A stretch of 64,000 bases of DNA. Origin: Erythrobacter sp. (lineage in GTDB: Bacteria > Pseudomonadota > Alphaproteobacteria > Sphingomonadales > Sphingomonadaceae). The position numbers were made by a program, and so were the translations under genes. Below are positions 1 to 64,000 of the stretch, in pieces. The notes under the pieces were generated by a model. It did not search any database. It saw only the letters and a list, made by a program, of their open reading frames with translations, and had not been told where the DNA came from. The DNA lies in assembly GCA_030148605.1 (NCBI GenBank), contig JASBTD010000055.1, positions 1-64,000 of the forward strand. Direction: 5' to 3'. Each line of letters starts with the position of its first letter. Position 1 is the first letter of the stretch.

Positions 1-7
1 GGCGTCA

Positions 8-925
8 TCATGCGATCCACCCTTGGCCGCGCGCAACGGCATCAATCACCAACGCACCGAACAGCGCGAAGAGATAGAGGATGCTGTACGCAAACAGTGT
101 TTTTTCCGGCTTCATCGTGTCACCTTCCACCGACGTGCGGAACGCGACGGGGACAGAAAGCGCGAGGAATGCGAGTGTAAGCGCCAGCGCGCTCACGCCG
201 TAAATCGCGCCGGTTCCGCCGATCAGCCGCGGCGCCACGGCGATTGGCACAAGCGCAATCGAATAGGCGAGGATCTGGCGGCGTGTGGCGCGTTCGCCAG
301 CAACCACCGGCATCATCGGGATGCCAACCTTGGCGTAGTCTGACTTCACGAACAGCGCGAGCGCCCAGAAGTGCGGCGGTGTCCAGAAGAAGATGATCGC
401 GAACAGCAGCACCGGCATGGCGGTGATCTCGCCAGTCACTGCGACCCAACCGATCATCGGCGGAAACGCGCCTGCACCGCCACCGATCACGATATTCTGC
501 GGGGTGCGCGGCTTCAGCCACATCGTGTAAACAACCGCGTAATAGACAATCGCGACAGCCAGGATAGCTGCCGCCAGCCAGCCGACAGCGAGGCCCATGA
601 TCACTAGCGAGGCTGCTGACAATGCAATGCCGAAATCACGCGCATCGCGCGGGTCCATCCGGCCCGCCGGAAGCGGGCGATTGGCGGTGCGCTTCATTCC
701 CGCATCGATTTCAGCTTCCCACCACTGGTTCAGAACTGCAGAGCCGCCCGCACCCATCGCGATACACAGGATTGCAGCGAAGCCGATGACCGGGTGAATA
801 CTGCCCGGCGCGGCCAGCAAGCCGCAAATGCCGGTAAAGATCACCAGCCGCATCACGCCCGGTTTGGTCAGCGCGAGGAAATCGCGCCAATCAGCCGGCA
901 TTGATTTGGCAGTGGTGGCAGTCAT
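8..925 (-). CDS. ctaB: Protoheme IX farnesyltransferase (heme O synthase)
   Basis: A UbiA-family prenyltransferase that adds a farnesyl group to heme b to make heme O, the precursor of heme A for the cytochrome oxidase encoded just upstream. The 305-residue length is normal. The Mg-prenyl-diphosphate motif [15 protein letters not shown] is near residue 67, and about eight hydrophobic helices follow, so it is an inner-membrane enzyme. It is the third gene of the leftward coxB-ctaD-ctaB operon. Its stop codon overlaps an ATG reading off the left edge (positions 8-6), so the operon probably continues there, by analogy with related genomes towards ctaG and coxC. I took the first ATG; a second Met (MPADWRDF) is nine codons in. 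Confidence 0.95.
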
Positions 926-947
926 TGCGTGTCAGTCTCGTTCAATC

Positions 948-998
948 AGAGCGATTTGCTCTTGCATGGGAGGGCGCACCCTGCGGCACGCCCTTCCC
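948..998 (-). other. Two small hairpins between ctaD and ctaB
   Basis: The gap between ctaD and ctaB holds two inverted repeats. One is a GC-rich pair at 968-998 (gggagggcg against cgcccttccc, one bulge). The other is a perfect 5-bp stem with a 5-nt loop at 948-962. Neither is followed by a U-run. They are more likely mRNA-stability or translation-spacing structures inside the operon transcript than terminators. This is inference from pairing only. Confidence 0.35.
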
Positions 999-1018
999 TG
1001 ATCGTTCAAATACGTGCC

Positions 1019-2719
1019 TCAGTCTTGACGGTGATCGTGATAATCGTGGTGATCCTCGATTACCGGCAGCGTCTCGAACTGGTGGAACGGCGGCGGGCTG
1101 GAAAGCGTCCACTCCAGCGTGGTCGCGCCTGGCCCCCATGGGTTTCCTTCAGCCTTCTTGCCAGCGAGGAACGCATAAGCAAGGTTGGCGAAGAACAGCA
1201 GCATCGAACCCGCCATGATCCAGTAGCCAAGCGAGGAAATCTCGTTCCAGTAGCTATAGGCAGCGGTGAAATCCGGATAGCGGCGCGCCATCCCCTGCAT
1301 GCCCAGGAAGTGCTGCGGGAAGAAGATCACGTTCACGCCCACGAAGAAGCCCCAGAAGTGCAGGTGCGCCAGCAGCTCTGAATGCATCCGGCCGCTCATC
1401 TTCGGGAACCAGTAATAGAAACCGGCGAAAAGCGAGAACACCGCACCCATTGACAGCACGTAGTGGAAGTGCGCCACCACGTAATAAGTGTCGTGCAGAT
1501 TGTCGTCGATGCCGCCATTGGCCAGCACAACGCCGGTTACGCCGCCCACAGTGAACAGGAAGATGAAGCCCAGCGCCCATACCAGCGGCGACTTGAACTC
1601 CAGCGAACCGCCCCACATCGTTGCGACCCAGCTGAAGATCTTCACACCGGTCGGTACAGCGATCACCATCGTAGCCGCGGTGAAGTACATCTTCGTATTC
1701 ACGTCGAGGCCCACGGTATACATGTGGTGCGCCCACACGATGAAGCCGACGACACCGATCGCGACCATGGCATAGGCCATGCCGAGATAGCCGAACACCG
1801 GCTTGCGGCTGAAGGTAGCGACGATCTGGCTGATCATGCCGAAGCCCGGCAGGATCATGATGTAGACTTCAGGGTGACCGAAGAACCAGAACAGGTGCTG
1901 GTACAGGATCGGGTCACCGCCGCCGGCAGGATCGAAGAAGGTTGTGCCGAAGTTGCGGTCTGTAATCAGCATGGTGATGGCCGCAGCAAGCACTGGCAGC
2001 GCGAGCAGCAGCAGGAATGCTGTGACCAGCACCGACCACACGAACAGCGGCATCTTGTGCAGCGTCATGCCCGGAGCGCGCATGTTGAAGATCGTGGTGA
2101 TGAAGTTCGTCGCACCCAGAATCGAACCTGCACCGGCAAGATGGAGCGAGAAGATCGCGAAATCTACTGCTGGACCTTGCGAGCCTGTGGTCGAAAGCGG
2201 TGCATAAACCGTCCAGCCCACGCCAGCTCCCATGCCAGTGCCGCCCGGTACGAACATGGAGAAAAGCAGGCTCAGGAAGCCGACAACGGTCAGCCAGAAC
2301 GAAATATTGTTCATCCGCGGGAACGCCATATCCGGCGCGCCGATCATCAGCGGAACAAACCAGTTGCCGAAGCCGCCGATCATCGCCGGCATGACCATGA
2401 AGAAGACCATGATCAGGCCGTGGGCCGTGATGAACACGTTCCACATGTGGTAATTGGCATCCATCGAGCTGCCATCGCCGCCCAACAGGTCAACCCAGAA
2501 ACCGAGATACTGGATACCCGGCTCTGCCAGTTCCATGCGCATCACGCCTGAAATGGCGCCGCCGATGATCCCCGCGACAATCGCGAAGATCAGGTACAGC
2601 GTGCCGATATCCTTGTGGTTGGTCGACATGAACCAGCGAGCGAAAAAGCCCGGCTTGTGATCCGCATCATGTGCGTGATCATCATGGTGAGCGTCAAAAC
2701 CTTCTGCGGTAGTGGCCAT
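1019..2719 (-). CDS. ctaD: Cytochrome c oxidase subunit I (aa3 type)
   Basis: Catalytic heme-copper subunit that binds heme a and the heme a3-CuB centre, reduces O2 and pumps protons. The 566-residue protein has the family hallmarks in order: the heme a ligand region ([20 protein letters not shown]), the CuB His-Tyr motif [17 protein letters not shown], the downstream HH pair (WAHHMYTVG), and the heme ligands in [15 protein letters not shown]. The K- and D-channel regions look intact ([20 protein letters not shown]). The His/Asp-rich N- and C-terminal tails ([21 protein letters not shown]) are common in alphaproteobacterial subunit I. It is co-transcribed with coxB, 33 bp upstream. Confidence 0.97.
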
Positions 2720-2752
2720 CGTTCAAATACTCTCTGGCTTAATTCAACTGGT

Positions 2753-3709
2753 TCAGGCGGTGGGCGCTTCTTCGACTGATTCCTCAGCCGCAGCTTCTGC
2801 TACTTCAGCGCCGGGGATGCTGCCCCCTTGCTCAAGCACCCAAGCTTCCCATTCTTCGCGTGGCAGAGCTTCAACCACCAGCGGCATGAAGCCGTGGCGT
2901 GCGCCGCACAATTCGTAGCACTGGCCGTAATAGACGCCGGGCTCTTCAATGGTGAGCTGCTTTTCGTTCAAACGTCCGGGAACGGCATCAAGCTTGAACC
3001 ACAGGCTCGGCACGCCGAACGAGTGGATCACGTCAGCGCCGATGGTCTGGATACGCAGCGGCGTGTTCGCAGGCACAACCATGCGGTTATCAACTGCCAG
3101 CTGGTAAGGCTCGCCGCTTGCAACCGCCTCTTCCGGGGTCAGCATGTTCGAAATCACTTCGAAGCCGCCATTGTCGGGATAGGTAAAGCCCCAATACCAC
3201 TGATAGCCGGTAGCCTTGATAGTGACGGCATCTTCAGGCGGCGTTTCAAATTGGCGGGCGAGCAGCTGGATCGAAGGAACTGCAATCACCAGCAGCACGA
3301 TTACAGGGACAACGGTCCAGACGACTTCAATCAGCGTGTTGTGCGTCGTTTTCGACGGCACCGGGTTTGAACGGCGATTGTAGCGCACAATTACCCACAG
3401 CAGCAGGCCGAGCACGAACAGGCTGATGACGGTGATGATCGGAAGCAGGATCGCATCGTGCATCCACAGCGCGTATTGACCGTCAGCCGAATATTGGTCC
3501 TGAAATGACAGCCTGCCATCGACCGGCATGCCCTTCCCTTCAGTCGGAGCCATTGGCGTGTAACCTGCCGGTGCTTCGATTGCAGCTGCATCGCTTGCTG
3601 CGGCATCATCCTGTGCCAGCGCCATGTTCGGCGCCAATGCCAGCAATGCGGCAACCGCAAGCATGACAATTAGTGAATAGGCGTAGCGGCCTGTTTGACC
3701 CAAAACCAT
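2753..3709 (-). CDS. coxB: Cytochrome c oxidase subunit II
   Basis: Subunit II carries the CuA centre that takes electrons from cytochrome c. From the chosen ATG the protein is 318 residues. It has a signal-type N terminus (about residues 8-33, ending ALAQ), two transmembrane helices and a periplasmic cupredoxin domain with the CuA ligands in GQCYELCGARHGFMPL. The Ala/Glu-rich tail (AEVAEAAAEESVEEAPTA) is unusual but not alarming. The reading frame stays open upstream to 4075, but that part overlaps pyrE and looks untranslated. ATG 3709 directly precedes the signal peptide. ATG 3766 is the main alternative. First gene of the leftward oxidase operon. Confidence 0.95.
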   Translation of the reverse strand: MVLGQTGRYAYSLIVMLAVAALLALAPNMALAQDDAAASDAAAIEAPAGYTPMAPTEGKGMPVDGRLSFQDQYSADGQYALWMHDAILLPIITVISLFVLGLLLWVIVRYNRRSNPVPSKTTHNTLIEVVWTVVPVIVLLVIAVPSIQLLARQFETPPEDAVTIKATGYQWYWGFTYPDNGGFEVISNMLTPEEAVASGEPYQLAVDNRMVVPANTPLRIQTIGADVIHSFGVPSLWFKLDAVPGRLNEKQLTIEEPGVYYGQCYELCGARHGFMPLVVEALPREEWEAWVLEQGGSIPGAEVAEAAAEESVEEAPTA

Positions 3710-3810
3710 CTGTCTGACGTTTCCCGCTTCGTTAGTGTCCTGTTGCCCTTGCGAATTACGAGGCATAATCGCAACAGCGAACCCAAACACCCGGCAAAAG
3801 TGCCGAGATT

Positions 3811-3846
3811 GCCCGGCCCTATAGGCGCGCTTGCCCAGCGCCTCAA
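3811..3846 (-). promoter_or_regulatory. Candidate sigma-70 promoter of the oxidase operon
   Basis: Read on the minus strand, TTGAGG (3846-3841) and TATAGG (3823-3818) are separated by exactly 17 bp. This predicts a start near 3811 and a leader of about 100 nt before coxB. It lies in the 212-bp divergent gap between coxB and pyrE. The hexamers are good but the call rests on inspection only. Confidence 0.5.
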
Positions 3847-3921
3847 GCGCTTCTAGGGAGAAAATTATGCAAGGCCGGGTGAACCCCATGCAATCAATGC
3901 AATTTGTTGGATCAATCACGA

Positions 3922-4500
3922 ATGACTGAAGACGAAGTTCTGTCCGAATTCCGTAGCTGCGGCGCGCTGCTTGAAGGGCACTTCCTGTTGTCCTCTGGCA
4001 GGCACAGCGCACACTATTTGCAATGCGCAAGGGTGTTGATGAATGCAGAACGCGCTGGCCGGATCGCGGTTGCAATCGCTCAGAAAATGCCGCGAGAGAT
4101 TCGCAGCGCGGTTGATGTCGTCGTCTCGCCCGCGATGGGTGGCCTGATTATCGGGCATGAAATGGGCCGCGCGCTGGGCAAGGATGCAATGTTCCTCGAA
4201 CGGCCCGAAGGCAAGTTCCACTTGCGGCGTGGCTTCGCGCTGGAGCCAGGCGCCAAGGTGCTGATGGTGGAAGATGTCGTCACCACCGGGCTCTCAAGCC
4301 GCGAAGCGATTGCAGCAGTGGGTGAAGAAGGCGGCGAAGTCATCGCGGAAGTCTCGGTTGTCGATCGTTCCGGCGGCAGTGCGGATTTGGGCGTGCCGTT
4401 CTTCCCGCTGGTCGCGCTCAATTTCCCGACCTATGCCGATGATGAAGTACCGGCTGAACTCGCCGCAGTGCCGATCACCAAGCCGGGAAGCCGCGCCTGA
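3922..4500 (+). CDS. pyrE: Orotate phosphoribosyltransferase
   Basis: Transfers phosphoribose from PRPP to orotate to give OMP, the fifth step of pyrimidine synthesis. From ATG 3922 it is 192 residues, the usual size. The PRPP-binding signature is [14 protein letters not shown], and the N-terminal [15 protein letters not shown] and the flexible-loop region [15 protein letters not shown] are typical. An in-frame TTG at 3904 would add six residues but is unlikely. It heads a tightly packed rightward run (pyrE, pdxJ, small membrane protein, acpS, lepB, DUF3089, ruvX); pdxJ starts 2 bp after the stop. Confidence 0.95.
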
Positions 4501-4502
4501 TC

Positions 4503-5258
4503 ATGGCAAGTGTCCACAATCCCGGCAGGCTGCGCCTGGGCGTGAACATCGATCACGTGGCAACGATTCGCAATGCACGTGGCGGCGATCATCCCGATCC
4601 GGTGCGCGCAGCGGAGATTGTGGCGCGCGTCGGCGGCGACGGCATAACTGCGCATTTACGCGAAGATCGTCGCCATATCCGCGATGAGGACCTTGCCCGT
4701 ATCCAGGCCGCAACCGATCTTCCGCTCAATCTGGAAATGGCCGCGACTGAGGAAATGCTGGAGATCGCGCTGCGCCACAAACCGCACGCCGCCTGCATCG
4801 TGCCGGAAAAGCGCGAAGAACGCACAACAGAGGGCGGGCTTGATGCGGCAGGACTTCACAACCAGCTGGCACCGATTGTTGGCCGGTTGGCCGATGCCGG
4901 TATTCGCGTTTCGCTGTTTATCGAAGCAAGCGAGCGTCAGCTTGATGCGGCTCTCAGGCTTGGCGCGCCGGTCGTCGAATTCCATACCGGCGAATATGCG
5001 CATGCCTTCCTTGATGGCGATACTGAGCGGCTCGCCAGCGAACTGAAACGCATTTCAGACATGGCCGCTTTGGCTGCCAAGAACGGGATCGAGCCGCATG
5101 CGGGACATGGCCTGACATATGAGAATGTCCAGCCGATTGCCGCGATCCCTCAGCTCGCCGAGCTAAACATCGGGCATTACCTGATCGGCGAAGCAGTGTT
5201 CGTAGGGCTGGAGCCTGCCGTGCGCCGGATGCGAGAGCTGATGGACGACGCACGATGA
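4503..5258 (+). CDS. pdxJ: Pyridoxine 5'-phosphate synthase
   Basis: Condenses 3-amino-1-hydroxyacetone phosphate with 1-deoxyxylulose 5-phosphate to pyridoxine phosphate in the DXP-dependent vitamin B6 pathway. This 251-residue TIM-barrel protein opens with the family motif [17 protein letters not shown]. It also has [19 protein letters not shown] and the C-terminal [11 protein letters not shown]. It starts 2 bp after pyrE and overlaps the next gene by 4 bp (ATGA). The pdxJ-acpS-lepB order is common in alphaproteobacteria; here a small membrane gene is interposed between pdxJ and acpS. Confidence 0.96.
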
Positions 5259-5527
5259 GTGAAACCGCCAGCCCAACCCGCGCGCAAGGCTTGTGGGCAC
5301 TGGCGGGCGTGATCCCGTTCATGCTCAGCATTGCCTTGCTGGGCTACGCCGTGGCGCAACAGGTCTTGCTGGTGTTCGCGATTGCCTGGCCCATGATCCA
5401 GATCTTCGGCTATTCGATGACGCTCAAGATGGCGAAGGGTGATCCGGCGCATTATCTGGTGAAGTCACAAGTGCTGCTGCATTGGATGGTGCTGGCGCTT
5501 GCTGTCGCAATGCTAGTGAGAAATTGA
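5255..5527 (+). CDS. Small three-helix membrane protein, function unknown
   Basis: A 90-residue protein that I cannot assign. After a short polar N terminus ([12 protein letters not shown]) it has a hydrophobic helix around 13-34, a second around 36-54 and a third around 70-88. The polar stretch [15 protein letters not shown] lies between helices 2 and 3, so it is predicted to sit in the inner membrane. It is a real gene by context: it overlaps pdxJ by 4 bp and acpS by 1 bp, so translation is probably coupled on both sides. No catalytic motif is visible. Position next to acpS and lepB suggests a link to lipid or envelope assembly, but that is only positional inference. Confidence 0.75.
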
Positions 5528-5928
5528 TGATCATCGGACTGGGATCAGACCTCTGCAATATTGAACGTATCGCCAATTCGCTTGAGCGGTTTGGCGAGCG
5601 GTTCGAATATCGCGTATTCACGGAAATCGAGCGCGCCAAGGCACGCCGCCGCCCTTTCACTATCGCTGGCACATATGCCAAGCGCTTTGCCGCCAAGGAA
5701 GCTTTCAGCAAAGCTGTTGGCACGGGATTTAAGCGCGGCGTGTTCATGAAGGATATTGGCGTGATCAATTCCCCATCCGGCGCGCCAACGCTTTCATTGA
5801 CAGGTGGTGCGGCGATTCGGCTTGCGGAATTGACCCCGCATGGCCATGAGGCGCGCATTCATCTCACCCTCACTGACGATCATCCATGGGCGCAGGCCTA
5901 TGTGATAATAGAGGCCCACCCACTTTGA
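5527..5928 (+). CDS. acpS: Holo-[acyl-carrier-protein] synthase
   Basis: Transfers 4'-phosphopantetheine from CoA to apo-ACP, activating it for fatty-acid synthesis. From ATG 5527, which overlaps the previous stop by one base, it is 133 residues, normal for the trimeric AcpS family. Both signatures are present: [12 protein letters not shown], with the Mg-binding Asp, at the N terminus, and [16 protein letters not shown] in the middle. The frame is open upstream to 5482, but that overlaps the previous gene and lacks family homology. lepB begins 2 bp after its stop. Confidence 0.95.
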
Positions 5929-5930
5929 GC

Positions 5931-6821
5931 ATGCAAACCGGCACTGATACTGTGAACACTTCCGAAACCGCCGCTGAAGAAAAGGTCAACTGGCTCGCCG
6001 AATTGCGCGGGCTGGCACTGATGCTGCTCGCCGTGTTGGCCTTCCACAGCCTGGTGGCCAAGCCATTCTACATCCCCTCAACATCGATGATGCCAACGCT
6101 GCATGTGGGTGACCGGCTAGTGGTCAGCAAATATCCCTATGGCTGGAGCTGGGCCTCGGCCAGTTTCCACCTTCTGCCACGCGGTGACTGGCGCATCCTT
6201 GCAGACACGCCTGAATATGGCGACATCGTGATCCCGGTGCATCCGGTACGCGACGAGGACTATATCAAGCGCGTGGTCGCTTTGCCGGGAGACCGGATTG
6301 CGGTGCAGGACGGAATCATCATCCTCAACGGCGAAGCGGTGTCGCGGGAAATCGTGCCGGATGTAAAAATTCCCTTCGAACCCGAATTGATCTGCGAAAG
6401 CGGGATGCCGTGCCTCAATGCCTTCTCGCGCTACCTTGTGCGCGATGCCAATGGTGCGCAGTTCTATGAAGTGCCGGCATATCGCGAAACCTTGCCCAAT
6501 GGCGCATCTTACCTGGTGATCGATCATATAGACAATCAGCCGCTCGACAATTTTGCTGAGATGGAAGTGCCAGAAGGTCATGTGTTCGTGATGTGGGACA
6601 ATCGCGATAAATCCGCTGACAGCCGCGACTTGTTCAGCCCGCGCGGGTTGATGGGGCCGGTACCGATGGAAAACATCGGCGGTCGTGCAGAATTCATCAC
6701 TTTCTCGCTCGACGGTTCCGCCAGCTGGAACCCGTTAACCTGGTGGTCCGCATTGCGGGGTGACCGCGCGTGGACAACGCTGCGCCCGGCGATGGCCGAA
6801 CAGGGTTCAGGCAGCGAGTAA
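5931..6821 (+). CDS. lepB: Signal peptidase I
   Basis: Inner-membrane serine protease that removes signal peptides from exported proteins. From ATG 5931 it is 296 residues. One transmembrane helix (about 23-43) precedes the catalytic-Ser box FYIPSTSMMPTL. The catalytic-Lys box is DYIKRVVALPGDR, and the C-terminal box is VMWDNRDKSADSR, where most family members have GDNRxxSxDSR. The Gly of that box is replaced by Trp. An insert near 150-200 with a Cys pair (ELICESGMPCLN) is larger than in E. coli. In many alphaproteobacteria rnc and era follow; here a DUF3089 gene and ruvX follow instead. Confidence 0.94.
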   Translation: MQTGTDTVNTSETAAEEKVNWLAELRGLALMLLAVLAFHSLVAKPFYIPSTSMMPTLHVGDRLVVSKYPYGWSWASASFHLLPRGDWRILADTPEYGDIVIPVHPVRDEDYIKRVVALPGDRIAVQDGIIILNGEAVSREIVPDVKIPFEPELICESGMPCLNAFSRYLVRDANGAQFYEVPAYRETLPNGASYLVIDHIDNQPLDNFAEMEVPEGHVFVMWDNRDKSADSRDLFSPRGLMGPVPMENIGGRAEFITFSLDGSASWNPLTWWSALRGDRAWTTLRPAMAEQGSGSE

Positions 6822-6826
6822 TCCGC

Positions 6827-7966
6827 ATGGCGAAGAAGTTTCTCTACATAATCGCCGCGCTGATCCTGCTGTTCCTGGCAGCCCTGCTCGTCTTGCGCGT
6901 TTGGGCGCAGGAACTGACAGCGCTGGCGCTGGTGCCATCGGCTGAATTCACCGAGCAAGAGACTTTGGCAGACAATGCCTATTCCGATCCCGCGATGTGG
7001 TATGCGCACCCGCAAATGGCTGGCGATAATCCGGCGCGCTGGCAGCCGGATTTTGCCAGCGACAGGGGCTTGCTCCCGACGCCTGCAGACCCCTCGCCGC
7101 CTGACTTTGCGGTCTTCTTCATTCATCCGACCAGCTATCTTAGTCGGTCGAGCTGGAACGCCGAGCTAGGCAATGAGGATGCCGAAGATCTCGCGCGGCT
7201 ATATGTGCAGGCCATGGCCAGCCCCTTCAATCGGGCGAGCGAAATCTGGGCACCGCGCTATCGCCAGGCGACCATGGGCGCATTCCTGACTGACGGGATT
7301 GAAGGACAATTGGCATTCGACACCGCCTATCGGGATGTGGCGCTGGCTTTTGATCATTTCATTCAAAGCATCGACCCGGAAATGCCGATAGTACTGGCGG
7401 GGCATAGCCAAGGATCACTTCACTTGATCACTTTGCTCCACGAGCGGGTTGCCGATAAGGATCTGGCTGACAGAATTGCTGGCGCCTATGTTGTCGGCTG
7501 GCCGATATCCGAAACGCATGACTTGCCGTATATGGGGCTTGCTGCGTGCAACGCGCCTGACCAGCCCGGATGCATCCAGAGCTGGGCCAGCTACGCTGAA
7601 CCTGCAGATCCATCGCAGGTAGCGCAGTATTACAGTGAATCGGTCGGCCTCGACGGGAAAGCACGGGGCGAAAGCCCGATTCTCTGCACAAACCCGCTAA
7701 CCGGCGCGCGCGGAGGCGAGGCGCCTGCCAGTGCCAATCTGGGCACGCTGGTCCCCGATGAAAGCCTGTCCAACGGGTCGCTGGTTCCCGGAATGGTCCC
7801 GGCTCGTTGTGAAGCGCGCGGGATATTGTTGATCGGCGATCCGCCCGAGATGGGGCGCTATGTCCTCCCGGGCAATGACTACCACGTCTATGACATCCCG
7901 CTTTTTTGGGCGAATGTGCAGGCCGATGTCATGCGCCGGGTTGAAGCATGGGCTGCGCGTTCTTGA
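6827..7966 (+). CDS. DUF3089 alpha/beta-hydrolase-like protein
   Basis: A 379-residue protein of the DUF3089 family, which has an alpha/beta-hydrolase-like fold but no established substrate. From ATG 6827 a membrane anchor or signal helix spans about residues 4-24. A conserved FFIHPTSYL strand follows near residue 95. The nucleophile elbow GHSQGS is near residue 195, and the C-terminal acid/His region contains GNDYHVYDIPLFW. The frame is open upstream to 6770, but that part overlaps lepB. It follows lepB by 5 bp and overlaps the start of ruvX by 19 bp. An esterase or lipase role is plausible but unproven. Confidence 0.8.
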   Translation: MAKKFLYIIAALILLFLAALLVLRVWAQELTALALVPSAEFTEQETLADNAYSDPAMWYAHPQMAGDNPARWQPDFASDRGLLPTPADPSPPDFAVFFIHPTSYLSRSSWNAELGNEDAEDLARLYVQAMASPFNRASEIWAPRYRQATMGAFLTDGIEGQLAFDTAYRDVALAFDHFIQSIDPEMPIVLAGHSQGSLHLITLLHERVADKDLADRIAGAYVVGWPISETHDLPYMGLAACNAPDQPGCIQSWASYAEPADPSQVAQYYSESVGLDGKARGESPILCTNPLTGARGGEAPASANLGTLVPDESLSNGSLVPGMVPARCEARGILLIGDPPEMGRYVLPGNDYHVYDIPLFWANVQADVMRRVEAWAARS

Positions 7967-8433
7967 TCACCGATAGCGCGAGCGAATTGCGCAACATTTT
8001 GCCCGACGGCGGTGCCCTGCTCGGTCTCGATCTTGGCACCAAGACCATCGGCATCGCGACCAGCGATGCAGGCTGGCGTTTCGCAACTGCGGGCAAGACG
8101 CTGGCTCGCGGAAAATTCGGGCGTGATCGCGAAGCACTTGCTGCAATGATCAAGGAGCGGGGCGTCAAAGCCATCGTAATCGGCCTGCCGCGCAATATGG
8201 ACGGCAGCGAAGGGCCACGTGCTCAGGCGAGCCGAGCCTATGCCCGCAATCTTTCACAGGCGTTCGAATTACCTGTTCTGCTTTGGGATGAGCGTTGGTC
8301 AACTCAAAGCGCGGAAAGCGCCATGATCGGGCAGGACATGAGCCGCGCCAAACGTGCCGAAAGGATCGACAGCCACGCCGCCGCCGTGATCCTGCAAGGT
8401 GCGCTCGATGCGCTTGCAGGGAACGCGTTTTAG
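7948..8433 (+). CDS. ruvX: YqgF/RuvX family RNase H-fold nuclease
   Basis: Member of the YqgF family, which processes pre-16S rRNA and is also annotated as a putative Holliday-junction resolvase. The 161-residue protein has the RNase H-fold acidic residues in LGLDLGTKTIGIATSD, in the LLWDERWST strand and in DSHAAAVILQ near the C terminus. The motif GLPRNMDGSEGPRAQ is characteristic. ATG 7948 overlaps the previous gene by 19 bp. TTG 7963 (LITDSASEL) would give a shorter protein with less overlap. Last gene of the rightward operon; it overlaps the convergent cupin gene by 4 bp. Confidence 0.9.
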   Translation: MGCAFLITDSASELRNILPDGGALLGLDLGTKTIGIATSDAGWRFATAGKTLARGKFGRDREALAAMIKERGVKAIVIGLPRNMDGSEGPRAQASRAYARNLSQAFELPVLLWDERWSTQSAESAMIGQDMSRAKRAERIDSHAAAVILQGALDALAGNAF

Positions 8434-9332
8434 GCCAGTTCCAACGCCTTGCGATAGCGCATCGCAGTAGCTTGCAGCATTCGGCTGCCCGACAATTCCG
8501 CCTCGCGCCACAAGGCATCGCGCGCAGCCTCATTCCCAAGTTTCAATGATCGCGCTTCATAGCTTGCAAGGCGAAGCCGGTCGCTCGGATGGGTCTTGCC
8601 GAAAGTCTCTGCCAAATCCTGTGCTTCGCTAAGGCCGGTCGCGACCGCCACCCGCAGGAATACCTCGGTGGAGTTCGGGCTCAGCACCCTGTCGATCGAG
8701 CCTTTATTCAGGTCAAACGCATATTGATCGAACCAGTGCTGGCTTGGATCGACATGCATAACATTCAGCGAGACAGAGAGGCTCTCCGGCGGGATCTGGC
8801 TGTGAATGTCCTGATGCGCGCGGTAAAGCATCAGCTTGCCTTCATGCAGCGCGCTGCGTTCAACAAAGCGCAAATCTGGCTGCTCGCCTGGAAAGCCAGC
8901 TACCGCCGCATAGTCATATTCGTAGTAATCGCTGCGATAACCCGGTCCAAGGTATCCGCTCGTCAGGAACGAGAAGTTATGATCATGCGGCACGCCATAG
9001 ACGAAGGTTTTCGCGCCGCTGGCATGGAAGCAATGATCACGCTCAGATGGCCAGATATTGGCGCGCAAGAAGGTGTTGCTGTGCTGACCGCTCAGCACGA
9101 TCGCTTGCGGGCCATAGCCGCTGTCAATCGGGTCAGCGCGGTCATGATGTTTGAGTCGATCAATCAGCATGTCGCCGAGAAAATCACGATTGTTGGTCAA
9201 TTTGCGCAATGCCAGCGCACATCGGTTGGTCGACTCTTCCGAAGCGGGATCAAAGCCTGACTGCGTGATCTCCTCAAGGCACTCCTCAAGGCTGAATACT
9301 TCAGCGCTTTCAGCAGCGATTACATTGGGCAT
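8430..9332 (-). CDS. Cupin-like protein with intact His/Glu metal site, possible peptide-modifying oxygenase
   Basis: I do not recognise a named family. The 300-residue protein has a helical N terminus (1-80) and a cupin-like beta core. Motif 1 carries H116-D-H118 and E138 (GVPHDHNFSF, then DYYEYDY). Motif 2 carries H173 and N190 (RAHQDIHSQI, SLNVM). This spacing is what a three-His/one-Glu Fe(II) cupin would show. A helical C terminus (222-300) resembles the C terminus of the gene directly upstream, although that partner lacks the metal ligands. It is the last gene of a three-gene leftward unit beginning with a 52-residue peptide, and it overlaps its partner by 13 bp. A metal-dependent oxygenase acting on the peptide is inference. 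Confidence 0.6.
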   Translation of the reverse strand: MPNVIAAESAEVFSLEECLEEITQSGFDPASEESTNRCALALRKLTNNRDFLGDMLIDRLKHHDRADPIDSGYGPQAIVLSGQHSNTFLRANIWPSERDHCFHASGAKTFVYGVPHDHNFSFLTSGYLGPGYRSDYYEYDYAAVAGFPGEQPDLRFVERSALHEGKLMLYRAHQDIHSQIPPESLSVSLNVMHVDPSQHWFDQYAFDLNKGSIDRVLSPNSTEVFLRVAVATGLSEAQDLAETFGKTHPSDRLRLASYEARSLKLGNEAARDALWREAELSGSRMLQATAMRYRKALELA

Positions 9333-10300
9333 GGCTGTTGCTCCGCCCGTATATCATTTGCCAGCTGCGGGTATGCGCTCTTAAGTTGGCTTTCCAATTC
9401 GAGCGCTTGGCGCAGGAGTGGATCGTCCCTGTCTTGAGCAATCTTTTCAAGCAGCCGCATGCCCTCGAGCGTATCGAGCGCCAAGGTGTGCCGCACGGCT
9501 TCCCAACGCCTGTGTTCAGGACCGCTGCGACCGAGATCTGCAATAGCTTGCGCAGCATCGGTGCGGTCCATCGCGCTCAAAACCGCCATCGCCATTTCCT
9601 GCTGGCTGACCCGTTTGTCTCCGCTTGACTGCATCAGCAGCTTGCCTGTTCCCAGCGCATATTCGCGCGTGAGGCCGGGACGCTCTGGCGCCCGGATGAG
9701 CTGTAGCACCAACAGGGTCTGCTCAACTTCAAGCACTTGCCGGGTTTCATTAGCCCCGGAGAGGAGGATACGGCTACCGCTCGACCACTCGTGAAACTCG
9801 CTATTGAGCTCCGCGCCTTGGCGCGCTTCAGAGTGAATGCGATGCACTACGCCTTCCGCCGCGCCGGCCAACACAATCTCATGCTGCTCGACATCGGTAA
9901 AAAGAGCGCTGCGTGGCTTGAGCGGACTTTCCCGAGGTTCATAAACAGCTAGCGAAATCGCCGCGCCCGCACATGTTGCAAGCTGCAGGCTTGAGAAACT
10001 CTCTGATCGATTTTGCCGCATCGGCATGAGCGCCAATGGATTGGCCGCAAGACAGCGCGTGAAATGTGCGGTCCAGCCTTCGACCCACGTCAAAGCGATG
10101 CTGTGGTCACTTACAAGCGGCGACAAACGTTCAAGCTCACCCAGTGCCTTGCCCTCACCATAGGCTTCAAGATCGTGCAGGATCGCTGCAACCGGCGGGT
10201 GTTCGCGCCATTCGGAATGCGCCGCATCCACGGCGACCTGCAGCTGGCGCTGCGAAACCGGATCGTTCCGCAGCGCCGCGATTCTTGGATCGATGTACAT
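9320..10300 (-). CDS. Degenerate cupin-like paralogue, predicted non-metal partner
   Basis: A 326-residue protein of unknown function. By eye its last 150 residues follow the same pattern as the downstream cupin protein. GSRILLSGANETRQVL (175-190) lines up with GKLMLYRAHQDIHSQI. QEMAMAVLSAMDRTDAAQAI lines up with EVFLRVAVATGLSEAQDL. PEHRRWEAVRHTLAL lines up with PSDRLRLASYEARSL. The metal-binding His pair is absent (VYEPRES where the partner has VPHDHNF), so it is probably not a metalloenzyme. No signal peptide or membrane helix is evident. It starts 13 bp after the peptide stop, behind an AGGG-type ribosome site, and overlaps the next gene by 13 bp. A substrate-binding or scaffold subunit is a guess. 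Confidence 0.55.
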   Translation of the reverse strand: MYIDPRIAALRNDPVSQRQLQVAVDAAHSEWREHPPVAAILHDLEAYGEGKALGELERLSPLVSDHSIALTWVEGWTAHFTRCLAANPLALMPMRQNRSESFSSLQLATCAGAAISLAVYEPRESPLKPRSALFTDVEQHEIVLAGAAEGVVHRIHSEARQGAELNSEFHEWSSGSRILLSGANETRQVLEVEQTLLVLQLIRAPERPGLTREYALGTGKLLMQSSGDKRVSQQEMAMAVLSAMDRTDAAQAIADLGRSGPEHRRWEAVRHTLALDTLEGMRLLEKIAQDRDDPLLRQALELESQLKSAYPQLANDIRAEQQPCPM

Positions 10301-10313
10301 CGCCGGCCCTTGA

Positions 10314-10472
10314 TCACACCAGCGCGGAAGGCGGGACCGTTTCGTAGATATAGACCATGATCGCTACGACCCGGTCGCCATTCGTCGCTGCGTCGGTTGC
10401 CACGCTGCCAAAAACACCGGTCGCCGTATCGAGGCCGGGGATGCTGGCAGGATCAATTTTCGGAATGTTCAT
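10314..10472 (-). CDS. 52-residue peptide, candidate substrate of the cupin pair
   Basis: A short gene of 52 residues starting MNIPKIDPASIPGLDTATGV and ending YIYETVPPSALV. GGAG sits 7 nt upstream of ATG 10472, an ideal ribosome site that selects this start; the open frame to 10586 lacks one. The peptide has no Cys, no signal peptide and no long hydrophobic helix. A short hydrophobic patch with two Tyr (VVAIMVYIYETVPP) lies near the C terminus. It is first in a leftward unit with two cupin-like genes, 13 bp apart. This layout resembles a ribosomally made peptide with its modifying enzymes, but no known leader motif, transporter or protease is visible, so that reading is speculative. It could equally be a small structural subunit. 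Confidence 0.6.
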   Translation of the reverse strand: MNIPKIDPASIPGLDTATGVFGSVATDAATNGDRVVAIMVYIYETVPPSALV

Positions 10473-10539
10473 AATTGCGCTCCATTGCTCCGCACCCGTC
10501 CCGATTGACGAGCGCCGAGCGAATGGTGGCGCAGCTTTG

Positions 10540-10569
10540 ATCCGCAAAAAAATTAAAACATTGTAATGT
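10540..10569. promoter_or_regulatory. AT-rich patch with a 12-bp palindrome in the divergent gap
   Basis: The 126-bp gap between the peptide gene and the divergent thioesterase holds a conspicuously AT-rich patch. At 10558-10569 there is a perfect palindrome acatt-gt-aatgt. It could be an operator serving either gene. No convincing -35/-10 pair was found on either strand. Confidence 0.3.
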
Positions 10570-10598
10570 GATGCTCTTCGTTTCAAACGAGTCAGGCA

Positions 10599-11057
10599 AT
10601 GGCCAAACCGTTACCTCCATTTGACCCGAAGGAAGCCTCGAAGCTATTCACGCAATACGGGCATTCAGGCTGGCTGGGGCTGCGCTACAGCGACCATGGA
10701 GAGGATTGGGTCGAACTAGAATTGCCCTGGCGCGAGGACTTGCTGGGTGAAGAGGATCGCCATGTGCTGGCCTCCGGCCCGATCATCAGCCTGCTCGATA
10801 TGGCATCAGGCATGAGCATCTGGACAGCGACCAAAACCTTCACACCTGTCGCAACGCTGGACCTGCGGGTTGATTATCAACGCCCGGCTCGTGAGCGCAG
10901 CGCGGTCACAGCCAGAGTCGAATGTTATCGCCGCACAAAATCAGCCGCTTTCGTGCGCGGTATCGCGCATGACGGCGATCCGGACGATCCCGTCGCCACA
11001 ATGGCAGGCGTATTCATGACAATTGCCAGGGATCCGCGCAGTGCCAGCCATGCCTGA
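10599..11057 (+). CDS. PaaI-family hotdog thioesterase
   Basis: A 152-residue single-hotdog acyl-CoA thioesterase of the PaaI/YdiI type. The core helix and strand are seen in GPIISLLDMASGMSIWTA, where an Asp sits in the position that activates water in related enzymes. The next strand, FTPVATLDLRVDYQRPA, is also typical. Such enzymes hydrolyse aryl- or medium-chain acyl-CoA, but the substrate cannot be told here. It overlaps a second thioesterase gene by 8 bp, so the two may form a heteromer or have complementary specificities. ATG 10599 was chosen as the first Met. Confidence 0.85.
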   Translation: MAKPLPPFDPKEASKLFTQYGHSGWLGLRYSDHGEDWVELELPWREDLLGEEDRHVLASGPIISLLDMASGMSIWTATKTFTPVATLDLRVDYQRPARERSAVTARVECYRRTKSAAFVRGIAHDGDPDDPVATMAGVFMTIARDPRSASHA

Positions 11058-11457
11058 TCCGGAAAGCCTGCTTTCTGCCTACGCCCGTTCGCTCGGCATA
11101 GCCGTGAACGGCTCAGAAGATGGCGCGCCGCTGCTGACCATCGAATTCAGCGATATCGTACAGGGCCGGCCTGGCGCTTTCCATGGCGGAGCAACCAGCG
11201 GACTATTGGAAACCGCGGGCTACGCGGCCTTGCGCGCGCGATTGATCGAGGAAGGGCGCGACCCGCAGCTCAAGCCGATCAATATCACCGTCCAGTTCCT
11301 GAGTGCAGGCAAACAAAAGCAGACCTACGCCAAAGGGCGCATTACGCGGCTAGGGCGCCGCAACGCCAATGTCAGTGTGGAAGCATGGCAGGATAACCGC
11401 GATCGCCCGATTGCAACCGCGATCATGAACATATTGATGGCTGACCGCAGCGCCTAG
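11050..11457 (+). CDS. Second PaaI-family hotdog thioesterase
   Basis: A 135-residue hotdog-fold protein, paralogous in fold to the gene before it but not closely similar. The motif GRPGAFHGGATSGLLETAGY carries the HGG-type active-site turn of the family. INITVQFLSAGKQKQTYAKG gives the following strands. ATG 11050 overlaps the upstream stop by 8 bp; GTG 11041 and TTG 11023 are alternatives with longer overlap. It ends in a 4-bp convergent overlap with the PBP gene. Acyl-CoA substrate unknown. Confidence 0.85.
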   Translation: MPDPESLLSAYARSLGIAVNGSEDGAPLLTIEFSDIVQGRPGAFHGGATSGLLETAGYAALRARLIEEGRDPQLKPINITVQFLSAGKQKQTYAKGRITRLGRRNANVSVEAWQDNRDRPIATAIMNILMADRSA

Positions 11458-13634
11458 CGATCTACCTGATCGATCTCCAGGCCATCTTCGGTCAGGCGGA
11501 ATTCCACCGGCATACCTTCAATTTCGGTTACCACTCTCAGCTCATCACCTTCGATCGACAAGGTAGAACCATTTTCGTCGAGCGGGATGTCGCGCAGGTC
11601 TTCGATGTCGAGCGGGCGGATCGGCCCTTCGGGATCAGGCCGCTGGGTCGGCTCGACCACGTCTGTGCCTGCCAGCGCGCCGCGCATGAAATTGCGCCAG
11701 ATGCGCGCGGGCAGCCCGCCACCCGTCACGCCATTCATCGGCGAATTGTCGTCATTGCCGACCCACACGCCCACCACCAGGTCACCGGCATAGCCGACGA
11801 ACAGGGCATCACGATGATCCTGCGTTGTGCCGGTTTTGCCGAAATTGGGCCCCGCAAGCATCGCCGCCTTGCCGGTTCCGTCATTGATCGCACTGCGCAG
11901 CAATTGTTCCATGTTCTGATGCGTGCGGTCGCTGAAATGCGATTGCCCGTCAAAGAGCCATTCCAACCAGCCCTCTTCCTCACGCGGGAAAGCATGGGCT
12001 TCGACCGGATAGGCATTCGCGGCTACGGCAGCATAGGCGCTGGTAAGTTCGAGCAAGCTCATGGTTGAAGTGCCAAGCGCCAGGCTGGGATCGCCTTCCG
12101 GCAATTCCGATGTAACACCCAGTTCGCGTGCCTTGGCGATCACGCGTTTGCTGCCGATTTCGTTGAACAGCCGCACCGCCGCGACGTTGCTTGACCTGGC
12201 AAAGGCCTCTTCCAGGGTAATGCTGTCCGAATAGCGATCACTCGCGTTCTTGGGTTGGTACGAACCCTCTTCGATCGGCGAATTGTCAATCCGGCTGCGC
12301 GGCCCCTTGCCCGCTTCAAGCGCTGCGAGATAGACGAACAGCTTGAATGTCGAACCCGGCTGCCGCCGTGCCTGCGTTGCGCGGTTGAACGGCGAATTCG
12401 CATAATCCTTGCCGCCCACCATCGCTACGACTTCGCCGCTCGGGCGCATCGCCACCAGCGCGACTTGAGCATTGCCCAGCGGCGCACGCGCAACCACACG
12501 GCCGGCCAGCGTCTGCAACCGCGCATCAAGTGTAGTGGTCAGCGTTTGCTTGGAATAGTTCGCCTCGGTGCCCTGCCGCGCAATCGGCAGCGCCCAATCA
12601 GCGAAATACGTACCCGTTGGCAGGCGGTTGCGATTGCGTACATCCAGCCTTGGATCACGCAGGGAGGCAGCACGCGCCTGAGTGAGATAGCCTTCCTCTA
12701 CCATGGCGCCGATCACCAGCTTCATCCGTTCGCGCGCGAGATCGTAGTTACGCGTGGGCGCAAGCCGAGACGGGGCTTTGAGCAGGCCAGCCAGCATTGC
12801 AGCCTGTTCGGGGCGCAAGTTTTCCGGCTGGCGATAGAAGTAATGCAGGCTCGCTGCCCGCAAGCCATACTGGTTATCGCCAAAATAGGCATTGGAAAGA
12901 TAGCGCGACAGGATCTCGTCCTTGGTCAGCCAAGCTTCAAGCCAGAACGCGATCAGCGCCTCTCGCGCCTTGCGAGAAAGGGTTTGCTCAGGGGTCAGGA
13001 AAGTGAACTTCGCCAGCTGCTGAGTAATCGTGCTGCCCCCACCCACGCCGGTCCATGCTGCACGGGCAATCCCCCTCGGATCAACGCCCCAATGGCTGTA
13101 AAAGCGCCGGTCCTCGATCGCCAGGAAGGCGCCCGTTACATGCGCAGGCAGCTCGCTCGCAATGACTGGCTCGTCAACCGATGCACCGCTGCGCGCGATT
13201 GGCGTGCCGTCTGCAGCGAGAAGAGTGATCTGCGGCGGTGCAATCGGTTCAAGCGATTTTCCCAGCGGGGCGGTGATGGCCAGCCAGGCAATGATTGCGA
13301 TGAAGAGTGCCAGCATGGCTGCGACAATGCGCACCAGCCACCAACGCTTGCGCCGCCCGCGATAATGCGCCGGTTGCCACCAGCGCGTTTCGGGCTCAAG
13401 CCAGCGCTCCCCCAAACGCGGGGTTTCATACTCTACCGAACGATTCGGCTTGCGTTGCCAAAACCTGCGCTTCTTCCCGGCTCGCTTTGGCTCCCAGTCA
13501 AACCTCTCGTCGAAGTCATCCAGCGCGCTGCCATAGGGGTCTTCAGTCGCGTAAAAGCCTGCTTCGGGGCGGCCATCCTCGAAGCGCGCACGGGTCTGTT
13601 TTCTTCGACGGGGGGATCGAAGCCACTGAAACAT
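11454..13634 (-). CDS. Class A penicillin-binding protein (PBP1 type)
   Basis: Bifunctional peptidoglycan glycosyltransferase and DD-transpeptidase of the inner membrane. The 726-residue protein has a long basic cytoplasmic tail (about 1-100, rich in Arg and Trp) and then one transmembrane helix (about 103-125). A GT51 domain follows, with EDRRFYSHWGVDPRG and GGSTITQQLAK. The transpeptidase domain has the SxxK motif GSTFKLFV, SSN and KTGTTQDHRDALFVGY. The C terminus adds a short beta extension. ATG 13634 is preferred; an in-frame GTG at 13640 adds two residues. A 22-bp palindrome lies immediately upstream. It is oriented with cobS but separated by 65 bp. Confidence 0.93.
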   Translation of the reverse strand: MFQWLRSPRRRKQTRARFEDGRPEAGFYATEDPYGSALDDFDERFDWEPKRAGKKRRFWQRKPNRSVEYETPRLGERWLEPETRWWQPAHYRGRRKRWWLVRIVAAMLALFIAIIAWLAITAPLGKSLEPIAPPQITLLAADGTPIARSGASVDEPVIASELPAHVTGAFLAIEDRRFYSHWGVDPRGIARAAWTGVGGGSTITQQLAKFTFLTPEQTLSRKAREALIAFWLEAWLTKDEILSRYLSNAYFGDNQYGLRAASLHYFYRQPENLRPEQAAMLAGLLKAPSRLAPTRNYDLARERMKLVIGAMVEEGYLTQARAASLRDPRLDVRNRNRLPTGTYFADWALPIARQGTEANYSKQTLTTTLDARLQTLAGRVVARAPLGNAQVALVAMRPSGEVVAMVGGKDYANSPFNRATQARRQPGSTFKLFVYLAALEAGKGPRSRIDNSPIEEGSYQPKNASDRYSDSITLEEAFARSSNVAAVRLFNEIGSKRVIAKARELGVTSELPEGDPSLALGTSTMSLLELTSAYAAVAANAYPVEAHAFPREEEGWLEWLFDGQSHFSDRTHQNMEQLLRSAINDGTGKAAMLAGPNFGKTGTTQDHRDALFVGYAGDLVVGVWVGNDDNSPMNGVTGGGLPARIWRNFMRGALAGTDVVEPTQRPDPEGPIRPLDIEDLRDIPLDENGSTLSIEGDELRVVTEIEGMPVEFRLTEDGLEIDQVDR

Positions 13635-13639
13635 GCTCA

Positions 13640-13661
13640 CTGTGTTATAGAATTAACACAG
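13640..13661. promoter_or_regulatory. Perfect 22-bp palindrome at the PBP start
   Basis: ctgtgtta and taacacag flank the 6-nt spacer tagaat, giving a perfect AT-rich inverted repeat that ends 5 bp before the PBP ATG. It has neither the GC stem nor the T-run of a terminator. Its position would let a dimeric repressor block the gene, or the hairpin could affect translation. The cognate regulator is unknown. Confidence 0.45.
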
Positions 13662-13699
13662 CGATGGCCAGCGCAATCTGCAACGGATGCGCGAACCGG

Positions 13700-14692
13700 T
13701 CAGACAGCCTTGGCTGCGCTAGACGGCAGGTCTTCATCAAACACGCGCTGGTAATATTCGCTAACCAGCGTCTGTTCGGCTTCGTCACACTTGTTGAGAA
13801 AGCTTAAGCGGAACGCAAAACCGACTGAATTGAAAATCTCCGCATTCTGCGCCCAGGTCATCACTGTACGCGGGCTCATGACAGTCGAAATATCGCCATT
13901 CATGAAGCCTTGCCGCGTCAGATCGGCCACCTTGACCATATTGGCGATGGTCGCATCATCGGTGGTGGGGCTCTTGGTCTTGACGATCTTCTCTTCGACT
14001 TCAGGTTCAAGATAGTTGAGCGCGACCACGATATTCCAGCGGTCCATCTGCGCCTGGTTGATCGCCTGCGTGCCGTGATAGAGCCCGCTGGTATCACCCA
14101 GGCCGACAGTATTGGTCGTCGCGAACAAGCGGAAGAACTTGTTGGGAACAATCACCTTGTTCTGGTCAAGCAAGGTCAGCGCGCCTTGCGCTTCCAGCAC
14201 GCGCTGGATCACGAACATCACATCAGGCCGTCCAGCATCATATTCGTCAAATGTCAGCGCGACAGCATGCTGCAACGCCCACGGCAGGATGCCTTCCTTG
14301 AACTCGGTCACCTGCAAACCATCGCGCAGCACAATCGCATCGCGCCCGACCAGATCGATCCGGCTGATATGCGCATCGAGGTTCACGCGAACGCTTGGCC
14401 ATTTGAGCCGTGCGGCAACCTGTTCGATATGTGTCGACTTACCCGTACCGTGATAACCCTGCACCATCACCCGCCGGTTGTGCGCAAAGCCCGCCAGAAT
14501 CGCCAGCGTCGTTTCCGGGTCGAAAACGTAATCCGGATCGATCTCTGGCACGCGCTCGTCTGCCAGGCTGAAGGCAGGCACTTGCCAATCGATATCGATA
14601 CCGAACGTGTCACGCACGTCGATTGTAATGTCGGGCTCCGGAAACAGGGTCTTGCCTGTTCCGTCGTACTCGGTTTCCATCAAGCTAACCAT
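13700..14692 (-). CDS. cobS: CobS-type AAA+ ATPase (cobaltochelatase subunit)
   Basis: AAA+ ATPase that, with CobN and CobT, inserts cobalt in aerobic cobalamin synthesis. The 330-residue length is normal. Visible motifs are Walker [16 protein letters not shown], Walker [17 protein letters not shown] and the sensor stretch [11 protein letters not shown]. It opens with family-typical [24 protein letters not shown] sequence. In many alphaproteobacteria cobT follows directly; here PBP does, and no cobT, cobN or other cobalamin gene lies in the window. The protein could serve another VWA partner. Start ATG 14692; a second Met is four codons in. Confidence 0.88.
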
Positions 14693-14782
14693 CGAGCGAA
14701 CGCCTATACGGCTGCGTCCAGACCTGCAAGCACTGTGCAGCCAACAATTTCATTAGTCCGCAACAAGCTGTATTGTGGACAC

Positions 14783-15628
14783 ATGTCGCGAAATGACCCC
14801 ATCGAAAGACTGCGCCTTGGGCTGGTGGAGCGCGTGCGCGGCGTCTTCAACGACACCGCGCAAGGCGAACGACCGACCCCGCCATCTGACCAGGCTCTGT
14901 TCGAGAAAGACACGCCGATTCGCATGGTGCATGCCGATATCGTGGGCATGATGGTGGGCGGCATTCGCGCGCTCCTGTTGCAAATGCTTCACCCCGATGC
15001 CTTGCAAGGCGTGCTCGACCATTCGAATTTCCGTGAGGATATGCATGGCCGCTTGCGTCGCACTGCCAAGTTCATCGCTGTCACAACTTTCGCGCATCGC
15101 GACGAAGCAACCAAAGCGATCGAGCGTGTGAATCGCATCCATTCGAAGGTGAGCGGGACTCTGCCCGATGGCACGCCCTATTCCGCAACCAATCCGTGCA
15201 CGTTGGCGTGGGTGCATGTAACGGAGGCTTCCAGCTTCCTTGCCGGATATTTGCGCCATGTCCGGCCCGACATGCCCGGATACGAGCAAGACGAATATTA
15301 TCGCCAGTTTGCCGTGATTGCGCGAGCATTAGGCGCGGATCCCGTGCCGACCAACCGCAATGAAGCCGAGGAACTGTTTCGCGAATTGCGCGGCGATTTG
15401 CGCTCGTCACCTGAAGCGCGCGAAGTGGCGCGACTGGTGCTGAGCCAGCGCGCGGCAGGAACCCCGCCGGGCCTGCAAGCCATGCTGGGCGCTGACGCGG
15501 TCGAGATGCTGCCGCCCTTTGCGCGCACCATGCTGGGCCTGACACGTCCCGGCATTGCAGCATTTCCCGCGCGCGCAGCAACCTGGGGCATGGGCAAGAC
15601 GCTGCGCTGGGCGTTCAGGCAGTCTTGA
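14783..15628 (+). CDS. MpaB/rubber-oxygenase-type DUF2236 protein
   Basis: A 281-residue member of the DUF2236 family, which includes latex-clearing protein and fungal MpaB. Members bind heme b and oxidise isoprenoid or other substrates. Helical motifs seen are LLQMLHPDALQGVLDHSNF (the HPxxxxGV box), TTFAHRDEATKAIERVNRIH and NPCTLAWVHVTEASSF. No signal peptide is present, so it is probably cytoplasmic. The reading frame extends upstream across cobS, but ATG 14783, in the 90-bp divergent gap, is where family similarity begins. Substrate unknown. Confidence 0.82.
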   Translation: MSRNDPIERLRLGLVERVRGVFNDTAQGERPTPPSDQALFEKDTPIRMVHADIVGMMVGGIRALLLQMLHPDALQGVLDHSNFREDMHGRLRRTAKFIAVTTFAHRDEATKAIERVNRIHSKVSGTLPDGTPYSATNPCTLAWVHVTEASSFLAGYLRHVRPDMPGYEQDEYYRQFAVIARALGADPVPTNRNEAEELFRELRGDLRSSPEAREVARLVLSQRAAGTPPGLQAMLGADAVEMLPPFARTMLGLTRPGIAAFPARAATWGMGKTLRWAFRQS

Positions 15629-15657
15629 GTTAATCTGGCGGCTTAGAGGAGAAAACC

Positions 15658-16290
15658 ATGGCCGAATTTACATTCTACACTGTCGCAATGAGCCGCGGAC
15701 AGATTGCACGCTGGGCACTGCACGAGGCGGGTGCGGATTACGAGCATGTGGTGTTCGATTGGGCAACGCGGCCTGAAAGCTTCAAGCAGATCAATCCGAT
15801 GAACAAGGTGCCCACACTAGTGCATCACCATGGCGACCATGATCATGTGGTGACAGAAGCAGCGGCGATCTGTCACTATCTTGCCGAGACAAATCCGGGC
15901 TCCGGCCTCCTGCCCGATACACATGAGAAGGCGGCGTATTTCCGCTGGCTGTTCTTTGCTGCCGGGCCGCTCGAACAGGCTGTGATCGCGAAATCCATGG
16001 GCTGGGAAGTGCCAGAGGAAAGGCGCGGCATGGCTGGTTATGGCTCGCTCGATCTGACGCTGGACGCCTGTGATGACTGGCTGAGCGAAAATGACTTCGC
16101 CGCGGGCAGCCGTTTCACCATGGCTGATGTCTATTTCGGCAGCCAATTCGTGTGGGGATTGCGGTTCGGCTCAATTCCCGAACGGCCCAGTTTCAAGGCC
16201 TATGTGGACCGGATTACATCACGTGCAGCCTATGCCGAAGCGAATGCGATCGATGCGAAACTGATCGCGGAAGCTGCTGCAAACAGCTAG
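15658..16290 (+). CDS. Glutathione S-transferase family protein
   Basis: A 210-residue soluble GST with an N-terminal thioredoxin-like domain (1-80) and an all-helical C-terminal domain. The active-site region is YTVAMSRGQIARWALHEAG, the cis-Pro motif is NKVPTLV, and the glutathione gamma-Glu contact region is TEAAAICHYLAETNP. The C-terminal N-capping box appears as SRFTMADVYFGSQF. The ribosome site gaggagaaaacc directly precedes ATG 15658. It overlaps the convergent J-domain gene by 4 bp. Probable detoxification role; the substrate cannot be assigned. Confidence 0.9.
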   Translation: MAEFTFYTVAMSRGQIARWALHEAGADYEHVVFDWATRPESFKQINPMNKVPTLVHHHGDHDHVVTEAAAICHYLAETNPGSGLLPDTHEKAAYFRWLFFAAGPLEQAVIAKSMGWEVPEERRGMAGYGSLDLTLDACDDWLSENDFAAGSRFTMADVYFGSQFVWGLRFGSIPERPSFKAYVDRITSRAAYAEANAIDAKLIAEAAANS

Positions 16291-16880
16291 GCGAACGCCG
16301 CACTTTTCCTAAGTAATTGATAGGCTTCAACCACACTGTTGAGCCTGCTTTCGAACTTGCGATCGCCGCCGTTCCGATCCGGGTGATAACGCCGCACCAG
16401 CTCTGAATAGCGCTGACGCAAGCGCTTGCGATCCGTGTCGAGCCCGAGCCCCATCGTATCAAGCGCGCGCGCCTCTTCAGGGCTGAAGCGACCATCCATT
16501 GCCATCCTGGCTTCGCGTTCGGCACGGCTCTTGATGCCCGCCACCCGCGCTCCAATCGCATCGAGCGGATCATCGAAATCAGCCCAGCGCGGCATCCCAT
16601 CTACTCCGGCAGTGGGCCTGAAGCTGGGGTTTTCTGTCCGCCAACCGGAAGCGGGCGATTGCGCATCAAGGATTTCCTCCGCACTCATGCCTTCAAACCA
16701 GTCATAGCCGGCATTGAACTCGCGCACATGTTCCAGGCAAAACCAGCGATATTCGCCCGGACCGTCAAACCCGCCCGGCCGATAGCCCGGTGCACGGAAT
16801 TCTCCTGCTTCCTGACAGGCAGGGTGTTCGCACAGCTGTTCGCTGTCTTCGACACGTCCATGAAACTTGGTTTGAGCCAT
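16287..16880 (-). CDS. J-domain (DnaJ-like) protein
   Basis: A 197-residue protein with a C-terminal J domain (about 130-195). The diagnostic HPD tripeptide is in RRYHPDRNGGDRKFE, preceded by LDTMGLGLDTDRKRLRQRYS. The N-terminal half carries Cys and His residues (LCEHPACQEAG; FCLEHVREFN) that may bind zinc. It would stimulate a DnaK ATPase; the client is unknown. A divergent bolA follows, and this pair commonly sits next to cobS and cobT in alphaproteobacteria. ATG 16880 was chosen over an in-frame TTG at 16889. Confidence 0.87.
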   Translation of the reverse strand: MAQTKFHGRVEDSEQLCEHPACQEAGEFRAPGYRPGGFDGPGEYRWFCLEHVREFNAGYDWFEGMSAEEILDAQSPASGWRTENPSFRPTAGVDGMPRWADFDDPLDAIGARVAGIKSRAEREARMAMDGRFSPEEARALDTMGLGLDTDRKRLRQRYSELVRRYHPDRNGGDRKFESRLNSVVEAYQLLRKSAAFA

Positions 16881-16934
16881 GGCGAGCAAACATGGTCATG
16901 GACAAGCGCGATGGGAACCCCCAAATTCGAAAGC

Positions 16935-17237
16935 ATGACCGGATCAGTTGCTCAGGAAATCGAAAGCCTGCTTCGCGCAGCGCTCAATCCCACCCATCTC
17001 GACGTGATCAATGACAGCGCGCTGCATCATGGCCATTCAGGCGATGACGGCAGCGGCGAGTCGCATTTCACCGTAGTGATAGAAAGCCCCGCTTTCGAAG
17101 GTGTCTCGCGACTCCAGCGTCAGCGCATGGTCAATGCCGCATTGGGCGATATTCCCGGCGAGCGGGTTCACGCGCTTGCGATCAAGGCACGCGCGCCGGG
17201 CGATCACAAGGTGGATCAAAGTGGAGAGCAAACATGA
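16935..17237 (+). CDS. bolA: BolA family protein
   Basis: A 100-residue BolA-fold protein, which with monothiol glutaredoxins binds Fe-S clusters and links iron status to morphology and stress. The family core is visible in LDVINDSALHHGH (with the conserved HxGH-type histidines), ESHFTVVIESPAF and RLQRQRMVNAAL, then HALAIKA near the C terminus. ATG 16935 gives a size close to other BolA proteins. The in-frame ATG 16911 adds eight residues and is equally possible. It overlaps the pirin gene by 4 bp. Confidence 0.9.
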   Translation: MTGSVAQEIESLLRAALNPTHLDVINDSALHHGHSGDDGSGESHFTVVIESPAFEGVSRLQRQRMVNAALGDIPGERVHALAIKARAPGDHKVDQSGEQT

Positions 17238-18112
17238 TCGAACAGACCATCACTCCCACCACACATGATCTTGGCCAGTTCGAGGTGCGCCGTGTGCTGC
17301 CCAAGCGTGAGCGCGCGATGGTCGGCCCCTTCATCTTTGTCGACGAGTTCGGCCCGGGCCAGCTCGATATCGGCTCAGGTATGGATGTGCGTCCGCACCC
17401 GCATATCAATCTGGCAACGGTGACATGGCTGTTCGAAGGGGCCATCGATCACCGCGACAGCCTGGGCACGTTTTCAACGATCCGCCCGGGGCAAGTGAAT
17501 CTGATGACGGCCGGCAAAGGCATCGTGCATTCAGAGCGCTCTCCGGTCGAGGAACGCGCCACCGGCCCCAAGCTCTATGGCATGCAGACCTGGCTAGCCC
17601 TGCCCGACGGGCGCGAAGAGGTTGATCCGGCCTTCGAAGCGGTGAAAGACCTGCCCGTGGTCGAAGACAGCTGCGCCAAGGCCACCGTGATCATGGGCGA
17701 GCTATGGGGCAAGCGGGCTGCAACCACGACCTATGCCGACACGATCTATGCCGAGATCGTACTTGCGCCGGGCGGCTCGCTGCCGCTGGAGATCAGTGCA
17801 GACGAACGCGCAGTGATGCTTGTCGGTGGCGAGGCGTCAGTCGATGGGCAAGCTTTGGGGCTATACGAGCTTAGCGTTCTTGCGCCGGGCCGCAATATGA
17901 CGCTTTCCAGCGAGCGCGGCGGGCGGATCATGCTGCTAGGCGGCGAAGCCTTTTCAACCCCGCGGCATGCGTGGTGGAACTTCGTCAGCTCATGCCGTGA
18001 CCGTATCCGGCAAGCGAAGGAAGACTGGGACGCAGGCCGCTTCCCAAAAGTACCGGGGGACGAGGATGAGTACATCCCGCTACCCGAACGGCCAAACACA
18101 AGCACAGACTGA
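17234..18112 (+). CDS. Pirin family bicupin
   Basis: A 292-residue bicupin of the pirin family; some members are quercetinases, others redox-sensing regulators. The N-terminal metal site is seen in VRPHPHINLATVTWL, HRDSLG and GKGIVHSERSP, giving three His and a Glu. The C-terminal cupin ends with RIMLLGGEAF. ATG 17234 overlaps bolA by 4 bp, so the two are probably co-translated. A typical pirin C-terminal stretch (HAWWNFVSSCRDRIRQAKED) confirms the family. Substrate unknown. Confidence 0.92.
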   Translation: MIEQTITPTTHDLGQFEVRRVLPKRERAMVGPFIFVDEFGPGQLDIGSGMDVRPHPHINLATVTWLFEGAIDHRDSLGTFSTIRPGQVNLMTAGKGIVHSERSPVEERATGPKLYGMQTWLALPDGREEVDPAFEAVKDLPVVEDSCAKATVIMGELWGKRAATTTYADTIYAEIVLAPGGSLPLEISADERAVMLVGGEASVDGQALGLYELSVLAPGRNMTLSSERGGRIMLLGGEAFSTPRHAWWNFVSSCRDRIRQAKEDWDAGRFPKVPGDEDEYIPLPERPNTSTD

Positions 18113-18142
18113 CAAGCGCTAACGAGCGCAGGGGAGAGAGTA

Positions 18143-18955
18143 ATGGATTTCACCGAAAAGGTGGTTTGGATCACTGGCGCATCGTCAGGAATCGGCGCAG
18201 CCCTGGCACGCGAATGGGCGGGCCGCGGCGCGCATCTGGTGCTGTCTGGCCGTGATGAAGCGCGCCTCAATGAAGTGGCCGCCGATTGCGACGACGCAAT
18301 GGTGCTACCGTTCGATGTGCGCGACGACGCCGCGCTTGCCGATGCCACAGCGAAAGCGATCGCATGGAAAGGCCATGTCGATATCGCGGTCGCCAATGCA
18401 GGCGTCTCGCAGCGCAGCCAGGCATTGAAGACCAACATGAGCGTCTATCGCGATATCATCGATATCGATCTCACCGCGCAGATCGCCTTTGCGCAAGGCC
18501 TGATCGGTCACATGGCAGAGCGCGGTTCCGGCAATCTGCTTTTCATCTCCTCGATCGCGGGCAAGGTTGGCGTGCCAATGCGCACCGCCTATTGCGCGGC
18601 CAAATTCGGGCTTGCCGGATATGCCGATGCCCTGCGCGCCGAGTTGAGCCAGAAAGGCGTTAACGTCCATGTGGTTTATCCCGGCTCCATCGCCACCAAT
18701 GTCAGCCGTAACGCGCTGACTTCCGACGGCAGCAAGCGCGGGCGCAGCGACAAGGTGATCGACGAAGGCATCCGCCCCGAAGATGCGGCCAAGACAATGA
18801 TTGACGCAGTGGTGCTGAACCAGCGCGAGATCATCGTGGCCGAGGGGATGGAACAGGCCATGGGTGAGCTGCGCCGAACGCCTGACCAGCTGCTGGATCA
18901 GGTCGCTGGTATGGTGGCTGCGGGTTATATCGAGAAGATGGAAGCGGAGGGCTGA
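18143..18955 (+). CDS. Short-chain dehydrogenase/reductase
   Basis: A 270-residue classical SDR. The Rossmann motif ITGASSGIG is at residues 11-19, the structural NAG motif is in VANAGVS, and the catalytic Ser and YxxxK appear in LLFISSIAGKVG and AYCAAKFGL. An Asp or basic residue deciding NAD versus NADP cannot be judged safely; SGRDEARL suggests NADP. It is followed after 2 bp by an epoxide-hydrolase-like gene, suggesting a shared lipid or xenobiotic pathway. Ribosome site ggggagagagta precedes the ATG. Confidence 0.92.
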   Translation: MDFTEKVVWITGASSGIGAALAREWAGRGAHLVLSGRDEARLNEVAADCDDAMVLPFDVRDDAALADATAKAIAWKGHVDIAVANAGVSQRSQALKTNMSVYRDIIDIDLTAQIAFAQGLIGHMAERGSGNLLFISSIAGKVGVPMRTAYCAAKFGLAGYADALRAELSQKGVNVHVVYPGSIATNVSRNALTSDGSKRGRSDKVIDEGIRPEDAAKTMIDAVVLNQREIIVAEGMEQAMGELRRTPDQLLDQVAGMVAAGYIEKMEAEG

Positions 18956-18957
18956 CG

Positions 18958-19851
18958 ATGGAGCAAAAGCGCGTCACGCTTGCGAACGGGATCGAGCTCG
19001 ATGTGGTTGATGAGGGGCCAGTTGATGCCCCTGCCCTTATTTTTCTGCACGGCTTTCCTGAGAGCCACCGCACCTGGCGGCATCAGATCGCGCATTTCAG
19101 CGATCGCTTTCGCTGCATCGCGCCTGACCAGCGCGGCTATCGCGGCTCATCCAAGCCGCAAGAGGTCGAGGCTTATACGCCGGACAAGCTGATCGGCGAT
19201 ATCTTCCTGCTCGCCGATGCACTCGGCATTGCGAAGTTCACCATCGTTGGCCATGACTGGGGCGGCGCGATCGCCTGGGGTGTGGCCCTGGGCGGCCAGC
19301 AGGCGCGGGTCGAGCGCGCGATCATCGCCAACGCTCCGCACCCGGCGGTGTTCCAGAAGCTGCTCTACACCAACCCCGTCCAGCGCGAAGCGAGCCAGTA
19401 TATCCGCGCCTTCCGCGATCCAGCCAATGACGATCTCATTCGCCAAAAAGGGATCACCGGCATCCTCAAGCAGGAAGTGAACTGGGACCGCCCCGACAAC
19501 ATGCCCGCGGAAGAGCGCGCGCAATTGCTCAAGGACTGGGAAGATCGCGGCGCCTGTTTCGGAATGCTCAATTATTACCGCGCCAGCCCGATGACTGTGC
19601 CGACAATGGATGAGCCTTTCGAAATTCCTGAGGGGTATACGCCGCCGCCGATCCCCAATCTGACGATCCCGACGCTGGTGATCTGGGCGCTCGACGATCT
19701 CGCATTGCCTCAGGAAAATCTTGAAGGGCTGGAGAACGTGATCGACCCGCTAACCGTGGTGAAAGTTCCCGATTGCGGGCACTTCGTGCCGTGGGAAGCG
19801 CCGGACAAGGTTATCGCGGCGATGGAAGGGTTTCTCGCAGCGACGAGCTAG
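18958..19851 (+). CDS. Epoxide-hydrolase-like alpha/beta hydrolase
   Basis: A 297-residue alpha/beta hydrolase. The oxyanion box is HGFPESHRTWRHQ. The nucleophile elbow GHDWGG carries an Asp, as in epoxide hydrolases and haloalkane dehalogenases rather than esterases. The catalytic acid is likely in WALDDLAL and the His in DCGHFVPWEAP. A Tyr-containing cap region (GMLNYYRASP) matches soluble epoxide hydrolases. It lies 2 bp after the SDR gene, in the same transcript. The substrate is not predictable. Confidence 0.88.
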   Translation: MEQKRVTLANGIELDVVDEGPVDAPALIFLHGFPESHRTWRHQIAHFSDRFRCIAPDQRGYRGSSKPQEVEAYTPDKLIGDIFLLADALGIAKFTIVGHDWGGAIAWGVALGGQQARVERAIIANAPHPAVFQKLLYTNPVQREASQYIRAFRDPANDDLIRQKGITGILKQEVNWDRPDNMPAEERAQLLKDWEDRGACFGMLNYYRASPMTVPTMDEPFEIPEGYTPPPIPNLTIPTLVIWALDDLALPQENLEGLENVIDPLTVVKVPDCGHFVPWEAPDKVIAAMEGFLAATS

Positions 19852-20949
19852 CTAGCCCGCAAGCCATTCGATATCCGCGCCATGTGCGTGCGCGCGGGCG
19901 AGCAAGGTTTCTTCGCCCCCGCCCGGCCAATAGCGGACCTTGAGTTCGTGTCGATGGACCGTGCGGTTCGCTTCCAACGCGATCCAGGCGAGTGGCGCAT
20001 CCGGCGTGGACTTGGTTCCGACCGCCTCCATCGCAGCTGTTACGCGCGCCTGCTGGTCTTCCGGGACATACTGCCACACGATCGAATGCATCAGCACGCG
20101 CGTGGTGCCTTGTGCTTGTGGCTTTGCCAGTTCGGCCTCGACAAACTCCGCTGCGTTCATCTTCACCAGATCGGGCTTGCGCTCGCTCGCGGCGGCAATC
20201 GCCGCTTCCATTCGCTCGAAGCGGATCGTGTGCTCGGGCCAGATATAGGCCTTCAGCCTCAGCGCCTGCGCGGGATCTGTCAGGTCAACCGGCGCGATGT
20301 CGCAGCCTTTCAGCGCAGCAAATTCGATAGGCACATCGGGCGGTGGGGCGCCCTTCCAACCGGGGGCGAAGGCCATCGCCGACATCTCCGGGCCTACCTT
20401 AACTCCGCCTAGGTCATAGCGATAGCGGTCGACCATCAGGTTGATCCCCGCGCTTGATCCGATCTCGAGGCACTCAAACTTTGCCGGCAGACCCTGCCCC
20501 GCCAGCCACAACATCGCAGCGATGAAATTGCTCGATCGGCCCGCTTCATTGGTTTGTGGCGGTCCATCAAGCCACGGCAGCAGCTGCGCCTCATGCGCAA
20601 TCATCACTTGCTCGACAATAGGGGCAGCATCGACCGGAAGCCCGCGATAGATCGGCGCAAGTTCGGGCGCATCGCCAGACAGGTGCAGCGCGTGGATCCC
20701 GCCTGCAACCCTTAGTGGTAAGGCATCGGCCAAAGGCGCGCCATGCCAACCGCGAATCCGCTCCAACAAGGCATTGCTCTCATTGCCTTCGACAGCAGCC
20801 AGGATCGCAGCGCAGATTTTTGCGGTGATCGGCGCGCCATTGCCCTCGCAATAGGCGATCTGGTTAGTGAAAGCCGTGCGGATCGCGCCTTCGCCCTTCA
20901 CGCCCATGTCGACCAGTTCGTAGCCTGGCTTTGCCCCCTGATCGCTCAT
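19852..20949 (-). CDS. DUF2332 family protein
   Basis: A 365-residue member of DUF2332, a family of unknown function found mainly in Actinobacteria and Sphingomonadales. The conserved motifs LEIGSSAGINLMVDRYRYDL and VLMHSIVWQYVP resemble motif I and IV of a class I methyltransferase fold, so a SAM-dependent role is possible but unproven. The reading frame continues upstream across hisG, but ATG 20949 (MSDQGAKPGYEL) in the divergent gap is the sensible start. It ends directly against the convergent hydrolase stop. Confidence 0.8.
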   Translation of the reverse strand: MSDQGAKPGYELVDMGVKGEGAIRTAFTNQIAYCEGNGAPITAKICAAILAAVEGNESNALLERIRGWHGAPLADALPLRVAGGIHALHLSGDAPELAPIYRGLPVDAAPIVEQVMIAHEAQLLPWLDGPPQTNEAGRSSNFIAAMLWLAGQGLPAKFECLEIGSSAGINLMVDRYRYDLGGVKVGPEMSAMAFAPGWKGAPPPDVPIEFAALKGCDIAPVDLTDPAQALRLKAYIWPEHTIRFERMEAAIAAASERKPDLVKMNAAEFVEAELAKPQAQGTTRVLMHSIVWQYVPEDQQARVTAAMEAVGTKSTPDAPLAWIALEANRTVHRHELKVRYWPGGGEETLLARAHAHGADIEWLAG

Positions 20950-21009
20950 TTGCCCGTTTCGTCCTTTTGATTGCCCTTTGCGCGCCCAGTTACTAAGTGC
21001 CGCGACGCA

Positions 21010-21678
21010 ATGACTGACACCGCCGCACCGCAACTGACTTTCGCCATCCCCAAAGGCCGCATTCTTGACGAAGCGCTGCCGGTGATGGCGCGTGCGGGCG
21101 TGGTGCCGGAAGATGGCTTTCACGACAAGAGCAACCGTTCGCTCAGCTTTGCTACCACGCGCGAAGACATGCGGCTGATCCGCGTGCGTGCATTCGATGT
21201 GGCAACCTTCGTGGCGCATGGCGCAGCGCAAATCGGCATTGTCGGTTCGGACGTGATCGAGGAATTCGACTATGCCGATCTCTATGCCCCGGTCGATCTC
21301 GACATCGGTCACTGCCGACTGTCGGTGGCGCGCGTAGCGGGAGACGAAACCGCGAATGGCATCGTCAGCCACCTGCGCGTTGCGACCAAATATCCCAACC
21401 TCACTCGTCGCCACTTTGAAGCGAAGGGCATCCAGGCCGAATGTGTAAAGCTCAATGGAGCGATGGAATTGGCGCCATCGCTGGGCCTGGCGCGCCAGAT
21501 CGTTGACCTGGTTTCGACCGGCACGACGCTGAAGCAGAACGGGCTGGTCGAGACTGACCGGATTCTCGATATTTCCGCGCGCCTGATCGTCAATCGTGCG
21601 GCGCTGAAGACAGATCCGCGTGTGGGCGAACTGGTTTCTGCATTTCGCAAGCTGACGCAAGACAAGGCTGCGGCCTGA
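21010..21678 (+). CDS. hisG: ATP phosphoribosyltransferase, short form
   Basis: First enzyme of histidine synthesis, condensing ATP and PRPP. At 222 residues it is the short form, which lacks the C-terminal regulatory domain and in known systems needs HisZ. No hisZ lies in the window. Motifs seen are [16 protein letters not shown], the central [10 protein letters not shown] and the PRPP loop [18 protein letters not shown] 21010 (MTDTAAP) was preferred to the upstream ATG 20971, which has no family homology. hisD overlaps by one base (TGATG). Confidence 0.95.
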
Positions 21679-22967
21679 TGCAGAGGCTCGTTTCTTCTGA
21701 TCCGGGTTTTGCAAAGGCGTTTGACGCGCTTGTGAACGCGCGGCGCGAAAGCGATGCCGATGTCAGCGCCGATGTGGCGCGCATCCTTGCCGAGGTGAAA
21801 GCGCGCGGTGACGCAGCGCTGGTGGAATATTCGCAGCGTTTCGATGGCTACAAACTGGCCAGCGACGATGACTGGAGCATTTCTGCCGCAGCATGCCGCA
21901 CCGCCTATGACTCGCTCGACAGCGATCTGCGCGATGCGCTCGAACTCGCGGCAGAGCGCATCCGCGCCTATCATGCCGACCAGTTGCCCGCGAACCGCGA
22001 TTTCACCGATGCGGCCGGCGTGCGCCAGGGCGCAATCTGGCGGCCGGTCGATGCAGCGGGGCTTTATGTGCCGGGCGGGCGAGCGGCCTATCCCTCTTCA
22101 CTGCTAATGAACGCCGTGCCCGCCAAGGTTGCGGGCGTAGAGCGGTTAGTGGTGGTAACTCCAACCCCGCAAGGCAAGGTGAACCCGCTGGTGCTCGCCG
22201 CCGCGCATATTGCGGGCGTAGACGAGATCTGGCGCGTCGGCGGTGCGCAGGCAGTGGCCGCGCTCGCTTATGGGACGGATCGCATTGCCAAGGTGGATGT
22301 CATTACCGGCCCCGGCAATGCCTGGGTCGCCGAAGCCAAGCGCCAGCTGTTCGGCGTGGTCGGCATCGACATGGTCGCAGGGCCGAGCGAGATCCTGGTG
22401 ATTGCAGACCAGCACAACCGGGCGGACTGGATCGCAGCGGATTTGCTGAGTCAGGCCGAGCATGACCCGACTTCGCAATCGATTCTGATTACCGATGATG
22501 CGGGCTTCGCAGATGCAGTGTCCGAGCAGGTCGACGCACAATTGGCTGAACTTGCCACCACCCAAACCGCGACCGCCAGCTGGCAGGCCAACGGGGCGAT
22601 TATCGTGGTGAGTGACCTGTCCGAAGCTGCACCGCTGGCCGACCGGCTGGCCGCCGAACATGTCGAGCTGGCCGTGGCTGAGCCGGAACCGCTGCTCATG
22701 GCGATCCGTCATGCCGGCAGTGTTTTCCTGGGCCGGATGACGCCTGAAGCCATCGGTGACTATGTCGCCGGGCCAAACCATGTGCTCCCGACCGGTCGCC
22801 GCGCGCGCTTTGCCAGCGGGCTATCCGTGCTCGATTTCATGAAACGCACCAGCTTTATCGCGCTGGACGAGGCTTCGCTCGCGAAGATCGGCCCTGCGGC
22901 GGTCTCGCTTGCACACGCCGAGGGGCTGCCTGCGCACGCCAAATCGGTTGAATTGAGGCTCAAATGA
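21678..22967 (+). CDS. hisD: Histidinol dehydrogenase
   Basis: Zn- and NAD-dependent enzyme that oxidises L-histidinol to L-histidine in the last two steps of the pathway. The 429-residue length is normal. Key motifs are AAGLYVPGGRAAYPSS, the nucleotide and substrate region VDVITGPGNAWVAEAKRQ, and DMVAGPSEILVIAD followed by LLSQAEHDPTSQ, where the Gln and His bind zinc. YVAGPNHVLPTGRRARF carries further catalytic residues. It is translationally coupled to hisG by a 1-bp overlap and to nusB by a 4-bp overlap. Confidence 0.97.
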   Translation: MQRLVSSDPGFAKAFDALVNARRESDADVSADVARILAEVKARGDAALVEYSQRFDGYKLASDDDWSISAAACRTAYDSLDSDLRDALELAAERIRAYHADQLPANRDFTDAAGVRQGAIWRPVDAAGLYVPGGRAAYPSSLLMNAVPAKVAGVERLVVVTPTPQGKVNPLVLAAAHIAGVDEIWRVGGAQAVAALAYGTDRIAKVDVITGPGNAWVAEAKRQLFGVVGIDMVAGPSEILVIADQHNRADWIAADLLSQAEHDPTSQSILITDDAGFADAVSEQVDAQLAELATTQTATASWQANGAIIVVSDLSEAAPLADRLAAEHVELAVAEPEPLLMAIRHAGSVFLGRMTPEAIGDYVAGPNHVLPTGRRARFASGLSVLDFMKRTSFIALDEASLAKIGPAAVSLAHAEGLPAHAKSVELRLK

Positions 22968-23431
22968 ACGCTCCCGCTCGATCCCAGGCCCGCTCTGCTG
23001 CGCGGCTCGCCGCAGTCCAGGCGCTTTACCAACAGCAGATGGAAGGCACTGCACTTGCCAGGCTGCTCAACGAATTTCACCAGCATCGTTTGGGCCGCGA
23101 AGTCGATGATGAAGACCACGAAGGCGAAGTCTTTGCTGATGCCGAAGTCGATTTCTTCGATGATATCGTCAGCGGCGTGGACGCGCGGCGCACCGAAATT
23201 GACGAAATACTCGTCGCCAGGCTGGCTGACGGATGGACACTCGCCCGGCTGGACAAGACCATGCTGCAAATCCTTCGTGCAGGCACTTATGAATTGCTTG
23301 CGCGCGCCGATGTGCCTGCCGCCAGCGCGATCAATGAATATGTCGATGTGGCCAAGGCCTTCTTCGACGATCGCGAAGCCAAATTCGTCAATGGCATCCT
23401 TGATGCGGTTGGCAAGGAAGTTCGGAACTAG
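22964..23431 (+). CDS. nusB: Transcription antitermination factor NusB
   Basis: All-helical RNA-binding protein that with NusE assembles the rRNA antitermination complex on boxA. The 155-residue sequence begins with the family motif ARSAARLAAVQALYQQQM and ends with NEYVDVAKAFFDDREAKFVNGIL. Between helices there is an acidic insertion (REVDDEDHEGEVFADAEVD) common in alphaproteobacterial NusB. The 4-bp overlap with hisD suggests coupled translation. A palindromic repeat separates it from thiL. Confidence 0.94.
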   Translation: MNAPARSQARSAARLAAVQALYQQQMEGTALARLLNEFHQHRLGREVDDEDHEGEVFADAEVDFFDDIVSGVDARRTEIDEILVARLADGWTLARLDKTMLQILRAGTYELLARADVPAASAINEYVDVAKAFFDDREAKFVNGILDAVGKEVRN

Positions 23432-23437
23432 AGAACT

Positions 23438-23510
23438 CCGTTCATGCTGAGTCTGTCGAAGCATGCGTTTCCCCAGGCCGCGCGTTCTTCGACAAGCTTA
23501 GAACGAACGG
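23438..23510. repeat. REP-like palindrome, GTTCGT...GTCGAAG family
   Basis: Two 24-nt arms (23438-23461 and 23487-23510) are imperfect reverse complements, matching at 19 of 24 positions by eye. The arm consensus ccgttc.tnctnag.ttgtcgaag belongs to a repeat type widespread in sphingomonad intergenic DNA. The hairpin sits between nusB and thiL and may limit read-through or stabilise the upstream mRNA. A related copy lies at 41048-41166. Confidence 0.7.
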
Positions 23511-23523
23511 TTATGGGGGCAGA

Positions 23524-24378
23524 ATGAACGAAGCCGAATTCGTCGCAGCTCTGCGCCAATTGCCGCTCCACCCCGGCGCGCGCGGGCTCGAAGATGATTG
23601 TGCCGTGCTGGAGATCGGCGGCGAAGCTCTGATCCTGACGCATGACAGCATGGCGGAAGGCACGCACTTCAGCGAAGGTGCGGACATGGCCGATGTGGCG
23701 TGGAAGCTGGTGGCCGTAAACCTGTCAGACCTTGCTGCGAAAGGCGCTCAACCGGTCGGCATCCTGATCGGCTACAGCCTTGGTGAAGACGATGAATCTT
23801 TTCTCAAAGGCCTCAAGGAAGTTACTGAAACCTATCGCGTTCCTTTGCTTGGAGGCGACACCATCAAAGCAAGTAGCGCGCGAAGCCTGGGACTGACTGC
23901 CATAGGCCGCGCAAGCCACACGCCAGCGCCCGATCGGCGCGGAGCGCAAATTGGCGATTCTGTCTATGTCACGGGCACTTTGGGCAAAGCCATGTTGGGG
24001 TTTGAGGGCGATCCAGAATGCCTTGACGCTTACAACCGCCCCAATCCGCGCTTGGCCGAGGGGCAGGTGCTTGCGCCGCATGTCAATGCGATGATGGACA
24101 TTTCTGACGGGCTGTTGCTCGATGCCTTCCGCATGGCCTCTGCCAGCAAGGTCACGCTTGCAATCGAGAGCGCGCTTGTGCCCGTTGCCTCGCCTGATCG
24201 CCGCGATGCGTGCCTGCGCTGGGGCGATGATTACGAGCTGCTCTTTACCTTGCCGCAGGCCAGCGAACCGCCGGTTGATTGCACCCGGATCGGTGCAGTC
24301 GAACCGCAAGGTTTCGCGGCCCTTGTGCTGGATGGCGAGCCAGTCATGAATGCCGAGGGCCTCGGCTATCAGCATTAG
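23524..24378 (+). CDS. thiL: Thiamine-monophosphate kinase
   Basis: Phosphorylates thiamine monophosphate to the active cofactor thiamine diphosphate. The 284-residue protein is slightly short for the family. Motifs in order: GLEDDCAVLEIGGEALILTHD (Mg-binding Asp), WKLVAVNLSDLAAKGAQP, LLGGDTIKA and MDISDGLLLDAFRMA. The C-terminal RWGDDYELLFT is also typical. ATG 23524 overlaps nothing and follows the REP-like hairpin. It ends 142 bp before the pyrophosphatase gene. Confidence 0.95.
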   Translation: MNEAEFVAALRQLPLHPGARGLEDDCAVLEIGGEALILTHDSMAEGTHFSEGADMADVAWKLVAVNLSDLAAKGAQPVGILIGYSLGEDDESFLKGLKEVTETYRVPLLGGDTIKASSARSLGLTAIGRASHTPAPDRRGAQIGDSVYVTGTLGKAMLGFEGDPECLDAYNRPNPRLAEGQVLAPHVNAMMDISDGLLLDAFRMASASKVTLAIESALVPVASPDRRDACLRWGDDYELLFTLPQASEPPVDCTRIGAVEPQGFAALVLDGEPVMNAEGLGYQH

Positions 24379-24425
24379 ACCCTAGTGAATCTGGTGACAC
24401 GCGCAGGATTCCGCCGATTCCACCC

Positions 24426-24453
24426 TTGTCAGCCGCGCAGCTTCCCCTATAGC
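24426..24453 (+). promoter_or_regulatory. Candidate sigma-70 promoter for hppA
   Basis: TTGTCA (24426-24431) and TATAGC (24448-24453) are 16 bp apart, predicting a transcript start near 24460 and a leader of about 60 nt before GTG 24521. The -10 hexamer overlaps the left arm of an 11-bp inverted repeat, so promoter and repeat may not both work as drawn. By-eye call. Confidence 0.45.
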
Positions 24454-24515
24454 ACCCGCCACCAATCGCCTCCGCGGTCGCAGGGGCGCGTTTCCACGTC
24501 GGGTTATAGGGGAAG
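24441..24515 (+). promoter_or_regulatory. Inverted repeat masking the hppA ribosome site
   Basis: cttcccctata (24441-24451) is the exact reverse complement of tataggggaag (24505-24515). The right arm contains the purine-rich Shine-Dalgarno sequence just before GTG 24521. If both arms are transcribed they would form an 11-bp stem hiding the ribosome site. If the transcript starts near 24460, the left arm is not in the RNA and the match is a DNA-level or chance feature. Confidence 0.4.
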
Positions 24516-24520
24516 AGTTC

Positions 24521-26638
24521 GTGGACCTTATTCTCATTTCTATCGGGCTGGGTTTTCTTGCCGTTATTTATGGCATTTTCACCAGCCGTCAGGTTCTCGG
24601 CGCGGATGCCGGGAACGCCAAAATGCAAGAGATTGCCGGCGCTATCCAGGAAGGTGCGCAGGCCTATCTCAACCGTCAATACACCACCATCGGCATGGTC
24701 GGTGTGGTCGTGGCGATCCTAGTCGGGGTGTTCCTCGGCATGGTCCCTGCGGTCGGTTTCGTGATCGGTGCTGTCCTGTCGGGCGTGGCGGGCTATATCG
24801 GGATGAACATCTCGGTGCGCTCGAACGTGCGTACGGCCGCCGCTGCTTCGAAAGGGTTGCAGCAAGGCCTGACCATCGCATTCCGCGCTGGTGCCATCAC
24901 CGGCATGCTGGTGGCTGGCCTCGCCCTGCTTGCGATCGCCGTGTTCTTCTATGTGTTGGTCGGCCAAATGGCGCTTGAAGCCAACAGCCGCACAGTGATT
25001 GACGGCCTGGTCGGCCTGGCATTCGGTGCGTCGCTGATCTCGATCTTCGCGCGTCTGGGCGGCGGTATCTTCACCAAGGCTGCAGACGTTGGTGCCGACC
25101 TCGTCGGCAAGGTCGAGGCCGGTATCCCTGAAGACGATCCGCGGAACCCGGCCACCATCGCTGACAACGTAGGCGACAATGTGGGCGACTGTGCCGGCAT
25201 GGCTGCCGACCTGTTTGAAACCTATGTCGTCACCGTTGGCGCAACCATGGTTCTGATGGCGCTGCTGCTGACAGGCATTGGCGATCTGCTGCTGCCGCTG
25301 ATGGCGCTGCCGCTGCTGATTGGTGGTGCGTGCATCGTGACCTCGATCATCGGCACTTACTTTGTCCGTCTCGGCAATGGCACCAATGTCATGGGCGCGA
25401 TGTACAAGGGCTTCATCGTAACCGCCGTTCTGGCAATCCCGCTGATCTGGTTCGCGACGCAATATGCGCTGGGAACCGTAGGCATGGACATGAACACAGT
25501 GCTCAATCCGGGCCTGGGCATGGTCGAGTTTACCGGTCGTGACCTGTTCTATTGCTCGCTGATCGGTCTGGTTCTAACCGGTGTCATCATCTGGATCACA
25601 GAGTATTACACCGGTACCAACTACCGTCCGGTGCGCTCGATCGCCAAGGCTTCGGAAACGGGTCATGGCACCAATGTGATTCAGGGACTGGCGATCAGCC
25701 TTGAATCAACCGCTCTGCCGACCATCGTCATCATCGCGGCGATCATCGGCGCATACCAGTTGGCTGGTCTGCTTGGTCTTGCGTTCGGTGCAACCGCCAT
25801 GCTCGCTCTTGCCGGCATGGTTGTGGCGCTCGACGCATATGGCCCGGTGACGGACAATGCTGGCGGCATCGCCGAAATGGCCGGTCTGGATGAAAGCGTT
25901 CGCGAAAAGACCGACCTGCTTGACGCAGTTGGCAACACCACCAAGGCCGTGACCAAGGGCTATGCCATCGGTTCGGCAGGCCTCGCAGCTCTGGTTCTGT
26001 TCGCAGCTTACACCGCTGACCTGCGGGAATACTTCCCGAATGCCAACGTCGATTTCAGCCTCGAGAATCCCTATGTGATTGTCGGCCTGCTGCTCGGCGC
26101 GCTGCTTCCGTATCTGTTTGGTGCGATGGGCATGACTGCTGTTGGCCGCGCTGCGGGTGACGTGGTTGTCGACGTGCGTGACCAGTTCGCCAACGATCCG
26201 GGCATCATGGAAGGTACCAGCCGTCCGAACTATGCCCGCACGGTGGACCTCGTGACCAAGGCTGCGATCAAGGAAATGATCATTCCGTCGCTGCTGCCGG
26301 TGCTGGCACCGATCGTGACATACTTCGTGATCTACGGCCTTGCCGGGCAGGAAAACGCGTTTGCGGCTTTGGGTGCTTTGCTACTCGGCGTGATCGTGGG
26401 CGGCCTGTTCGTTGCGCTGTCAATGACAGCAGGCGGCGGCGCTTGGGACAACGCCAAGAAGTACATCGAAGACGGCAATCACGGCGGCAAGGGCTCTGAA
26501 GCTCACAAGGCTGCTGTGACCGGCGACACTGTGGGCGATCCGTACAAGGACACTGCAGGCCCGGCGGTGAACCCGATGATCAAGATCACCAACATCGTGG
26601 CGCTGCTGTTGCTCGCTGCGCTGGCTGGCGCTCACTAA
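24521..26638 (+). CDS. hppA: Proton-translocating membrane pyrophosphatase, K+-independent type
   Basis: Membrane pyrophosphatase that couples PPi hydrolysis to proton export. The 705-residue protein has about 16 membrane helices. Its catalytic motifs are [20 protein letters not shown] and [20 protein letters not shown]. The stretch [13 protein letters not shown] has Lys at the site that is Ala in potassium-dependent enzymes, which assigns it to the K+-independent class. The C terminus holds the third acidic cluster ([19 protein letters not shown]). The start is GTG, preceded by aggggaagagttc. A clear terminator follows, so the gene ends its own unit. Confidence 0.96.
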
Positions 26639-26665
26639 GGCACGAGTTCCCTTTAAAGGGACTGG

Positions 26666-26700
26666 AAACCCCGCTCGGAGCGATCCGGGCGGGGTTTTTC
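26666..26700 (+). terminator. Rho-independent terminator after hppA
   Basis: A strong GC stem (aaaccccgc ... gcggggttt) with a 14-nt loop ends in a T-run (ggggtttttc). It lies 28 bp after the hppA stop. This is the clearest intrinsic terminator in the window. Confidence 0.85.
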
Positions 26701-26759
26701 TATGAGGTTCATGCTTCTCCCACATTGACGCAGGCGTAAGCGCACAGCATGGGAAGCGC

Positions 26760-27665
26760 ATGTCTCAAGCACCTTCTCCCGAACGCCTTGTCGCCGGCCT
26801 GGTCGAGCTCCTCACCGTAGAGCCCGAAGGCGCAATGCAGTTCACTGGCCGCGCGCAGACAAACGGCGTGGGCCGCATGTTCGGCGGCCAGGTGATCGCA
26901 CAAGCGCTGCAGGCTGCGCAGGCCACTGTCGACGATGGCAAGGAAGCGCATTCGCTTCATGCTTACTTCCTGCGCGGCGGCAAGGAAGGTCCGGTCACCA
27001 CACTGGATGTCGCTGCCGATTTCGACGGGCGCAGCTTTGCCAACCGCCGCGTGGTTGCTAGCCAGCTTGAGGAAGATGGCACCAGCCGACCGATCCTGAA
27101 CCTGACCGCCAGCTTCCAGAAGCCGGAGCCGGGCCTTGAGCATGACGAATATCAGATGCCCGATGTTCCGCCGCCTGAGGATCTGCGCCCCGATATGGAG
27201 CTGCGCCGCGAATATGCCGACAAGGCCGGCGTCGAAGGGGTCACTCGCCAGCTGATGCTGCGCCCGCGCCCGATCGACATGCGCACGACGGACAAGCTGC
27301 ATTGGATGAATGCCGAGCCGCGTGAGCCGCGCGCGCATAGCTGGTTCAAGGCAGCGGCTCCACTGCCTGATGATCCCGCGCTCCACCGTGCAGTGATCGC
27401 CTATGCCAGCGATTTCACGCTGCTGGGCACCAGCGCGCTGCCGCACGGGCTCAGCTGGATGCGCGGCGAGCTGACCGGCGCCAGCCTGGACCACGCGATC
27501 TGGTTCCACCGCCCTGCCCGCGCGGACGAATGGCTGCTCTATGCCACCGACGCACCATGGAGCGGCGCAGGTCGCGGCTATAACCGCGGGCGGATCTTCA
27601 ACCGCGCTGGCCAGCTGGTCGCCAGCGTGGCGCAGGAAGGGATGATCCGCAGGCGCAAGGCCTGA
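26760..27665 (+). CDS. tesB: Acyl-CoA thioesterase II
   Basis: Double-hotdog acyl-CoA thioesterase that hydrolyses medium- and long-chain acyl-CoA. The 301-residue length fits TesB (about 286). The first hotdog holds GRMFGGQVIAQALQAAQATV and HSLHAYFLRGGK; the second holds the catalytic region SLDHAIWFHRPARADEWLL and GRGYNRGRIFNRAG. ATG 26760 was taken as the start; it follows the hppA terminator, so it has its own promoter, which was not identified. Convergent with the Usp gene, 6 bp apart. Confidence 0.93.
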   Translation: MSQAPSPERLVAGLVELLTVEPEGAMQFTGRAQTNGVGRMFGGQVIAQALQAAQATVDDGKEAHSLHAYFLRGGKEGPVTTLDVAADFDGRSFANRRVVASQLEEDGTSRPILNLTASFQKPEPGLEHDEYQMPDVPPPEDLRPDMELRREYADKAGVEGVTRQLMLRPRPIDMRTTDKLHWMNAEPREPRAHSWFKAAAPLPDDPALHRAVIAYASDFTLLGTSALPHGLSWMRGELTGASLDHAIWFHRPARADEWLLYATDAPWSGAGRGYNRGRIFNRAGQLVASVAQEGMIRRRKA

Positions 27666-27671
27666 ACGCGT

Positions 27672-28487
27672 TTAATGCGCCATCAGGATCGGCAATTGCG
27701 GATCGGTCAATGCCTTGCGGGTGACCCCGCCAAGCAGCATTTCTGCCAGCCGCGAATGGCCATAGGCCCCCATCACCAGATAACCGCATTTGCGGGTCTG
27801 CGCGGCAGACACCAGCGTATCAGGGATGTTCGCCTCACCCTGCGGAATCTCGACAATCTCTGACGCAATGCCATGGCGGCTGAGGTATTCGGCGCCTTCA
27901 ACCGGCGGCAAGTCATAGCGGACCTTGGCATTCTGTTCCGCGACCGTCGCCAAGTAGACCTTGCTCGCCTTCGCCAGCATCGGCACCGCGGCGCGCAAGG
28001 CCACGCAAGCCTCGGTCGAGCCATTCCAGCCCACCAGCGCCGGGGCGCTGCAATCCAGCTTCTTCTGGTCCTGCGGCACCACCAGCACTGGTGTGCGCGA
28101 GTGAAGCAGCAAATCACCAACCATGCGCGATGGCCGCGGGCCGTCTTCGCCAATATCGTTGGGGCCAAGCACAACCACATCATTGATCGCTGATTTTTCC
28201 ATCAGGCGGCTTTCGGCCATCCCGTATTGGAAGATCCATTCCCATGATGCGTCTTCATTGGCGAGATCGGTTTCCACCTTCTTGCGCAGCGCCTCTGCAT
28301 TCTCGCGGATCACAGGCATCGCTGCAGCCATGGCCGATCCGTAGAAGTCGCCCGGCGCGAAGATCTCATATGTCACCGATTGCAGGCAGGTGATGTGGCC
28401 ATCGAATGCGCGCGCCAAGTCGAGCGCAGCCTGAATTCGCGCTTCCAGTCCAGCATCGTCATTGATGTGCAGCAGTATCGATTTCAT
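27672..28487 (-). CDS. Tandem-domain universal stress protein
   Basis: A 271-residue protein with two UspA domains in tandem. The N-terminal domain opens MKSILLHINDDAGLEARIQAA-like and has a degenerate nucleotide site. The C-terminal domain carries the ATP-binding pattern GAYGHSRLAEMLLGGVTRKA near residue 245, close to the consensus Gx2Gx9G(S/T). Usp proteins of this type support survival in oxygen limitation and other stress. Upstream lies a perfect FNR-type box, placed where an activator would bind relative to a TATAGT -10 element, so microaerobic induction is likely. Confidence 0.92.
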   Translation of the reverse strand: MKSILLHINDDAGLEARIQAALDLARAFDGHITCLQSVTYEIFAPGDFYGSAMAAAMPVIRENAEALRKKVETDLANEDASWEWIFQYGMAESRLMEKSAINDVVVLGPNDIGEDGPRPSRMVGDLLLHSRTPVLVVPQDQKKLDCSAPALVGWNGSTEACVALRAAVPMLAKASKVYLATVAEQNAKVRYDLPPVEGAEYLSRHGIASEIVEIPQGEANIPDTLVSAAQTRKCGYLVMGAYGHSRLAEMLLGGVTRKALTDPQLPILMAH

Positions 28488-28543
28488 CGCGGCTCTCCTC
28501 GGTTTCGGCGATTGCTTGCACCGCCGGGTTCAACAGAATCATG

Positions 28544-28549
28544 ACTATA
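28544..28549 (-). promoter_or_regulatory. -10 element of the Usp gene
   Basis: TATAGT read on the minus strand predicts a transcript start near 28535-28538. The FNR-type box centre at 28575.5 would then lie at about -38 to -41, the class II activator position. No -35 hexamer is needed or evident, as expected for such promoters. Confidence 0.5.
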
Positions 28550-28568
28550 TCACCGCGCACAAGCTTCA

Positions 28569-28582
28569 TTGATCTCGATCAA
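28569..28582. promoter_or_regulatory. Perfect FNR/FixK-type box
   Basis: TTGAT-ctcg-ATCAA matches the FNR/FnrL/FixK consensus TTGAT-N4-ATCAA at every fixed position. It is 82 bp upstream of the Usp ATG and 219 bp upstream of the carotenoid oxygenase, so the Usp gene is the likelier target. Alphaproteobacterial FnrL-type factors bind this sequence under low oxygen. No fnr gene is in the window. Confidence 0.7.
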
Positions 28583-28619
28583 GTTTCATGCGCGCCTGCG
28601 GATCCCAATTCCTACACGA

Positions 28620-28649
28620 TGGAACACATGGAACACAGTCCATGTTCCA
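28620..28649. promoter_or_regulatory. Nested palindrome in the divergent gap
   Basis: An outer inverted repeat ggaaca ... tgttcc (28621-28648) encloses an inner one, tggaaca-N7-tgttcca (28629-28649). The outer pair also reads GGAAC-N17-TGTT on both strands, one base off the EcfG-type consensus GGAAC-N16/17-CGTT. It may be an operator or a weak two-way stress promoter. Confidence 0.35.
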
Positions 28650-28800
28650 AAAAACTTCTCGCGCGATCAGCAGGCTGCAAAATTTGATCGACAGGGTCTT
28701 GGGGCTCTGGCGCATTGCGGCAGATTAGCGATGCAAGGCGAAGTAGGAAACTTGCAGTTCACCGCTGCGGCGTTACTCTCGCAAGCAGAGAGGAACCCCG

Positions 28801-30309
28801 ATGCAGATCACTCGCGAGCCGCCGCTGAAATACACGTTGGAGCCGTCAAACCATCCCTATCTCTCAGGTGCGTGGACCCCGGTGCATGAAGAGGTGTCGG
28901 TTGACGAGCTGGAAGTGATCGAAGGCGAAGTGCCGCGCGACATTGACGGTATCTACCTGCGCAACACGGAGAATCCGGTGCACCAGCCGCTGGGGCGGCA
29001 TCACCCGTTCGATGGCGATGCGATGGTGCACCAGGTCGATATCCGCAATGGCAAAGTAAGCTATCGCAACCGCTTCATCCGCACGCATTGCTTCACTGAA
29101 GAGCAGATCGCGGGGCAGTCGTTATGGGGCGGGCTGATGGACCCGCCGGGTACGTCGCTGCGGCCCGGATTTGGCGCGCATGGCGGGCTGAAGGATACCG
29201 GTAGCACGGATATCATCGTTCATGCAGGCGTCGCCTATGCCACCTTCTACCAATGCGGCGAGGCATGGATGCTCGATCCGGTCACGCTGGAGAATCTGGG
29301 CAAGGCGCCCTGGGGTCCGCTCGATGGCGTGTCCGCACACCCCAAGGTGGACGAAGCGACCGGAGAGCTGATGTTCTTCAACTACTCCGTCCATGCGCCC
29401 TACATGCATTATGGCGTGGTCGATCGTGCGGGCAAGCTGGCGCATTACGTGCCGATCCCGCTGCCCGGCCCGCGCCTGCCGCATGACATGGCGATCACGA
29501 AACACTGGTCGATCCTCAACGATATGCCGCTGTTCTGGGACGAGGAAGCGCTCAAGAAGGATATCCATGCAGCGCGCATGCACGACGGCGTGCCGACGCG
29601 CTTCGCGCTGATCCCGCGCCACGGCCAGCCGGAGGATGTCCGCTGGTTCGAGGCCGAACCGACCTATGTGCTGCATTGGACAAACGCGTGGGAGGCCAAA
29701 AACGAAAATGGCGAGGATGAGGTTGTGCTGGAAGGCTATCACCAGTCCTGCCCGATGCCTGATCCGCTGCAGGAATATGGCCGCTATGCGCATATGATGG
29801 CCTATGTTGATGAGCACAGCTTCCAGTGCCGCATGCATCGCTGGCGGTTCAACCTGACTACCGGCGAGACGCGCGAGGAGCGCTTGAGCGACCGGATTGT
29901 TGAATTCGGGATGATCAACCCGGACTATGCGATGCGGAAATCGCGCTACGTCTGGCACACCACCAGCAAGCCGGGGTGGTTCCTGTTCAACGGATTTGTG
30001 AAGCACGACACCGAAACGGGCGAAGAGCAAGTCTATCAGCTGCCCGAAGGCGTCTTTGCCAGCGAAGCGCCGGTTGTCCCGAAGAAAGGCGGATTGTCCT
30101 CAAGTAGCGAAGCGGTAGGACAACAGGGACTCTCGGAGGACGACGCATATCTGGTCACCTTCCTGATCGACGAGAACAGCGGCACCAGCGAATTCGCCAT
30201 TCTCGATGCAAGCGATGTGAGCAAAGGACCGATCTGCCGTTTGGCCCTGCCGCACAAGATCAGCAGCGGCGTGCATTCGACCTGGGTCGAGCGAGGGATG
30301 TTAGGGTGA
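28801..30309 (+). CDS. Carotenoid cleavage oxygenase family protein
   Basis: A 502-residue Fe(II) oxygenase of the carotenoid/lignostilbene dioxygenase family. Seven-bladed propeller motifs include GIYLRNTENPVHQPLGRHHP with FDGDAMVHQV near the N terminus. The iron His ligands are likely in VSAHPKVDEATGELMFF, PHDMAITKHWSIL, LEGYHQSCPMPD and SGVHSTWVERG. The C-terminal box usually reads HGxW, so HSTW is a variant. Members cleave carotenoids or stilbenes; the substrate is unknown. Residues about 430-445 (KKGGLSSSSEAVGQQG) look like an inserted segment encoded by a small palindrome. Confidence 0.9.
   Translation: MQITREPPLKYTLEPSNHPYLSGAWTPVHEEVSVDELEVIEGEVPRDIDGIYLRNTENPVHQPLGRHHPFDGDAMVHQVDIRNGKVSYRNRFIRTHCFTEEQIAGQSLWGGLMDPPGTSLRPGFGAHGGLKDTGSTDIIVHAGVAYATFYQCGEAWMLDPVTLENLGKAPWGPLDGVSAHPKVDEATGELMFFNYSVHAPYMHYGVVDRAGKLAHYVPIPLPGPRLPHDMAITKHWSILNDMPLFWDEEALKKDIHAARMHDGVPTRFALIPRHGQPEDVRWFEAEPTYVLHWTNAWEAKNENGEDEVVLEGYHQSCPMPDPLQEYGRYAHMMAYVDEHSFQCRMHRWRFNLTTGETREERLSDRIVEFGMINPDYAMRKSRYVWHTTSKPGWFLFNGFVKHDTETGEEQVYQLPEGVFASEAPVVPKKGGLSSSSEAVGQQGLSEDDAYLVTFLIDENSGTSEFAILDASDVSKGPICRLALPHKISSGVHSTWVERGMLG
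30094..30123. repeat. Small palindrome inside the carotenoid oxygenase gene
   Basis: ttgtcct (30094-30100) and aggacaa (30117-30123) are perfect 7-bp arms around a 16-nt loop. The encoded residues (LSSSSEAVGQQ) fall in a low-complexity stretch between conserved blocks. This may be an in-frame trace of an intergenic-type repeat. Confidence 0.35.
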
Positions 30310-30410
30310 ATCCGGAGTGTCTGAATGTGGGTGGGGAGCGGACTTACATAGACACGCAAGTGCTGGATCGATAAGCATCCTTGGCAACGCGTGTGCAGGA
30401 GGGCCATGCT

Positions 30411-30713
30411 ATGCCCATCATCAGGCTCTTCAAAGTTAGTATCCACGCTGAGATGCGACGAGAGTTCGAAGAGAAGTTTGCTTCAATCTCGGTTGCTGCT
30501 GTGAACCAGGCGTTGGGTTCCTTGGGCGTCGAAATCTACAAACCCAGCCAGTGGGCTCCTAACGAGTATCTGATGATTTCGCGCTGGCAGGACGATACTG
30601 CACTGAAATCCTTCGCAGGGGATAGCTGGAATAGTGCGTTCATTCCCCCAGGAATGGAAAAGTTCGTTTCTGATTGTCGGGTCGATCACTACACCTCTTG
30701 GGATGATCGCTGA
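30411..30713 (+). CDS. ABM-fold (dimeric alpha-beta barrel) small protein
   Basis: A 100-residue protein whose pattern fits the dimeric alpha+beta barrel of antibiotic-biosynthesis-monooxygenase-type proteins: strand (IIRLFKVSI), helix (EMRREFEEKFASI), strand (GVEIYKPSQW), strand (YLMISRWQDD) and helix (TALKSFAGDSW). Such proteins range from heme-degrading to quinone-forming monooxygenases, so no function is given. A strong ribosome site, aggagg, lies 6 nt upstream of ATG 30411. Codon use looks less GC-rich than in the neighbours. It sits between the carotenoid oxygenase and a palindromic repeat. Confidence 0.65.
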   Translation: MPIIRLFKVSIHAEMRREFEEKFASISVAAVNQALGSLGVEIYKPSQWAPNEYLMISRWQDDTALKSFAGDSWNSAFIPPGMEKFVSDCRVDHYTSWDDR

Positions 30714-30753
30714 CACAGGTCAGCAATTGGTTCGTTAGCAGACGTTCCAGTTT

Positions 30754-30832
30754 CGTCATTCCCGCGAAAGCAGGAATCCAATCTGGTAGAGCAGTGGCTC
30801 CGCAATGGATTCCCGTGTTCGCGGGAATGACG
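30754..30832. repeat. CGTCATTCCCGCG-type inverted repeat
   Basis: Left arm cgtcattcccgcg (from 30754) and right arm cgcgggaatgacg (to 30832), with the inner parts also pairing (caggaatcca against tggattcccg), make a long near-palindrome of 79 bp. This repeat type is found between genes in many proteobacteria. Here it separates the ABM-fold gene from the convergent uvrC. Confidence 0.75.
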
Positions 30833-30870
30833 ATTGAAGGAACAGCCGAGGTGCCAGTAGCCGCACCCAA

Positions 30871-32913
30871 TCACCCGCCCGCATGGTAAAAATCATAGAT
30901 CTTGCGCGCCACGGCATCGGATACGCCCGGTGCGCGCTGCAGGTCTTCCAGCGCAGCGGCCCGGACCTTGCTCGCGGTGCCAAAATGCAGCAGCAGCGCG
31001 CGCTTCCTCGCTGGGCCGATGCCCGGAATCTCGTCGAGCGGTGAAGCTGAAATCGCACGGCTGCGCTTCGCGCGGTGCGCGCCGATGACATAGCGGTGCA
31101 CTTCGTCACGCAGGTTCTGCAAGTAGAACAGCAGCGGCGAATTGGTTGGCAGCGTTTTCTCGCGCCCGTCGGGGAAGTGGAACACTTCGCGTCCCTCGCG
31201 CCCGTGATGCGGCCCCTTGGCGATGGCGATCAGCGGCACATCCTCGATGCCCATTTCCTCCAGCGTATCGCGCACGGAAGACATTTGCCCCTTGCCACCA
31301 TCGATCAGCACAAGATCGGGCCAGGTGCTGCGGTGATCCTCCCCGTTTCGGGGAGGTGGCGGAGGCGTAGCCGACGACGGAGGGGATTTTCCAAGTTGCG
31401 AGTCCTCTCCACCATGCGGCGCATGGTCCCCCTCCCCATTCTTGGGAGGAATTTCCGCCAACGCCCTGAACCGCCGCCGCATCACTTCGCGCATCATGCC
31501 GAAATCGTCATTGGTCTGCGCTTCGCGGATATTGAACTTGCGGTACTGGTTCTTGAGGAAACCTTCCGGCCCCGCGACCACCATCGCGCCCACGGCCTTG
31601 GCACCCTGAATATGGCTGTTGTCGTAAATCTCGATCCGCTCTGGCGGTCCGTCGAGCTCGAGGAATTCGGCCATCTCGCGCAGGATCTTGGCTTTGGTGC
31701 CTTTTTCCGCCAGTCGCCGGTCAAGCGCCTCCACCGCGTTGCGGCTGGCTTGTTCCATCAGCTTTCGCCGCTCGCCGCGCTGCGGCACCGACACGCTGAC
31801 TTTCTTGCCCGCCAGCTCTGACAGGGCCGCTTCCACCAGTTCACTTTCCGGCAATTCCCGATCGACCAGCACCGTGGGCGGTGGTGGCACTTCCTCGTAG
31901 AATTGCAGCAGCACGTCAGACAGCACCTGATCCTCTTCCACATCCTTCGTATGCGTCGGGAAGAAGGCGCGGTGGCCCCAGTTCTGACCGCCACGGATGA
32001 AGAAGGCCTGGATGCCGACCTGCCCGCCCTTGGCCGCGAGCGCAAACACGTCGGCGTCGCCCACGCCTTGCGCGTTGATCGCCTGCGAGCCTTGGATGAA
32101 GGTGGCCGCACGCAGCCGGTCACGCAGGATCGCGGCGGTTTCGAAATCGAGATTTTCCGCTGCCTCGGCCATTTGCCTTTCAAGGTCAGCCTGCACCGCA
32201 GACGACTTCCCTGAAAGGAAATCCTTCGCCTGGTCCACCAGCGCCGCGTAATCCTCTTCGCTGATCCGCCCGACGCAGGGCGCGCTGCAGCGCTTGATCT
32301 GGTACAGCAGGCAGGGCCGGTCACGGCGGCTGAAGAAGCTGTCCGTGCAGCTCCTGAGCAGGAACAGTTTCTGCAGCGCGTTGATCGTGGTGTTCACGCT
32401 GCCCGCACTGGCGAAGGGGCCATAATAGTTGCCCTTCGCCTTGCGCGCGCCGCGATGCTTCATGATGCGCGGGAAATCGTGCTCGGCGCGCAGCAGAATG
32501 AAGGGAAAGCTCTTGTCATCGCGCAGATGGACGTTGAACGGGGGGCGGAAGCGCTTAACCAGCTGTGCTTCCAGCAGCAGCGCCTCGGCCTCCGAATTGG
32601 TGGTGACGATTTCCATACTGCGGCATTGGCTCACCATGCGTTGCAAGCGGTTGGTCAGCCCCTGTACCTGCGTGTAATTCGCCACGCGGTTCTTCAGAGC
32701 GCGCGCCTTGCCGACATAAAGCACATCGCCGCGCGCATCGAGCATGCGATAGACGCCCGGCACCGGCTTCAGCGTCTTTACGGTTTCGCGGATCGCCGCG
32801 ATCCCCGCTTCCAGATCGGGCTGCGCGCTGGCAACCGTATAGGTCGCGCGCTCCTCATTGAAACGCTCGGCCCCTCTCGGGTTGTCCATCGATCCTGCTT
32901 TGGCGCGTGACAT
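30871..32913 (-). CDS. uvrC: Excinuclease ABC subunit C, with inserted segment
   Basis: Dual-incision nuclease of nucleotide excision repair. From ATG 32913 it is 680 residues. The N-terminal GIY-YIG domain is seen in PVPGVYRMLDARGDVLYVGK. The UVR domain follows (LERQMAEAAENLDFETAA). The RNase H-like nuclease core has IEIYDNSHIQGAKAVGAMV and LVLIDGGKGQ, and tandem helix-hairpin-helix motifs end the protein (EIPGIGPARKRALLLHFG). Between RRRFRALAEIPP and WPDLVLIDGG is an extra stretch of about 40 Pro/Gly/Ser-rich residues, encoded by a palindromic repeat inserted in frame. An ATG at 32889 is an alternative start. Confidence 0.93.
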   Translation of the reverse strand: MSRAKAGSMDNPRGAERFNEERATYTVASAQPDLEAGIAAIRETVKTLKPVPGVYRMLDARGDVLYVGKARALKNRVANYTQVQGLTNRLQRMVSQCRSMEIVTTNSEAEALLLEAQLVKRFRPPFNVHLRDDKSFPFILLRAEHDFPRIMKHRGARKAKGNYYGPFASAGSVNTTINALQKLFLLRSCTDSFFSRRDRPCLLYQIKRCSAPCVGRISEEDYAALVDQAKDFLSGKSSAVQADLERQMAEAAENLDFETAAILRDRLRAATFIQGSQAINAQGVGDADVFALAAKGGQVGIQAFFIRGGQNWGHRAFFPTHTKDVEEDQVLSDVLLQFYEEVPPPPTVLVDRELPESELVEAALSELAGKKVSVSVPQRGERRKLMEQASRNAVEALDRRLAEKGTKAKILREMAEFLELDGPPERIEIYDNSHIQGAKAVGAMVVAGPEGFLKNQYRKFNIREAQTNDDFGMMREVMRRRFRALAEIPPKNGEGDHAPHGGEDSQLGKSPPSSATPPPPPRNGEDHRSTWPDLVLIDGGKGQMSSVRDTLEEMGIEDVPLIAIAKGPHHGREGREVFHFPDGREKTLPTNSPLLFYLQNLRDEVHRYVIGAHRAKRSRAISASPLDEIPGIGPARKRALLLHFGTASKVRAAALEDLQRAPGVSDAVARKIYDFYHAGG
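31338..31449. repeat. Three-hairpin palindromic element inside uvrC
   Basis: Three perfect stems occur in a row: cctcccc-gtttc-ggggagg (31338-31356), accatgc-ggc-gcatggt (31411-31427) and cctccc-cattctt-gggagg (31431-31449). The outer stems are near-identical. Such cctcccc...ggggagg elements normally sit between genes in sphingomonads. Here the element keeps the uvrC frame open and adds a disordered linker before the nuclease domain. Confidence 0.7.
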
Positions 32914-33000
32914 CGCGTCAGAGATAGGCCGGGGTAGAAACAATCTCAATCGCTTGCATGCAGCGGGGTTTGCCTGCAGCAAGGCAGAAAGGGGATTCCA

Positions 33001-34281
33001 ATGAGCGAACCAGTCAAACCGCCGCGCACTGTGGGAGCTGTCGGCACGTCCCTGTTCCAGGTCAACGGGATGATCGGTTCAGGCATCTTCGCCTTGCCCG
33101 CCGTGCTGGTGGCTGCAGTCGGCAGCTTTGCCCCGATGATGATCGTGTTCGGTTTCGCACTGATCCTGCCATTGGGGCTGGTATTCGCATGGCTCGCCGG
33201 GCGGTTCGACAGCACAGGCGGGCCAGTGCTTTACGGCAAAACCGCATTCGGAAGCTTCGCCGGCTTCCAGGCCGGTTGGGGACGCTATGCTTCCGGCATG
33301 GTTTCGCTTGCCGCCAATACGCATGTGATGGTGAGCTATTTCGCCGCGCTGTTTCCCGTGCTCGAAAGCGGGTTCGCGGCGGGTGTGACGGTTTTCGCAA
33401 CCATCGTGATCCTGACGATTATCAACACGCTTGGCATGCGCAGCTCGGTGAATGCGCTGGGCTTCATGACAGTGCTCAAGCTTGCGCCGCTGGGTATTCT
33501 GGTGCTGGCCGCCACCTTCGGGAATTACAACGCACCTGCGATAGTCCTGCCTGAATTCAGCCAGGCAGAAACGGTGATCCTGCTTACCTTCTATGCTTTC
33601 ATCGGCTTTGAAGGTGTCACCGTTCCCGCAGGCGAAATGAAAGACCCGAAGCGAGATCTGCCGCGCGTTCTTATCGCTACCTTGGCCGGCGTTACATTGA
33701 TCTACGTGGCGGTGATCTGGGCCTATATGGCGATAGCAACCGAGCCCACCGGAAACACCAATGCGCTGGCCGGGGCTGGCGAGATCGCTTTCGGCCAAAT
33801 CGGTGCGTTCATGATCGTGATTGCCGCTGGCTTCTCTATCATGGCGAACAATTTCACCAGCGTGATCGTTGTGCCGCGCATGGCATTCGGCATGGCTGAA
33901 CAAGGCATGTTGCCGCAATGGTTCGCGCAGATCAGCCCGCGCTTCCTCACCCCCGCCAACTCGATTCTTTTTTATGGATTCTCATCGGCATTGCTTAGCC
34001 TGACCGGTGGCTTTGCCGCATTGGCCGCTGCCAGCACGCTGACCCGATTGCTAACCTATGTGATCAGCGCGGCGGCCCTTCCAGCGATCGAAAGGCGCGA
34101 AGGCGCTATCAATCCGCTGCATGGAATTGTTGTGCTGCTGGCGCTCGCATCCAGTGTCTGGCTGGCCACGCATGCCACAGCCAATTCGTGGGCCACATTC
34201 GGCGGATTGCTGGTGGTTGGCACCGGGCTTTATTTCATCGCCCGCCGCCGCAACGGACAAGGCGTGCCTGAAACGGCATAG
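33001..34281 (+). CDS. APC-superfamily amino-acid permease
   Basis: A 426-residue integral membrane protein with about 12 helices, of the amino-acid/polyamine/organocation superfamily. The substrate-binding unwound helix 1 motif is GMIGSGIFALPAV. Helix 6 has LLTFYAFIGFEGVTVPAGEM, followed by the basic loop KDPKRDLPRVL, a family hallmark. The substrate cannot be told from sequence. It follows a divergent uvrC, and the flavoprotein gene starts 3 bp after its stop, so the two may be co-transcribed. Ribosome site agaaagggg lies before ATG 33001. Confidence 0.88.
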   Translation: MSEPVKPPRTVGAVGTSLFQVNGMIGSGIFALPAVLVAAVGSFAPMMIVFGFALILPLGLVFAWLAGRFDSTGGPVLYGKTAFGSFAGFQAGWGRYASGMVSLAANTHVMVSYFAALFPVLESGFAAGVTVFATIVILTIINTLGMRSSVNALGFMTVLKLAPLGILVLAATFGNYNAPAIVLPEFSQAETVILLTFYAFIGFEGVTVPAGEMKDPKRDLPRVLIATLAGVTLIYVAVIWAYMAIATEPTGNTNALAGAGEIAFGQIGAFMIVIAAGFSIMANNFTSVIVVPRMAFGMAEQGMLPQWFAQISPRFLTPANSILFYGFSSALLSLTGGFAALAAASTLTRLLTYVISAAALPAIERREGAINPLHGIVVLLALASSVWLATHATANSWATFGGLLVVGTGLYFIARRRNGQGVPETA

Positions 34282-34284
34282 GCC

Positions 34285-35460
34285 ATGGCTGAAAGTTACG
34301 ATGCGATAATCCTGGGCGGCGGAGCGGCTGGCCTGTTCTGCGCCGCCAGCGCCGGGCAGCGGGGGAAGCGTGTGCTGGTGCTCGAACGCGCGAGCAAGGT
34401 CGGCAAGAAAATCCTGATCTCCGGCGGCGGGCGCTGCAATTTCACCAATGTGGGCGCAGGCCCCGCAAACTATCTCAGCGCCAATCCGCATTTCGCCAAG
34501 AGCGCGCTAGCCCGGTACACGCCGCGCGATTTTATCGAACTGGTCGACAGCTATGGCATCGCCTGGCACGAGAAGACGCTGGGCCAGCTATTCTGCGATG
34601 GCTCGGCGCAGCAAATCGTCGATATGCTACTGAGCGAATGCGCAAAAGGCGATGTGGCGATCCGCTGCGATCAGGAAATCGCTCAAGTCGCGCATTCCAG
34701 CGACACATTCACTGTCACCACGCAAGACAGCACATATACCGTACCCGCGCTTGTCATTGCGACCGGCGGCCCATCGATCCCCAAAATGGGTGCGACCGGA
34801 TTCGCCTATGACCTTGCGCGGCAATTCGGGCTGAAGGTAGTCGAACCGCGCCCTGCGCTCGTTCCCCTGACGCTGGGCGGCGAACAGGTGCTGTTCCGCG
34901 AGATTTCCGGCGTTTCCGCGCCAGTGATCGCATCCGCCAACAAGGCAAGCTTTGCCGAGGCCGCGCTGTTCACGCACCGCGGGCTTTCAGGCCCCGCGAT
35001 CCTGCAAGTAAGCTCTTACTGGAAGCCCGGGGACCCGGTTTCGATCAACTTCCTGCCCGATCGCACAGCGGGCTGGCTGCTCGATGCGAAACGCGAAAAT
35101 CCCCGCGCAACGCTGAAATCCGTGCTGCGCGAGGCCTTGCCAGACCGGTTGGCAGACATTCTTGCGGACAAAATTGCGCTCCCAACCGAGCTGGGCAATG
35201 CATCCGATGCCAAATTGCGCGAGGCAGAGGCTAGATTGGCGCGCTGGATATTCCAGCCGAACGGCAGCGAAGGCTTTGCCAAGGCCGAAGTGACTGTGGG
35301 GGGTATCTCCACAGCAGAGCTTTCCTCCAAGACCATGGAATCGAAAAAGATTCCCGGCCTCTACGCGATCGGGGAGGCTGTCGACGTTACCGGCTGGCTG
35401 GGCGGGTACAACTTCCAATGGGCCTGGGCTAGCGCAGTGGCGGCTGGCGAGGTGATCTAG
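34285..35460 (+). CDS. HI0933/YhiN family flavoprotein
   Basis: A 391-residue FAD-dependent protein of the HI0933 (YhiN) family, whose physiological reaction is not established. The N-terminal dinucleotide fold is IILGGGAAGLFCAASAG. The family-specific GGGRCNFTN lies near residue 49, a second FAD contact is LVIATGGPSIPKMGATG, and the C-terminal GGYNFQWAWASAVAAGEV closes the FAD site. VGGISTAELSSKTMESK is also typical. It starts 3 bp after the permease gene. Function unknown despite confident family membership. Confidence 0.9.
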   Translation: MAESYDAIILGGGAAGLFCAASAGQRGKRVLVLERASKVGKKILISGGGRCNFTNVGAGPANYLSANPHFAKSALARYTPRDFIELVDSYGIAWHEKTLGQLFCDGSAQQIVDMLLSECAKGDVAIRCDQEIAQVAHSSDTFTVTTQDSTYTVPALVIATGGPSIPKMGATGFAYDLARQFGLKVVEPRPALVPLTLGGEQVLFREISGVSAPVIASANKASFAEAALFTHRGLSGPAILQVSSYWKPGDPVSINFLPDRTAGWLLDAKRENPRATLKSVLREALPDRLADILADKIALPTELGNASDAKLREAEARLARWIFQPNGSEGFAKAEVTVGGISTAELSSKTMESKKIPGLYAIGEAVDVTGWLGGYNFQWAWASAVAAGEVI

Positions 35461-35535
35461 ATCGCTCCACCTTCTCCGTCAGCTTCCCCTAGGGCAAGCA
35501 CTGACGCGGGCGGAAAGTTGACCAAATCGGATCGT

Positions 35536-35559
35536 CTGTTAGCGTCTGCAACATAACAG
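35536..35559. promoter_or_regulatory. Operator-like palindrome before the wax-ester synthase
   Basis: ctgtta and taacag are separated by 12 nt, ending 33 bp before the TTG start. It is a plausible site for a dimeric repressor of lipid genes, but the arms are only 6 bp and no regulator gene is adjacent. The rest of this 132-bp gap shows nothing else clear. Confidence 0.3.
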
Positions 35560-35592
35560 GCGGGAACACCGCTGAAACACGGGAGAGAGCCC

Positions 35593-37212
35593 TTGCGCCA
35601 ATTGCAGGGTATGGATTCGTCTTTTGTTGCGATGGAAACGCGCAATTCGCCGATGCATATCGGTTCGATCCTTATCTACAACCCGGCGACCGCGCCTGGC
35701 GGCTTTGTCAGGTTCAAGGATATCCTGAATTTCTTCGAAAGCCGGATGCAGCTTAGCCGCACAATCCGCCAGCGGCTGGTGCGGGTGCCTTTCGACCTGG
35801 ACTATCCGTACTGGATCGAGGACCCGGACTTCGATCTGGAATATCACGTGCGCCATATCGCACTGCCGCAGCCGGGCGACTGGCGCCAGCTGTGTATCCA
35901 GGCGGCACGCATCTTCGCTCGCCCGCTCGACCTTGATCGCCCGCCATGGGAATTCACCGTGGTCGAAGGGCTCGACAATGTACCCGGCGTGCCCAAGGGC
36001 TGCTTTGCGATGGTAACCAAGGTTCACCATGCCGCCATCGACGGGATGAGCGGGATTGACCTGATGGAAGCGATGCACACGCTTCGCGCAGACGAGCCGC
36101 CGCCGGACAAGCCCGACACATGGAAGCCGGAGAAGATTCCCAATCCGGTAGAGCTGCTGGGCAAGAGCTATCTCAACGCAGTCACCAATCCCCTCAAACA
36201 GCTTGAGGTGGCGGCCAAGGCTGCGCCGGGGATTGCCAAGGCCGTAAAAGGGCTGGTTTCCAAGGAATTCAACCTGACCGGCGAAATGGTTGCGCCGAAA
36301 ACCCGCTTTAACCGCGTGATTTCACCCCATCGCGTGGTCGAAGGACGCAGCTTCAAGCTCGCCGATGTCAAGGCAATCCGCGCGCTGGCGGAAGGATCGA
36401 AGGTCAATGACGTGTTCCTTGCTGTCATTGGCGGCTCGATGCGCAAATATTTGCTGTCGAAAGAGGATCTGCCGAAGAAGACGCTGACCGCGATGGCCCC
36501 GATTTCGGTGCGTTCTTCCGGCGAGAAGAACGACATGGGCAATCAGGTTGCAGCGATGATCGCTCCGTTGGGGACGCATATTGCCGATCCGGCAGAACGG
36601 CTCAAATATGTCCATTCGCAGACATCGAATTCGAAGGCGATGACAGACGCGCTGGGCGCTCGCAACATGACCGAGATGAGCAAGGTGAGCCCGGCTCTGT
36701 TCATGGCACTGGGCGCGCAGCTCTACACCCGGCTTGGGCTGGCCAATCGGGTCGGACCTCCCTTCACCACTGTCGTTACCAATGTGCCTGGCCCGCCGAT
36801 CCCGATCTATTCAACCGGCGCGCAGCTGGAAAGCATGATGGGATTGCTTTGCCTCACCGACGGGCTTGGCCTGGGGCATGTTGTGCAAAGCTATTGCGAT
36901 GAAGCCACGATCAGTTTCACGGCCTGCCGCGAACTGCTGCCCGATCCCGAGTTCTACATCGAATGCATCGAAGAAAGCTTTGCCGAATTGCTGGCCGCTG
37001 CAAAGGCGCTGGACAGCAAGCCGGTGGCCAAGAAAGCTGCGCCTAGCAAGACAGGCGCGACAGGCAGCAAGGGCAGCCCCGCTGCGAAAAGCAAGGCCGC
37101 GGCAAAGAAAGCCGCACCCAGCAAGACCGGCGCCACCAGCGCCAAGCGTCAATCAACACCAAAAAAGCCCGCTGCGAAGCGCGAAAGCGCCGCGAGTAAG
37201 GCCAAGAAATAG
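35593..37212 (+). CDS. Wax ester synthase/diacylglycerol acyltransferase with H1-like tail
   Basis: Bifunctional WS/DGAT acyltransferase that joins acyl-CoA to a fatty alcohol or diacylglycerol to make storage lipid. The catalytic HHxxxDG is at residues 145-151 (KVHHAAIDGMSG), and the PLDLDRPPWE motif is at 111-120. C-terminal family motifs include TVVTNVPGPPIPIYSTGAQL. The start is TTG 35593, chosen because MRQLQGMDSSF matches the conserved N terminus; ATG 35611 would cut it. Residues 476-539 are a Lys/Ala/Pro/Ser-rich tail with KKAAPSKTGAT repeated twice, like histone H1 or phasin-type tails. The hydrolase downstream may be part of the same pathway. Confidence 0.92.
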   Translation: MRQLQGMDSSFVAMETRNSPMHIGSILIYNPATAPGGFVRFKDILNFFESRMQLSRTIRQRLVRVPFDLDYPYWIEDPDFDLEYHVRHIALPQPGDWRQLCIQAARIFARPLDLDRPPWEFTVVEGLDNVPGVPKGCFAMVTKVHHAAIDGMSGIDLMEAMHTLRADEPPPDKPDTWKPEKIPNPVELLGKSYLNAVTNPLKQLEVAAKAAPGIAKAVKGLVSKEFNLTGEMVAPKTRFNRVISPHRVVEGRSFKLADVKAIRALAEGSKVNDVFLAVIGGSMRKYLLSKEDLPKKTLTAMAPISVRSSGEKNDMGNQVAAMIAPLGTHIADPAERLKYVHSQTSNSKAMTDALGARNMTEMSKVSPALFMALGAQLYTRLGLANRVGPPFTTVVTNVPGPPIPIYSTGAQLESMMGLLCLTDGLGLGHVVQSYCDEATISFTACRELLPDPEFYIECIEESFAELLAAAKALDSKPVAKKAAPSKTGATGSKGSPAAKSKAAAKKAAPSKTGATSAKRQSTPKKPAAKRESAASKAKK

Positions 37213-37253
37213 GCCCGATGGGTCGCAACAGTAAACGCGGGAAGGAAACAGAT

Positions 37254-38051
37254 ATGGCCACTTTGGCTGCCGTTGAGGAAGAGTTTGACCATGTGGCGCG
37301 CCCACCCAGCAAGTTGTGGGCGCTAGCAGAGGGGCGTGCCTTTTTCGAGCTTGGCACGTTTTACCTCACTCGCCCGTTCCTCTCGCAATTGCCGCAAGGT
37401 GATGGCCACGCCGTGAAAGTGCTGCCCGGCTTCATGGCAACCAACAATTCAACCGTGCCGATGCGCCGCTTGCTGAAAGACCTGGGCTATGATGCGCATG
37501 GCTGGGACAGCGGGCGCAATGTGCGGGTCGACAATGCGCTTATCGCGCGGCTCGAAGCGCAGCTGAAACGGCTTAATGACGAAAGCGGGCGCAAGGTGTC
37601 ACTGGTGGGCTGGAGCCTGGGCGGGGTGCTGGCGCGCGAGCTGGCCAAGCTGCATCCTGATCGCGTGCGCCTGGTCATCAGCCTGGGCAGCCCGATCTCG
37701 GATGATCGCGGCCACACCAATGCCCGCCGACTGTTCGAACTGCTCAATGGCAAGGAGCCTGAACCGATGCAGGGTGGCCGGTTCCAGGGGCTGGATGAAG
37801 CCCCGCCAGTGCCAACCACATCGATCCTGACCAAGACCGATGGCGTGGTCCATTGGCGCGGCTCAGTGCAGAAGCCGACCCGCACGCCTAGCGAGAATAT
37901 CGAAGTCTATGCCAGCCATCTGGGCCTTGGCGTGAACCCTTCGGTGATGATCGCGATTGCAGACCGGCTTGCACAACCCGAAGATGATTGGGTTCCGTTC
38001 GAGCCATCGCTCGCGCAGAGCTGGATGTATCCCAAGACGGGTTTCAATTAA
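37254..38051 (+). CDS. Alpha/beta hydrolase downstream of WS/DGAT
   Basis: A 265-residue alpha/beta hydrolase. The nucleophile elbow GWSLGG follows VSLVGW near residue 120. An early strand, AVKVLPGFMATNNSTVPMRR, resembles lipases that lack a classic HG oxyanion box. The likely acid and His are in the C-terminal region around SHLGLGVNPSV. No signal peptide is present. ATG 37254 is preceded by ggaaggaaacagat, a good ribosome site; ATG 37218 adds 12 residues. It is 41 bp after the WS/DGAT gene, so a role in neutral-lipid turnover is plausible but inferred from position. Confidence 0.78.
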   Translation: MATLAAVEEEFDHVARPPSKLWALAEGRAFFELGTFYLTRPFLSQLPQGDGHAVKVLPGFMATNNSTVPMRRLLKDLGYDAHGWDSGRNVRVDNALIARLEAQLKRLNDESGRKVSLVGWSLGGVLARELAKLHPDRVRLVISLGSPISDDRGHTNARRLFELLNGKEPEPMQGGRFQGLDEAPPVPTTSILTKTDGVVHWRGSVQKPTRTPSENIEVYASHLGLGVNPSVMIAIADRLAQPEDDWVPFEPSLAQSWMYPKTGFN

Positions 38052-38053
38052 GG

Positions 38054-40582
38054 TCAGAAGACCTTGCGGAAATCCACGCCCAGATAGCGGCCAACCGGAT
38101 CGAGCAATAGCGGTTGATAACGCAGCGGCGTATCGCCGTTCTGGTCGGTCACGCGGCGTTGCCCGTCAAACACATTGTCTGCCCTGAGCGAGATCCGGAA
38201 CCCCTTGAGAAACCCGCTCTCAGTCCCGGTCAAGCGCCCGATATCGGCAAACACGCGGACATCGAACCGCAGCAGATCATCGAAGAACAGCGGGCTTGCG
38301 CCTGTGGCCAGATTGCCATTGATCCGCGCCTTGCCGGTGTAATTGCCGGACAGGCGAAATCCCATGCCATCGCGGAAAATGCCGGCTTCAAGCCGCGAAG
38401 AATGGCGCGCCTGACCAAAGTCGCCTTGCGCATCGCCATCCAGCACATCGAGCTGCGGCCCGCCCTCTGCAATCAGGATTTCGTTTGTCAGCTCGATTGT
38501 GTGCGTCAGATTGAAGAAATAACGCCCGCGCCCGTCACGCCCGAAACCGGATGCGACCGGATTGCCGGGCGGTCCGCGCCTCTCAGCGGACGGTGCCTGC
38601 CCTTCACGCCCTTCGCTTTGCCCGCTGGGCCGCGCTGGCCCGTCACGCCTTGCGCCGCCGCGTTCTCCGGCACCCGGACGCGTGGCGAGCTGGCCGAATG
38701 AACCCCGCGTTGTCAGCCCGAACACCAGCCGTTCGCTGCGTGTGCGCGCAAAGGTCACTGGTCGCCGGTCAAGCGCGACAAGAGTGCCGGCTGCATCGCG
38801 CGTTACGCGATCGGAGAATGCGGCTTCAACCTCGGCTGAAAGAGCCGGAAAAGCGCTCGTCACATCGCGCGACCGATTGCGGATATATTCCGCGGAAAGC
38901 CGTGTGTTCTCCCAGAAGGGCAAATCCCAATTGGCGCTGAAACGCCAATCGCGCTGCGTTTCCGCGAGCAGATCTGGATTGCCGCCGGAGATTACCGTTG
39001 CGAGCACGGTCTCGCCATTGACGAGGTCGAACACCGGCACGTTGAAGGTTTCGACGCGCGGATTACCCAGATCGCTGAGCGAAGGCGCGGCTTCCCGCCA
39101 GACATAGGTCGCCTGCAGATCGAGGTTGCTCCACGGTGACCAATTGAGGCCCGCTGTCCAGTCCATCAGCGAACCGAAGTCCGACAGGTCTTCAAACCCC
39201 AGGCTGGCATTGGCAGTGAAACTGCCCAGCGCGTCAAGAAATCCCTCGCGCGTGCTGGTAAGCGGGATGGCCACACTTGCACCCCCTTCAAGCCGCCGCC
39301 GCGTCAGCTTGCTGTCATCAAGCGTCCGTGTGTCATCGGCTTCGATCTGGCGCCAGTCGAAACCCAGATCGACAGTCGTCGTCAGCTCGCCAGCCGGCAG
39401 CAATAGCGGGCTACCCTGCAGAGTGACCTTGTTCGAAGAGACAATCGTGCGCCTGTCAGCGACATCGAAACCGGCATCGGGAAGCTCAGGCAAAGCGCCA
39501 TCAATCGCCAGCGTTCCGGCCAGCGCTGCATCGATCAATGGCTGGGTATCGGCACGGCGATCTATCTTGTTGCGGCTCTCGGAATAGCTTGCATCGGCAG
39601 TCGCTGTCATCTGGAAACGGCCAACCGGCATGGTCCAGCTGCCCGCGCTGGAGAAGCTATCGCTGTTACTGCGCACACGCAGCGGGTTGTCCTCGCCAAA
39701 GGTGCGTAGCGCTGTGCTGCCATCCGCTGCAGTCAACAGGACCGAATCGAGGCCTGAGAGGCTCGAACGCTCCTCTCGCTCGTAAGTCGCGTTGAAACTG
39801 AGCGAAGACCCGCTTTCAAGGAAAGCCTTGGCCCAATTGAGCGTCGCTTCATACTCGGTCAGCTTCGGCACCAGGCTGCGTGCCCGCGCCTGATCGGGAT
39901 CGCCAACTATATCCGAAACCGAGCCGGGCGTTTGCGCGATATCACGCTCTGCCTCGCCCAACAGGCTTTCTTCACCCCGCTCGAGGTTGAGGTTGAGCCG
40001 CGCGCCATTATTGATCGTGAGCAGCGTGAATTCCTGCTCGTTGCGCCAATAGCCGCCGCGATCGGGGGCCTCGAATTCAAGCTCTATCTCGCGGCTCGAA
40101 TAATCTTCCTTGAGGATCAGGTTGACGACGCGCCGATCAGGCGGAAACCCGAACTTTTGCGCCACTTCCTCGGGCATGACTTCAACTTTGGCGACAGCTT
40201 CAGGCGGATAGCTGCGCAATTCACGGAAGCTGGAGATGCGGATGCCATTAACCAGAAACACCGGCGGGCCGCCGCCACGCCCGCGCGAAGAGCTGGTTTG
40301 CGGGCCAATCGCGGTAATCAGGTCAGCGATGGAATTGGCACCGACCGCCTGAATGTCCGCTTCATTGAGTTCAAGCACAGGGGCTTGTTCGACATTGAGC
40401 TGCCCGCGCAGCCGCTCGGCGCGCACGACAATTTCATTGTCTGGCCCGATTTCGGAATCGCCGCTCAACACATTCTGCCCGCCTTGCGCGGCACTGCTGA
40501 CCGGCGACACCTGCGCGGTGGCCACGCTGGACCATGCGAGCGCAAGGCAGCCACCAAGCATCAAGCAATTCTTCAAAGTCAT
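38054..40582 (-). CDS. TonB-dependent receptor-like outer-membrane protein
   Basis: An 842-residue outer-membrane beta-barrel receptor. From ATG 40582 a signal peptide (about 1-25, ending SVATAQ) is followed by a plug domain ([38 protein letters not shown]). The barrel then follows, and the C terminus ends in Phe (GVDFRKVF), as outer-membrane barrels do. The plug is unusual in that its loop is rich in Ser/Arg/Gly ([11 protein letters not shown]). A barrel loop near 640-690 is also Gly/Arg-rich. The ligand is unknown and no siderophore or sugar genes are nearby. Convergent with the hydrolase, 2 bp apart. Confidence 0.85.
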
Positions 40583-40776
40583 TGCCGGCGCGTTTCCTTC
40601 AGTTTGCAGCAACTCTCAAGTGGCTGAAATGTATCGGTTTGCATCAACAGGCACGAAGCGTGTTGCGTTTCGGACGCACCGAGCATTCGATCTGCAACGC
40701 ACGAGGCTTCCCTTTTGCTCCCGCGAAGGCTAAAGGGCGCGCGCGTTCAGCACTTTTAACGACTGCAAGGATTTAC

Positions 40777-41034
40777 ATGGCCAAAGAAGAACTCCTCGAA
40801 ATGCGCGGTAAGGTAGTGGAATTGCTGCCCAACGCGATGTTCCGGGTCGAGCTCGAAAACGGTCACGAAGTGCTCGGGCACACCGCTGGCAAGATGCGCA
40901 AGAACCGCATCCGCGTGCTGGTGGGTGACGAAGTGCTGTGCGAGCTGACGCCTTATGATCTTACCAAGGCGCGCATCACCTATCGCTTCATGCCGGGTCG
41001 CGGCGGTCCGGGGCAAGGCCCTGGCCCGCAGTAG
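40777..41034 (+). CDS. infA: Translation initiation factor IF-1
   Basis: S1/OB-fold protein that blocks the ribosomal A site during initiation. The 85-residue protein matches IF-1 throughout ([20 protein letters not shown], then [16 protein letters not shown] and LTKARITYR). The usual factor ends near residue 72. Here a 13-residue Gly/Pro-rich extension ([13 protein letters not shown]) follows. Ribosome site gcaagga lies before ATG 40777. Maf, a ribonuclease and YacG follow, a common alphaproteobacterial order. Confidence 0.97.
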
Positions 41035-41047
41035 GTCGTTTGCATGT

Positions 41048-41166
41048 CTCGACAGGTCATCTCGGCAAGCTCGATGACCACTCGACACGAACGGTGGAAT
41101 GGGCCGTTCCGCGACGTTTCGTTCGTCCCGAGCTGCGATCGAGCATAGTCGAGAGCGCGTGTCGAG
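41048..41166. repeat. REP-like palindrome between infA and maf
   Basis: The outer arms ctcgaca (41048-41054) and tgtcgag (41160-41166) are perfect. Within them acgaacgg/ccgtt and gcaagctcg/cgagctgcg also pair, giving an imperfect 119-bp cruciform. The stretch gttcgtcccgagctgcgatcgag resembles the arms of the repeat at 23438-23510, so both appear to be one family. Confidence 0.6.
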
Positions 41167-41176
41167 GGATTGAGGA

Positions 41177-41740
41177 ATGACACTCACACTTGCTTCAGCC
41201 AGCCCCAGGCGGCGCGAATTGATCGCGCGGCTCGGGATCGAACCTGCTGCAATCGCACCCGCCGATATCGACGAGACGCCGTTCAAGGGCGAGCTGCCGC
41301 GCGACTATGCGCGGCGCATGGCGCGCGAGAAGGCGTTTGCGGCGAAGGGCGATGGTCATGTGCTGACGGGTGATACCGTCGTGGCATTGGGGCGGCGCAT
41401 CCTGCCCAAGGCAGAGGACGAAGCGACGGCGCGGCAGTGCCTGGAACTCCTCTCGGGTCGTAGACACCGCGTGTTGTCCGCAATTGCGCTCAAATCACCC
41501 GACGGGACTCTGCGCGAAAGATCGAGCGAAACAATCGTACGCTTCAAGCGCCTGAGCGAGGAAGAGATCGCCGCTTACCTCGCCAGTGGCGACTGGGAAG
41601 GCAAGGCAGGTGGCTATGCGATCCAGGGAGCTGCTGAAGGGCTGATTGCGTGGATCCAGGGCAGCCATTCCGGCGTTGTTGGCTTGCCTTTGTTTGAAAC
41701 TCGCGCGCTGCTCAAATCGGCAGGGTTCGAAATTGCCTGA
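41177..41740 (+). CDS. maf: Maf nucleoside-triphosphate pyrophosphatase
   Basis: House-cleaning NTP pyrophosphatase that removes non-canonical nucleotides; the exact substrate class depends on subfamily. The 187-residue protein shows LTLASASPRRRELIARLG at the N terminus, with the catalytic region LTGDTVVALGRRILPKAEDE. The motif SGRRHRVLSAIAL and the C-terminal GKAGGYAIQGAAEGLIAWI complete the family signature. The next gene overlaps its end by 8 bp. Confidence 0.94.
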   Translation: MTLTLASASPRRRELIARLGIEPAAIAPADIDETPFKGELPRDYARRMAREKAFAAKGDGHVLTGDTVVALGRRILPKAEDEATARQCLELLSGRRHRVLSAIALKSPDGTLRERSSETIVRFKRLSEEEIAAYLASGDWEGKAGGYAIQGAAEGLIAWIQGSHSGVVGLPLFETRALLKSAGFEIA

Positions 41741-42698
41741 GTGGCTGGTTGAGCGCGGCATCGGCGAACACCGTGCCTTGCTTATCGAAGGCGAGCAGGT
41801 GCTGGCCGCAAAGCTCTTCTGGCCCGGAGAGCTTTTTGCAGGCCAGACCATCCCTGCCAGACTTACTTCGCGCAATGCTGGCGCGAATAGAGGAACGGCA
41901 GAGACCGCAAGCGGCACACAGAAGATTTTGCTGGACCGGATTCCGCGCGATGTGACTGAAGGCAGCGGAGTAGAGGTCGCCATCACACGCCCGCCTGTTG
42001 CGGAGCGTGGCCGGCTGAAACTGGCGCAAGGCCGCGTCACCGATGGCATATTGCAAGGCAAGGCATCACCCTTTGAAGGGCTGGACGCACGCGATGTTCG
42101 CAGCTTTCCGGCGGGCGCGTGGGAAGACGTCTGGAGTGCGGCTTCATCGGGCCAAATCGATTTTCCGGGCGGCTCGCTGATTTTCAGCGTTACTCCGGCG
42201 ATGACCCTGATCGATGTGGATGGTGCGTTGCCGCCACGCGAACTCGCCCTTGCAGCGATCCCGGCTATCGCAAAAGGCCTGCTCTGGTTCGATCTGGGCG
42301 GCTCGATCGGGATAGATTTCCCGACCATCGAAGCAAAGGCGGAACGCAAGGTCGTCGATGCCGCGCTTGACGCGGCGCTCGACGATTGGCCGCACGAACG
42401 CACCGCAATGAACGGTTTTGGCTTTGTACAGCTTGTCTCGCGCCACGACGGGCCTTCATTGCTCCATCGATTTGCCACTTCGCGCGTCGGCCTGTGTGCA
42501 CGGCACGCATTACGAATTGCCGAACGGGCAGAGGGGCATGGCGCGATAGTGCTGCTGACGTTGCACCCTGCCCTCAAGGCCAAGCTCAAGCCGGACTGGC
42601 TTGATGAACTCTCGCGGCGAACCGGGCGCGAAGTGCGGATAGAGGCCGATCCCGGGCTTGCGCTCGAGGCCGCACAGGCGCAGGTGCTAGGCTCATGA
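41733..42698 (+). CDS. Compact RNase E/G family ribonuclease
   Basis: A 321-residue relative of RNase E/G. RNase G is usually near 490 residues and RNase E longer. It keeps the DNase I-like core, with the catalytic acidic residues in TLIDVDGALPPRELALAA and LGGSIGIDFPTIE. The N-terminal part (ALLIEGEQVLAAKL) resembles the start of the S1-containing domain. It lacks the Cys-x-x-Cys zinc link and the large C-terminal scaffold, so it may be monomeric or act with a partner. Start TTG 41733 (LPEWLVERGIGEHRALL) overlaps maf by 8 bp; the long open frame from 41646 does not match the family. yacG overlaps its end by 4 bp. Confidence 0.85.
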   Translation: MPEWLVERGIGEHRALLIEGEQVLAAKLFWPGELFAGQTIPARLTSRNAGANRGTAETASGTQKILLDRIPRDVTEGSGVEVAITRPPVAERGRLKLAQGRVTDGILQGKASPFEGLDARDVRSFPAGAWEDVWSAASSGQIDFPGGSLIFSVTPAMTLIDVDGALPPRELALAAIPAIAKGLLWFDLGGSIGIDFPTIEAKAERKVVDAALDAALDDWPHERTAMNGFGFVQLVSRHDGPSLLHRFATSRVGLCARHALRIAERAEGHGAIVLLTLHPALKAKLKPDWLDELSRRTGREVRIEADPGLALEAAQAQVLGS

Positions 42699-42883
42699 GC
42701 ACAGCAAGACGTCCCTGCCCCATCTGCAAGAAACCGCGGAGCGAGGAGTTCAGTCCATTCTGCTCGCAGCGTTGCAAGGACCGCGATCTGGCGCAATGGT
42801 TTGGCGAAGGCTACGCCGTGCCCGGCCGCCCGGCCTCGCCTGAAGAAATCGCGAATGAAATTGTCCGCGAAGAGCGCGACTGA
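42695..42883 (+). CDS. yacG: DNA gyrase inhibitor YacG (zinc-binding)
   Basis: A 62-residue zinc-ribbon protein; in E. coli YacG binds GyrB and blocks DNA binding by gyrase. The four-Cys site CPICKKPRSEEFSPFCSQRC is complete, followed by LAQWFGEGYAVPG, a typical stretch. It overlaps the ribonuclease gene by 4 bp. A 98-bp gap with no visible element leads to tRNA-Phe. Confidence 0.93.
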   Translation: MSTARRPCPICKKPRSEEFSPFCSQRCKDRDLAQWFGEGYAVPGRPASPEEIANEIVREERD

Positions 42884-42981
42884 GCGGAAAAAGCCAATTC
42901 CCCCTTGCCAAGCTCGCGCGCCTTCGCCATAGGCGCGCTCTCACTCGCTCGCCGGTGTTTTCACACCGTCGCCGCAGCGAT

Positions 42982-43057
42982 GCCTCGGTAGCTCAGTTGG
43001 TAGAGCATACGACTGAAAATCGTAGTGTCGGTGGTTCGATCCCGCCCCGAGGCACCA
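42982..43057 (+). tRNA. tRNA-Phe (GAA)
   Basis: A 76-nt tRNA with a 7-bp acceptor stem (gcctcgg/ccgaggc), D loop gctcagttggtagagc, an anticodon arm with GAA in actgaaaatc, T arm ggttcgatcc and an encoded CCA at 43055-43057. All standard positions are met. Confidence 0.98.
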
Positions 43058-43084
43058 CTGCGCGCGCGATCAGCGCAGCACGCA

Positions 43085-43321
43085 TCAGATCACGAAATCG
43101 AGTGGCTCCAGCAACTTGCTGCGGTTCACGATCATGCGGTCATGCAATAGCGATATCTGCTCGCTGCCGGTCTTGACGAACAGGAACGGCAAAAAGCCGT
43201 GGAGCATGCAGGCGAAACCGCCAATCACCATGCGAATGCCAAACGAGTTCGCATGGAGACAATGTTGGAAATAGTTTTCGCCAACCGAAGCGGGGTGTTC
43301 AGTAAATGCCTTGCGGATCAC
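43085..43321 (-). CDS. DUF6356 family membrane protein
   Basis: A 78-residue protein of the DUF6356 type seen in sphingomonads. The N terminus MIRKAFTEHPASVGENYFQH is characteristic. A hydrophobic helix (MVIGGFACMLHGFLPFLF) follows, then VKTGSEQISLLHDRMIVNR. It is probably inner-membrane with the C terminus inside. Function unknown. The start is GTG 43321, supported by ggaaagg 7 nt upstream. It faces tRNA-Phe, 27 bp away, and is divergent from purC. Confidence 0.82.
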   Translation of the reverse strand: MIRKAFTEHPASVGENYFQHCLHANSFGIRMVIGGFACMLHGFLPFLFVKTGSEQISLLHDRMIVNRSKLLEPLDFVI

Positions 43322-43523
43322 AGCTCAACCTTTCCATCGTGCTCGCTACACTTTGAGGCGCGCAGCCAGTGCCAATGTTTGTCCCGGCACCTGTCCATCC
43401 GATAGCAAGGTATGGGGCAGCACGGCAATGCCGGAGATCGCAGACACAGGCTTTGGTCCCGAATGCCAGATTGCCTGGCCTCGATTGCCACGCGGCGCCA
43501 TTGCCTGTATGGCATTCCATGTC

Positions 43524-43576
43524 GCCCCGGCCTCCGCTTTGCATCGCTGCATGGCAAGCCGGGGCAGCGCGTTTTT
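43524..43576 (+). promoter_or_regulatory. Candidate attenuator hairpin before purC
   Basis: gccccggc (43524-43531) and gccggggc (43558-43565) form a perfect 8-bp GC stem; after agcgcg comes a T-run (43572-43576). It ends 20 nt before the purC ATG and lies just upstream of the ribosome site aggaag. The gap between stem and T-run is too long for a canonical terminator. Regulatory attenuation is possible but unproven. The rest of this 275-bp gap shows nothing clear. Confidence 0.35.
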
Positions 43577-43596
43577 ATAGCAGGAAGAATCCCACC

Positions 43597-44406
43597 ATGT
43601 CGCGTCGCCGCCAGATCTACGAAGGCAAGGCCAAGATCCTTTACGAAGGCCCTGAACCGGGCACTATCATCCAGTATTTCAAGGATGATGCGACCGCCTT
43701 CAATGCCGAGAAAAAGGGCACAATCAACGGCAAGGGTGTGATCAATAATCGCATCAGCGAACATGTGTTCACGCGCCTTGCGCATATTGGCATCCCGACG
43801 CACTTTATTCGCCGCCTCAACATGCGCGAACAGCTGGTGCGCCAGGTCGAAATCATTCCGATCGAAGTGGTTGTGCGCAATGTCGCCGCGGGTTCGATTT
43901 CGAAGCGCTTGGGCATCGAAGAGGGTGAGCCGCTGCCGCACACGCTGATCGAATATTATTACAAGGATGATGCGCTGGGCGATCCGCTGGTCGCGGAAGA
44001 GCATATCGCATGCTTCAACTGGGCTGGCCCTGAAGAGATGCAGGACATCGCCAGCATGGCAATCCGCATCAATGACTTCATGTGCGGCATGTTCGCAGCG
44101 ATCGACATCCGCTTGGTCGACTTCAAGCTGGAGTTCGGTCGCATCTATGATGGCGATTTCAGCCGCGTGATTCTGGCCGACGAAATCAGTCCCGATGGCT
44201 GCCGCTTGTGGGACATGAAGACCGGCGAAAAGCTCGACAAGGACCGGTTCCGGCGCGATCTGGGCGGTGAAAGCGAAGCTTATCAGGAAGTCGCACGGCG
44301 GCTGGGCTTGCTTCAGGATGACGAAAGCAGCGGCCCCGGCGAAGTGTTCGATATGTCCGCCCATCGCAGCCGTCTGCGCACGCCACCGAAACCGCCCAAG
44401 AAATAG
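43597..44406 (+). CDS. purC: Phosphoribosylaminoimidazole-succinocarboxamide synthase
   Basis: SAICAR synthase of purine biosynthesis, joining CAIR and aspartate with ATP. From ATG 43597 the protein is 269 residues, a normal length. Motifs: [17 protein letters not shown] at the start, [16 protein letters not shown], and the C-terminal SAICAR synthase signature region ([28 protein letters not shown]). The open frame upstream to 43369 is not part of the family. Ribosome site aggaag is 11 nt upstream. purS and purQ follow after an M16 peptidase gene. Confidence 0.96.
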
Positions 44407-44467
44407 CCCTTCCGGGCATGCCTTTGGTTCAGCACCTTGTCAGCTTGGCTGATCCAGCTAAGCAGGC

Positions 44468-47317
44468 ATGATGCGATTGAAGCTTTTGTTGGCGGCGCTG
44501 GCCGCGTTTGCCCTTACGCCCGCACAGATTGCCGCGCAGGACACCGCTCCAGCCGAAACGCTGTGGGCCTTCGAAGAGAGCGATATCCCGGTCGATCCGG
44601 CATTCCATTTCGGCGTGCTGGACAATGGCATGCGCTATGTCTTGCGATCCAATGCCACCCCGGAAGGCACCGCGCTGGTGCGCATGCTGATCGACTCAGG
44701 CTCGATCGACGAGACAGACAGCGAACGCGGCCTTGCCCACTTCGTGGAGCATATGGCGTTCAACGGCTCTGCACGCATTCCGGAAGGTGAAATGATCCCT
44801 TTGCTAGAGCGCGAGGGATTGGCCTTTGGCCCGGACACCAATGCATCAACCGGGATCGATCGCACGCTCTACATGCTTAATCTGCCGCGCAATAACGAGG
44901 CTCTGCTAGACACCGCGCTGATGCTGATGCGCGAGACTGCAAGCGAGCTGCTGATCGAACAGGATGCGATCGAACGTGAACGGGGCATCATCCTCGCCGA
45001 GCGGCGCGACAGGCGCAATTTCGCTTACAAGCAACTCGAAGACCAGCTGGACTTTGTTGCACGCGGCGCGCGACTGAACGATCGCTTGCCGATCGGCGCG
45101 CTGGAAGTGCTTGAGAATGCCACTGCCGCAGACTTGCGCGGATATTACGAGCGCAATTACGTGCCGGCCAATACGACTCTGGTGATTGTAGGCGACTTCC
45201 CGCTGGAACTGATGGAACAGCGTGTGCAGCGCTGGTTCGCCGATTGGCAAGCCGCACCCTTGCCCGGCGAAGCGGAATATGGCCCGCTCGACATCGCGCG
45301 AAGCGGCGAAACCGATATCTATGTCGACCCTGCCCTTCCCGAAAGCGTCAGCGTGCTGCGTTATTCGCCGTGGCAGGATCGGCCAGACACCATTGCAATG
45401 CGCCAGCAGAACCTGCTGCGCCAAATTGGCTACGGGATCATAAACCGCCGGCTGCAGCGTCTGGCGCTCGGCGGCAACGCCCCGTTTCGCAGCGCCAGCA
45501 TCAATGTAAGCGATTTTTTCGAAGAGGCGCGCTCAACCGATCTCACAGTGAACGCGGCGGACGGCGAGTGGCGTGCTGGCCTGATCGCGGCGGCAATCGA
45601 ACTGCGCCAGGCGCTGCAATATGGCTTCAGCGAAGCAGAAGTTGCCGAGCAACTGGCGCGCATCCGCACGTCGCTGGAAAACAGCGTCAGCGGTGTCGAT
45701 ACGCGCACCAACAGCTCGCTGGTCAGCCTGGCGCTTGATCTGGTGCTGGAAGAACGCGTGCCGTCAACGCCGCAAAGCTCGCTGGAAAGGTTCGAGAATT
45801 TTGCAGGTCAGATCACACCGGAGGCAACATTGGCTGCGATCAAGGCTGATATGGCCGAACTCGTCGACCCGCTGGTCCGGTTTCAGGGTCGCGCTGAACC
45901 CGAAGGCGGCGCAGATGCATTGCGCAGCGCGTGGAACGAAGCCATGGCCGCAGAAATTGTCGCACCCGACTTTAGCGACGCGGTAGAGTTTGCATACCAG
46001 GATTTCGGCGATCCCGGAGAGATCATCTCCGACATGCGCAACGATGAATTCGGCTTCCGCCTGATCCGCTTTGCCAATGGTGTGCGGCTCAACCTCAAGC
46101 AGACTGACATCCGCAAGGATCGTGTCAGCTTCCGAGTCACGCTCGATGGCGGCAGCCTGCTCAACACGGCTGACGATCCGCTCAAGACTGTCCTCGCATC
46201 CTCTATTCCGGCAGGCGGGCTTGGCGCGCATAGCCAGGATGAGCTGCAAAGCGTGCTCGCCGGTCGCAGCGTCAGGTTTCCGTTCAGTTCGACAGAGGAT
46301 GCCTTTGTCATGAGCGGTGGCACCACTCCGCGCGATCTGGAATTGCAGCTGCAAGTGCTCGCGGCCGGGCTGACGGACCCCGGCTATCGCAGCGAAGGAG
46401 AGGAGCGATATCGCCGCAATATCGCGCAATTCTTCGCCAGCATGGATGCGACACCGGGGCAAGCGCTGGGCAACGCGCTGGGCCGGATCCTGTCAGATGG
46501 TGACCCTCGCTTCACCTTGCAGCCTGAAGAAGCCTATGCGCAGCGCTCATACGAACAGCTGCAGCAGGATATTGGCGATCGACTGTCCAATGGGGCGATC
46601 GAGCTGGCGCTGGTGGGCGATTTTGACGAACAGACCGCGATTGACGCAGTGGCCAAGACATTCGGCGCCCTGCCCCCTCGCGAAAGCGAATTCCTGGCGC
46701 GCGAGGAAGCCCGCCAGCGCAGTTTTACGGCGCAGCGCGACACGCACACCATCACGCACAGCGGGGAAGCTGATCAGGCCCTGATCCGCTTGGTGTGGCC
46801 CACCACCGATGACTCCGATCTGGTCGAAGCGATGCGGCTTGAACTGCTAGCACGCGCGGTCCGTGTGCGCTTGCAGGAAACACTGCGTGAGGAACTGGGA
46901 CAGGCCTATTCACCCAGCGCAGACAGCTCCACCTCGAACGTATGGCGCGATTATGGCACCTTCAGCATCAGCGTGTCTGTAGAATACGCGCAATTGGATG
47001 CAGCACGGGCGGCGATCGCCGAGATGCTTGACGATATGAGGCGCGGGATCGACGAGGACTTGGTCGATCGCGCCCGCCAGCCGCTGCTTGAATCCTTCGA
47101 GAACATGCTCAAGTCGCTCGGCGGATGGATGTCGCTCGCGGATCGCGCGCAAAGCGAAGCTGATCGGCTTGGCCGCTATTCCGCCGCACCGGGCATCCTC
47201 AAGGGATTCACCGCCGCGGATATCCACGCCGCGGTCAATGCCTACCTCACTGCCGGAGACGAAGTTGAGCTCTTGGTTGTCCCGCAAGGCGAAATCGAGG
47301 CTGCGAGCGCCGAATAG
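44468..47317 (+). CDS. M16 family metallopeptidase (periplasmic)
   Basis: A 949-residue pitrilysin-type zinc peptidase. A signal peptide covers about 1-23 (MMRLKLLLAALAAFAL, cut after AQIAA). The inverted zinc motif HFVEH is in RGLAHFVEHMAFNGS, and a Glu ligand follows further on (ERERGIILAE). The four-domain layout (two M16 halves, the second without zinc motif) fits the length. It would act in the periplasm; many sphingomonads carry such a gene. Its position between purC and purS is odd. A second in-frame ATG lies at 44471. Confidence 0.93.
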   Translation: MMRLKLLLAALAAFALTPAQIAAQDTAPAETLWAFEESDIPVDPAFHFGVLDNGMRYVLRSNATPEGTALVRMLIDSGSIDETDSERGLAHFVEHMAFNGSARIPEGEMIPLLEREGLAFGPDTNASTGIDRTLYMLNLPRNNEALLDTALMLMRETASELLIEQDAIERERGIILAERRDRRNFAYKQLEDQLDFVARGARLNDRLPIGALEVLENATAADLRGYYERNYVPANTTLVIVGDFPLELMEQRVQRWFADWQAAPLPGEAEYGPLDIARSGETDIYVDPALPESVSVLRYSPWQDRPDTIAMRQQNLLRQIGYGIINRRLQRLALGGNAPFRSASINVSDFFEEARSTDLTVNAADGEWRAGLIAAAIELRQALQYGFSEAEVAEQLARIRTSLENSVSGVDTRTNSSLVSLALDLVLEERVPSTPQSSLERFENFAGQITPEATLAAIKADMAELVDPLVRFQGRAEPEGGADALRSAWNEAMAAEIVAPDFSDAVEFAYQDFGDPGEIISDMRNDEFGFRLIRFANGVRLNLKQTDIRKDRVSFRVTLDGGSLLNTADDPLKTVLASSIPAGGLGAHSQDELQSVLAGRSVRFPFSSTEDAFVMSGGTTPRDLELQLQVLAAGLTDPGYRSEGEERYRRNIAQFFASMDATPGQALGNALGRILSDGDPRFTLQPEEAYAQRSYEQLQQDIGDRLSNGAIELALVGDFDEQTAIDAVAKTFGALPPRESEFLAREEARQRSFTAQRDTHTITHSGEADQALIRLVWPTTDDSDLVEAMRLELLARAVRVRLQETLREELGQAYSPSADSSTSNVWRDYGTFSISVSVEYAQLDAARAAIAEMLDDMRRGIDEDLVDRARQPLLESFENMLKSLGGWMSLADRAQSEADRLGRYSAAPGILKGFTAADIHAAVNAYLTAGDEVELLVVPQGEIEAASAE

Positions 47318-47443
47318 CCGATCGCGCAGTGGGAATGCTGCTCAGACAGATTGCGCTCAGCGCGCAGAACGCTATAGGCTCCAGCCAATATGCAGCGGCA
47401 CGTTGAACGCTGCCACACACCCGGTCTCGCAAGGAGCATTGCC

Positions 47444-47692
47444 ATGAAAGTTCGCGTCCTAGTTCGGCTCAAGCCCGGCGTGCTCGACCCGCAAGGCCGC
47501 GCGGTTCACCACTCGCTCGAAGGGCTTGGATTCAACGGGGTGGAGGATGTTCGCATCGGCCGCGTGATCGAAATGGACGTGGCTGACAACACCAGCGATG
47601 AAACGCTCGACGATATGTGCCGCAAGCTGCTCGCGAATATGGTGATCGAAGATTATTCGATCGAGAAGCTTGATCAGGTGGAGCCCGCCTGA
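47444..47692 (+). CDS. purS: Phosphoribosylformylglycinamidine synthase subunit PurS
   Basis: Small dimeric subunit that holds the PurL-PurQ complex together in step 4 of purine synthesis. From ATG 47444 it is 82 residues, normal for PurS. Family motifs are [20 protein letters not shown] and [14 protein letters not shown]. Ribosome site aaggagcattgcc lies before the ATG. The purQ start overlaps the stop by one base, so they are coupled. The open frame from 47390 lacks homology. Confidence 0.95.
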
Positions 47693-48369
47693 TGACTTTC
47701 GAAGCGGCAGTCATCACGTTTCCCGGATCGAATTGCGACCGCGATATGGCTGTTGCGATCGAGAAAGTGACCGGCAAGGAGCCGCATCGCCTGTGGCATG
47801 GCGATGCCGAACTACCTGAGAAACTGGACTTTATCGCCCTTCCCGGCGGGTTTTCCTACGGCGATTACCTGCGTTCAGGCGCCATGGCGGCGCGCAGCCC
47901 GATCATGCGCGCAGTCGTGCAAGCGGCAGAGCGCGGCGTGCCTGTGCTAGGCGTGTGCAACGGCTTCCAGGTGCTGACTGAAACCGGGCTGCTTCCCGGC
48001 GCGCTGATGCGCAATGCCAGCCAGAATTTCATCTGCCGCACTGTCGAATTGATCGTCGAGAACAACCAGACTCTATTTACCAGCGGATACGAGGCCGGAG
48101 AAGTGATCCACATCCCCGTGGCCCATCATGACGGCAATTACTTCGCTGATGATGTCACGCTGGACCGGCTTGAATGTGAAGGTAGGGTCGCTTTCCGCTA
48201 TGCCCAGCCCATCAATGGTTCGCGCCGTGACATCGCCGGTGTTCTCAACGCGCAAGGCAATGTTCTGGGCATGATGCCGCACCCCGAACGCGCGATCGAA
48301 GATGTGCTTGGCAGCAGCGATGGATTGCGACTGTTCGAAAGCGCGGTCGGGGCCCTGATCGACGCTTGA
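47692..48369 (+). CDS. purQ: Phosphoribosylformylglycinamidine synthase subunit PurQ
   Basis: Class I glutamine amidotransferase that delivers ammonia to PurL. The 225-residue protein has the oxyanion region [16 protein letters not shown], the catalytic Cys in [14 protein letters not shown] and the C-terminal His-Glu pair in [12 protein letters not shown]. It is co-translated with purS. No purL lies downstream: an 11-bp gap separates purQ from the convergent GGDEF/EAL gene, so purL must be elsewhere. Confidence 0.96.
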
Positions 48370-48380
48370 GCGTTGCGCGC

Positions 48381-50735
48381 CTAAGCCGAACGGCGATCTT
48401 CGGATGAATTGAACAGTTTGAGCGCGTCTTCTGCGGCCATCGGTCGCCCGAAATAGTAGCCCTGGATCTTGTCGCAGCCCAGACCCCTGATCATGTTCAC
48501 TTCTTCCAGCGTTTCTGCGCCTTCGGCTGTCGTGGTCATGTCGAGGCTTTGCGCCATGGCTACAACCGCACGGATAATCGCCAGGCTCTCTGCATTCTGC
48601 TGTTCTGCGCCTTTCACGAAGGTGCGGTCGATCTTGATGGTTGAGAAACGCAGCTTGCGAATATAACCAAGCGAGGAATAACCAGTCCCGAAATCATCGA
48701 GCGCGACGCTGCAACCCAGCGCCATGATCTGCTCCAGAGAGCTGCGGGCAATGCTGGCATCGCGCAGGAAGATGCTCTCCGTGACTTCGATTTCCAGTCG
48801 CTGAGGACGCAATCCCGTTTCCTCCAGAGCGAGCACCACATCGTCTGTAAAGCCGGGATCCAGCAATTGCTCCGGTGACACATTGACGTTGACTTTGATG
48901 TGTTCAGGCCAGGCGCGCGCTTGCCTGCATGCTTCGCGCAATACCCATTTGCCGATCGGAATGATCAGGCGCGTTTCCTCTGCGATGGGGATGAACTTCA
49001 CCGGGCTGACCATGCCGTGATCCTTGCTGTCCCAGCGCACCAGCGCTTCGAAGCTGACCACCTGCTCCGTATTGGCATCAACAACCGGCTGGAAATTGAG
49101 CAACATCTCGTCCCGCTCAAGCGCCATGCGCAATGATAGTTCGAGCTGGCGGCGTTCCTCCGCAACAGCATGCAAATTGGGCTCGAACTGGCAATGGCTG
49201 CCCCCGCCCTGATCCTTGGCGCGGTAAAGCGCCAGATCGGCATTGCGCATCAATTCCTCGACCGAGCGGCCATCGCGCGGGCCGATCGCAGAGCCGACAC
49301 TGGCACCGACATAAAGCGTGTGATTGTCTACCAGATAGGGTTCGGACAGCGTTTCGATGATCTGTTTGGCAACCGTTTCGATGACCCGGTGGTCCGTTGC
49401 ATCACGCAGAACGACAGCGAATTCATCGCCGCCCAGTCGTCCGCACAGCAGGTTGTTCCCCATCAGCGACTTCAATCGCGCCGAAACCTGCGTCAACAGC
49501 CGGTCACCAACCAGATGACCAAGCGAGTCGTTGACTGACTTGAAGCGATCCAGGTCAATCATCAGGAAAGCGCAGCGTGTGCGCCATTGCGCCGCATATT
49601 GCATCGCCTCGCCCAGTGCCTCTGTCAGTTGCAAGCGATTGGGCAGACTGGTGAGCGTGTCAAAGCGTGCGAGGTATGCAACCTGGTCGGAGGATTCGCG
49701 CTGCGCTGTCACGTCTGATCCGACGCCTCTGAACCCCAGGAACTTGCCTTGCTCATCGCGCATCGGTGTGCCTGACAGCTCCCACCAGCGACGCGCACCC
49801 TTGATCGATACTTGCACCAGCAAATGCGAGAAATGCTGGCGGTTCTTCAAACGCTCAGCAAGGTCATGCAAACTTGCAGGCAGCCTGCCTTGCGACCAGT
49901 CCTTCCCGGCGATCATTTCCAGCAGCGGCATCCCTTCGGCATCGCCTTGCTTCCGGTTCAAGGCATAGGCGAAACGCGGCGATACAGAGCGCACGCGCCG
50001 GGACGTGTCGACCTCCCACAGCCAGTCTGCCTCGTTCTCTTCAAATTCGCGCAACAGCAGCGAAACGACCGAATCCTTCTCTGCCACGCTGTCTTCTGCC
50101 AGCCGCGCTTCGATAAAACTGCGCGCGGCAGCAATCGCGACCATCACTGAAACTGCGAGAAACGCCAACATGGCAAATGCGGTTGCCCATTGCCCTTCGA
50201 TCATCTGTGCTGCGGGCGCGACCATGCCAAGCCCGGCAGAGTGCGCCAACACAGCTGTCGGCACAGTCCGATGATGATAGATCGCTGCTATCAGGCCCGT
50301 TGCCGCGATAATCCATACTGTCATCATAGAGAGACCCGCGGCAAGCGGCGCAAAGAATGCCAGCACCGCTGACCACAAGATGCCGGTCAGCAAGGGGCTG
50401 ACAGCTTGTCTTGCGCGTTCGATGTTGGTGATCACGCGGCGTTCCGCGTCAAAAAAATCACGTTCAAAGTGCGCGCCATGCGCCTGGACGGCAAGTATGG
50501 CGGCGCCCCACAGGCCCAACCACAGCATAGGGACGGCGCCAAACAAGATCCACGCCACTGCCCCGGCAAGACCGAGCTGGCTTAAGGCGTAGATCAAGCT
50601 GCCTCTTGTGATCTGGACATATTGCAGACCATGCAGGCGCGAGATTTCGACTCCATTCGCCTCACCCAAGCCGAGGATGGATGCCGTCGAAATTTTGGTC
50701 GACGTATCAAGAAAGGCGGATTCGTGGTCGCTCAC
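48381..50735 (-). CDS. Membrane GGDEF-EAL protein with PAS domain
   Basis: A 784-residue signalling protein of cyclic-di-GMP turnover. About six N-terminal membrane helices (roughly 45-205) form a sensor region. A PAS domain (about 235-345) follows, with the ADWLWEVD and GFRGVGSDVTAQ hallmarks. A GGDEF domain has the intact GRLGGDEFAVVL motif, and an EAL domain has FEALVRW, NVSPEQL and DDFGTGYSSLGYI. Both catalytic halves look complete, so the protein may make or break c-di-GMP depending on input. It stands alone, convergent with purQ. ATG 50735 chosen. Confidence 0.93.
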   Translation of the reverse strand: MSDHESAFLDTSTKISTASILGLGEANGVEISRLHGLQYVQITRGSLIYALSQLGLAGAVAWILFGAVPMLWLGLWGAAILAVQAHGAHFERDFFDAERRVITNIERARQAVSPLLTGILWSAVLAFFAPLAAGLSMMTVWIIAATGLIAAIYHHRTVPTAVLAHSAGLGMVAPAAQMIEGQWATAFAMLAFLAVSVMVAIAAARSFIEARLAEDSVAEKDSVVSLLLREFEENEADWLWEVDTSRRVRSVSPRFAYALNRKQGDAEGMPLLEMIAGKDWSQGRLPASLHDLAERLKNRQHFSHLLVQVSIKGARRWWELSGTPMRDEQGKFLGFRGVGSDVTAQRESSDQVAYLARFDTLTSLPNRLQLTEALGEAMQYAAQWRTRCAFLMIDLDRFKSVNDSLGHLVGDRLLTQVSARLKSLMGNNLLCGRLGGDEFAVVLRDATDHRVIETVAKQIIETLSEPYLVDNHTLYVGASVGSAIGPRDGRSVEELMRNADLALYRAKDQGGGSHCQFEPNLHAVAEERRQLELSLRMALERDEMLLNFQPVVDANTEQVVSFEALVRWDSKDHGMVSPVKFIPIAEETRLIIPIGKWVLREACRQARAWPEHIKVNVNVSPEQLLDPGFTDDVVLALEETGLRPQRLEIEVTESIFLRDASIARSSLEQIMALGCSVALDDFGTGYSSLGYIRKLRFSTIKIDRTFVKGAEQQNAESLAIIRAVVAMAQSLDMTTTAEGAETLEEVNMIRGLGCDKIQGYYFGRPMAAEDALKLFNSSEDRRSA

Positions 50736-50815
50736 AAACCCGCAATTAACCTTGAAAGGTTATCCGGCAGTAAAGCAAAGCCCGATGAAATCGAATTATT
50801 GCTTCCCGCCTGATT

Positions 50816-51187
50816 TTAGCCGGGAAATTCCTCTTCCGGGCTCCATTTGCTGCCATCGAAAGGCACGATACTGGGCTTCAGCGTGTGGCCATGATCCAGG
50901 CAGCGTAGGTTAACGCTCCAGCATTCGGGGTGGGAGCGAGGCTGGTAAAAGCTCTTAATGCCGCATTTGCTACAGAACAGATGCTCGGCGGAACCGGTGC
51001 CGAAACGATAGGATGTCAAAGCTGCGTCATCAGTCAGAAGCGTAAACCGCTCATGCGGAATGAACAGGTGCACATAGCCAGTCTTGCTACAGATCGAACA
51101 ATTGCAGTCGAGTACTTCGGGCTCGGCTTCGGCCTGTGCCTCGAAGCGGACTGCGCCGCAATGGCAACCCCCCGAAACGCGGATCAT
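50816..51187 (-). CDS. GFA/CENP-V family zinc protein
   Basis: A 123-residue protein of the GFA (glutathione-dependent formaldehyde-activating-like) fold. Three zinc motifs are seen: GGCHCGAVRFE, LDCNCSICSKTG and LFCSKCGIKSFY. Members bind zinc; most have no proven reaction, and the formaldehyde-activating role has not been upheld for many. ATG 51187 overlaps the end of glmS by 4 bp, suggesting co-translation, which hints at no shared function. Confidence 0.88.
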   Translation of the reverse strand: MIRVSGGCHCGAVRFEAQAEAEPEVLDCNCSICSKTGYVHLFIPHERFTLLTDDAALTSYRFGTGSAEHLFCSKCGIKSFYQPRSHPECWSVNLRCLDHGHTLKPSIVPFDGSKWSPEEEFPG

Positions 51188-53007
51188 TCGACAGTCACAG
51201 ATTTGGCAAGGTTGCGTGGCTGATCGACGTCAGTGCCTTTGACGCAAGCGGTGTGATAGGCAAGCAATTGCACCGGTACGGCGTAAACCAGCGGCGCGAT
51301 TAGCGGGTGCACTTCAGGCATTTCGATTGTCGCCATGCAGCCTTCGCCTGCTTCGGCCAGGCCCGCTGCGTCAGAAATCAGCACCACCTTGCCGCCGCGC
51401 GCGCGCACTTCCTCCATGTTTGACACAGTCTTCTCGAACAGTGGGCCCGAAGGTGCGATCACGATCACCGGCACTTCATCATCGATCAGCGCGATGGGGC
51501 CATGCTTCAGTTCACCTGCAGCATAACCTTCGGCGTGTATATAGCTGATTTCCTTGAGTTTAAGTGCACCCTCCATTGCGATCGGATAGTCCTGCCCGCG
51601 TCCGATATAAAGGACATCGCGAGTAGGTGCGATCATATGCGCCATTGCAGCGATATCTTCATCGTGAGCGAGCGCAGCATTCAACGCCGCGGGCACTTCA
51701 AGCAGATGCCGGACAACACCCTGTTCCTCTTCGCGGCTCATCCTGCCTTTTTTCACGGCCATATGCGCCGCGAGCGCAGCAAGCACGGCCAACTGGCAAG
51801 TAAAGGCCTTGGTCGAAGCAACACCGATTTCCGGGCCTGCATGCGTCGGCAGCAGCAAATCGGCTTCGCGTGCCATCGTGCTGGTGGGGACATTCACCAC
51901 TACTCCGATGGTTTGCCCCGCCGCCTTGCAATGGCGCAGAGCTGCAAGCGTGTCAGCTGTTTCGCCGCTTTGCGAGATAAACAGCGCCAGGCCACCTTCC
52001 TGCAGCACCGGATCGCGATAGCGAAACTCGCTTGCGACATCGACATCGACGGGAACCCGCGCAAAATGCTCGAACCAGTACTTGGCCACCAATGCGGCGT
52101 AGAATGACGTGCCGCAGGCAACGATTGTCAGTCGCTTGATGGCAGAAAGATCGAAATCGAACTGTGGCAAGGCAACTGTATTGTCCGAACGGCGCAAATA
52201 GGATGACAGCGTCTGCGCCACCGCCGTCGGCTGTTCGAATATCTCCTTCTGCATGAAATGATGGAAGTTTCCTTTTTCCACCGCAGCCGCAGACGCGCCT
52301 GAATGGCGCACTTCACGCTCGACCGGATTGTTCTGAGCGTCAAAGATCTGCGCGCCGTCATGCGTAATGATGACCCAATCGCCCTCTTCCAGATAGGATA
52401 TCTGCTGCGTCAGGTGGGCCAACGCCAGAGCATCAGAGCCAAGGTACATCTCACCATCTCCATACCCGACCACGAGCGGTGACCCGAGGCGGGCACCAAT
52501 CAGAAGGTCTGGATACTGACGGAACGTGATAGCGAGCGAGAAAGCGCCGCGCAGTTTCGGCAGGACTTCTGCCACTGCCTCTTGCGGAGTGAGCCTCTTC
52601 TCGATCCGCGAAGAGACCAGATGAGCGACGACTTCCGTATCCGTTTCGCTTTCATAGACGCGATTTTCACCATTCAACTCGTCGCGCAGGGCCTTGTAGT
52701 TTTCGATGATGCCATTGTGGACCAGCGCCAGCTCGGCGGTTGCATGCGGATGCGCATTGGTTGTTGTTGGCGCGCCATGGGTCGCCCAGCGCGTGTGCGC
52801 AATGCCGACATTTCCGGGAAGCGGCCGATCGGCAAGCACCTTGACCAGATTGGCAAGCTTGCCTTCGGCGCGGCGCCGGTCCAGCGTGCCATTGTCAATC
52901 GTGCAAAGCCCGGCGCTGTCATAGCCGCGATATTCCATCCGCTTGAGCCCGTCGACCAGACGATCAGCGACAGGTGCATCCGAAACGATACCAATAATTC
53001 CGCACAT
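51184..53007 (-). CDS. glmS: Glutamine-fructose-6-phosphate aminotransferase
   Basis: Makes glucosamine-6-phosphate from fructose-6-phosphate and glutamine, the first step to UDP-GlcNAc for cell wall and LPS. The 607-residue length is normal. The N-terminal Cys2 nucleophile is in MCGIIGIVSD. Glutaminase motifs are IAHTRWATHGAPT and HNGIIENY. Two SIS domains contain FISQSGETADT and ASTKAFTCQLAVLA, and the C terminus ends PRNLAKSVTVE. The 5' leader shows no glmS ribozyme-like fold by eye. The GFA gene overlaps its end. Confidence 0.97.
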   Translation of the reverse strand: MCGIIGIVSDAPVADRLVDGLKRMEYRGYDSAGLCTIDNGTLDRRRAEGKLANLVKVLADRPLPGNVGIAHTRWATHGAPTTTNAHPHATAELALVHNGIIENYKALRDELNGENRVYESETDTEVVAHLVSSRIEKRLTPQEAVAEVLPKLRGAFSLAITFRQYPDLLIGARLGSPLVVGYGDGEMYLGSDALALAHLTQQISYLEEGDWVIITHDGAQIFDAQNNPVEREVRHSGASAAAVEKGNFHHFMQKEIFEQPTAVAQTLSSYLRRSDNTVALPQFDFDLSAIKRLTIVACGTSFYAALVAKYWFEHFARVPVDVDVASEFRYRDPVLQEGGLALFISQSGETADTLAALRHCKAAGQTIGVVVNVPTSTMAREADLLLPTHAGPEIGVASTKAFTCQLAVLAALAAHMAVKKGRMSREEEQGVVRHLLEVPAALNAALAHDEDIAAMAHMIAPTRDVLYIGRGQDYPIAMEGALKLKEISYIHAEGYAAGELKHGPIALIDDEVPVIVIAPSGPLFEKTVSNMEEVRARGGKVVLISDAAGLAEAGEGCMATIEMPEVHPLIAPLVYAVPVQLLAYHTACVKGTDVDQPRNLAKSVTVE

Positions 53008-53114
53008 GACTTGTTTTGTTGTCCCCTAATCGATGCAGAGCGCAGTTATACGCCCATCGCCTGAACCGCGCCTTGCGTGTAGCCTGAATTCATCGTCAAG
53101 CAATGGGCCAATAC

Positions 53115-54002
53115 TCAACTGACGATCACTCGCTGGCTGTCGCGCCACAGGTAAAGCCCGGCCGCGATAATCACCACGGCACCCAGCACTGTAAGCATGT
53201 CAGGCACATCGCCAAAGAACCACCAGCCCAAAAGCGCCGCGACGAGTATCTGGACGTAGGATGCAGGTGCAACCTGCGAAGCGCCCGCACGCGTTGTACC
53301 GAGATAGACCAGCCAATGCGCTGTAGTCGCGGTGAGGGCAACAAAGGCGCAGCGGGCAATAATATCCCATTCGGGGAAATCGATTCTGATGCCACCAATG
53401 CCCGACACTTGAGCGCCAAATGCAGCCAGCACCAGAATCGGCGCAGCAATCACCGCCATATAGGCCTGCATCGCCAGCGCGCTGCCTTTGCCTGCCGATG
53501 CACGATTGGCGATGATCATCAGCGAAAAGAATACAGCCGCAATCAGCGGCAGGAAGGCAACCCAGCCAAGCTCTGCCAGATTTGGTCGCAAGATCATGGT
53601 GACTCCGGCCAAGGCTATACCAGACGCAATCCATGCCGATCTGCGTACTCGCTCGCCCAGCAATGGTCCGCTCAGGATTGCAGTCAGCACCGGCGAAAGA
53701 AAGGTGATCGCCATGGTCTCTGCCAGCGGCATCACATAAATCGCTGAGAAGAATGCAAGCGAAGACACGGCCAGGCAACCGCCACGTGCGATTTGCAACC
53801 AGGGGTTCGCCGGCCTCAGACCGGCTGCTCCCTCGTTCCAAAGCAGCAATCCTGCCAGCGCGGCAGCACCGATCGTGAAGCGCAAAGCCGCAACTGCAAC
53901 CACCGGCCATTCGCCTGCCATGCTTTTGATCACAGCATCGCCAATCGAAAGGGTGGCGAACCCTCCCACAGCAAGCAGGAAACCGATGCGATCATTGTTC
54001 AC
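53115..54002 (-). CDS. EamA/DMT-family transporter (1)
   Basis: A ten-helix exporter-type membrane protein of the drug/metabolite transporter superfamily with two EamA domains. From GTG 54002 it is 295 residues (NNDRIGFLLAVGGFATLS). Domain 1 includes VVAVAALRFTIGAAALAGLL, and domain 2 ends with a WWFFGDVPDMLTVLGAVVI-type stretch. The substrate is unknown. The frame is open to 54110, where GTG 54110 and ATG 54104 are alternatives; the extra 30-odd residues are polar and look untranslated. A second family member lies at 56127. Confidence 0.82.
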   Translation of the reverse strand: MNNDRIGFLLAVGGFATLSIGDAVIKSMAGEWPVVAVAALRFTIGAAALAGLLLWNEGAAGLRPANPWLQIARGGCLAVSSLAFFSAIYVMPLAETMAITFLSPVLTAILSGPLLGERVRRSAWIASGIALAGVTMILRPNLAELGWVAFLPLIAAVFFSLMIIANRASAGKGSALAMQAYMAVIAAPILVLAAFGAQVSGIGGIRIDFPEWDIIARCAFVALTATTAHWLVYLGTTRAGASQVAPASYVQILVAALLGWWFFGDVPDMLTVLGAVVIIAAGLYLWRDSQRVIVS

Positions 54003-54232
54003 CTGAGGGAGGTCTCCTGATGTCCGGTGCGGGAAGTGATTTTTCGGTCCAACATCAGCGCTAACAGCTCCTGACCCAAGCGCAACCGGCTTTGCGCGAC
54101 GCATTGTCACGCCCGCCAGTGCTTAGGAAAATAATAAGGTTTCCCAATTATTCACCAAATTTGAAGAGAGCTTCTTCGCCATGGAGCGATGATGGCTTGT
54201 GGAAACGATCTTAGCCGTTTGGGGGCCTTGGA
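54003..54232. other. Divergent gap before cpaF
   Basis: This 230-bp gap, unless the DMT gene starts upstream, holds an AT-rich patch at about 54120-54165 that probably carries a promoter for cpaF. No clear -35/-10 pair, operator or small gene was found by eye. Confidence 0.4.
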
Positions 54233-55771
54233 ATGAGTGCATTCGGTAGGAAGACCGGACCTGGGGGTATGAAACCCGGGGCGCGTCCGTCCTTTGGCGT
54301 CGCACGACCCATGAAGGGTGGTGACAAGTCTGCGCCGGCTGAAGCAGAGGAAGGCGGCGGCGAGCAATTCCCGCCGCTACCCGATGCGGGAGACGCTTCA
54401 GCACCTGCCCAGCCGTCAACCAACGGATCAGGCAAAGCCACCGATGACGCGATGAGCCGCCTGGCTGACCGCGCCAACATGGTGCATGAGGAAACGGGTG
54501 TTGGCGGCTTTGAAGCCAGCATTCACAAGATCAAGGAACAGGTGCTGCCGCGCCTGCTTGAGCGCGTCGATCCGGAAGCTGCGGCTACTCTGACCAAGGA
54601 AGAGCTGTCCGAAGAATTCCGCCCGATCATCATGGAAGTGCTGGCCGAACTGAAGGTCACGCTCAATCGCCGTGAACAGTTCGCGCTTGAAAAAGTTCTG
54701 ATCGACGAGCTGCTGGGTTTCGGCCCGCTCGAAGAATTGCTCAATGATCCTGACGTGTCTGACATCATGGTCAACGGTCCGCAGCAGACCTACATCGAGA
54801 AAAAGGGCAAGCTTGTGCTCGCCCCGATCCAGTTCCGCGACGAAAGTCATCTCTTCCAGATTGCACAGCGCATCGTGAACCAGGTTGGCCGCCGTGTTGA
54901 CCAGACCACCCCGCTTGCTGACGCCCGTTTGAAGGACGGCAGCCGTGTGAACGTGATTGTGCCGCCGCTTTCGTTGCGCGGCACCGCGATCTCTATTCGT
55001 AAGTTCTCCGAGAAGCCGATCACATTGGACATGCTCAAGGAATTCGGTTCGATGAGCGAGAAGATGTGTACCGCGCTGAAAATCGCGGGCGCATGCCGGA
55101 TGAACATCGTGATCTCGGGCGGTACCGGCTCGGGTAAAACGACCATGCTCAACGCGCTGTCGAAGATGATCGACCCGGGCGAGCGCGTGCTGACTATCGA
55201 AGACGCGGCTGAACTTCGCTTGCAGCAGCCGCACTGGCTGCCGCTCGAAACCCGCCCTCCGAACCTTGAGGGCCAAGGCGCGATTACCATCGGTGACTTG
55301 GTGAAGAACGCCCTGCGTATGCGCCCTGACCGGATTATCCTGGGCGAAATTCGTGGCGCGGAATGTTTCGACCTTCTCGCCGCCATGAACACCGGCCACG
55401 ACGGTTCGATGTGTACGCTGCACGCCAACAGCCCACGCGAATGCCTGGGCCGTATGGAAAACATGATTTTGATGGGCGACATCAAGATCCCGAAGGAAGC
55501 CATTTCGCGCCAGATCGCTGAATCGGTTGATCTGATCGTGCAGGTAAAGCGCCTTCGCGACGGTTCGCGCCGCACCACCAACATCACCGAGGTCATCGGG
55601 ATGGAAGGCGACGTGATCGTGACGCAGGAGCTGTTCAAGTTCGAATATCTGGACGAGACCGACGACGGCAAGATTCTGGGTGAGTTCCGCAGTTCGGGCC
55701 TGCGCCCCTACACGCTGGAAAAAGCGCGCCAGTTCGGCTTCGATCAGGCTTATCTTGAGGCGTGTCTGTAA
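54233..55771 (+). CDS. cpaF: CpaF/TadA-type secretion ATPase
   Basis: Hexameric ATPase that powers assembly of Tad/Flp type IVc pili in systems of this type. The 512-residue protein has a Gly/Pro/Glu-rich N-terminal stretch (about 1-80). An N-terminal domain (about 90-215) follows, with FGPLEELLNDPDVSDIMVNG. The RecA-like core carries Walker A SGGTGSGKTTMLNAL, the Asp box RVLTIEDAAELRL, and Walker B with the His box (LGEIRGAECFDLLAAMNTGH, then CTLHANSP). Other cpa genes (cpaC, cpaE, tadB, tadC) are absent, so it is either an outlier of a remote cluster or serves another machine. A convergent hairpin follows. Confidence 0.9.
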   Translation: MSAFGRKTGPGGMKPGARPSFGVARPMKGGDKSAPAEAEEGGGEQFPPLPDAGDASAPAQPSTNGSGKATDDAMSRLADRANMVHEETGVGGFEASIHKIKEQVLPRLLERVDPEAAATLTKEELSEEFRPIIMEVLAELKVTLNRREQFALEKVLIDELLGFGPLEELLNDPDVSDIMVNGPQQTYIEKKGKLVLAPIQFRDESHLFQIAQRIVNQVGRRVDQTTPLADARLKDGSRVNVIVPPLSLRGTAISIRKFSEKPITLDMLKEFGSMSEKMCTALKIAGACRMNIVISGGTGSGKTTMLNALSKMIDPGERVLTIEDAAELRLQQPHWLPLETRPPNLEGQGAITIGDLVKNALRMRPDRIILGEIRGAECFDLLAAMNTGHDGSMCTLHANSPRECLGRMENMILMGDIKIPKEAISRQIAESVDLIVQVKRLRDGSRRTTNITEVIGMEGDVIVTQELFKFEYLDETDDGKILGEFRSSGLRPYTLEKARQFGFDQAYLEACL

Positions 55772-55772
55772 A

Positions 55773-55807
55773 GAGGTGAAATCGCGCCTTTGCCGGCGCG
55801 ACACCTC
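55773..55807. terminator. Bidirectional hairpin between convergent genes
   Basis: gaggtg...cacctc encloses tcgcgcc...ggcgcga, a strong two-part stem between cpaF and the convergent small membrane gene. There is no T-run on either side, so it could act as a weak or Rho-dependent terminator for both genes. Confidence 0.45.
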
Positions 55808-56045
55808 AACTTCCAAACAGCGCTGTCGGCAGGCTTAGCGCCAGCATACCGCCGCCGATGATCGCGCTGCCCAGGAATACCGCAGTCCATGGCACCCAAC
55901 CAACGCTGTCGAGGCGATCAAGCCGCTCGCGGCGCGAACGAAGCTTGTCTGCTGCCAATGCGAACAGCGCCAGCGCCATGAATCCTGCGCCGGTGAGCGC
56001 AACCATATCTGCTTCGCTGGCAAAGGTCAGGAACCCTGAAAACAT
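55806..56045 (-). CDS. Small two-helix membrane protein, function unknown
   Basis: A 79-residue protein that I do not recognise. Hydrophobic helices are at about 14-31 (MVALTGAGFMALALFALA) and 50-72 (WVPWTAVFLGSAIIGGGMLA), separated by a strongly charged loop (DKLRSRRERLDRLDS). This fits a small inner-membrane protein with the loop in the cytoplasm. ATG 56045 is chosen; a TTG at 56054 is in frame. It stands between cpaF and a DMT exporter, divergent from the latter by 81 bp. It could be a chance ORF, but the membrane pattern and clear start argue that it is real. Confidence 0.55.
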   Translation of the reverse strand: MFSGFLTFASEADMVALTGAGFMALALFALAADKLRSRRERLDRLDSVGWVPWTAVFLGSAIIGGGMLALSLPTALFGS

Positions 56046-56126
56046 GCGGGGCAAATGGGGTCATAATCGCTGCACCGCAATCCCTCGCTGCTTGCGCGCG
56101 CCACAAACGAGCTTACAGCCGGGCAA

Positions 56127-57038
56127 GTGAGCACTGACGCCTCTCCTGCCCAACGCCCGCTCTACGCCTTGCTGCTCCGGCTTGCTGCAGCAGCAACGCT
56201 GTCCGTCATGGTGGCGCTGGTGAAGCTTGCCAGCGAGAGCGGGCTGGCGCTGCCGGAAATCCTGTTCTGGCGGCAATTGCCATCGATCCCGCTGATTTTG
56301 CTTATGTTCTGGGCAACCGGCAAGCTTGGCCAGTTGAAATCCAACCGCATGGGTCAGCACGGCATGCGTGCGGTGCTTGGCCTCGTCGGCATGACGCTCA
56401 ACTTCGGGGCAGTGACGCTGCTGCCGCTGGCTGAAGCGACCAGTTTCAACTTCACCGCGGCGATCTGGGCGGTGATCCTTTCCGCGCTGATCCTGCATGA
56501 AAAGGTAGGCATCTGGAGATGGGGTGCGGTTATGCTGGGCTTTGCAGGCGTGCTTGTAATCGCGCAGCCCGGTGACGGGCATATTCCGCTTGTAGGAGCA
56601 GCTGTAGCGCTGGGCGCCGCTTTCATGATCGCGCTGATCTCGATCTATATAAGGGATCTGACCAAGACCGAGGACTCGCTCACCATCGTCTTTTATTTCG
56701 CGCTTTTCTCCGCGCCCTTATTGGCCCTGACGTTACCTTTCGTGTGGCAAGCCAAGTCCGCAGAGCAATGGTTCTACCTGATCGCATTGGGCACCAGCGG
56801 ACTGCTGGGGCAATATTTGCTCACCAGCGCATTGCGCTATGGCAGCGTATCAAGTGTGATCGTGATGGATTATTCCGCGCTGATCTGGGCGACTTTGCTG
56901 GGATGGTCGCTGTTCGACCGCTTGCCCCCTGCAACAACCTGGTTGGGAGCGCCTTTGATCGTCGGCGCAGGCATGCTGATTGCCTGGCGCGAACACCGTT
57001 TATCGCGCCCTGCGCGCAATCTGGCCGCAAATCCTTAG
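56127..57038 (+). CDS. EamA/DMT-family transporter (2)
   Basis: A 303-residue ten-helix exporter-type protein with two EamA domains. Helices include LLLRLAAAATLSVMVALVKL-type and GLVGMTLNFGAVTLLPLAEA, and the second domain has TSALRYGSVSSVIVMDYSA. The start is GTG 56127. It is not obviously close to the exporter at 53115. The substrate is unknown. The last bases (57036-57038) form the first base of the EcfG-type box of the entericidin gene. Confidence 0.87.
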   Translation: MSTDASPAQRPLYALLLRLAAAATLSVMVALVKLASESGLALPEILFWRQLPSIPLILLMFWATGKLGQLKSNRMGQHGMRAVLGLVGMTLNFGAVTLLPLAEATSFNFTAAIWAVILSALILHEKVGIWRWGAVMLGFAGVLVIAQPGDGHIPLVGAAVALGAAFMIALISIYIRDLTKTEDSLTIVFYFALFSAPLLALTLPFVWQAKSAEQWFYLIALGTSGLLGQYLLTSALRYGSVSSVIVMDYSALIWATLLGWSLFDRLPPATTWLGAPLIVGAGMLIAWREHRLSRPARNLAANP

Positions 57039-57063
57039 GAACGGCTTGCACTCTTCCTACGTT
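57038..57063 (+). promoter_or_regulatory. EcfG-type (general stress) promoter of entericidin 1
   Basis: GGAAC (57038-57042) and CGTT (57060-57063) are 17 bp apart, fitting the GGAAC-N16/17-CGTT consensus of the alphaproteobacterial general-stress sigma factor. It predicts a start near 57070 and a leader of about 28 nt before ATG 57099. Entericidin-like genes are known targets of this response in the class. Confidence 0.6.
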
Positions 57064-57098
57064 GAATTGGTATAGTCATGAACGAGAAGGAGAATGAC

Positions 57099-57227
57099 AT
57101 GATACGCAAGGCATTGATTGGCGCGGCGCTTGCCGCGATGGCCATCTCGACAACGGCATGCAACACGGTGCGCGGTGTGGGAGATGATCTGAATTCCGCA
57201 GCGGATGCGGTTGATGAAGAAACCTGA
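57099..57227 (+). CDS. Entericidin-like lipoprotein 1
   Basis: A 42-residue lipoprotein of the entericidin A/B family. MIRKALIGAALAAMAISTTA is a signal sequence, cut before the lipid-bearing Cys21. The mature part, CNTVRGVGDDLNSAADAVD, has the amphipathic family core. In E. coli the pair acts as toxin and antidote, but in most alphaproteobacteria the role is stress-linked and unproven. Ribosome site aaggag lies 5 nt before ATG 57099. A similar gene follows, separated by a hairpin. Confidence 0.85.
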   Translation: MIRKALIGAALAAMAISTTACNTVRGVGDDLNSAADAVDEET

Positions 57228-57251
57228 AGTTTGATCCATTGCCAAGAAAGG

Positions 57252-57278
57252 GCCCGCTCAACGCGGGTCTTTTCTTTT
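57252..57278 (+). terminator. Terminator after entericidin 1
   Basis: cccgc-tcaac-gcggg forms a short GC stem followed by tcttttctttt. It lies 24 bp after the first entericidin gene and separates it from the second. Confidence 0.7.
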
Positions 57279-57341
57279 GCGCTTGCGTAAGGCGCTCAAT
57301 CTGCGAAAACATGGCGCTAGTTGGAACCCTTGAAAGACAAC

Positions 57342-57473
57342 ATGATGGCTCGCAAAATTCTCGCTCCCATCCTGCTCGGCGCCCTGATCGTGTCGACCGC
57401 CGCCTGCAACACTGTGCGCGGTGTAGGCGATGACTTGAAATCGGTTGCTGACGCGGTCGACGAAGAGACCTGA
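57342..57473 (+). CDS. Entericidin-like lipoprotein 2
   Basis: A 43-residue lipoprotein (42 from the second ATG at 57345) and a clear tandem duplicate of the previous gene. The mature region CNTVRGVGDDLKSVADAVD differs from copy 1 at few positions, but the signal peptide (MARKILAPILLGALIVSTAA) has diverged. It lacks the EcfG-type promoter found before copy 1. Ribosome site is weak (tgaaagac). The genes may therefore respond to different signals. An 11-bp gap separates it from the convergent methyltransferase gene. Confidence 0.82.
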   Translation: MMARKILAPILLGALIVSTAACNTVRGVGDDLKSVADAVDEET

Positions 57474-57484
57474 GGCAAGGCCGC

Positions 57485-58078
57485 TCAATTGCGGCGATAA
57501 ACAAGCACAAGATTATTGGCTGGCATGGCGTAGCGCGCGCTGCGCGTGAAGCCATTCCGCGCAGCCAGATCTTCGATTTCGGCCAGATCGCGGATGCCCC
57601 AGCGCGGATCGCGCGCTTTCAGGCTCTCATCAAAGGCAAGGTTTGAAGGCGCGGTCTCGACATCGCTCTCGAAATAGGGTCCGTAAAGGATCAGGGGTGC
57701 ACCGCTGTCCAGCAAGCGCTTGGCACCGGCAAACAGCCCCTCACTCGCTGCCCATGGGCTGATATGGACCATGTTGATGCACACAATCGCATCAGCGCGT
57801 TCAACCGGCCAATCCTGACGCGAAGCATCCAGCAGAGCCGGCTCGCACAGGTTCGCGCCGCTATATTCCGCGCGGTAAGCGGCAATTGAAGCCAATGCAC
57901 CGGGATCGGGGTCGCTCGGCTGCCACTGAAGCTGAGGAAAACGCGCAGCAAAGAATACCGCGTGCTCGCCTGTTCCGCTCGCCACCTCCAGAACGGTGCC
58001 TGCCTTTGGCAGTTCTCGTGCCAGAACGTCCGCAATGGGCTCGCGATTGCGTTCAGTCGCGGGGGCGTGCCGCTTCAC
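57485..58078 (-). CDS. DUF938 class I methyltransferase
   Basis: A 197-residue SAM-dependent methyltransferase of DUF938. The SAM-binding motif I is VLEVASGTGEHAVFFAARFP, motif II is QPSDPDPGALASI, and the family-typical NMVHISPW follows, with LILYGPYFESDVETAPSN near the end. The substrate is unknown. The start is GTG 58078 (MKRHAPATERNREPI). It is 10 bp from the acyl-CoA ligase stop, in the same direction, so they may share a transcript. Confidence 0.88.
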   Translation of the reverse strand: MKRHAPATERNREPIADVLARELPKAGTVLEVASGTGEHAVFFAARFPQLQWQPSDPDPGALASIAAYRAEYSGANLCEPALLDASRQDWPVERADAIVCINMVHISPWAASEGLFAGAKRLLDSGAPLILYGPYFESDVETAPSNLAFDESLKARDPRWGIRDLAEIEDLAARNGFTRSARYAMPANNLVLVYRRN

Positions 58079-58088
58079 CCGCGCCGCC

Positions 58089-59651
58089 TCAACTAACCTG
58101 GCGTTCCTGCCCTTCCCAATAGGGTTCGCGCAATTGCCGACGCAGGATCTTGCCAGAGGGGTTGCGCGGCATTTCAGGGATCACGTCAACGCTCTTGGGC
58201 GCCTTGAACGCGGCCACGCGCTCGCGCGCATAGGCGATAATATCGCCTTCTTCGATCTCCATCCCCGGCTTGGCGACGACACAGGCTTTCACCTCTTCGC
58301 CCCAACGCTCGCTAGGCACACCGATCACCGCCACTTCTGCAACAGCGGGATGCCCGAAAATCGCGTTCTCGACTTCGGCCGGATAGACATTCTCACCGCC
58401 CGAGATGATCATGTCCTTGATACGGTCCTGAATGTAGATGTAGCCGTCCTCATCCATCACCGCGGCATCGCCGGTGTGGAGCCAACCATCATCATCGATC
58501 GTATCGCGGGTCGCGTCGGGCAATTGCCAATAGCCTGCGGTGTTCGAGGGCGAGTGCACGCACACCTCGCCGATCTCGCCCAACGGCACTTCCTTGTTAT
58601 CCGGCCCGCGAACTTCGATTTTCGCGCCGGGCACGGCCTTTCCGGCAGAACGCATGCGCTGGTTTCCTTCCAGCACGTGATCATCCGGCGGCAGGATCGA
58701 GATCGTGCCTGAAGTCTCCGTCATACCATAGGCTTGCAGGAAACCGGCATTGGGCATGGTGCGCACTGCTTCCTTCAGCAGTTCGAGCGGCATGGGAGCC
58801 GCGCCATACATCAGATATTTGAGATGGCTGAAATCGGTTTCCTTGGCACGCGGATGCTGCACCACCATTTGCAGCGCGGCAGGCACGATGAACATATGCG
58901 TTGCGCCATTCTCGATCGCTTCCAGCACGCCCACCGGCGTAAATTCGGCCTGCACCAGCGTACGAATGCCGTTGACGATCGCAATATTGACGAGGCCGGT
59001 TCCGCCAATGTGCGAACACGGCATCGCGACCAGCATGCATTCGCGCGGCTCGTAGAAATTCCATTTCAGGCCCGCTTCATTGCCCGGATTACGCAGGCCC
59101 AAGAGGTTGGCGTTAGACAGCATCACGCCCTTGGGATTGCCCGTAGTGCCTGATGTGTAGAGCTGCAAAACTGGAGCATCATCGCTCACGCGCTGATGTT
59201 CGCCCGGCTCTGTGGCGGCGATCGCCTGCCGCGCTTGCGCCTCGCCCATGACAAAGGGATTGGCAGGCAGATCAGGCGCAATCCTGCTGGCGGTTTCCGT
59301 GAATTCCTCGCCCGTGAAAACGATCTTCGCGCCGGTGTCCTTCAGAATATAGGCAACTTCAGGTGGCGCGAGCCGCCACCCCACCGGCACCATCACAACG
59401 CCCACGCGCGCCGCGGCAAGATAAAGCTGGCAATAGAGGTCTGAATTCTTGCCCAGCCATGCCACGCGATCCCCTGCATTGACGCCATGGGCGGCCATGA
59501 GCGCGATAATCCGGCGCGTGTTCTCTTCCAGCTCGGCATAGCTGGTGGTGCGCCCGTCTTGCTCCAGCGCCACATCATCGGGGCGTTCGCTGGCCCAGAA
59601 TTTCAGGATGTCATCGAAATTCGCCAAGGTGTGGTAGGCGTTCTGGCCCAT
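58089..59651 (-). CDS. Fatty-acid/acyl-CoA ligase (AMP-forming)
   Basis: A 520-residue adenylate-forming ligase that activates a carboxylic acid through an acyl-AMP to acyl-CoA. Motifs: the P-loop-like YTSGTTGNPKGVML, the adenine region GMTETSGTISIL, the hinge region DGWLHTGDAAVMDEDGYIYI and the catalytic-Lys region PRNPSGKILRRQL. The chain length or substrate class cannot be read from this. ATG 59651 (MGQNAYHTL) is preferred to the in-frame ATG 59672, with gggagaga upstream. No other fatty-acid gene is adjacent. Confidence 0.9.
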   Translation of the reverse strand: MGQNAYHTLANFDDILKFWASERPDDVALEQDGRTTSYAELEENTRRIIALMAAHGVNAGDRVAWLGKNSDLYCQLYLAAARVGVVMVPVGWRLAPPEVAYILKDTGAKIVFTGEEFTETASRIAPDLPANPFVMGEAQARQAIAATEPGEHQRVSDDAPVLQLYTSGTTGNPKGVMLSNANLLGLRNPGNEAGLKWNFYEPRECMLVAMPCSHIGGTGLVNIAIVNGIRTLVQAEFTPVGVLEAIENGATHMFIVPAALQMVVQHPRAKETDFSHLKYLMYGAAPMPLELLKEAVRTMPNAGFLQAYGMTETSGTISILPPDDHVLEGNQRMRSAGKAVPGAKIEVRGPDNKEVPLGEIGEVCVHSPSNTAGYWQLPDATRDTIDDDGWLHTGDAAVMDEDGYIYIQDRIKDMIISGGENVYPAEVENAIFGHPAVAEVAVIGVPSERWGEEVKACVVAKPGMEIEEGDIIAYARERVAAFKAPKSVDVIPEMPRNPSGKILRRQLREPYWEGQERQVS

Positions 59652-59742
59652 ATCGCGGTCTCTCCCTCTCATATGCCTGCATATTGCCTAGGGAAAATCC
59701 GGCAATTGCAAAACTGTTCCTTCTCTCAGGCAGCGCGAGCAA

Positions 59743-60195
59743 TCAGCTCCAGCGGCCTAGCGCCCGTGCGCGCGGCTCACGCACCAGCAGCCACACGAAC
59801 AGGCCCAGTGGCCCGGCGAGGAAGGTTGCGGCAAGGATCGGCGCTTGCAGGATGCGCGAGAAGCTCTTGGCATCGGCATCGCGCGCGATCCAAAGGCCAA
59901 CGAACAGATCGAACGCCAGATAGTGGATCCAGCCCATCGTCAGCCCGCCCTTGGCTGAAAACAGCGTTTGCACACCTTCGATAGAGCTGAAATTGCCGCC
60001 AGTCATGTCGCCGCCGGGATCGACGAAACCGCCCACCAGCCCGATCAGTATCCCGGCATAAAGCATGCTGAGCAGGCCAACGACGAGGTAGAGGATCGCG
60101 CTGAGCAAGGCGGGCCAGCGCGGAAGCAGGATCAGGCTGACCCAAGCGAGGAGAGCAAGCATGTTCGCCGCTCCAAAGATTGCATCCCAACTCAT
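59743..60195 (-). CDS. ABA4-like (DUF4281) membrane protein
   Basis: A 150-residue membrane protein of the ABA4-like family, named for a plant protein needed for neoxanthin synthesis; its bacterial role is unknown. Four helices are seen, with the family stretch GGLTMGWIHYLAFDLFVGLW and the loop SSIEGVQTLFS. It overlaps the BASS transporter by 4 bp (ATGA), so the two are coupled. The frame upstream to 60228 lies inside that gene. A carotenoid link is tempting, since a carotenoid oxygenase is 30 kb away, but untested. Confidence 0.82.
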   Translation of the reverse strand: MSWDAIFGAANMLALLAWVSLILLPRWPALLSAILYLVVGLLSMLYAGILIGLVGGFVDPGGDMTGGNFSSIEGVQTLFSAKGGLTMGWIHYLAFDLFVGLWIARDADAKSFSRILQAPILAATFLAGPLGLFVWLLVREPRARALGRWS

Positions 60196-61169
60196 TCGCT
60201 CTCTCCTGTTGCGCTGCGCCGCCACCACGCCGCCAGCAAGCTGCCGATCACCACGTGATAAACCGCTGAAACCGCGCTTGGCACAGGGGCCAGTGCGGCC
60301 TGCATGGGCAGCGTGAATTGTGCCGCGAAGCTGGGGCTTGATGCAAGCGTCGAGCCCAGCCCGCTGTTCTGCATGCCCACTTCGATGGCGCAGGTGCGCC
60401 GCTCTGCCTCGCCCAGCTTGAGCAGCGCGCTCAAGACATAGCCCAGCGCAAATCCGGTTGCGTGGAGCGCCAGCAAGGCGAGCAAGAGCACGCCTGCGTG
60501 TTCAAGGATCAGCGGTTTCGACTGAGCGATGATCCCGCCTACGATCAAGACCACGCCAATGACAGACGCAAGCGGTGAAACTGTGGCTATGCGGGCGGTC
60601 GTCGCTGGAAACATTCGGTTCAGCACCACGCCGGCAATGACCGGCAGCAAGACGACTGTGATCATGCCGCGGAACAGCGCCCAGCGGTCTATTTCCACGA
60701 ATACGCCTGCGAGCCAACCCGTCAGCAACGGTGTGAGCAATACCGCGATCAGCGTGGAAGCCAGTGTCATCGTGACTGATAGTGCCAGATTGGCGCGTGC
60801 GAGATAAGCGACCACGTTCGATGCCGTGCCACCGGGGCAGCAGGCAACAAGGATCAGCCCCACGGCCAAGCCTGTCTCCAGTCCGAAAAGCGTAGCGAAG
60901 GTGATGCCCGCCAATGGCATGACGGTAAATTGCAGCACCACGCCGGTCGCCACCGCGCGTGGCAATTTGAGCACTCGGGCGAAATCCTGCGGCGACAGCG
61001 TTAGCCCCATGCCCAGCATGATCACGCCTAAGAGCACGCTGACAAGCGATTGCCCCAAGGGGCGGAAGGTCCCGTCGACCACCCACAGGAAATGCTCCGG
61101 GATAAACCAAGCCCATGCCGTGCCCAGCACTGTCCAGACAGCAAACAGATTGGTTGCCCAGCGGATCAT
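60192..61169 (-). CDS. Bile-acid/sodium symporter family (BASS) transporter
   Basis: A 325-residue transporter with about ten helices of the bile acid:Na+ symporter superfamily. The crossover-region motif CCPGGTASNVVAYLARANL is present, along with GMQNSGLGSTLASSPSF near the end. Substrates in bacteria include pantoate, pyruvate-like acids and organic anions; this one is unknown. ATG 61169 is supported by ggaggg upstream. It forms a two-gene unit with the ABA4-like gene. Confidence 0.88.
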   Translation of the reverse strand: MIRWATNLFAVWTVLGTAWAWFIPEHFLWVVDGTFRPLGQSLVSVLLGVIMLGMGLTLSPQDFARVLKLPRAVATGVVLQFTVMPLAGITFATLFGLETGLAVGLILVACCPGGTASNVVAYLARANLALSVTMTLASTLIAVLLTPLLTGWLAGVFVEIDRWALFRGMITVVLLPVIAGVVLNRMFPATTARIATVSPLASVIGVVLIVGGIIAQSKPLILEHAGVLLLALLALHATGFALGYVLSALLKLGEAERRTCAIEVGMQNSGLGSTLASSPSFAAQFTLPMQAALAPVPSAVSAVYHVVIGSLLAAWWRRSATGESE

Positions 61170-61227
61170 TGTGTCCGCGCCCTCCCCCGAAATTCCGGCC
61201 CGGCGTAGCGCGCTTTCAGCTTGCTGG

Positions 61228-61920
61228 CTAGCTGCCCTGTTTGGCCCACTCGCGCGCAGCCCGCACGATCTGGTCATGCGTGTGCGTGAAACGCCCTGCC
61301 GCTTTGCGCGAAGCAAAGCCCAGCGCCGCCTGCGCCACGACCCCCGCGTCAATCGAGCGATAATCGCGCAGCTTCCCGCCAAGGAAGGGATCGATCAGTG
61401 GCGCGAACATCTGACCGATACCTTCCGCAACCCGCGTGTCATTCTCGCGCGGGCCGCGCAGCAAGCCCGGCTGCAGCAGGTCAAGCCGCTTGAAGCCGAT
61501 CTTGGACAGGCTCGCTTCGGTCTCCCCCTTCACCCTCAGGTAAAAGTTCTTTGCCCGGGCGTCAGCGCCGATCGAGCTGATTGCTACCATCCGGCGAACG
61601 CCTGCATCCTTCGCCGCTTGCGCTGTGTCGAGCACCAGATGCTGATCGATGGCGCGGAATGCCTCTTCATCGCCGCCGACTTTCTTGATCGTCGTGCCCA
61701 GAGCAGAGATCAATGCGGTAGGTTGCAGCGCGTCAAACACTTCGCCCCACTTGTCAGGCTCTGCCACGAACAGCTCCATCCGCGCGCCTTTGGGCAGTTT
61801 CACTTCGCGGCGCGAGATTGCACTCAGCCGGATGTCATTGCGGCCGATGCAAGCTTCGATCACTCGCCGCCCGACAAGCCCGGTGGCCCCGACCAGAACG
61901 ATCCGGACCGGCTCAGACAT
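61228..61920 (-). CDS. NAD(P)-binding atypical SDR (HTATIP2-like)
   Basis: A 230-residue Rossmann-fold protein of the atypical SDR group. The dinucleotide motif is IVLVGATGLVGRRVIEACIG. The downstream stretches ALISALGTTIKKVGG and RMVAISSIGADARAKNFYLR resemble HTATIP2/CC3-type reductases. The YxxxK-type catalytic pair of classical SDRs appears altered (YLRVKGETE). Its substrate is unknown. It overlaps the dNTPase gene by 8 bp and is probably co-translated. Confidence 0.85.
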   Translation of the reverse strand: MSEPVRIVLVGATGLVGRRVIEACIGRNDIRLSAISRREVKLPKGARMELFVAEPDKWGEVFDALQPTALISALGTTIKKVGGDEEAFRAIDQHLVLDTAQAAKDAGVRRMVAISSIGADARAKNFYLRVKGETEASLSKIGFKRLDLLQPGLLRGPRENDTRVAEGIGQMFAPLIDPFLGGKLRDYRSIDAGVVAQAALGFASRKAAGRFTHTHDQIVRAAREWAKQGS

Positions 61921-63070
61921 TGGTCAGTCCATTAGGCCGCTCGCCATAAATCGCGGTGCAGCGCTCGATCGCGAAACGGTCACTCATCCCGGCGATGAAA
62001 TCCGCAATCAACCGCGCCCGTCCGGGATCGCTTTCAGGCAGGCTCGCCTGCCATTCTGGCGGCATGAGCCCCGGATCCTGCGCATAGGCGGCAAACAGCC
62101 GGGCCACGACATCATGCGCACGCTCAGCCGCTGCAACCTGTTCAGGATGGTAGTAGAGCCGGTCATACATGAAGCGCTTCAGACCTCGCTCGGCTTCCGC
62201 CATCGCAGGGGAAAACCCGCCCAGCTGGCACCCGGCGGCGCGCACATCGTCAACCGAACCGCAGCCAGCGGCCTGTGCGCGCGTGTGCGTGATCACATCA
62301 TTGACCATCAACCCGATCTGATCGCGCACCAGCTCGCGCTGCAACCGGTCGCGCGGCGCATTGGGGTAGCGTTTCTCCACTGCTCGCCACTGGTCAGCGA
62401 GAAAGTCGAGCTGCAGCAGATCATCCAGCGTCAGGAAACCGGCGCGCAAGCCGTCATCGATATCGTGATTGTCGTAAGCAATGTCATCAGCCACCGCAGC
62501 CACCTGCGCTTCGAGCGATGGCCAGCTGCCAAGCTCCAGCGGAAATGCCGCATCAAGCTCTGCCAGCGCCCAATTGGGCGCAGTGATCGGGCCATTGTGC
62601 TTGGCCAGCCCTTCGAGCAGGTCCCAGGTGAGGTTCAGCCCGTCATGTCCGGGATAGGGGCTTTCCAGCCGCATGATAGTGCGCAGCGACTGGGCATTGT
62701 GATCAAACCCGCCATGGCGCTGCATCGCATCTTCCAGCGCATCTTCGCCTGCATGCCCGAACGGCGGATGCCCCAGATCATGAGCAAGGCAGAGCGCTTC
62801 GGTAAGGTCTTCGTCGAGCCCCAGCGCTCGCGCGATCACTCGCCCGATCTGCGCCACTTCAAGGCTATGCGTCAGCCGAGTGCGGTAGTGGTCACCTTCT
62901 GGCGAGATGAACACCTGCGTCTTGGAGCGCAAGCGGCGAAAGCTCATCGAATGGATGATCCGGTCCCGGTCACGCTGGAATTCGCTGCGCGGCCCGCGCG
63001 CACCGGCGCGCTCTTGCGGGAATTCGCGACCCCGGCTGTGTTCGGGATTGGCTGCGTATGGCGCTCTCAT
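61913..63070 (-). CDS. dGTPase-like dNTP triphosphohydrolase
   Basis: A 385-residue HD-domain protein that hydrolyses deoxynucleoside triphosphates; family members prefer dGTP. Motifs: RRLRSKTQVFISPEGDHYRTR-like at the start, then the HD metal residues in RLTHSLEVAQIGR, CLAHDLGHPPFGHAG, and a later VADDIAYDNHDIDD. ATG 63070 fits the family start. It overlaps the downstream SDR gene by 8 bp. The first 48 residues of the longer frame (to 63118) were rejected. Confidence 0.92.
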   Translation of the reverse strand: MRAPYAANPEHSRGREFPQERAGARGPRSEFQRDRDRIIHSMSFRRLRSKTQVFISPEGDHYRTRLTHSLEVAQIGRVIARALGLDEDLTEALCLAHDLGHPPFGHAGEDALEDAMQRHGGFDHNAQSLRTIMRLESPYPGHDGLNLTWDLLEGLAKHNGPITAPNWALAELDAAFPLELGSWPSLEAQVAAVADDIAYDNHDIDDGLRAGFLTLDDLLQLDFLADQWRAVEKRYPNAPRDRLQRELVRDQIGLMVNDVITHTRAQAAGCGSVDDVRAAGCQLGGFSPAMAEAERGLKRFMYDRLYYHPEQVAAAERAHDVVARLFAAYAQDPGLMPPEWQASLPESDPGRARLIADFIAGMSDRFAIERCTAIYGERPNGLTNV

Positions 63071-63170
63071 CGGTGCGTGCCGATTAGGAGAGCAGGCCCC
63101 CGCCGACAACCGGAACAATCGAGCAACACCGCTTAGCCGTGTGGATTATGCCGCTGAAACCCCGCCGCCT

Positions 63171-64000
63171 TCAGGCTTCAGGCTCTGCCGGAACCAATTG
63201 TTCAAGCCATTGGCGCAGGTCCTCCACGCTCTGCGCGACATGTTCCTGCTGCGGGATATGGCCGATTCCGGGATAGGTGACGTAGCTATTATTGGGCAGG
63301 TGCTCGGCATACCAGTCGCCCGCCGCCAGCGGGATCAACGCGTCCTCCTCGCCCCACAACACCAGTGTCGGCACATCCAATGCCGCGATCTGCTCTTGCG
63401 AATAGACCACACGCGGCGTGGCAAAGCGCTGCATGGTGGCCTTGCGATTGCCGGGCAGGCGCGCAAGCTCCCAATAACGGTCAATCTCTTCGTCAGTGAC
63501 GATTGCCTGGTTCGACACCGATTGCGCCAGGCTACGTTCGAATATCGAACGCGACATGAAATGCCGCGCCACATCGCGCAGCACCGGCGTTTGCGCGATG
63601 CGAAAGCCCAGGGGTGGTGGACCGTCTCGTTCGATCGGTGCACCGCTGGCATCGACCAACACCAGCCCCGCCAGTCGCGCTTGATTATCCAGCGCGTAAC
63701 CGGCGGAAATCCAGCCACCCATAGAGTTGCCGCCGAGAATGAATTGCTCCAGCCCCAGCGCATCCGCGACCAGTTCTACATCGCCAGTGAAAGCATCGAG
63801 CGTGTAATCTGCATCCGGTGCCGCGCCGGTCAGGCCGTGGCCGCGCTGGTCATAACGGATCACGCGGTAGTCGGCCTTGAGCGCATCCACCCATGGCTGC
63901 CATGTGTGCAGATCGGCGTTGGAACCATGAAGCAGAATGATCGGCACGCCATCGCGCGGCCCTTCGTCGCGCAGGTGGACTGTCAGGCCATTCGAAAGCT
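63171..64000 (-). CDS. Alpha/beta hydrolase, cut by the window edge
   Basis: At least 275 residues of an alpha/beta hydrolase whose N terminus lies beyond the right edge; the frame stays open and family-like (NGLTVHLRDEGPRDGVPII) to 64000. The oxyanion motif is LLHGSNADLHTWQPW, the nucleophile elbow GGNSMGGW, the acid LVLWGEEDALIPL and the His GIGHIPQQEH. It is probably a small-molecule esterase or meta-cleavage hydrolase; the substrate is unknown. The 100 bp to the dNTPase gene contains no visible element. Confidence 0.87.
   Translation of the reverse strand, partial: LSNGLTVHLRDEGPRDGVPIILLHGSNADLHTWQPWVDALKADYRVIRYDQRGHGLTGAAPDADYTLDAFTGDVELVADALGLEQFILGGNSMGGWISAGYALDNQARLAGLVLVDASGAPIERDGPPPLGFRIAQTPVLRDVARHFMSRSIFERSLAQSVSNQAIVTDEEIDRYWELARLPGNRKATMQRFATPRVVYSQEQIAALDVPTLVLWGEEDALIPLAAGDWYAEHLPNNSYVTYPGIGHIPQQEHVAQSVEDLRQWLEQLVPAEPEA

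Follow-up and report, generated by a model that had tools for sequence, protein, structure and literature searches.

Metal-dependent modification of peptides is known from BURP-domain cyclases and from biaryl-linked RiPPs, the enzymes of which differ from the two proteins considered here, termed B and C; the likeness lies in an aromatic-x-aromatic motif, present in most close-clade cores of the accompanying peptide, A, and absent from several divergent cores. The thiol dioxygenases (mercaptosuccinate, 3-mercaptopropionate and cysteine dioxygenase, and ADO/PCO) have no detectable sequence similarity to C, which differs from them further in its extra helical C-terminus and in its gene company: a divergent relative by fold and a peptide mostly devoid of Cys. 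The nearest concept to the unit is found in the RiPP clusters described in PMC12257519, in which the MNIO PbsC occurs with PbsD, and also PbsQ, a JmjC-related cupin-like hydroxylase. As in the PbsC/PbsD clusters of that paper, the present locus combines a short peptide gene, with a leader-like half, with genes for a predicted oxidative metalloenzyme and a partner protein. Unlike PbsC/PbsD and PbsQ as described there, the pair is predicted to have the thiol-dioxygenase fold and is known from genes alone, and no dedicated protease or exporter was recognized in the window (the whole 64,000-nucleotide stretch of DNA analysed). We infer that A is modified, and it would be premature to apply the RiPP label to A-B-C.

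The three genes lie on the minus strand (Table 1). A spacer of 13 nt (10301–10313) separates A from B, and B and C overlap by 13 bp; the positions of the ORFs, the spacer and the overlap agree with the initial annotation, which also noted a ribosome site before A. The end of C overlaps the convergent ruvX gene (7948–8433; PF03652, 141 bits) by 4 bp. Beyond ruvX are a DUF3089 gene, a signal peptidase gene, an ACPS-family gene and pdxJ, while two thioesterase-superfamily genes (PF03061), followed by a penicillin-binding protein gene, are situated upstream of the unit and divergent from it. A scan for promoters and terminators found none. Elsewhere in the window, a 572-aa open frame (13910–15628) encodes a C-terminal part matching the MPAB/rubber-oxygenase domain (PF09995).

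Table 1. Coordinates of the A-B-C unit and of segments and candidate residues within it
Feature	Position	Strand	Remarks
Gene A, 52-aa peptide, candidate precursor	10314..10472	-	ORF, homologues, dN/dS; ORF list gives ATG at 10472, stop running to 10314
GGAG ribosome-binding site of A	10480..10483	-	7 nt before ATG; sequence
Leader-like segment of A, residues 1–31	10380..10472	-	2–23 conserved; 24–31 variable linker
Core-like segment of A, residues 32–45 (GDRVVAIMVYIYET)	10338..10379	-	dN/dS 0.12; differs in distant clades
Variable tail of A, residues 46–52	10317..10337	-	dN/dS 0.31
Gene B, 326 aa; cupin of predicted thiol-dioxygenase type with helical C-terminus, no family-wide ligands	9320..10300	-	
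Gene C, 300 aa; cupin of predicted thiol-dioxygenase type with helical C-terminus, candidate metal oxygenase	8430..9332	-	
His116 of C, candidate metal ligand	8985..8987	-	Invariant, alignments A4 and A5
His118 of C, candidate metal ligand	8979..8981	-	Invariant, alignments A4 and A5
His177 of C, candidate metal ligand	8802..8804	-	Invariant, alignments A4 and A5; Arg in L075

C matches 3699 clustered proteins (E ≤ 0.001). In a sample of 199 genomes from the window's family, A was matched in 63 (E ≤ 0.01), B in 69 and C in 74, and 62 of the 63 A-positive genomes also match C. Six of the 12 C-positive family genomes without an A match (G023, G027, G028, G044, G057 and G155) each have a peptide-sized ORF in the corresponding slot. 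Wider samples yielded C in 99/296 genomes of the order, all belonging to the window's family (two retain C-tail scars only), in 3/289 genomes of the class, again all within the family, and in 10/299 genomes of the phylum, nine within the family and one outside it (G806). The A-B-C order is conserved in 30/30 of the best loci of the family sample, with the exact 13-bp B/C overlap in 21 of these under automatic start choice. Amongst the best 80 of 394 named relatives the unit is complete in 78, the exceptions (L091 and L158) being cut by a contig end. Since the order is kept in both sets, the arrangement is not a chance one. These counts bear out the earlier description of a recurrent accessory unit, and in the co-occurrence survey then proposed the peptide and its partners do occur together.

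The thioesterase cluster accompanies 66, and the ruvX-region cluster 67, of the best 80 named loci, which we read as one shared chromosomal site in most close-clade loci. At 20 divergent Sphingomonadaceae loci the sites vary; the thioesterase-cluster frame is found in five, two of them seemingly antisense (neighbouring genes were called by a longest-ORF heuristic). A dedicated neighbour gene was considered and rejected, the thioesterase/ruvX neighbourhood being read as a shared site that differs in the divergent loci.

The unit is dispensable. At two loci beside ruvX (L176 and L177) only the last 33–37 residues of C are left, and at the same site in L175 an internal deletion has left A, the first ~25 codons of B and the C tail. 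G162 has a break within B, and 39 kb separate the two parts of the unit (L178 and L179). The G018 genome, a single draft that is 85 % complete, contains at the ruvX site a peptide ORF (L174:4256–4550) and no B or C match; its leader has degenerated while the core, DDRIVILMAYVYE, is retained. This peptide speaks against B and C being strictly required. It is the one case of the kind that the initial annotation had named as contrary to a modification system, a peptide gene lacking the cupin genes; otherwise A goes with C in 62 of 63 genomes.

The overall dN/dS of A is 0.15 (49 close pairs from 94 unique close-clade genes, two peptides having been excluded by a length limit), which identifies it as a real coding gene. 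Constraint in the close clade falls on two blocks: the first is (I/L)DxxxxPxLxxxxGxFGS, the second D-D-x-(I/V)-V-x-I-M-V-(Y/F)-x-Y-(E/D). Residues 2–23 have a dN/dS of 0.10, with P12 and G22 invariant in 94/94 close-clade peptides, and residues 24–31 a value of 0.24. In the core-like segment D33, M39 and Y43 are each kept in 92/94. A leader motif had been reported as missing; a conserved leader-like segment does appear when relatives are compared.

A peptide-sized ORF is present upstream of B at 20/20 of the divergent loci, chosen by eye among several candidate ORFs per locus. The A profile matches 13/20 of these loci (E ≤ 0.01) and the B profile 18/20 (E ≤ 0.001). An LPxL motif occurs in 94/94 close and 14/20 divergent peptides (it is absent from those of L066, L070, L073, L074, L076 and L077), the pattern of a conserved leader and a core variable across clades that is looked for in RiPPs. 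The C-terminal half differs between clades while LPxL is kept, and in divergent peptides the second block is mostly exchanged for other hydrophobic stretches, such as VGGPLCLGVVVAVLLAL and PSVFEIAVTIALIIHD. The segments of A thus appear, from these comparisons, to evolve like a leader and a core across clades. Cys is found in 1/94 close peptides and in the C-terminal half of 8/20 divergent ones, so that a thiol, the usual substrate of the fold predicted for C, is mostly absent from A. No one target residue is common to all of the 94 close and 20 divergent peptides compared. Sulphur as a universal target was rejected, as the C-terminal half of 8/20 divergent peptides has neither Cys nor Met.

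Among the 50 VIA rows listed for the predicted model of C, 46 carry the name of a plant cysteine oxidase or of a dioxygenase for thiols, cysteine or cysteamine; one YubC and three ergothioneine dioxygenase rows make up the remainder. The model therefore predicts a thiol-dioxygenase fold for C, likeness of fold being no proof of function. By sequence, membership of the thiol dioxygenases is not found for C in Pfam, NCBIfam or the PDB: A, B and C of the window have no Pfam or NCBIfam match above cut-off, and no thiol dioxygenase is among the matches of a PDB sequence search. H116, H118 and H177 of C are invariant in 32/32 rows of alignment A4, which includes 13 of 30 close rows, and in 23/23 rows of alignment A5, which includes three; L075, with Arg at 177, was excluded from both, and L077 and L080 from A5 also. 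This alignment pattern suggests a three-His metal site of the thiol-dioxygenase type. A Ser-His-Tyr motif near the metal site is described for the thiol dioxygenase family in PMC10966181; in alignment A4, S186 of C is invariant and S188 and N190 are nearly so. Several relatives of C among the 120 matches listed are named 'transposase' (P0009, P0020, P0123, P0140, P0150 and P0169), which is probably a propagated misannotation. C is single-copy in its own genome and, with its predicted oxygenase fold, this led to rejection of that label.

B and C are related by predicted fold. A sequence relationship is not detectable: hhalign of alignment A1 (without L005) against A2 (without L014 and L019, in which B is split or poorly called) gave a probability of 0.3 %. 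The initial annotation of two related cupin-like proteins is accordingly upheld by fold and not by sequence. No metal ligands common to the whole B family were found among 17 chosen B proteins, for which the mean identity is 28 % and the alignment may be wrong. In the close clade E141 is kept and H140 and H223 occur in at least 90 % of B proteins, and a metal site in B may exist on this evidence; the window's B has Met at 223. B is probably a pseudo-enzyme and a candidate partner of C. The metal-dependent oxygenase reading proposed earlier is retained for C, given the conserved three histidines in a predicted cupin fold, and is corrected for B in that family-wide ligands were not found.

It is moderately probable that this is a RiPP-like unit, in which a leader-bearing peptide, A, is oxidized by C with B as partner. 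A would be the ribosomally made precursor, its conserved N-terminal leader-like half gripped by the B-C pair, with B as a substrate-binding or scaffolding partner. C may then oxidize residues of the C-terminal hydrophobic half through its three-histidine metal site, probably with Fe(II) and O2 and without 2-oxoglutarate, to give a modified product; the conserved target segment in the window's lineage would be the second of the two constrained blocks. Leader removal and export, if any, would be performed by genes elsewhere in the genome. The computations show the anatomy of the unit, selection on A, co-occurrence and co-variation of the genes, the predicted folds and the conserved histidines; a B-C complex, its hold on the leader, the use of metal and O2, the modification and the target residue are inferred. 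The unit looks like a candidate for an undescribed way of modifying a gene-encoded peptide. We propose more tentatively a class of such systems, each built on two unlike proteins that share the thiol-dioxygenase fold and have HEAT-like tails. A 2-oxoglutarate-free three-His enzyme might there oxidize non-thiol (Met, Tyr or aliphatic) residues of a leader-bearing peptide, and thousands of relatives would be unrecognized, some of them named 'transposase'.

The main rival makes A a permanent small subunit, or an activator, of B-C; A would stay unmodified and the complex would oxidize a small molecule, e.g. a thiol. The predicted fold of C is nearest to small-molecule thiol dioxygenases, and core and leader are conserved to a similar degree in the close clade (dN/dS 0.12 versus 0.10), unlike a fast-evolving core; both are consistent with such a subunit. 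The initial annotation had looked for a peptide that varies with its partners, and it does. Partial Mantel tests on the 28 of 80 loci with all five genes called gave r = 0.61 for A and C (0/500 shuffles) and r = 0.52 for A and B (0/500 shuffles), given the two thioesterases, and r = 0.01 for A and thioesterase, given B and C (225/500 shuffles); this co-variation suits subunits too, and could also arise if the unit and its neighbours had separate histories. Between clades A has acquired a different C-terminal half while the site in C stays, which argues against a subunit, as do the two unlike peptide ORFs that exporters flank in Alteromonas, described below. We regard the unmodified subunit as rather unlikely.

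Relatives of the unit occur in a few gammaproteobacteria. On an Alteromonas stellipolaris plasmid (CP013927.1), a Yip1-domain gene, HlyD, a MacB-type ABC gene, short ORFs, B, C and a second ABC exporter gene follow each other in one direction. The short ORFs are two different tandem peptide ORFs (L168:8621–8961), between an ABC exporter and B; they encode 38 and 41 aa, have a ribosome-site-like sequence and are absent from the plasmid's gene table. The Alteromonas C has 41.6 % identity to that of the window over 87 %, and its protein relatives are named in Pseudoalteromonas, Luteimonas, Lysobacter/Novilysobacter and Stenotrophomonas. Pfam matches of the Alteromonas B and C are to HEAT repeats only (B, 36.7 bits, above cut-off; C, 23.3 bits, below). 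In G806 a 40-aa ORF with AAGGAG precedes B and C, and an RND pump gene ahead of it may be unrelated. In G1132 a Cupin_8 gene lies upstream of B and C; between this gene and B, on the opposite strand, is a 50-aa minus-strand ORF (L173:8150–8302) with a GAGGAGG site, the product of which ends in GFGCIDSE. A Vibrio plasmid carries shortened forms of both B and C, with a 59-aa ORF downstream. Within the class of G806, relatives were found in 2/284 genomes, namely G806 and G1132, and in samples of two gammaproteobacterial families (1/15 and 1/16 genomes) the only matches were these same genomes.

The exporters of the Alteromonas plasmid run contrary to the other loci. In a control tblastn survey with the Alteromonas exporter proteins, the fetched flanks of 100 Sphingomonadaceae-type loci gave no relative of HlyD, MacB permease or ABC-2 permease; three of these loci have an ABC ATPase 3–6 kb away. 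A link between the unit and export therefore rests on one plasmid. A dedicated exporter and a dedicated protease are each common, though not defining, for RiPPs, and the absence of exporters of the Alteromonas type near the unit in these 100 loci also favours the subunit reading. Of the earlier statement that neither transporter nor protease is nearby, the first half agrees with the survey; as to the second, the window does have the signal peptidase (PF10502, 5886–6821) 1.6 kb from C, amid housekeeping-type genes.

The same plasmid bears on a possible bacteriocin-like or toxic action of A, with B-C maturing the peptide, disarming it or conferring immunity to it. ABC exporters flanking two peptide ORFs, B and C are what such a system might show, and the short hydrophobic C-terminal halves of A and the patchy, at times decayed, distribution would fit. 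We consider it improbable: the window contains no exporter, most close-clade loci occupy one shared chromosomal neighbourhood, neither B nor C has a PADLOC match, and G018 retains a peptide without B and C. Still less credible is an ADO/PCO-type role, in which C would sense O2 by oxidizing A to switch its stability or activity, as A has no N-terminal Cys and Cys is so rare in close peptides (1/94). The small ORF lies 13 nt ahead of B and might be read as a regulatory leader, of which translation and not the product matters; this was already disfavoured and is scarcely tenable given the dN/dS of 0.15 and the invariance of P12 and G22.

If oxidation of A by C is correct, the thiol-dioxygenase fold, associated with sulphur metabolism and O2 sensing, would serve peptide maturation too, partnered by a protein of divergent but related fold and acting on a substrate mostly without thiols. 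The C family is large, is partly named 'transposase' and has no Pfam or NCBIfam match above cut-off except the HEAT repeats of the Alteromonas B; a test of three small genes would thus open many loci. A description of the unit was not found, for the terms searched, in the titles and abstract openings listed from the open literature, and no relative was among 26 pattern matches in viral contigs. At one divergent locus (L067), a short ORF starting MRELTSAEIAMVSGGNGDIVV lies about 2.75 kb beyond the end of C on its downstream side; we take it to be reminiscent of double-glycine bacteriocin leaders.
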